From IMG/VR virus record IMGVR_UViG_3300005289_000452, positions 1 through 22,564 of that record: a stretch of DNA of 22,564 bases, one strand, 5' to 3'. Source of the stretch: a virus. The notes under the pieces were generated by a model. The model did not search any database, had not been told where the DNA came from, and saw only the letters and a list, made by a program, of their open reading frames with translations. The translations under genes were made by a program, and so were the position numbers. Below, one piece after another: positions 1 through 22,564 of this stretch (position 1 is the first letter of the stretch; the number at the start of each line of letters is the position of its first letter).

Positions 1-2180
1 GAATTGAAATCTCAAAACGGTCTTATGATATTTTGGTGAACCAGATTGGTTTTCCTGCTGAAGATATCATTTTCGACTTGAATATTTTCCCGGTAGCTAC
101 AGGGATGGATGAGCACAGGAAAAATGCCATCGACTTTATAGAAGCTACCCGATGGGTGAGACAAAACCTTCCTTATGCTTCTGTAAGTGGAGGAGTGAGT
201 AATGTTTCTTTCTCATTCCGTGGAAATGATACCGTAAGGGAAGCTATGCATTCAGTATTTCTTTATCATGCCATCCAGGCAGGAATGAACATTGGAATTG
301 TAAACCCTGCAATGCTGGAAGTGTATGATGAAATCAATAAAGAACTTCTGGAGCTTGTAGAAGATGTTATTCTTGATAAGAGAGAAGATGCTACAGAAAG
401 ACTTCTTGATTATTCCGAAAAACATAAGTCGGTAAAAAAAGAAAAAACAGAAGATTTAGAATGGCGAAACAATCCTTTGCAGGAAAGAATTACGTATGCA
501 TTGGTAAAAGGGATTGACCGTTTTATTGAAGAAGATGTAGAAGAAGCAAGACAGGCCGCTGAAAAACCCCTTCATGTCATAGAAATTAATCTGATGACAG
601 GAATGGGAGTGGTAGGAGATTTATTTGGAAGTGGAAAAATGTTCCTTCCGCAAGTAGTAAAGTCAGCAAGAGTAATGAAAAAAGCAGTTGCTTATTTACA
701 ACCTTATATTGAAGCTGAAAAAGATGGTTCAAGACCTGCCAATGGAAAGATTCTAATGGCAACAGTAAAAGGAGACGTTCATGATATCGGTAAAAATATT
801 GTAAGTGTAGTGTTAGGCTGTAACAATTATGAAATCGTTGATCTTGGAGTGATGGTACCTGCCGAAAAGATTATTCAGACAGCCATTGCAGAAAAAGTAG
901 ATGTCATCGGACTAAGTGGGTTAATCACCCCAAGTTTGGATGAAATGGTGTATATCGCTTCTGAATTAGAAAGACAAAACTTGGATTTTCCTTTATTGAT
1001 TGGGGGAGCTACTACATCAAAAGCACATACTGCCGTGAAAATCGATTTAAAATATAAAAATGCAGTTGTTCACGTGAATGATGCCTCAAGAGCTGTGAAT
1101 GTAGTAAGTTCATTGTTGGGTGACCGGAATAAAGAATATGTTTCAGATTTAAAGAATGATTATTCAGATTTCAGGGAAAAGTTTCTGAACAGACAGGTTG
1201 ATAAAGACTATGTATCAATTGAAGAAGCAAGACAAAGTCATTTTACCATTGATTGGGAGAATGAAGAAATTTTTACACCGAATAGCTTAGGTATAAGAGT
1301 TTTTGAAAACCAGGATTTGAATGAGCTTCTTCCTTTTATAGACTGGTCACCGTTTTTCAGAAGCTGGGACCTACATGGGAAATATCCGAATATTTTAGAA
1401 GATGAGGTAGTAGGGGTTCAGGCTAAAGAATTATTTAAAGATGCTCAGGTTATTTTAAAAAGAATTTTAGATGAAAAACTATTAACGGCAAAAGCGATCT
1501 TCGGAATTTTTAAAGCCAACTCCAATGAGTCCGACGATATCTTAATCTTTGATGAGAATAATAATGAGCAGGCTAAATTTTTAACTTTAAGACAGCAGGC
1601 TCAAAGATCAAAAGGAAAAGAATATCTGGCTTTAAGTGATTTTATCGCTCCTCAAAGTTCGGGAAAGACAGACTATGTGGGAGCCTTTTGTGTGACTACA
1701 GGCTTTGGAACAGATGAATTGTCTGCTGAATATGAAAAAGCCAATGATGATTATAATTCCATCATGGTAAAAGCATTGGCTGACCGTTTTGCAGAAGCCT
1801 ATGCCGAATTTTTACATAAAAAAGTAAGAACAGAGTACTGGGGCTATGCCAACCAGGAAAGCTTAAGCAATGAAGATCTGATTGCCGAAAAATACAAAGG
1901 AGTTCGTCCGGCACCCGGATATCCGGCTTGCCCTGACCATTTGGAAAAGAAAACAATCTGGGATCTTTTAAAAGTAGAAGAAAATATTGGCGTTTACCTT
2001 ACTGAAAGTTTAGCCATGTTTCCTACAGCTGCTGTTTCCGGATACTATTTCGGAAGCCCGCATGCAAAATATTTCGGTTTAGGAAAAATTACAGAAGACC
2101 AGCTTAAAGACTATGCTGCAAGAAGAGGTTGTAGCATTCAGGAAGCAAGAAAGTGGTTGTCACCCAACTTAGCAGATTAA
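1..2180 (+). CDS. metH: Cobalamin-dependent methionine synthase, C-terminal part (5' end outside window)
   Basis: Transfers the methyl group of 5-methyltetrahydrofolate to homocysteine through cobalamin in the cytosol. The frame is already open at position 3 (reads [11 protein letters not shown]), so the gene starts upstream of the window; the TTG at 33 is not a start. Visible in order: the end of the pterin-binding domain, the cobalamin-binding domain with the DxHxxG motif (Asp codon at 774, His codon at 780, sequence GDVHDIGKN), and the C-terminal AdoMet reactivation domain with [12 protein letters not shown] (Arg codon at 1905). About 726 codons are present. Flavobacteria often carry the homocysteine-binding domain on a separate gene, so the protein may lack it; this cannot be seen here. 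metF follows 92 nt later, and its product supplies the methyl donor. Confidence 0.96.
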
Positions 2181-2206
2181 AAAAAGTTTATAGTTCATGG
2201 GTGAGA

Positions 2207-2254
2207 GTTGATAGTTTGTTTACAAATCAAAACTCTTAGCTATCAACTATCAAC
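2207..2254. repeat. Inverted repeat in the metH-metF spacer
   Basis: GTTGATAGTT at 2207-2216 is the exact reverse complement of AACTATCAAC at 2245-2254, with 28 nt between them. The right arm also has a near-tandem copy (CTATCAACTATCAAC). It could fold in the metH-metF transcript, or be a short dispersed intergenic repeat of the host. No T-run follows, so it is not a standard terminator. Confidence 0.5.
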
Positions 2255-2272
2255 CAACAACTAAAATATAAC

Positions 2273-3232
2273 ATGAAGATAACAGAACACATTAAAAACG
2301 CAAATGGAAAAACTTTATTCTCCTTAGAAGTTGTTCCACCACAGAAAGGAATCGGTATTGAAGATCTGTATACGAACATAGATCCGCTGATGGAATTCAA
2401 ACCTCCGTTCATTGATGTTACCACTTCAAGAGAGGAATATATCTATCTCGATAAAGGAAATGGCCTGATGGAACGTCGTATTACAAGAATGCGACCTGGA
2501 ACATTGGGAATCTGTGCAGCTATTCAGCATAAATATAATGTAGATACCGTGCCACATTTATTGTGTGGAGGATTTACAAAAGAAGAAACAGAATATCTTT
2601 TGGTAGACTGTATGTATCTTGGAATAGATAATGTTATGGCATTAAGGGGAGATGCAATGAAAGGACATCAGTATTTTGAACCTACCCAGGGAGGGCATGC
2701 CAGTGCTATGGATCTCGTGAACCAGATTAATAACCTGGGAAGAGGGAAGTACCTTCATGATGAAGATCAGATTTGTGATGAACTTAATAAATTCTGCATA
2801 GGAGTGGCTGGTTATCCCGAAAAACATATGGAGGCACCTTCCATGAATTATGATCTGAAGTGGCTCAAGGAGAAAGTAGATGCCGGAGCAGATTATATTG
2901 TAACTCAAATGTTCTTTGACAATAAAAAGTATATTGAATTCGTTCAGAAAGCAAGAGAAATGGGAATTACCGTTCCTATTATTCCGGGAATTAAACCTAT
3001 TGCAACAAAGAAGCATCTGAAAATTCTCCCGCAGGTATTTAAAATAGACCTTCCGGAAGAACTGATCACAGCTGTGGAAAATGCCAAGAATAATGAAGCT
3101 GTAAAGCAGATAGGAGTAGAATGGGCAATTGCCCAATGCAGAGAACTGCTGGATTTTGGAGTTCCTGTTTTACACTTTTACTCAATGGGGAAAAGTGATA
3201 ATATAAAGAAAATTGCTAGTGAGTTGTTTTAA
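2273..3232 (+). CDS. metF: 5,10-methylenetetrahydrofolate reductase
   Basis: Reduces 5,10-methylenetetrahydrofolate to 5-methyltetrahydrofolate using FAD, feeding the upstream methionine synthase. The 319-aa length fits a full single-domain MetF. The N-terminus reads TLFSLEVVPP, with the catalytic Glu at residue 19 (equivalent to Glu28 of the E. coli enzyme). The TIM-barrel signatures follow: VMALRGD near residue 124 and ADYIVTQMFFDN near residue 207. The ATG at 2273 fits the family's N-terminus. It is co-oriented with metH and probably co-transcribed. It is the last host gene before the phage and appears intact. Confidence 0.97.
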   Translation: MKITEHIKNANGKTLFSLEVVPPQKGIGIEDLYTNIDPLMEFKPPFIDVTTSREEYIYLDKGNGLMERRITRMRPGTLGICAAIQHKYNVDTVPHLLCGGFTKEETEYLLVDCMYLGIDNVMALRGDAMKGHQYFEPTQGGHASAMDLVNQINNLGRGKYLHDEDQICDELNKFCIGVAGYPEKHMEAPSMNYDLKWLKEKVDAGADYIVTQMFFDNKKYIEFVQKAREMGITVPIIPGIKPIATKKHLKILPQVFKIDLPEELITAVENAKNNEAVKQIGVEWAIAQCRELLDFGVPVLHFYSMGKSDNIKKIASELF

Positions 3233-3330
3233 GTGCTTTGTTTAAAGGGTTTGTACTTAATTTAAATTGTCCTTAATTTTAATTTACACCATTTAAATAG
3301 TTAAAAAATATTTAAAAAAATGTATTTTTG

Positions 3331-3355
3331 TTCAGACATTTTTCAGACATTTTTC
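3331..3355 (+). repeat. 11-nt tandem repeat at phage left edge, candidate attachment or arm site
   Basis: The unit TTCAGACATTT occurs twice in direct succession (3331-3341 and 3342-3352), followed by TTC. It lies between metF and the ATG of the integrase, where an attL core or integrase arm sites are expected. A -7-like TATTTTTG (3323-3330) directly precedes it, but no TTTG lies 19 nt upstream. The real att core needs the right end of the phage or an empty site for comparison. Confidence 0.4.
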
Positions 3356-3357
3356 AA

Positions 3358-4554
3358 ATGGAAATAGAAATAAAACTAGACAAAGGCAAGTTAAGAAAAA
3401 AAGGGCATCCAATTATCATAAGTATTTTTGTTAGCAAAAATGATAGACAATACCCAGTAACCGGGTATTATTCAATACCTGAAGATTGGAATGATCAGAA
3501 AAATATTCCAAAGAGTTCGCATCCGTTATATCATGGTTTGATGGAATTTGTGCACAAAGCCAATATGAAAATTAATAAGATTATTGAAAGAAAAAGTTTG
3601 ATGTCATCTGAAGAGATAAAGAATTTTATACTGAATGACAATCCGGACTCTCTGGTTAAATTCTGGGTTAAATATGTCGAAGAAATAAGGAAAAACGGCA
3701 GTGAAGGGAATGCAAAAACTTACGAGGATAGATTAAAAGCCTTGACATCATTTAGATCAGAAGTTCTGTTTAAAGAAGTAACATACGATTTTTTAGTAAA
3801 GTATAAAGAATTTCATTTTTCAAAAAGAACTAAATCAGGTAAAAAATCGGTTTCAAACAATACTATGACATTGTATTTAAAAACAATGAAAACAGTAATA
3901 AAAGAAGCTAAAAAAAGGCGACTTTATATTCCGGAAGATTCATATGATCCTTTTGACGGTATATATCCAAAATCGACACCAACCAAGGATAAATATCTAA
4001 GCATAAATGAAATGAGGATGATTATAAAATTTGATTATAAGCATAAGTTTTATGACTTCTTTGTTCTTTGTTTCTTACTTGGTGGTATCGATTATATTGA
4101 TCTTAAAAATTTGACATATGATCATGTTAAAAATGGAAGGGTGGTTTTTGAAAGGTTTAAAGGTGGAACCCATGAGGTAATCAATAATTATATATTCCCC
4201 CATGCCTGGGTTATTTTAGAAAAATATAAGGACGAAAGTGGTTACTTACTGCCAATTCACAAATTAGAAAAAGAAAGGTTTCAATTCAGAGACTGCTATA
4301 TGCATAAAATAAGACGGTGGATTAAAAGTATAGGTATTGATTCATATGTTTCAACAAAAACGCCCCGATACACATTCATTAATATAGGTAAGCAGCTACT
4401 GTTAAGCCGTGATATTATTATGGAGTTAACGGGACATTCTCATGGTGATGTACATTCAATATATGAAGGTAAATACCCAGATCATGTAAAAGATGAAGTT
4501 CATCGAAAAATAATAGATTCTGTGTTTCCTGATTGGATGAATGATATTAAGTAA
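3358..4554 (+). CDS. Tyrosine recombinase / phage integrase
   Basis: Catalyses site-specific integration and excision of the phage. From the ATG at 3358 the protein has 398 aa. An upstream in-frame TTG at 3328 lies inside the tandem repeat and is rejected as start. The N-terminal arm-type domain is about residues 1-90, a SAM-like core-binding domain about 98-200, and the catalytic domain about 210-390. Box II reads STKTPRYTF with Arg337, followed by LTGHSHGDVHSIYEG with His360 and the nucleophile Tyr369. The first catalytic Arg expected near LLGGIDYIDL (about residue 244) is not visible, as in some Bacteroidota integrases of the IntDOT type. A terminator follows the stop. Confidence 0.93.
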   Translation: MEIEIKLDKGKLRKKGHPIIISIFVSKNDRQYPVTGYYSIPEDWNDQKNIPKSSHPLYHGLMEFVHKANMKINKIIERKSLMSSEEIKNFILNDNPDSLVKFWVKYVEEIRKNGSEGNAKTYEDRLKALTSFRSEVLFKEVTYDFLVKYKEFHFSKRTKSGKKSVSNNTMTLYLKTMKTVIKEAKKRRLYIPEDSYDPFDGIYPKSTPTKDKYLSINEMRMIIKFDYKHKFYDFFVLCFLLGGIDYIDLKNLTYDHVKNGRVVFERFKGGTHEVINNYIFPHAWVILEKYKDESGYLLPIHKLEKERFQFRDCYMHKIRRWIKSIGIDSYVSTKTPRYTFINIGKQLLLSRDIIMELTGHSHGDVHSIYEGKYPDHVKDEVHRKIIDSVFPDWMNDIK

Positions 4555-4562
4555 TAAAAAAT

Positions 4563-4583
4563 GCCCCGGTTGGGGCTTTATTT
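4563..4583. terminator. Hairpin terminator between convergent genes
   Basis: GCCCC (4563-4567), loop GGTT, GGGGC (4572-4576), then TTTATTTTT. An A-run precedes the stem, so the hairpin can serve both the rightward integrase and the leftward gene that ends at 4584. Seen directly; function inferred from form and place. Confidence 0.85.
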
Positions 4584-5123
4584 TTACCAGTTATCATCTG
4601 TTTTAGTGTATTTAGAAATGTCAAAAATATCATTAAAAGTATAATTTAGTACTTCTGAATCTCTCTTTAAAAATCCATTCTTAAACTCATTTGATCCTCT
4701 TTTTAATGCTACTTCTTCTAAATTGTTTCTGGTTTGAACATCACTCATTGTAGCAATTGACAAGTAGGAAAAGTCATACATAATATTATTTACTGTTACC
4801 CTATATTTCCCTTCTTTTAAATCAATCGTAACGCCGCCAATGAAAACGCCATTTCCTATATACATAGACATGTTTCCTGGGCTATATCCCATATCTCTAT
4901 ACTTGACTTTTAGATCTTTAAATTTTAGTGTTATAGTATTGTCGTTATTGGAAATGTCATAAAAATAGGATACCGTTTTGAGTTTGGCTAAAATTTGTTC
5001 AGGCGAATAATTTGTCTCATATATTTTTTGCCATGAAACTTTATTATTTTTTGCAATAAAATTATCTTTTTGCGCAAAGGATAAGAAAGGAATAAACAGT
5101 AAGATGTAAATTAAATTTTTCAT
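4584..5123 (-). CDS. Secreted protein of unknown function, candidate lysogenic-conversion gene
   Basis: 179 aa with a clear Sec signal peptide (MKNLIYILLFIPFLSFAQ) and no lipobox cysteine, so probably periplasmic or exported. The mature part is mixed alpha/beta with WQKIYETNYSPEQILAKLK near the start; this resembles DUF4468-type (TBP-like fold) Bacteroidota proteins, but the match is by eye and weak. It lies between the integrase and the repressor, on the repressor strand, with 73 nt upstream that hold a Bacteroidota promoter candidate. That place and its own promoter suggest expression in the lysogen as a moron. It has no obvious role in phage growth. Confidence 0.75.
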   Translation of the reverse strand: MKNLIYILLFIPFLSFAQKDNFIAKNNKVSWQKIYETNYSPEQILAKLKTVSYFYDISNNDNTITLKFKDLKVKYRDMGYSPGNMSMYIGNGVFIGGVTIDLKEGKYRVTVNNIMYDFSYLSIATMSDVQTRNNLEEVALKRGSNEFKNGFLKRDSEVLNYTFNDIFDISKYTKTDDNW

Positions 5124-5138
5124 GATTAATTTTTAAAA

Positions 5139-5166
5139 CAAATATATAAATTTAAAAAAGTTCAAA
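5139..5166 (-). promoter_or_regulatory. Candidate promoter of the secreted-protein gene
   Basis: On the minus strand TATATTTG (5146-5139) matches the Bacteroidota -7 element TAnnTTTG, and TTTG (5166-5163) lies 16 nt upstream; the usual spacer is about 19. The start codon is 16 nt downstream of the -7 box. Moderate support because of the short spacer. Confidence 0.5.
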
Positions 5167-5196
5167 AATTACGGAAAGCCATAATGTAAATTTATC

Positions 5197-5871
5197 TTAC
5201 AATCTATTATACCTTACGGAAGCATTTACAATTGCAATTGTTTTTATTTTTGAGAGCAAAATGTCTTTAGGTTCATGATGTTGATTATATGAAACTAACT
5301 GTATATAATCAGCCCCAATGTTAGATTTTTTTACATATTTAATTACTTTAAATTCTGATAATTCATCTTCTCCATAATATTCAACATAATACATTTCTCC
5401 ATATATTATATCTAGTCTATTAATAATTTTTAAAGCAACAATGTCTCCCGATTTTAAAAGCGGATACATTGAGTCTCCTGTCATAAAAATAGCGCCATCA
5501 CTTTTAGGTAGATTCGGAATGCTTAAGTAACTTAATACATTACCTTTCTCTGAACCTCCAAAAATTTCTAATAATCCTAATGTTGCAGTAGAATCATATA
5601 CTGGCACTGTTTGTATATCAAAAACAGGATCAATTGTCTTCCTGTTTCCTTTTACTCGATCTATTAAATCAATTGGGACTTCTGTTGGTTTAGTATTTAA
5701 ATGCGAAAAATCAGTGTATTTGTCGAAGAAGAAATCTACTGATTTTGGTATTGTGTTTATATCGCCCTCCCAATTTTGAACAGTTCTCATTGAAACACCA
5801 ATCTCATTTGCTAATTGAGTCTGTGTTAATTTTAATTCTTTTCTTTTATTTCTTAATTCTTTTCCATTCAT
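5197..5871 (-). CDS. Phage repressor, XRE helix-turn-helix fused to S24 peptidase domain
   Basis: Probable lysogeny repressor of the CI/LexA type. Residues 1-55 form an XRE helix-turn-helix (ELKLTQTQLANEIGVSMRTVQNWE). A linker follows, then an S24 domain with the catalytic Ser134 in GDSMYPLLKSGD and a Lys in IKYVKK (about residue 178). The place where LexA-type proteins have the Ala-Gly cleavage dipeptide reads STATLG, so the scissile Ala is replaced by Leu. Divergent from the rightward early operon across a 166-nt spacer holding its likely operators. Length (224 aa) is normal. Inferred function: holds the rightward early promoter off in the lysogen. Confidence 0.92.
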   Translation of the reverse strand: MNGKELRNKRKELKLTQTQLANEIGVSMRTVQNWEGDINTIPKSVDFFFDKYTDFSHLNTKPTEVPIDLIDRVKGNRKTIDPVFDIQTVPVYDSTATLGLLEIFGGSEKGNVLSYLSIPNLPKSDGAIFMTGDSMYPLLKSGDIVALKIINRLDIIYGEMYYVEYYGEDELSEFKVIKYVKKSNIGADYIQLVSYNQHHEPKDILLSKIKTIAIVNASVRYNRL

Positions 5872-5890
5872 AATCAGAAAGTTACTATTA

Positions 5891-5946
5891 AAATACGAAA
5901 ATTATTCATATTTTATTTGTAAATACGAAAAATCGGTGTATATTTG
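5891..5946 (+). promoter_or_regulatory. Early rightward promoter with candidate repressor operators
   Basis: TTTG (5916-5919), a 19-nt spacer and TATATTTG (5939-5946) match the Bacteroidota consensus, giving a start near 5953 and a leader of about 85 nt before the ATG at 6038. The motif AAATACGAAAA occurs at 5891-5901 and 5921-5931, exactly 30 nt apart; the second copy sits in the promoter spacer, where a bound repressor would block polymerase. A minus-strand TACATTTG (5975-5968) could be the repressor's own -7 element, but no good -33 box is seen for it. Confidence 0.72.
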
Positions 5947-6037
5947 TATCAGTATTACAACGAGATGCAAATGTAAATAAAAATCTCACTACTAAAAAAT
6001 AGTAATAATACGGTAATTAATAAAAATAAAATAACAT

Positions 6038-6313
6038 ATGGCAGTATTACAAAATGGAAAGCCAATTAGTGAAGATCTTTCAAAATTTTTAAGAAGCTTC
6101 ACCGGACCAAAGGACATGGCTGACGTAAGTATGGACACTGATGTTAGCATCTCAACTATTAGAGATGTGAAGCACAGGAGAAATAATATCTCTGAAGAAA
6201 ATAAAAAAGCAATCTTAAAACTAATTCAAAGAGCTGTATATAATGCAGATGGAAAAATAAAAGAGGCTAAAGATGGCAAGAAAAAAGTGAAACAAATTAT
6301 AGACTGTATTTAA
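6038..6313 (+). CDS. Small early phage protein, probable DNA-binding
   Basis: 91 aa, first gene of the rightward early operon. Residues 25-65 could form a helix-turn-helix (MADVSMDTDVSISTIRDVKHRRNNISEENKKAILKL in outline), followed by a Lys-rich tail (KEAKDGKKKVKQ). Position next to the repressor and this outline suggest a Cro- or CII-like regulator; no family is recognised with certainty. One base separates its stop from the next start, so the pair is probably co-translated. Confidence 0.7.
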   Translation: MAVLQNGKPISEDLSKFLRSFTGPKDMADVSMDTDVSISTIRDVKHRRNNISEENKKAILKLIQRAVYNADGKIKEAKDGKKKVKQIIDCI

Positions 6314-6314
6314 C

Positions 6315-6590
6315 ATGGATAATATGATAAAAATTCCAGAAGGTTACGTTTTAGTACCCGTTATATGGGCGGAGCGTTATTTTAATAGGTCTTTTTGGTT
6401 AGATATTCAAGAACCTACAATAAAGGAAATTTCAGAATACTTAGAAATTAGTATTGAGAAAGTAAAAAAAGACTTAAGAAATATTGATTGCCCGCTTAGA
6501 ACATCTCATAAAGGTAAATCAGGGAGAGGTAACCAGAGTAAATTCCACAAGTATTCGGTAGAGGAATACAAAAACTGGATTAGAAAATAA
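6315..6590 (+). CDS. Small phage protein with helix-turn-helix-like segment
   Basis: 91 aa. The middle segment (ISEYLEISIEKVKKDL, about residues 39-54) looks like a helix-turn-helix, and the C-terminus (KYSVEEYKNWIRK) resembles the end of MerR/excisionase-like winged helices. The N-terminal EGYVLVPVIWAERYF is not assigned. Second gene of the early operon, so an excisionase or regulator role is possible but not shown. Confidence 0.68.
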   Translation: MDNMIKIPEGYVLVPVIWAERYFNRSFWLDIQEPTIKEISEYLEISIEKVKKDLRNIDCPLRTSHKGKSGRGNQSKFHKYSVEEYKNWIRK

Positions 6591-6593
6591 AAT

Positions 6594-6617
6594 GAGCCAC
6601 CTCGGCAAAGGTGACTC
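6594..6617 (+). other. Strong RNA hairpin in leader of next gene
   Basis: GAGCCACCT (6594-6602) pairs with AGGTGACTC (6609-6617) at eight of nine positions, loop CGGCAA. No T-run follows, so it is not a classical terminator. It lies 35 nt before the ATG at 6653. Similar hairpins stand in front of several later phage genes. Confidence 0.55.
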
Positions 6618-6652
6618 GGTCAAATCAAAGTAACTCCGTTAAAAATTACAAC

Positions 6653-7054
6653 ATGGCAAATTTAACAAAAAAAAGAATTCTAGGAAAGGAAATTAAAAAG
6701 TCTGAGTTCTACAGACGCAATGTCGCGAGAACTTATAGAGAGATGATTTTTGGTTGGGTGAATTTGGAGGGTGGAGAAAGAATCAAAGTAGAGTATGGGA
6801 AGTATTATATAATTAATAAGGAAGGAGAGAGGTCCGGAATTATTTTGAATACTAACCCAGGACATAAGATCATAAAGAGATTAATTGCGAGATGGTTTTC
6901 GACTTATCGTAAAGGATCAAAGGGCGGACAGATGCATCATGTTGAGTATTGGAAGTCTAGAGTATTGGATGGATTGAGAAATATAAATCTCTTTAAGTAC
7001 TCCGGTATAAGCTTTAAAGAAAACCGGTCTAACTTTTTAAAACTTGCATCATGA
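6653..7054 (+). CDS. Phage protein of unknown function
   Basis: 133 aa, Lys/Arg-rich and probably nucleic-acid binding. No family is recognised. The ATG at 6653 (MANLTKKRILGKE) is chosen over a GTG at 6611 because that GTG lies in the 3' arm of a stable hairpin. The protein has FYRRNVARTYREMIFGWV near residue 20 and a basic stretch RLIARWFSTYRKGSKGG near residue 80. The stop overlaps the next start (ATGA at 7051). Confidence 0.65.
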   Translation: MANLTKKRILGKEIKKSEFYRRNVARTYREMIFGWVNLEGGERIKVEYGKYYIINKEGERSGIILNTNPGHKIIKRLIARWFSTYRKGSKGGQMHHVEYWKSRVLDGLRNINLFKYSGISFKENRSNFLKLAS

Positions 7055-7131
7055 GAATTATATTTCTTCTCAAATGCTGGTTTCTACAGCAGTTTATACA
7101 CGTAATCGAATATTTACTTAAAAAACAATAA
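7051..7131 (+). CDS. Very small ORF, 26 aa, translationally coupled
   Basis: Starts inside the stop of the preceding gene (ATGA) and ends 2 nt before the next ATG, filling the gap exactly. The product begins MRIIFLLKCWFLQQF and is hydrophobic with a basic tail. The exact spacing favours a translated gene or a coupling peptide. It is too short to judge from composition. Confidence 0.4.
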   Translation: MRIIFLLKCWFLQQFIHVIEYLLKKQ

Positions 7132-7133
7132 TC

Positions 7134-7325
7134 ATGAACATAACCGACTACTTGCAAAAACCAATTGCCGAAAGAAAACAAATTATTTCTGAACCGGTAG
7201 GGATTAAAGATCAGTTTTGGTTGGAAAGACTTAAAACGGCTTTTAAATTTTCTAATCCATTGGCTGTTTCGCTACATCAAACACTAGTAGAAGAATACTG
7301 GACCCTTAAAAAATATGCAGCATGA
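7134..7325 (+). CDS. Small phage protein of unknown function
   Basis: 63 aa (starts MNITDYLQKPIAERKQII). Predicted mostly helical, no signal peptide, no recognised family. Its stop overlaps the next start (ATGA at 7322). It belongs to a run of four tightly packed small genes leading into the DGR targets. Confidence 0.6.
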   Translation: MNITDYLQKPIAERKQIISEPVGIKDQFWLERLKTAFKFSNPLAVSLHQTLVEEYWTLKKYAA

Positions 7326-7465
7326 CAGTATCAGTTACAATCATAGTAGAGAATCAAGGCGGTATCTGGTATGTAAACCACAAGCGCCTTGGACATGATA
7401 AGCTTTCCGAGATGGAAACTACGGCACTAAACGAATTTATCAAAGAATTTAAACAATCAAAATAG
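7322..7465 (+). CDS. Small phage protein, 47 aa
   Basis: ATG at 7322 overlaps the preceding stop; stop TAG at 7463-7465, 6 nt before the first DGR target gene. The sequence begins MTVSVTIIVENQGGIWYVNH and has a beta-rich start and a helical C-terminus. No family recognised. Spacing and coupling support it as a real gene. Confidence 0.55.
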   Translation: MTVSVTIIVENQGGIWYVNHKRLGHDKLSEMETTALNEFIKEFKQSK

Positions 7466-7471
7466 CATTAA

Positions 7472-7927
7472 ATGGAAACATTAAAAATTCAAATCCCTGA
7501 GGGCTTTCAAGTGGAAAGCTTTGACAAAGTAACTGGAGAAGTAAAGCTTTCTCCAAAGCCTAAAAACATAATGGAGGTTATCAAAACTTTCTCAGATGTT
7601 CTGAAACATTTAAAAATTGACGAAGATTGGTTTGAAGAAAACAATGATGGATTATCTGGTGACGAAATTGCTTATCGCCAAGTTAAGCTAATTGTAAAAA
7701 CTTTAAATGAGGGATGGGTTCCGGACTGGACAAATTCAAATGAAACCAAATATTATCCATGGTTCAAAATGGGTTCTTCTTCTGGTTCGGGGTTTTCGTG
7801 TCGCGTCTGCGTTGGCTGGGATTCGCATTCGCTTTTCGGCTCTCGCCTTTGCTTTAAAAGTAGAGATCTTGCAGAATATGCGGGAGAACAATTTACTGAA
7901 ATTTATAAAAAATACATGACCATTTAA
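7472..7927 (+). CDS. DGR target (variable) protein 1
   Basis: 151 aa, hypermutation target. Residues 1-30 are extra relative to the second target. Residues 60-100 contain the shared QVKLIVKTLNEGWVPDW and KYYPWFKM. The variable part runs from Gly101 to about Arg125 (SSSGSGFSC, then ten variable residues around the fixed Trp116, then FGSRLCFKS). The variable residues are 111-115, 117, 119, 121 and 122. The W...GSR layout resembles the C-type-lectin-like fold of other DGR targets, though the protein is short and the VR is followed by a conserved 26-residue helical tail (RDLAEYAGEQFTEIY). No signal peptide, membrane segment or tail-fibre repeat is seen, so the protein is probably cytosolic. Confidence 0.92.
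   Translation: METLKIQIPEGFQVESFDKVTGEVKLSPKPKNIMEVIKTFSDVLKHLKIDEDWFEENNDGLSGDEIAYRQVKLIVKTLNEGWVPDWTNSNETKYYPWFKMGSSSGSGFSCRVCVGWDSHSLFGSRLCFKSRDLAEYAGEQFTEIYKKYMTI
7772..7845 (+). repeat. DGR variable repeat VR1
   Basis: Aligns without gaps to the TR at 8346-8419. 16 of 18 TR adenines are replaced (two A's kept, at 7821 and 7827); all 56 other bases are identical. The last ten bases, TCGGCTCTCG (7836-7845), contain no adenine and match the TR exactly, the expected place of the initiation-of-mutagenic-homing site. Identity breaks just beyond: CCTTTGC in the VR against ATTTTGT in the TR. Confidence 0.96.
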
Positions 7928-7938
7928 AATACAACAAC

Positions 7939-8316
7939 ATGAAAATTACAGAAAAAGTAAAAAGCTTTGAAGACGCTTGTCAAATATTGGGGATTGAGTC
8001 AAATATACCACAGGTAGAAATGTTACCTGAAAACCATCAAAAAGCAATTATCGCTCATTATAAACTCGTGATTATAGCTCAGGCTTTAAACGAAGGGTGG
8101 AAACCAAATTGGGATGATGATGATGAATATAAATATTATCCTTGGTTTGATATGGAAGGTTCTTCTTCGGGTTCGGGGTTTTCGTGTGACGGCTTCGTTG
8201 ACTGGGGTTCGCTTTCGGATGTCGGCTCTCGCCTTTGCTTTAAAAGTAGAGAGCTTGCGAGATACATTGGGGAAACATTCGTTGATCTGTACCGAGAATA
8301 CTTTGTTTTAGATTAA
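7939..8316 (+). CDS. DGR target (variable) protein 2
   Basis: 125 aa, paralogue of the preceding gene, starting 11 nt after its stop. Shared elements are YKLVIIAQALNEGWKPNW (residues 41-58), KYYPWFDM (65-72), SSSGSGFSC (75-83), the fixed Trp89, GSRLCFKS (96-103) and a helical tail RELARYIGETFVDLYREY. The variable residues are 84-88, 90, 92, 94 and 95. The N-termini of the two targets differ, so they are an old duplication or independent captures with a common C-terminal module. No export signal. The acidic run DDDDE precedes KYYPWF. Confidence 0.92.
   Translation: MKITEKVKSFEDACQILGIESNIPQVEMLPENHQKAIIAHYKLVIIAQALNEGWKPNWDDDDEYKYYPWFDMEGSSSGSGFSCDGFVDWGSLSDVGSRLCFKSRELARYIGETFVDLYREYFVLD
8158..8231 (+). 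repeat. DGR variable repeat VR2
   Basis: Aligns without gaps to the TR. 15 of 18 TR adenines are substituted (A kept at 8189, 8201 and 8219) and no other base differs. The terminal ten bases TCGGCTCTCG (8222-8231) match the TR. The next 20 nt downstream are identical to those after VR1 but differ from the TR flank, as expected for IMH against IMH*. Confidence 0.96.
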
Positions 8317-8345
8317 AAATACCGGTTGTGTGATGTCATAGTTGT

Positions 8346-8419
8346 AGTTCTTCTTCAGGTTCAGAGTTTTCGTGTAACGACTACGATAACTGGAATTCGA
8401 ATTCGAATATCGGCTCTCG
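8346..8419 (+). repeat. DGR template repeat TR
   Basis: Adenine-rich, invariant donor between target 2 and the reverse transcriptase. Read in the VR frame it encodes SSSGSEFSCNDYDNWNSNSNIGSR. The variable codons are AAC, GAC, TAC, GAT, AAC, AAT, AAT, AAT and ATC; the AAY codons are the classic DGR design, giving many residues but no stop. TGG and TCG codons without adenine stay fixed. It is probably transcribed as part of the operon; no separate promoter was found just upstream. Confidence 0.96.
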
Positions 8420-8526
8420 ATTTTGTAAAGTAATTACATCACAAACCATACCTCTTGGTAAAAAAGAACAAATTTTCAAAGGCGCTGGTAGCTATTGTGA
8501 AAGCGACTTTTTAAAAAGCAAAGGTT

Positions 8527-9480
8527 ATGAAAAGAGTTGGAAATATATATCAACAAATAATAAGTGTCGAAAATTTAATCGAAGCAGATGGAAAGGCACA
8601 AAAAGGAAAGTATAAGCAATATGGAGTTATAAGACATAATAGAAATCCTGATCAAAATATTTGGGATCTTCATAAGATGCTAAGAGATAAAAATTACAAG
8701 ACTTCAAATTATGATGTTTTTAAGGTTTATGAACCAAAGGAAAGAGAGGTATTTAGACTGCCTTATTTTCCAGACCGTATTACACATCACGCTATTATGA
8801 ATGTCTTGGAACCAATCTTTTTGAAAGTATTTACATCCGATTCTTACAGCTGTATTAAAGGCAAAGGCATTCATGCTGCTTCTTTTGCAGTTCGAAAATC
8901 TCTTAAAAATGTAGAAGGAACAAAATACTGTTTAAAATTAGATATTAGAAAGTTTTATCCAAATATTGATCATGACATTCTGAAGTCGCATTTAAGAAGA
9001 AAATTTAAGGATAAGGACCTTATTTGGCTTCTGGATGAAATAATTGACAGTGCGCCTGGTTTACCAATTGGTAATTACCTAAGTCAATATTTTGCAAACT
9101 TTTATCTGACCTATTTTGATCACTGGATTAAAGAAGCTTTGAAAGTTAAATATTATTTCAGATACGCGGATGATATTGTAATTCTTAGTAATGAAAAGGA
9201 AAATCTCCAGCAAATACTAAAAGCTATCAAAGAGTATTTTGAAATACAGTTAAAGCTTGAAGTTAAAGATAACTGGCAAATTTTCCCGGTTGAAAGTAGA
9301 GGAATCGATTTCGTTGGATATGTACACTTTCATACACACACTTTGCTTAGAAAATCAATTAAAAAACGATTTGCAAGAATGCTTAAAATAAAACCAAAAA
9401 GAGAATCAATCGCCTCTTATTATGGATGGGCAAAACATTGCAATTCAAAACATTTACTTAAAAAGTTACTACTGAAATGA
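8527..9480 (+). CDS. DGR reverse transcriptase
   Basis: 317 aa, normal for a DGR RT. It copies the TR RNA to cDNA with errors at adenines; the cDNA then replaces a VR. Motifs in order: FRLPYFPDRITHHAIMN (residues 76-92), the first catalytic Asp139 in LKLDIRKFYPNIDH, GLPIGNYLSQYFANFYL (178-194) with the Ser-Gln (186-187) typical of DGR rather than retron or group II RTs, YADD (213-216) with catalytic Asp215 and Asp216, and the GY motif near residue 264. No maturase or endonuclease domain. ATG at 8527 is preceded by AAAGG. The stop overlaps the next start (ATGA), so the next gene is coupled. Confidence 0.97.
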   Translation: MKRVGNIYQQIISVENLIEADGKAQKGKYKQYGVIRHNRNPDQNIWDLHKMLRDKNYKTSNYDVFKVYEPKEREVFRLPYFPDRITHHAIMNVLEPIFLKVFTSDSYSCIKGKGIHAASFAVRKSLKNVEGTKYCLKLDIRKFYPNIDHDILKSHLRRKFKDKDLIWLLDEIIDSAPGLPIGNYLSQYFANFYLTYFDHWIKEALKVKYYFRYADDIVILSNEKENLQQILKAIKEYFEIQLKLEVKDNWQIFPVESRGIDFVGYVHFHTHTLLRKSIKKRFARMLKIKPKRESIASYYGWAKHCNSKHLLKKLLLK

Positions 9481-9773
9481 ACAGTTTTAAAGAATTTAAC
9501 ATTAAACCAGTGTCAGTTTCTTTTGTAGGTGACAAGGTCAGAATTAATAAAATATTGAACACTGAAATAATTGTTCATGATTATAAAATTAAGGATTCAG
9601 AAAAAAAGCCTGGTACAAAATACTTGACATTACAAATAAGTAGAAAGAATGAAAAGGAGGTGGTATTTACAGGGTCAAAAACCTTGATCGATATGATTGA
9701 GCAAGTGCCTAAAGAAAAATTTCCATTTACCACAATAATTATTCAAGAAGATCAAATGTTTCAATTCGAATAA
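9477..9773 (+). CDS. Phage protein of unknown function coupled to the DGR reverse transcriptase
   Basis: 98 aa, start overlaps the RT stop (ATGA at 9477). Predicted mostly beta strands (VSVSFVGDKVRINKIL, KYLTLQISRK, KEVVFTGSKTLIDMI), ending in an acidic FQFE. It is not like the all-helical Avd accessory protein. No family is recognised. Tight coupling makes it a candidate DGR accessory or a plain early phage gene, perhaps nucleic-acid binding. Function not claimed. Confidence 0.7.
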   Translation: MNSFKEFNIKPVSVSFVGDKVRINKILNTEIIVHDYKIKDSEKKPGTKYLTLQISRKNEKEVVFTGSKTLIDMIEQVPKEKFPFTTIIIQEDQMFQFE

Positions 9774-9786
9774 AAAAATATGAAAT

Positions 9787-10062
9787 ATGGAACCAATAGA
9801 CTACAGCCGAGGACGGAACAACGCTAATTCTAAACTCGCATTCAAAAAAGTAAAGGATACAATTCCTAAAATGTGGGAGAAGGTTTTAAATGAAGTGGAT
9901 GGGATTAAATCAACTCAGGAAATTGCAAATATATTACGTGTTCCAATACACACAATATCTGGCCGTTTTTCGGAGCTAAAAGCAAAACAAAAAATCTATC
10001 AAACCTCATCGAATAAGATCGGCAGTAAACATTATGCGGTCTATTCAAAAACAATCAATTAA
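9787..10062 (+). CDS. Winged-helix DNA-binding phage protein
   Basis: 91 aa. Residues 40-88 read as a winged helix: IKSTQEIANILRVPIHTISG (helix-turn-helix), RFSELKAKQKIYQT (end of the recognition helix and first strand), and SKHYAVYSK (wing). Basic N-terminus with RGRNNANSK. It follows the DGR block by 13 nt and precedes the recombination genes by 2 nt. Probably a regulator or accessory DNA-binding protein of the early operon. Exact family not recognised. Confidence 0.7.
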   Translation: MEPIDYSRGRNNANSKLAFKKVKDTIPKMWEKVLNEVDGIKSTQEIANILRVPIHTISGRFSELKAKQKIYQTSSNKIGSKHYAVYSKTIN

Positions 10063-10064
10063 TC

Positions 10065-10577
10065 ATGGAAAAACAATCTAAAACACACTTCAGAAAGGTT
10101 TACAAATCTGATCACCTTGGGGTTGCAGATCTGGAAGATTATCTGGAAGATGGTAAAAGGCTTGTTTTCAAAATACGAGAAGTTAAACAGGAGTTAGGAG
10201 CTACAGTAGCAGGGAAGAAGGGTAATTTCAATATAGCATATTTTGAAGAAAACATCAAGCCTCTAGTATTAAATGCAACTAATGCAGCAGTTTTGAAAGG
10301 ATTCTCTGGATCATCTTTCGTTGAAGACTGGAAGGGACTATTAATAGAGTTATTTATTGACTCTACAGTGAAAATGAAAGGTGATGTAGTAGGAGGGGTT
10401 AGAATAGTAAAAAAGCAGCCCATTATTGATACTGATCTCACAAACGAAATAAACGAATGTAAGGAAGTTTCAGAGCTTGGTAAACTATTCGGTAAAATGT
10501 CAAAAGAACAACAACATAAGTACAAAGTATTAGTTACAGAACGAAAAAAAGTATTAGAAAATGTTAAGAGTGCATGA
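10065..10577 (+). CDS. Conserved phage protein next to nuclease, unknown function
   Basis: 170 aa. The N-terminal HFRKVYKSDHLGVADLEDYLE and the middle SFVEDWKGLLIELFIDSTVKMKGDVVGGVRI look like a conserved protein common in Bacteroidota phage early regions; this is recognition by eye and its biochemical role is not known to me. The C-terminal third is helical and charged. The stop lies inside the following nuclease gene (17-nt overlap), so the two are probably one functional unit in phage recombination or replication. Confidence 0.75.
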   Translation: MEKQSKTHFRKVYKSDHLGVADLEDYLEDGKRLVFKIREVKQELGATVAGKKGNFNIAYFEENIKPLVLNATNAAVLKGFSGSSFVEDWKGLLIELFIDSTVKMKGDVVGGVRIVKKQPIIDTDLTNEINECKEVSELGKLFGKMSKEQQHKYKVLVTERKKVLENVKSA

Positions 10578-11397
10578 TTTTTCAAATTATAAGTTTCGCC
10601 CTCATGCTATAGGCAGAATAATGAAAGGACTTCCCACGCCGCTAACGCAAAATCAATCAGAAACATTAGTCGGTCTCATGGAAAAAATACATGTTGGTAA
10701 AATTACTGATAAACAAATTGTAACACTTGGAGATTTAATTAAAAAGAGGGATGCGAAACCTGAATTATCTGATGGTGCAAAAACATATCTGAAAACGATT
10801 TTTAAGGAAAAAGTTTTTAATAGAAAAAAAGAAGTCCAGAGTAAATATTTATCTAAAGGTATTTCTGTTGAAGAGGAAAATATCAATCAGTATAATGAAG
10901 TAAACGGAACTTTTCTAATAAAGAATGAGGTAAGATATGAAAACGATTACTTCGATGGAGAAATGGATATTGAGGAAAATGATGAAATAATTGATTTTAA
11001 AAGTTCCTGGGATTATGAGACATTTCCACTTTTTGAAGATGAAGTCCCAAATGAAGACTATGAGTATCAACTTCAGGCTTACATGGATCTTCGCCCAAAT
11101 GTTAAAGTCGCAAAACTAGTCTATGGGCTTGTTGATACTCCGGATGATTTGATTATTGACGAAAAACGAAGGGCAGCGTGGAAATTAGGTTTCATAGATG
11201 GTCTTCCAGAAGATCTTGATGAAGAAATTACTAAAAACATGACTTATTCGGATATTCCGAAAGAAGCAAGGATTAAAGAGTTCATCATTTATAGGGATGA
11301 AAAGAAAATATCCCAAATGAAACAAATGATAATCCTCGCAAGAGAATATCTAAACTCACTCAACACAACATTAGCAAAACACTTACAATTAATTTAA
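10561..11397 (+). CDS. PD-(D/E)XK nuclease, probable phage exonuclease
   Basis: 278 aa. Residues 100-108 (GISVEEENI) supply an acidic motif, GEMDI (133-137) the Asp136, and EIIDFKSSW (142-150) the D-x-K of the PD-(D/E)XK fold. A Gln in YEYQLQAYM (about 170-172) follows, as in RecB-, Cas4- or lambda-exonuclease-like enzymes. It likely resects double-stranded ends for phage recombination, with the SSB-like protein encoded next. ATG at 10561 overlaps the previous gene. The N-terminal 90 residues are not assigned. Catalytic residues appear intact. Confidence 0.85.
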   Translation: MLRVHDFSNYKFRPHAIGRIMKGLPTPLTQNQSETLVGLMEKIHVGKITDKQIVTLGDLIKKRDAKPELSDGAKTYLKTIFKEKVFNRKKEVQSKYLSKGISVEEENINQYNEVNGTFLIKNEVRYENDYFDGEMDIEENDEIIDFKSSWDYETFPLFEDEVPNEDYEYQLQAYMDLRPNVKVAKLVYGLVDTPDDLIIDEKRRAAWKLGFIDGLPEDLDEEITKNMTYSDIPKEARIKEFIIYRDEKKISQMKQMIILAREYLNSLNTTLAKHLQLI

Positions 11398-11409
11398 AAA
11401 CAAATAAAA

Positions 11410-11685
11410 ATGAGCAAAATAATAAATGTACGTCTTGAATTAGATAAAATCGATAAATCAAAAATTATAGTAGGCGAAAAAGGGAAGTATCTAAACATTA
11501 TTGTAGCCGAAAGGAAAGAAACAGATCAATACGGAAATACTCATACTGTATTCATCCAGCAGACTAAAGAAGAACGGGAGGCTAAAGTTGAAAAGGTTTA
11601 CATGGGCTCCGGAAAAGAGTTTGAGTTTGAAAACGATGTTAAAAACTTGGTTCCGGGTTCGGATGATGACGATTTACCATTCTAG
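11410..11685 (+). CDS. Small SSB-like protein with SSB C-terminal tail
   Basis: 91 aa. It ends in DDDDLPF, the acidic tip by which bacterial SSB proteins recruit repair and replication partners. The preceding 75 residues are strand-rich (INVRLELDKI, KYLNIIVAER, THTVFIQQT), compatible with a compact OB-type fold, but shorter than a normal SSB (about 110-residue OB domain plus linker). The neighbours (nuclease upstream, helicase downstream) fit a single-strand-binding role. The tail is seen directly; the fold is inferred. Confidence 0.75.
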   Translation: MSKIINVRLELDKIDKSKIIVGEKGKYLNIIVAERKETDQYGNTHTVFIQQTKEEREAKVEKVYMGSGKEFEFENDVKNLVPGSDDDDLPF

Positions 11686-11687
11686 CC

Positions 11688-11831
11688 ATGAAAGATAAAG
11701 ATGGATACTATATTGGCCGTGATAGCAACGGCATGTTCAAATGGAACGAAAAAAGATTAATCCGAATCGAAAACGACAAAAAGAAAACCAATGAAAAATC
11801 CAACGCAAAAATCAAAAGACAGGATAATTGA
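11688..11831 (+). CDS. Small basic phage protein, 47 aa
   Basis: ATG at 11688, two bases after the SSB-like stop, ending TGA at 11829-11831 inside the next gene (41-nt overlap). The product (begins MKDKDGYYIGRDSNGMFKWN) is very basic in its C-terminal half. Spacing is typical of this operon. Unknown function. The long overlap lowers certainty. Confidence 0.45.
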   Translation: MKDKDGYYIGRDSNGMFKWNEKRLIRIENDKKKTNEKSNAKIKRQDN

Positions 11832-12204
11832 AGTTTTTGAAAAAGAACTTATCGAAGCTTGTTGTCCGGATGGCAATATCCCAAATTCACGAGTTGCCAA
11901 ACAAGTTGAAAAAGCTAAAGCAATGGCGGTTCTTAAATACGCTAAAATGCAAAACAGACCGGTAATATATCTACGTCAAGGTCGCTGCCAATTCACTCAT
12001 GGGTTTGCTCAAAATAAACTCAGAGCAGAGAAAGCAGAGTTTAAATCGGCCAGCAATTCCGCTAAGTACTTAAATATTTCTCTTTACGCCTTAAATAAGC
12101 TTAAAGATGAAGGAAAAATAAATCCTATTCAAGTAAATAACAGATTACAATATAGGATAGAAGACCTAAAGATGTTGCAAAATACAGCGCTTATTTTCGC
12201 ATAA
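11791..12204 (+). CDS. Phage protein with C-terminal MerR/excisionase-like helix-turn-helix
   Basis: 137 aa. Residues 90-130 (SAKYLNISLYALNKLKDEGKI then RLQYRIEDLKML) have the pattern of helix-turn-helix domains used by excisionases and MerR-like proteins: a helix, a turn with YLNIS, a recognition helix, and the R.....YR.EDL ending. The N-terminal part is helical, with a CC pair (EACCPDG). It lies between the SSB-like gene and the replication genes. It could act as an early regulator or architectural protein. Confidence 0.68.
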   Translation: MKNPTQKSKDRIIEVFEKELIEACCPDGNIPNSRVAKQVEKAKAMAVLKYAKMQNRPVIYLRQGRCQFTHGFAQNKLRAEKAEFKSASNSAKYLNISLYALNKLKDEGKINPIQVNNRLQYRIEDLKMLQNTALIFA

Positions 12205-12309
12205 TACTGAATCCGGCAAAATTGATGATGTGTAAAAGTCCGGATACTCAGAATAAAATACAGGCTTACCTTGCCTGGTAAATTAAAAATTGATGTTATA
12301 AAAGAAGAT

Positions 12310-13035
12310 ATGGCAAGACCTACAAAAATTGGGTTGGACTATTTTCCTCTTAATACTAATATAGACTCTGATGATAAGATTGAGCTTGTAGAATCAGAGT
12401 TTGGAAGTAAAGGCTTTGCTGTCGTGATAAAGTTGTTTTGTAAAATATACGCTGACAAAGGATACTATTATAGTTGGACTGAGAAAGAAAAGCTTTTGTT
12501 TGCTAGGAGGATGGGTGAAACCGTTGGCTTAGTCGATGAAATTGTTAAGAGGTCGGTTAAGTGGGGATTATTTAATGAATCCGTGTTTAATCAGTTTCAG
12601 ATTCTTACCTCATCTGCAATACAAAGTAGATTTTTAGAGGCAACAAACAGGCGAGAAAAAATTGAAATGTATAAAGAATTACTACTTATTGTAGTTTCTG
12701 ATTACAAAAACGGAGTTAATGTTAACATTAACTCGATAAATGTCAACATTAGTACACAAAGTAAAGTAAATAAAAGTAAAGTAAATAAAATAAAAGAAAA
12801 TGTATACAGAGCTTTCGCTCATCTTTCAATTTCTTTTGATGAATTTGAAAAGCTTATAAATTCCGGATATAGTAAAGAGCAGATAGATTCAATACTTAAT
12901 GATATTGAGAATTACAAGAAGAATAAAAACTATACTTCATTGTATCTGACGGCTATGAAATGGCTTAAGAATAATTTTGAAAAAACCACTACTAAAGAAA
13001 TCGCAAACCAACAACCTAAAAGAAGAAAACTATGA
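12310..13035 (+). CDS. DUF4373-type phage replication protein
   Basis: 241 aa from the ATG at 12310 ([17 protein letters not shown]), the usual start of DUF4373 (Lin1244/Lin1753 N-terminal) proteins, preceded by AAAGAAG. An in-frame TTG at 12271 is rejected. Residues 1-115 form the DUF4373 winged-helix-like domain ([40 protein letters not shown]). A low-complexity Asn/Ser/Lys linker follows, then a helical C-terminal segment (residues 165-230). Phage proteins of this kind sit next to DnaB and are thought to act as initiator or helicase loader; here the stop overlaps the dnaB start (ATGA). Confidence 0.85.
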
Positions 13036-14414
13036 ATGGACTAATACCACCTAACGCAATAGACTTTGAAAGATTGGTAATAGGAACCTGTCTTATCGAT
13101 AGAAGGGGTTTAGAGGTTGTTTTAAGGATTTTTAAAGACAATGCAGATGTTTTGTACGATCCGAAAAATAAATCGATTTATGAAGCTATTGTGAAGTTAA
13201 AGGCAAAGAACCAGCCGGTGGATATGCTTACCGTAATTCAGGAATTGAAAAGACAAAGCGTTTTAGAAACGTCCGGAGGTGATAAATACATCATTGATCT
13301 TACAATGGGAGTCAGTTCTTCAGCACACATTGAGTATCATGCTAGGGCGGTTTGGGAGAAGTATTTATTGAGAAAAATGATAGAGGCAGGAAGTATGATG
13401 ATAAAGAAGGCTTACGACGAAACATTAGATGCGTTTGAAGTGCTTGATTATACTGTGAAGGAGACAAATAAGATTCACAATTATTTAAGCGGCCAGAAAC
13501 CAATTAAAACTTTTTTTGACGTTCATCAGGAGTTCATTGAATATGTAAAATCCGAGTCGGTTACCGGAGTGCCAATGCCATTTTCTAAACTTCAAGAAGA
13601 AAATCAAGGATGGCAAAATTCGGATTTGATAATAATAGCAGCTCGTCCTGGAATGGGTAAAACAGCATTAGCGTTAGAGATAGCTAGATATGCTGCAAAA
13701 AAGGATAGCTCTGTTCATTTTTTTTCACTCGAAATGGCTAATGTTCAACTGCATAAAAGGATAGTTTCTAATGAGTTAGGGATCGATTCTAATAGAATAA
13801 GAAAGAAAAGATTTACTGAAAAAGATTTGGAACTGATTTTTAATTGCCCTGATTTCGAACATTTACCTCTTTACTATGATGATACAGTTTTTCAGTGGGA
13901 GGAAATAAAATCACGTGCTAGAATGTTAGCTAAAGAAAAAAAAACGAAAATGATAATTATTGATTACTTACAATTGATAACAACACGAGAAAAAATGTCA
14001 ACATATGATAGAGTGACTCATGTTTCAAGAGAGATGAAGTTATTAGCAAAAGAATTAAGTATGCCGGTAATCGCTTTGTCTCAATTATCAAGGGAGGTAG
14101 AGAAAAGGCCGGGAAAAAAACCTCAGCTTTCAGACCTTCGGGAATCCGGAGCAATCGAACAAGATGCTGATATTATTATTTTTCCTTACAGGCCGGAATA
14201 TTATGGAATCGAAACCTGGGATGAGGAGGAGGAAAATGAAACATCAACAATTGGAAAAGCTTTATTGATGAAAGCTAAAGACAGACATTGTGGTGAAAGT
14301 GATCTTGTTATTGGTTGGGATCCCTCACATCAAAAGTTTTATGATCTGGATAGTCAAAAGACGTTTATTGAATCTAATAAATTACCCACTTATGGAGTCG
14401 AAGATGCATTTTAA
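13032..14414 (+). CDS. dnaB: Replicative DNA helicase, DnaB-like
   Basis: 460 aa hexameric 5'-3' helicase for phage DNA. The N-terminal DnaB domain is at residues 5-110 ([16 protein letters not shown]); the RecA-like domain follows with Walker A ARPGMGKT (204-211), FSLEM (231-235), Walker B IIIDYLQL (308-315, Asp311), and the conserved [32 protein letters not shown] region (349-380) with the Arg finger. The length is normal for DnaB. It is coupled to the DUF4373 gene, forming a replication pair. A phage copy is indicated by context, since the host should have its own. Confidence 0.96.
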
Positions 14415-14586
14415 AGATTTAGAAGAGTTTAAAAAAGATTATAAAGCTCGAATTTCAAACCTAGCAGAAAAGAAAACTGAATGGATTAAAGACTTTGTTG
14501 AATCTCAAAAGCCAAAAGAACCTGTTAAAACTGTGAGTGAAATGTATAAGGAGATGAGAAGAGAAAAGGGCTTATTCAACCGTTAA
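14404..14586 (+). CDS. Small charged phage protein after dnaB
   Basis: 60 aa from the ATG at 14404 ([24 protein letters not shown]), overlapping the dnaB end by 11 nt. An ATG at 14392 adds four residues and is equally possible. Mostly helical and highly charged, perhaps a coiled coil. No family recognised. Its 3' end overlaps by 15 nt the 3' end of the convergent leftward gene. Confidence 0.6.
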   Translation: MHFKDLEEFKKDYKARISNLAEKKTEWIKDFVESQKPKEPVKTVSEMYKEMRREKGLFNR

Positions 14587-14784
14587 GGTATTAAGCTCAA
14601 TTGAAAGTTCTTTCAATACCTCTAAAGCCTTAACTGCATCTTTCTTAGAAAAAGATCGTCCATCAGCATTATTTAGCTTTCTACTAAGATAAGCAGCAGC
14701 ATTCTTATTCGTTGGCCACATTCTACTTGCAATGTGTGATAAATCAACTTTACAATGATTTTTTAAATAGTCTTCAACTGTCAT
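14572..14784 (-). CDS. Small leftward protein, candidate autoregulator
   Basis: 70 aa from the ATG at 14784 (MTVEDYLKNHCKVDLSHIASRMWPTNKNAAAYLSRKLNN). The only leftward gene in the long rightward run. Residues 14-60 can be read as a helix-turn-helix-like pair (LSHIASRMW, NKNAAAYLSRKL) followed by a helix; no family is recognised. It faces the rightward operon across a symmetric GTAC operator with overlapping promoters, which suggests it represses that operon and itself. Longer in-frame starts up to 14910 would run through the promoter and are rejected. Confidence 0.7.
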   Translation of the reverse strand: MTVEDYLKNHCKVDLSHIASRMWPTNKNAAAYLSRKLNNADGRSFSKKDAVKALEVLKELSIELNTLTVE

Positions 14785-14806
14785 AAAGCAAAGGTATAAA
14801 AAAAAA

Positions 14807-14860
14807 TGTACAAAATAATTTGTACTGTACAAAAATAATTGTACATTTGAAAATGTCAAA
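14807..14860. promoter_or_regulatory. Overlapping divergent promoters with symmetric GTAC operator array
   Basis: Rightward: TTTG (14819-14822), 19 nt, TACATTTG (14842-14849). Leftward: TTTG (14860-14857), 19 nt, TATTTTTG (14837-14830). Both match the Bacteroidota consensus with the ideal spacer. Inside them, GTAC half-sites at 14808, 14822, 14827 and 14841 form two inverted repeats (GTACAAA-ATAA-TTTGTAC and GTACAA-AAATAA-TTGTAC) that mirror each other about 14826. One bound factor could shut both promoters. Confidence 0.8.
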
Positions 14861-14889
14861 TCAAGTATAACATTAAAATTTTTACAACA

Positions 14890-15075
14890 ATGAAAACAGA
14901 AAAAGAACAAAAAGAGATTTACTTCATGCAGTCAGTCGTTCTGACTAATTACGCAAAACTATGCATCAAACTAAATGAGGTGCCAAGATTGGAAGTAATT
15001 GAACAAACTGCGAATTGTGAAGATTTAAAGACTCTGGTAGAATCAAACAAACTTATTCTATCAAAGCTTAAATAG
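14890..15075 (+). CDS. Small helical protein, first gene of second rightward operon
   Basis: 61 aa (MKTEKEQKEIYFMQSVVLTNY), helical, charged, no recognised family. The ATG lies about 34 nt after the predicted start site of the promoter at 14819-14849, so it is the first product when the second switch turns rightward. The 59-nt gap after it contains a hairpin: GTTGGAA pairs with TTTCAAC around a CCTAGG-containing loop. Confidence 0.6.
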   Translation: MKTEKEQKEIYFMQSVVLTNYAKLCIKLNEVPRLEVIEQTANCEDLKTLVESNKLILSKLK

Positions 15076-15134
15076 AAGTTGGAACGACCTAGGCAAGTCA
15101 CTAAAAGGCCTTTCAACCTTAAAATATAAAGATC

Positions 15135-15431
15135 ATGAAACTACTTAATAATAATGCGAAGCATTTTGAAATGATTTCAAATAGTGGCAATTATAAAATA
15201 ACAGCAAAGATGAAGGTTGATTATGATTCTGTAAATGACTTTTGGGGTACTAGAGAATGGGTTTATCAGGTTGTAGATTTACGAACTAACAAAAATGTAA
15301 ATCTTACTAAAAAAGGTGAAAAAGTCTTAAAACCTTTTTATTTACGAAAGAAAAATTTCATTAAAGATCTTGATTCTATTGTGATGTTTTCGATAGCTAT
15401 TTCAGAAATGAAAATAAATTCTGCTCGGTAA
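15135..15431 (+). CDS. Small phage protein of unknown function
   Basis: 98 aa (MKLLNNNAKHFEMISNSGNY). Beta-rich N-terminal half (YKITAKMKVDYDSV, EWVYQVVDLRT), then a Lys-rich loop and a C-terminal helix. No signal peptide and no family recognised. Followed by the first copy of the repeated modular leader (15453 onward). Confidence 0.6.
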   Translation: MKLLNNNAKHFEMISNSGNYKITAKMKVDYDSVNDFWGTREWVYQVVDLRTNKNVNLTKKGEKVLKPFYLRKKNFIKDLDSIVMFSIAISEMKINSAR

Positions 15432-15452
15432 TACCCGCTTTATAAAACAATA

Positions 15453-15541
15453 AAGGCTGGCCACCTATAAAAGGTCTCATGGTTATTAGTTTTTCCGGGT
15501 GGCATTTGATCATTTCCGTCACCCGGTTTTCAATCAATTAA
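15453..15541 (+). promoter_or_regulatory. Modular leader copy 1: core repeat, hairpin B and 20-codon micro-ORF
   Basis: Core repeat (15453-15494) contains AGGTCTCATGGTTATTAG and is 39/42 identical to 15843-15884. It runs into hairpin B (15495-15526): CCGGGTG, an 18-nt loop, CACCCGG, then TTTT; these 32 nt are identical at 17151-17182. The ATG at 15479 opens a 20-codon frame (MVISFSGWHLIISVTR, then FSIN) ending at 15541, 11 nt before the next gene. Could be a leader peptide with attenuator, or an RNA-stability element. Confidence 0.6.
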
Positions 15542-15552
15542 ATCAAAATCTT

Positions 15553-15834
15553 ATGAAAAATATAACAGCACAGAAACGATATGCATCTATTAAGATACAA
15601 GATCAAGCAGTTGATAAAATAATTAAATCTATAGTTTATGGTGATACATGTGAAGGGGTTAGTTACTCCGTATTCAAAATGATGCCTGGGATCCAGTTTT
15701 TTAACTGTAATGTTAAATATCATCTATATGAAAAAATACTAAATGCCTTAAAGAGTATTGGTATAAAGACAAAGTCTTATAAAAATGAAAAGGGCTTTGA
15801 TATTAAGATACTGAATATCGATTATTCATTTTAA
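15553..15834 (+). CDS. Small phage protein of unknown function
   Basis: 93 aa from the ATG at 15553 (MKNITAQKRYASIKIQDQAV). Longer starts would run into the hairpin leader and are rejected. Mixed alpha/beta, with VDKIIKSIVYGDTCEGVSYSVFKMM and a second half that may be another small fold (YHLYEKILNALKSIGIKTK). No family recognised. It is flanked on both sides by copies of the modular leader, like a cassette. Confidence 0.6.
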   Translation: MKNITAQKRYASIKIQDQAVDKIIKSIVYGDTCEGVSYSVFKMMPGIQFFNCNVKYHLYEKILNALKSIGIKTKSYKNEKGFDIKILNIDYSF

Positions 15835-15842
15835 TAAAAAGT

Positions 15843-15915
15843 AAGGCTGACCCCCTATAAGAGGTCTCATGGTTATTAGTTTTTTAACTGGGCGGGTTAG
15901 CTCGCTCAGTTTTTA
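15843..15915 (+). promoter_or_regulatory. Modular leader copy 2: core repeat and terminator-like hairpin C
   Basis: Core repeat at 15843-15884, then hairpin C at 15886-15911: AACTGGGCGGG, loop TTAG, with the 3' arm ending CTCAGTT. All stem positions pair when G-T is allowed, followed by TTTTT, the form of an intrinsic terminator. It precedes the methyltransferase ATG by 27 nt. The spacer after it (ACAACGAACAAATAAAAT) is nearly the same as after the copy at 16703. Confidence 0.65.
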
Positions 15916-15941
15916 CAACGAACAAATAAAATTACAGTATT

Positions 15942-16673
15942 ATGACAACAGAAGAAATATTACAAAGCTGCACAATTGAAAATACGGTTGTGAAATTGCC
16001 AGAAATTCAACTTGAAAGAAACGCCTATATGGACGTTAAAAAGAAACTTGAATTGATTGGTGGTAAATGGAAAAGTGGAAAAGTTCAAGGTTTTGTTTTT
16101 GAGCAAGATCCAACCGATTTACTTTATCAAATTTCAAGTGGTGAAAAGAGAAATATTAAAAAAGAATTTCAATTTTTTGGAACACCAGATAAGCTAGCTG
16201 ATGAATTGGCAATGTATGCAGATTTACAAAATAGCGATACTATTTTAGAGCCATCAGCAGGACAAGGCGCAATTATTAAGGCCATAAATAAAATTTGTGA
16301 TGCGGTTCCAGATTGCTATGAATTAATGGATGTAAATATTTCAGTTCTACACAAATCTAATTTAATCTATTCTTTTATTGGTGCTGACTTTTTAAAAAAC
16401 AAAGGCAAATTATACTCAAAAATTATCGCCAATCCTCCATTTACAAAGAATCAGGACATAGACCATTTAAAGGAAATGTATAAATGTCTTTCAATAGGAG
16501 GAAGATTAGTTTGTGTTACTTCTGAAAGTTGGGTAATTGGCGGTCAAAAAAAGCAAATTGAGTTTAGAAGCTGGCTTAATTCAATAGATGCTGAAGTGAT
16601 TGACATTCAAAGAGGCGCATTCAAAGAATCAGGGACTATGGTTGGTGGAAAGATTGTTATCATTAACAAATAG
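15942..16673 (+). CDS. DNA adenine-N6 methyltransferase of phage type
   Basis: 243 aa. Motif I LEPSAGQG (residues 102-109) binds AdoMet; motif IV NPPF (164-167) is the catalytic motif of N6-adenine methylases. The N-terminal 80 residues (ERNAYMDVKKKLELIGGKW...) are a domain often joined to such enzymes and not assigned further. No restriction gene is next to it, so it is an orphan methylase that may mark phage DNA against host restriction. The length is short and no clear target-recognition domain is seen. Preceded by leader copy 2 and followed by copy 3. Confidence 0.88.
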   Translation: MTTEEILQSCTIENTVVKLPEIQLERNAYMDVKKKLELIGGKWKSGKVQGFVFEQDPTDLLYQISSGEKRNIKKEFQFFGTPDKLADELAMYADLQNSDTILEPSAGQGAIIKAINKICDAVPDCYELMDVNISVLHKSNLIYSFIGADFLKNKGKLYSKIIANPPFTKNQDIDHLKEMYKCLSIGGRLVCVTSESWVIGGQKKQIEFRSWLNSIDAEVIDIQRGAFKESGTMVGGKIVIINK

Positions 16674-16684
16674 TCTTTAAAGAA

Positions 16685-16731
16685 TCATGGTTATTAGTTT
16701 TTAACTGGGCGGGTTCGCCTGCTCAGTTTTT
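16685..16731 (+). promoter_or_regulatory. Modular leader copy 3: shortened core and terminator-like hairpin C
   Basis: TCATGGTTATTAGTTTTT (16685-16702) is the 3' half of the core repeat. Hairpin C (16703-16728) has the same stem as copy 2 but a TTCG loop, and two stem pairs swap between G-C and G-T relative to copy 2, so pairing is kept while sequence drifts. A T-run follows. The ATG in the core here opens only five codons (MVISF). Confidence 0.62.
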
Positions 16732-16754
16732 ACAACCAACAAATAAAATCTACA

Positions 16755-17123
16755 ATGGATAAACTAACATTACAACAAGCGATCGAACAAGGTTATGAAT
16801 ACTTTGTATATCCTTCCGATGGTTATCAATCGTTAAAATCATTATCTGAATACTCAGAAGATGAAATCAATTGGAAAAATAATCCGACACTTTGCGGTAA
16901 AGAACCGCAGCATCCTGGTGGAATGGATGCGGAGGAATTAAGAGACCATTTGGCAGGTCTAATTTCCGATAATCACGCAAGTGAAACAGGATGTGATACG
17001 GATGGTGTTTACGACGCAATTAAAGAAATTGACTTCACCGAAATAGCGGAAAAAATTCAGGAAAAGCTTAATGGAATTAATTTCTTTTGGCAGTCTAAAA
17101 TTGAGCTTATAAAGTCTGAGTGA
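16755..17123 (+). CDS. Acidic phage protein of unknown function
   Basis: 122 aa (MDKLTLQQAIEQGYEYFVYP), acidic. Contains a His/Asp-rich stretch (HPGGMDAEELRDHLAGLISDNH) and ASETGCDTDGVYDAIKEIDF. Predicted mixed fold. No signal peptide and no recognised family. Acidity and small size would suit a DNA-mimic or inhibitor, but nothing else supports that. Flanked by leader copies 3 and 4. Confidence 0.6.
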   Translation: MDKLTLQQAIEQGYEYFVYPSDGYQSLKSLSEYSEDEINWKNNPTLCGKEPQHPGGMDAEELRDHLAGLISDNHASETGCDTDGVYDAIKEIDFTEIAEKIQEKLNGINFFWQSKIELIKSE

Positions 17124-17137
17124 AATATACTCCTTAA

Positions 17138-17200
17138 ATGGTTAGTTTCTCCGGGTGGCATTTGATCATTTCCGTCACCCGGGTTATTTCAAGCAAATAA
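17138..17200 (+). promoter_or_regulatory. Modular leader copy 4: hairpin B and 20-codon micro-ORF
   Basis: The ATG at 17138 opens MVSFSGWHLIISVTR then VISSK, stop at 17198-17200, 9 nt before the next gene. Hairpin B (17151-17182) is identical over 32 nt to that at 15495-15526. Relative to copy 1 the micro-ORF lost exactly one codon (ATT) and has one synonymous change (TTT to TTC), and it again has 20 codons. The upstream part of the core repeat is missing. Confidence 0.58.
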
Positions 17201-17209
17201 TTTTAAAAG

Positions 17210-17419
17210 ATGAAAATATATTATAAAGTCATTGAAGTCTGGTGTTCATTTCCATTTCAAGACATAATCGACCATAGATACTGTATATTTTCTTTTTCCA
17301 AAAAACCTTTTAGAGATCTGAATTTGAAATTAGAATCAAGCACTTCAATAAAAGACAAAGAGCAATTTTTAAAAGAAAGATTATCTCTTAAAAAAGTAAC
17401 AGTAGAAAAATTAAAATAA
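17210..17419 (+). CDS. Small phage protein of unknown function
   Basis: 69 aa (MKIYYKVIEVWCSFPFQDI). Beta-rich start and a helical Lys-rich end (KDKEQFLKERLSLKKVTVEKLK). No recognised family. Opens a tight group with the next three genes (gaps of 7 and 2 nt, then a 4-nt overlap). Confidence 0.58.
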   Translation: MKIYYKVIEVWCSFPFQDIIDHRYCIFSFSKKPFRDLNLKLESSTSIKDKEQFLKERLSLKKVTVEKLK

Positions 17420-17426
17420 AAATATT

Positions 17427-17606
17427 ATGAAAGCAAAAAAATCAGACCAAGAATTGAAAAATGAATTATGGAAAATTCATGACCGTATACTAGCTCTAAA
17501 AGATCAGAAAAAGTTATTAGGACTTAATGATAAAGAAGATTTAGAGCTCAGAAACCTAGAAGTGAAGTTTAATAATGAATATCACGCTTTAAAAGAAGGG
17601 TATTAA
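17427..17606 (+). CDS. Small helical protein, 59 aa
   Basis: ATG at 17427, stop TAA at 17604-17606, 2 nt before the next start. The product (MKAKKSDQELKNELWKIHDR) is almost wholly helical with heptad-like Leu spacing, so it may be a coiled coil. It fills the gap between its neighbours exactly, which supports it as a real gene. No family recognised. Confidence 0.6.
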   Translation: MKAKKSDQELKNELWKIHDRILALKDQKKLLGLNDKEDLELRNLEVKFNNEYHALKEGY

Positions 17607-17608
17607 TT

Positions 17609-17917
17609 ATGGAAAAAACAAAATACATAAAGGTAGCCGTAAGTGATAGGCTGCCGGAGAAAAGTAAATGCGTGAAGGTTATAGATCAATCGGACAATAT
17701 TTATGATGGTTTTATAACAGATAAAGATGTGTGGCAGGTATACACACAATTTGAATATGGGAATATTGAATACTGGCTGGAGGAAGTCCCGGACCATGAG
17801 GAGGAAATGAGGGAGATATTACAATACATGTTAGAAAATGGATTTTGCGTTGATAAACATGGTGAAGATTTAAGCGTAAAAGTATCCAATTTAATCAAAA
17901 TAAAAGAACAATCATGA
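17609..17917 (+). CDS. Small phage protein, DUF551-like in outline
   Basis: 102 aa. The N-terminal two thirds (VAVSDRLPEKSKCVKVIDQ ... WQVYTQFEYGNIEYWLEEVP) have the layout of DUF551 proteins: an initial DRLP, a short beta region, and an aromatic ending before a Pro. The C-terminus is an acidic helix (DHEEEMREILQYMLENGF). The assignment is by eye. The stop overlaps the next ATG (ATGA at 17914). Confidence 0.58.
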   Translation: MEKTKYIKVAVSDRLPEKSKCVKVIDQSDNIYDGFITDKDVWQVYTQFEYGNIEYWLEEVPDHEEEMREILQYMLENGFCVDKHGEDLSVKVSNLIKIKEQS

Positions 17918-18279
17918 GCGATATTGTAATTCTCAATCAAAGTCGAAAATCTGGAAACTATGAATATAACGGGGAAGCTACATCTGTTGTAAGTGAGGAT
18001 AGATATGATGCAATTAAAACTTTGTGCTCATTTAAAGAAGGGCTTTATCAGATAAATATTGTAGGCTATGTCTCATGTAGAGGGAAGGGATGGTACGTAT
18101 TCAAAGGGCTGTATAGAAAAAATGGAGTTCAATGTGTATTATTTAATGTTCAAGATTTAAGAGAGTTTGAAAAAATTTCAGAGTTAATCAAAAAAGAATG
18201 GAATTTAAACCGAATTACTGGTATAGATAGTGAAGATGCTTACTATAAAACTGTAACCATACGGGTGTTTAGAAAATAA
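17914..18279 (+). CDS. Phage protein of unknown function
   Basis: 121 aa (MSDIVILNQSRKSGNYEYNG), coupled to the preceding gene by ATGA. Beta-rich, with YQINIVGYVSCRGKGWYVFKGLY in the middle and a C-terminal TVTIRVFRK. No recognised family, no signal peptide. The following 47-nt gap has a CCGGA/TCCGG hairpin and a run of eight T before the lipoprotein ATG. Confidence 0.6.
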   Translation: MSDIVILNQSRKSGNYEYNGEATSVVSEDRYDAIKTLCSFKEGLYQINIVGYVSCRGKGWYVFKGLYRKNGVQCVLFNVQDLREFEKISELIKKEWNLNRITGIDSEDAYYKTVTIRVFRK

Positions 18280-18326
18280 ACGGAAACCGGACCGTACTAT
18301 CCGGCAATAATCAAAAACTTTTTTTT

Positions 18327-18734
18327 ATGAAAAAACTATTTTTTATTGGTGCGTTTGCACTGATCATGCTAAGTGCATGTCAATCCGAAAACAACGAAGT
18401 AATTGCAAGTGCTTCAAAAACAGAGGAAATGGCTGCAAAACCATCAACTACAGGAAGAGAATTAAGCAATGAAGAGAAGGCTTTAAACCTGGTGAAATTT
18501 GCGCTTGTGAATCCGGATGTTTTGTCTAAACCTACTCCGGACCCTATCGCCCCCTCAATAGTTTGCCACACAGACTATAATTCACCAATCGGCAACGCTT
18601 GTGTAAGTTATGCTGGAGGTTTGTATAGAGTATCATGGACAAACCTAAAATACGTCGATGGTATTCCGTATCCATTTGTGATGCCGGAATCAGAGTGGAC
18701 ATCTGTGGGAGTTGCTACATGCAATTGCCTATAA
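18327..18734 (+). CDS. Predicted lipoprotein of the phage early region
   Basis: 135 aa. The signal peptide MKKLFFIGAFALIMLSAC has a lipobox (LSAC), so Cys18 should be lipid-modified and the protein anchored in a membrane. A Ser/Thr/Glu-rich spacer follows, then a compact domain with Cys pairs (VCHTD, ACVSY, CNC) that may form disulfides. No family recognised. A membrane lipoprotein among phage early genes could be a superinfection-exclusion or other lysogen-expressed surface factor; that is inference. Followed by a terminator-like hairpin. Confidence 0.78.
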   Translation: MKKLFFIGAFALIMLSACQSENNEVIASASKTEEMAAKPSTTGRELSNEEKALNLVKFALVNPDVLSKPTPDPIAPSIVCHTDYNSPIGNACVSYAGGLYRVSWTNLKYVDGIPYPFVMPESEWTSVGVATCNCL

Positions 18735-18742
18735 TCAACCCG

Positions 18743-18760
18743 GGGGCTACGGCCCCTTTT
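18743..18760 (+). terminator. Intrinsic terminator-like hairpin after lipoprotein gene
   Basis: GGGGC (18743-18747), loop TACG, GCCCC (18752-18756), then TTTT. It lies 8 nt after the lipoprotein stop, in the proper place to end that transcript, and 13 nt before the next ATG. Confidence 0.7.
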
Positions 18761-18772
18761 AAAAACAATAAT

Positions 18773-19144
18773 ATGAGCCACACAGAGAAACAAAGAATAT
18801 TCGACCAGTACGCAGATAACAAAGGTTATGGAGATTGGGAAGAACTTCTTTATGAATTTAGCCTAGGATTAAAGAATGAAGATGAATTTATGTTAGATGT
18901 TTTCGCTGCCTGTGATTTGGTACAGCAGGAGCAGCAGAAGAGAATAGCGGGTAATCAACGAAAGATATTTTACAAGTTTTATGAAGAAGGAAAAAATAAC
19001 TTCATATGTGCAATTCAAGCTAATACAGCAGATAAAGCTTATGAAGAGGCTTATTCAATTCATGGGCCACAAGTTGAAGACTGGTTTTATCAGATTATGA
19101 CTGATGAAGAACAAATTTTAATGTCTGAAAACCTTATACGATGA
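18773..19144 (+). CDS. Phage protein of unknown function
   Basis: 123 aa from the ATG at 18773 (MSHTEKQRIFDQYADNKGYG). The longer open frame from 18635 would overlap the lipoprotein gene and the terminator and is rejected. Helical and acidic in the first half (DWEELLYEFSLGL), then KIFYKFYEEGKNNFICAIQANTADKAYEEAY. No family recognised. The stop overlaps the next ATG (19141). Confidence 0.6.
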   Translation: MSHTEKQRIFDQYADNKGYGDWEELLYEFSLGLKNEDEFMLDVFAACDLVQQEQQKRIAGNQRKIFYKFYEEGKNNFICAIQANTADKAYEEAYSIHGPQVEDWFYQIMTDEEQILMSENLIR

Positions 19145-19383
19145 AAATACACTATGATCCTTTCTCAAACCCTAACGATAACGAGTCGTTCAGTGAATAT
19201 GGATACTGTGGCACTTACATATCTGATGGAAATTCTGCAGGAGATAAAGATTATGTTACTTGCAAGAAATGTATCAAAAAGTTTAAGCAAGCTGATGATG
19301 AATTAAAACGAGCAAAATACTCCCAATATAAACAAATGGAAGAATTTGTCAACTCAATGAATTTACAAAATATAATACAATGA
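19141..19383 (+). CDS. Small Cys-containing protein, possible zinc ribbon
   Basis: 80 aa. Residues 20-45 contain GYCGTYISDG and VTCKKCIKKF, so a CxxC knuckle with one further Cys and an upstream His5; a zinc site is possible but incomplete. The C-terminal half is a helix. Coupled on both sides (ATGA at 19141 and 19380), so it is made together with the next, also Cys-rich, protein. Confidence 0.58.
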   Translation: MKIHYDPFSNPNDNESFSEYGYCGTYISDGNSAGDKDYVTCKKCIKKFKQADDELKRAKYSQYKQMEEFVNSMNLQNIIQ

Positions 19384-19637
19384 AATTACCACATATAAAA
19401 AATATTACTAAGTGTAATCATTGTGGGTCTGCCTTCGGTTATTATCAAAAACAATTTATGTCAGGATGGATTCAAGATAATACTTTGTTTGAAACCGGCG
19501 CTAATAGCAAAAGAGAAAAGTACAATCCTGAAATGTGGGATTCTTTGAATAGTGGTAAATATAATCCTACATGTTATTGTATGGATTGTGATAAACCAAT
19601 TGGCACACTACCAAAGGAAGATATAGGAACTTTTTAA
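19380..19637 (+). CDS. Small zinc-ribbon-like protein
   Basis: 85 aa. CNHCG near residue 12 and CYCMDC near residue 67 give two CxxC-type knuckles, a four-Cys zinc ribbon in outline. Between them is a loop rich in Asn, Lys and aromatic residues. The ATG overlaps the preceding stop. Probable nucleic-acid or protein-binding phage protein; no family assigned. Confidence 0.62.
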   Translation: MKLPHIKNITKCNHCGSAFGYYQKQFMSGWIQDNTLFETGANSKREKYNPEMWDSLNSGKYNPTCYCMDCDKPIGTLPKEDIGTF

Positions 19638-19647
19638 AAACAAAACA

Positions 19648-20046
19648 ATGACAAAAGAACAAAAAATACAAGAAGCCTGGGGTGATGATTGGGAAACAGT
19701 AAAAAAATATGTGAATGCAAAAACAGGTATTGCTGATATTCCCAGCACGGTAAACAGGGCTGAATATCTAAAAAAATACAAATTTATAGCAACATGGCCT
19801 GATGTAACAGGTTTTAAACAAAGCTTAATCCCAGAACAACTATCAGGAATCGAAACCAACAACGGTTGGGTAAAGATTGAAAGTGAAGAGGATCTTCCAA
19901 ATGATGATAATCTTTATTGGGTTATTAGAAGTCATTCTGCTTACATATCAATTGAACGTAGTAACGGAAATGGGTTCGGTAATTATCAAGGATATAAAGT
20001 CACTCATTTTCAACCGATAGAAAAACCTAAACCTCCAATTTACTAG
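19648..20046 (+). CDS. DUF551-like phage protein
   Basis: 132 aa. The C-terminal part (NGWVKIESEEDLPNDDNLYWVI ... VTHFQPIEKPKPP) fits the DUF551 pattern: a W-[IV]-x-[IV] start, a LP motif, and an ending in THF.PIE.P.PP. The N-terminal 60 residues (MTKEQKIQEAWGDDWETVK) are a separate helical part. Function of the family is unknown to me. A second DUF551-like protein lies at 17609. Confidence 0.68.
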   Translation: MTKEQKIQEAWGDDWETVKKYVNAKTGIADIPSTVNRAEYLKKYKFIATWPDVTGFKQSLIPEQLSGIETNNGWVKIESEEDLPNDDNLYWVIRSHSAYISIERSNGNGFGNYQGYKVTHFQPIEKPKPPIY

Positions 20047-20048
20047 AC

Positions 20049-20498
20049 ATGACAAAAGAAGAACAATTGAAAATATATGCGGCATATCTGCCGTATGGGT
20101 TGGAAGGCCAATTGATTATTGATAGGCAATCAGATTTTGAAATGCAAGATTGGGCTGACCTCTCAAAGTTTAAAAAAGGAACAATATGGAATCTATGTGG
20201 TTATGCTGACGATGATTTGCAAATCCCAATGGGTGAGGACGAGTTTAGGGGCTGGCTATGGAGAAATGGGCAAACCTATGTTAATTTTCACCATTCTGTA
20301 AAACCAGTTCTTTATCCCTTAGAGTTTTTAACCAAGGAGATAGAACACGAGGGGAAGACAATAACACCAATTGAAGAGATAGCTAAAGATCTTGAAATGA
20401 ACGCTGCAGAATATATGTTTCTCACGGCTAATGTAGGAAGTCAGGAATTCGATTGGTTAAGAACCGCCACATACCCTGTAATTCAAAAAATGTTATAA
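20049..20498 (+). CDS. Phage protein of unknown function
   Basis: 149 aa, 2 nt after the preceding stop, and beginning with the same MTKEEQ start as that gene. Contains YAAYLPYGLEGQLI near the N-terminus, FHHSVKPVLYPLEFLTKEIEHEGKTITPIEE in the middle, and a C-terminal helical region. The middle resembles conserved Bacteroidota phage proteins with VKPILRPLSDL-type motifs; I know no function for them. Confidence 0.65.
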   Translation: MTKEEQLKIYAAYLPYGLEGQLIIDRQSDFEMQDWADLSKFKKGTIWNLCGYADDDLQIPMGEDEFRGWLWRNGQTYVNFHHSVKPVLYPLEFLTKEIEHEGKTITPIEEIAKDLEMNAAEYMFLTANVGSQEFDWLRTATYPVIQKML

Positions 20499-20554
20499 TA
20501 TCATCTAAATGTGTTTTCGCTTCCGGATGACCAGTTTATCAACAAAGCAACACT

Positions 20555-20773
20555 ATGCAATACTTCAAAGTAACATTTGTACCAGTAGAATATGGAGAAA
20601 AAGCCCTAACGGTAATAGTTCCATTTTCTTCAGAGATAGAAATGAAGAAATTTTATGAGGGTGACTCAAATCAGATAATTGACTATACCAGGAGTTCCGA
20701 AAAAGAATACAACGAATGGTCTTCAACTGAATCTAAAAAGAAAAAATTTCAAAAACTAACAAAGCAACTTTAA
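20555..20773 (+). CDS. Small phage protein of unknown function
   Basis: 72 aa (MQYFKVTFVPVEYGEKALTV). Beta-rich first half and a Lys-rich C-terminus (ESKKKKFQKLTKQL). No family recognised. A 56-nt gap precedes it with no clear promoter. Confidence 0.57.
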   Translation: MQYFKVTFVPVEYGEKALTVIVPFSSEIEMKKFYEGDSNQIIDYTRSSEKEYNEWSSTESKKKKFQKLTKQL

Positions 20774-20791
20774 CCAATAAAAATTAAAACA

Positions 20792-20998
20792 ATGGAAAAC
20801 AAAAAAATTAAATGCTACACAATATCAATGGGTGAAGATAGTAAGCTCATTGATCCGGATATTCAAAATATATTAGATACTATTCAAATTGAATTAGAGG
20901 AAAATTGTACTGAAGCAGACCCTTTAAGTTTTGATTTTGGAGTAGTGCATTTAACACAGGAAGAAATCGACAATCTGCCTGAATTTGATGGATTTTAA
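20792..20998 (+). CDS. Small acidic phage protein
   Basis: 68 aa, strongly acidic (IQIELEENCTEADPLSFDF, EEIDNLPEFDGF). No signal peptide and no family recognised. The leader AACCAATAAAAATTAAAACA before its ATG is very like that before the next gene (AACCAATAAATAAATTA), a recurring A-rich translation leader in this phage. Confidence 0.57.
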   Translation: MENKKIKCYTISMGEDSKLIDPDIQNILDTIQIELEENCTEADPLSFDFGVVHLTQEEIDNLPEFDGF

Positions 20999-21020
20999 CC
21001 AATAAATAAATTATACAATT

Positions 21021-21221
21021 ATGTTAACAGAAATAAACGAAGCAAAAAGATTTTTAATCGAAAAATTTGGAAGTGTAGAAAAAGTAAAGCCTGGAACATA
21101 TGCAGTTCCTACAAACACTTCAAAAGGGCCTGCTTTTATGAAGGTTGTTATTAATGAAGAACAAGGTATGAGTGATTTTTCTCTTTGGCTTGATGAAGAA
21201 TTAACCCAAACTTGGTATTAA
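21021..21221 (+). CDS. Small phage protein of unknown function
   Basis: 66 aa (MLTEINEAKRFLIEKFGSVE). An N-terminal helix, then a beta-rich part (GTYAVPTNTSKGPAFMKVVI) and an acidic aromatic ending (WLDEELTQTWY). No family recognised. Followed by a hairpin in the gap to the next gene. Confidence 0.57.
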   Translation: MLTEINEAKRFLIEKFGSVEKVKPGTYAVPTNTSKGPAFMKVVINEEQGMSDFSLWLDEELTQTWY

Positions 21222-21227
21222 CCCCGT

Positions 21228-21243
21228 GCCATCTTAGGGTGGC
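21228..21243 (+). other. RNA hairpin in leader of next gene
   Basis: GCCATC (21228-21233), loop TTAG, GGTGGC (21238-21243) pair along the whole stem with one G-T pair, 17 nt before the ATG at 21261. The downstream CCCTTTAAAA is only weakly terminator-like. Confidence 0.5.
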
Positions 21244-21260
21244 CCTTTAAAACAAAACTT

Positions 21261-21512
21261 ATGGACTTATTTATAAGATTTCCGGATCAATCACAAAGTT
21301 TTACTGCAGGAGTTGAATATGGGAGGATATATGGAAGAATGGAGGCCGGTCATGAATCAGTAACGAACAACGGGTTCCCGGTAAGAGTAGAAAATAAAGA
21401 TCTGCTGAAAGTAACCTGTCAAAAGTTTGGTTACGCTTGTTCTTTTGGATCGGAATACTTTGGTGAATGGGTAGAGTTCACAGCATTTAAAATACAAACA
21501 TCTAAAAATTAA
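21261..21512 (+). CDS. Small phage protein of unknown function
   Basis: 83 aa (MDLFIRFPDQSQSFTAGVEY). Contains GRIYGRMEAGHESVTNNGFPV and a C-terminal EYFGEWVEFTAFK. Probably a compact beta-rich fold. Three bases separate its stop from the next start. No family recognised. Confidence 0.6.
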   Translation: MDLFIRFPDQSQSFTAGVEYGRIYGRMEAGHESVTNNGFPVRVENKDLLKVTCQKFGYACSFGSEYFGEWVEFTAFKIQTSKN

Positions 21513-21515
21513 TTT

Positions 21516-21893
21516 ATGAAACCACAGGAACTAAGAATAGGAAACTACGTTAATCATAATTCATTCGGTATTTCTAAAATTACAGGAATACTTGAAGATG
21601 ATTTACGTGTAGATTATGACAATAATAATTACTGGGACTACTGTAAGTATATTGAACCCATAGAGCTTACCGAAGAGTGGTTGCTGAAGTTTGGGTTTAA
21701 AGCAGAAAGGTCAACGGTATATTTAAAGCTAAAGTATTCAACTAATGTTTCGGATTATGTATTGTATAATCGTGAGACAAAAGAATTATTATTTGTTAAA
21801 GATAATCAGTTGTGGTTATGTAAACATGAATACGTCCACCATCTGCAGAACTTGTACTTCGCTTTGGTAGGAGAAGAATTAACTATAAAGTAA
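21516..21893 (+). CDS. Conserved Bacteroidota phage protein
   Basis: 125 aa. RIGNYVNH at residues 7-14, YIEPIELTEEWLLKFGF near residue 47, and VHHLQNLYFALVGEEL at the C-terminus form a pattern often seen in short proteins of Bacteroidota phages and prophages. Function unknown. Complete by length. Confidence 0.72.
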   Translation: MKPQELRIGNYVNHNSFGISKITGILEDDLRVDYDNNNYWDYCKYIEPIELTEEWLLKFGFKAERSTVYLKLKYSTNVSDYVLYNRETKELLFVKDNQLWLCKHEYVHHLQNLYFALVGEELTIK

Positions 21894-21941
21894 TTACGGA
21901 AACCCTCATTACCTTATAAATCAACAAAACTAAATTTGAAC

Positions 21942-22076
21942 ATGAAATTTTTGAAAGAATTTATAACTGATTGTCTGCTCTTCCGACATCCGGATAGGCA
22001 AATTAAAACCGTAGGTGTCCTTATCTGGTTCGTCTTCATTGCCTGGATATGTTTTTTAATTAAATTTGAAATATGA
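21942..22076 (+). CDS. Small single-pass membrane protein, 44 aa
   Basis: ATG at 21942, stop TGA at 22074-22076 overlapping the next ATG (22073). Residues 1-22 are mixed with several charges (MKFLKEFITDCLLFRHPDR); residues 23-40 (TVGVLIWFVFIAWICFLI) are a clear transmembrane helix, then KFEI. A small inner-membrane protein of unknown role. Overlap with the next gene supports translation. Confidence 0.6.
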   Translation: MKFLKEFITDCLLFRHPDRQIKTVGVLIWFVFIAWICFLIKFEI

Positions 22077-22306
22077 AACCATTAGAAAGTATTATAAAAA
22101 AAGAAGATGGAACTAAACTAAAGTTTCAGACATATATTTGGAGTGAAATGAGAGATTATAACGTAGTTAAATGGAGTCAATCCGTTCAAAAAAGTCTAGT
22201 GGGGAAAAGAAAGTGGACTTTGGCAGAAAAAGGAGTTGATTACACAGATGATGATCTAAGGCTGGAAAGACTTAAATACGCTGAAGAGTTAAAAAAATCA
22301 ATTTAA
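22073..22306 (+). CDS. Small phage protein of unknown function
   Basis: 77 aa (MKPLESIIKKEDGTKLKFQT), basic, coupled to the preceding membrane ORF by ATGA. Contains WSEMRDYNVVKWSQSVQKSL and a C-terminal charged helix. No family recognised. Confidence 0.58.
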   Translation: MKPLESIIKKEDGTKLKFQTYIWSEMRDYNVVKWSQSVQKSLVGKRKWTLAEKGVDYTDDDLRLERLKYAEELKKSI

Positions 22307-22326
22307 AATCTCCATATATTTACTCC

Positions 22327-22545
22327 ATGGAAAACCAGGAAGAATTAGAGAGACAAATATTAGAGATCGTTAAGGCGCAACACACAAAGGACGGAGGAGC
22401 CAACGGCGTCAACTTCGGCAGCTTTGACCACTTTCTAAACATGTCCTTAGAGGAAAGAAATGAGTTCCTACTACGGATGGCTAAAGAGAAAAAAATAGCC
22501 GTTTTTAACAGCTTAAACATGAGGCGTATTACAATGCCTAAATAA
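22327..22545 (+). CDS. Small phage protein of unknown function
   Basis: 72 aa (MENQEELERQILEIVKAQH). N-terminal amphipathic helix, then a Gly/Asn-rich turn (DGGANGVNFGSFDHFLNM) and a second helix with basic residues. No family recognised. It is the last complete gene before the window ends; the remaining 19 bases hold nothing recognisable. Confidence 0.58.
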   Translation: MENQEELERQILEIVKAQHTKDGGANGVNFGSFDHFLNMSLEERNEFLLRMAKEKKIAVFNSLNMRRITMPK

Positions 22546-22564
22546 ACAAAACCCCTGCATTAAC

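Follow-up and report, generated by a model that had tools for sequence, protein, structure and literature searches.

A diversity-generating retroelement (DGR) occupies positions 7472-9773 of the window, by which is meant the whole stretch of 22,564 nucleotides of viral DNA analysed here. When all lines of evidence are considered, the most probable explanation, to which we give about three chances in four, is that of a DGR of a temperate Bacteroidota phage in which an OB-fold protein works with the reverse transcriptase (RT) and the hypermutated targets are partnered proteins acting inside the host cell. DGRs usually alter the proteins with which a phage holds on to its host, and the placement of these targets among early intracellular genes thus suggests that a phage may diversify something besides host attachment.

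Template, variable repeats and reverse transcriptase

On the plus strand, the cassette runs in the order target 1 (T1), target 2 (T2), template repeat (TR) and RT (Table 1). A recount over 74 gapless positions, starting from the TR, reproduced exactly the counts of changed adenines and unchanged other sites that the earlier note had given for both variable repeats (VRs), as well as its claim that VR1 and VR2 differ from each other at TR adenines only (11 sites out of 11). The exact chance of such a placement of mismatches is 2e-14 for VR1, 4e-13 for VR2 and 8e-9 for VR1 against VR2, values so small that the pattern is not due to chance. When read in the frame of the targets, the TR contains five AAY codons, from each of which 15 amino acids are reachable, and no codon whose adenines could mutate to a stop, which is what selection of a template for hypermutation should produce.

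Table 1. Features of the cassette and of its surroundings in the window
Feature	Position	Strand	Basis or remark
Bacterial metH and metF genes	33-3232		flank preceding the integrase
Integrase	starts 3328		
S24/HTH repressor	5197-5871		
Target 1, 151 aa, PHROG 11581-like, internal VR	7472-7927	+	phrog_11581, E 1.4e-24
VR1	7773-7846	+	16/18 TR adenines changed, 0/56 other sites
Proposed IMH of VR1, in frame, G-S-R-L-C, GGCTCTCGCCTTTGC	7838-7852	+	frozen codons
Target 2, 125 aa, paralogous to target 1	7939-8316	+	phrog_11581, E 6.4e-32
VR2	8159-8232	+	15/18 TR adenines changed, 0/56 other sites
Proposed IMH of VR2	8224-8238	+	frozen codons
TR	8347-8420	+	A-site counts against both VRs
IMH* version in TR, GGCTCTCGATTTTGT	8412-8426	+	differs from VR version
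Structured RNA RT-17 (RF03020)	8444-8522	+	between TR and RT; 44.9 bits against gathering 40.4
DGR reverse transcriptase, 317 aa	8527-9480	+	motifs, structure-database match, tree
Putative OB-fold accessory, 98 aa, PHROG 19665	9477-9773	+	4-base overlap with the RT stop
Exonuclease	10561		
Replisome organiser	12271		
DnaB	13032		

The motif [ILV]GxxxSQ of the DGR clade is present in the RT, which carries IGNYLSQ and YADD, and the DGR-type motifs G..SQ and Y.DD are kept in all 148 related RTs. Among solved structures, the BPP-1 DGR RT (8ub7, E 5.8e-47) matches it best, followed by a group II intron RT (E 3.5e-16). In a phylogenetic tree, the RT groups with those of BPP-1, BalMu-1 and crAssphage LMMB, with group II RTs standing separate; the documented DGR RTs in this tree are those of BPP-1 and crAssphage LMMB, with the BalMu-1 RT lying beside them, and because the branches of BPP-1 and BalMu-1 are long, the tree is trusted for broad grouping only. 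The structure match and the tree bear out the DGR-type RT of the earlier note, and its assignment to Flavobacteriia fits as well, since the nearest RTs come from Weeksellaceae, e.g. Chryseobacterium. That the enzyme could instead be a retron, DRT or group II RT lying beside a chance repeat is vanishingly improbable: profile matches to such RTs exist, but all fall far under the NCBIfam curated cut-offs, whereas the BPP-1 DGR RT leads the PDB matches by 30 orders of magnitude, the position in the tree speaks against this reading, and A-only TR/VR pairs occur in 133 related loci. The TR/VR counts had already refuted this candidate.

As regards the genomic setting, the cassette sits in the early/replication module of the prophage, a location from which expression of the targets would presumably be early as well. 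The flanks of 14 relatives hold mostly early genes (primase, methyltransferase, RecT, ERF, RusA, ParB), and a few of them also contain head or tail-completion genes. The T1-T2-TR-RT-OB layout is kept in nearly all loci, and since the other genes of the window are not generally shared, the cassette moves as a unit. At the edge of the prophage, the integrase starts about 100 bases after the methylenetetrahydrofolate reductase gene, and the interval (3233-3328) is a probable attachment site, with the opposite end lying outside the window. Another protein encoded among the early genes, at 15942-16673, is methyltransferase-like, matching mad2 and type II MTases weakly.

Hypermutation in related phages

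Scans for related RTs yielded 80 loci in phages and 72 in genomes, and the TR/VR pairs mentioned above were found among them by an A-aware search. When these pairs are pooled, 3246 of 4707 adenines are changed against 43 of 13051 non-A sites, the latter rate being biased low because search and filter selected pairs with few non-A changes. As this ratio is flattering, weight is placed on unselected comparisons of siblings, which agree with it. For instance, two related prophages located at different chromosomal sites (L053 and L055) are identical over about 10.9 kb (2031-12945) but for 11 sites, all of which are TR adenines of VR1 (P 4e-31), while VR2 and the TR are unchanged; this cassette type is thus active in nature. 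Likewise, the TR is identical and the VRs differ among L057, L058 and L059, and again between L069 and L072, and the early target gene of two LoVEphage isolates (MW660583 and OY731433) differs at 20 sites, all inside the VR. These comparisons are those that the earlier note had proposed, and they came out as it had anticipated: near-identical phages in different hosts differ in their VRs with a constant TR, and the changes in related prophages fall overwhelmingly on adenine sites. The results that it had named beforehand as speaking against a DGR (non-A changes, an RT outside the DGR clade, identical VRs) were looked for and not found. Its claim of an active or recently active system therefore stands for the relatives, whereas activity in this very prophage is something that we infer from them.

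The only near-identical public contig (L002) equals the window over all of its 4052 bases, VRs included, and as it may share the source of the window it does not constitute an independent test of VR variation. Its identical VRs would suit a decayed or dormant DGR, with a real signature and a system that is now silent, and so would the broken second target of the relative L050 (5421-5738), which is seemingly truncated within the VR (105 aa, the VR match stopping after 39 nt). Such silence is nonetheless quite improbable, given that all parts of the cassette are intact, that the TR is devoid of stop-capable codons and that sister phages differ in their VRs only. A further arrangement is seen in Dyadobacter sp. 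CY261 (L162), in which one TR is accompanied by four VRs, a pair of which lie some 5 kb upstream and some 7 kb downstream of the RT.

Target proteins and their homing site

Homologues of T1 occupy the same position in all 41 relatives with full flanks, and the median lengths across relatives are about 155 aa for T1 and 126 aa for T2. In a tree built without the VR, 28 T1 and 28 T2 sequences split with one change, the support of the dividing branch being low, and the two proteins look like an old paralogue pair. Their VR is not placed at the C-terminus but is internal, both in the window, where 26-27 residues follow it, and in relatives, where the median is 25. The targets look soluble, and no hydrophobic stretch of the kind seen in signal or membrane segments occurs in them. 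They have no match in Pfam, NCBIfam or PADLOC and no credible one in a profile search against PDB sequences, and Foldseek retrieved nothing from the PDB and only uncharacterised phage proteins from BFVD. In the AF2 target model, helices are arranged around a poorly predicted VR (pLDDT about 50-62); in view of the VR core shared with large targets (see below), the VR may belong to a C-type-lectin-like, receptor-type domain. Of 296 Bacteroidota genomes sampled, 1 contained the target and 3 the accessory, so that both appear to be rare and phage-borne.

A homing site (IMH) embedded in the reading frame of the targets is proposed, because synonymous sites are frozen across VRs while the TR differs: the Arg codon of the IMH is CGC in 176 of 178 VRs, compared with 16% in the rest of these genes, and the codon CTT is used in 165 of 178, against 22%. 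The small targets share a VR core of 31 residues, which surrounds this site, with targets of approximately 450 aa whose VR is C-terminal, and as these large-target sister DGRs use the same IMH letters, the similarity may reflect a constraint on the DNA and not a shared fold.

The Bacteroides phages BT-TP2 and LoVEphage/BI-TP1 resemble the window in possessing an early gene of its target family with an A-specific VR, and differ from it in that this early gene is far from the RT and shares a single TR with a tail-type gene located close to the RT. In BT-TP2, the TR near the RT matches the VR of the target-family gene (13/32 A, 0/86 other) as well as the C-terminus of a large gene adjoining the RT. 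The target-family gene is unannotated, follows the repressor region closely and runs across the two ends of the record (L222), which repeat each other; the sites concerned, with those of the other repeats, are 44850-45224 and 1-300, 40348-40464, and 40633-40750. In LoVEphage (MW660583; L226, L198), a single TR lies beside a tail collar fibre gene and matches both this gene and the VR of an early gene located at a distance of 15 kb (19/26 A and 0/87 other; sites 49388-49500 and 34004-34116), the RT being split across two frames in the record.

These phages bear on the reading as an ordinary tropism DGR, according to which the small targets would be adhesins or tail accessories carried on the virion, with a VR that binds receptors of the host. 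It could draw on the tail-type genes served by the TRs of BT-TP2 and LoVEphage, on the weak match of the LoVEphage homologue, at its C-terminus, to a tail PHROG, on the resemblance of the VR core to that found at the C-terminus of the large targets of sister DGRs, and on the predominance of tail proteins among viral DGR targets (PMC8144416). However, the targets are single proteins of 125-155 aa without tail domains, set in an early module, and their similarity to large targets is limited to the 31 residues around the homing site, for which the DNA constraint could suffice. We therefore regard this reading as unlikely, albeit worth keeping in mind; a receptor or virion role is the weaker proposal, and an intracellular binding role of the targets is favoured.

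Accessory parts, proposed mechanism and comparison with known systems

The spacer between TR and RT shares sequence and structure with the Rfam family RT-17, which is named only for adjoining an RT and which is, in the window, the spacer of a DGR. RT-17 matches were also obtained in 5 of 12 relatives, and an alignment of the spacers of 70 relatives contains compensatory changes at 11 of 11 consensus pairs. RT-17 thus probably constitutes the structured 3' portion of the DGR transcript; a spacer of such a kind is needed by the BPP-1 system.

The gene that overlaps the end of the RT is the only other gene of the window that is generally common to relatives: it adjoins the RT in 79 of 80 phage RT loci and, with a widened profile, is found near 141 of 148 related RTs, whatever the type of target. 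In phage BT-TP2, the OB domain is fused to the C-terminus of the RT. The AF2 model (pLDDT 90) has a b-b-b-a-b-b topology consistent with an OB fold, and the best rows of a structure search are SSBs and the OB domain of RuvBL2, with Z of 5-7, a range flagged for common arrangements; Pfam, NCBIfam and PADLOC gave no match, and a profile search against PDB sequences no credible one. In sister large-target DGRs, the PHROG 19665 gene lies either downstream of the RT or between target and TR, the latter being the position of avd in BPP-1. No Avd-like PF05635 was detected in 24 phage records including the window, although a divergent Avd elsewhere is conceivable, and BPP-1 Avd used as a query gave no hit in the 148 loci. 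Taken together, the association with the RT, the one fusion in BT-TP2, the fold match with its middling Z, the avd-like position and the lack of PF05635 suggest that the OB-fold protein may work with the RT in place of Avd. The earlier note had called the retroelement complete within 7472-9480; TR, VRs and RT are indeed present there, but the accessory gene at 9477-9773 extends beyond these limits, and neither this conserved gene nor the structured RNA at 8444-8522 had been noticed. In some large-target DGRs, a second gene overlapping the RT end (phrog_11557; 9004-9420 in L176, 8983-9348 in L163 and 8986-9345 in L166) is perhaps another accessory.

According to the mechanism proposed here, the TR transcript, followed directly on its 3' side by the RT-17 hairpins, would be copied by the RT, which would insert random bases opposite template adenines, as shown by the substitution pattern. 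The OB-fold protein would assist by binding RNA or single-stranded cDNA, and the cDNA would then replace VR1 or VR2, its 3' end being guided by the IMH, which is present in the VRs and missing from the TR. T1 and T2 would, less certainly, be made early in infection or on induction as a partnered pair, and their variable loops might bind changing partners inside the host cell and not at its surface. If true, such intracellular diversification could help a phage to keep pace with host defences that vary or with phages that compete with it, and phage hypermutation would serve more than host attachment. More tentatively still, and with somewhat less than even confidence, the cassette may represent a widespread class of phage DGR that diversifies partnered small intracellular early proteins, with an SSB-like OB-fold cofactor replacing Avd and a coding homing site, and in which some phages template tail-type and early genes alike. 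The OB-fold partner and the RT-17 RNA offer concrete missing parts for reconstituted systems, and the cultured phages BT-TP2 and BI-TP1 make the system testable.

When compared with other known systems, the window shares with the BPP-1 DGR (brt, avd, mtd) a DGR-type RT, a TR just upstream of the RT, A-specific transfer from TR to VR and the IMH/IMH* asymmetry. In contrast to the single C-terminal VR of BPP-1, located in a tail tropism protein, and to its Avd encoded between target and TR, the window has two small targets in an early module, an internal VR with a coding IMH and an OB-fold accessory downstream of the RT. In the BPP-1 record (L217), a "variable region 2" is annotated at 33229-33558 in bbp36, adjoining an early-region exonuclease. 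The gut Bacteroidales DGRs with targets of approximately 440-480 aa (e.g. L176, L185) are closer, with RTs 56-63% identical to that of the window, the PHROG 19665 accessory and the IMH letters CGCCTTTGC, but they have a single large target with a C-terminal VR (2-7 aa left), a TR of mostly 112-125 nt against 71-86 nt in window-type cassettes, and an OB gene that can lie downstream as well as between target and TR. Bacuni phages likewise have two targets, and near-identical phages differ mainly in their VRs, whereas their targets are DUF1566/C-type lectin adhesin-like with C-terminal VRs, and Avd is present (PMC8143477). In a large survey (PMC8144416), viral DGR targets were mostly tail proteins with a C-terminal VR, a placement that the survey connects with the requirement for a homing site outside the coding sequence. 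In more than 100 loci, the cassette departs from both patterns, with an internal VR, a homing site that forms part of the coding sequence and targets located among replication genes. The core of the system is thus of an already known kind, and the OB protein or the link between RT-17 and DGRs may have been described earlier, but tandem small early targets, an internal VR with a coding IMH, an OB accessory and an RT-17 spacer form a distinct combination.
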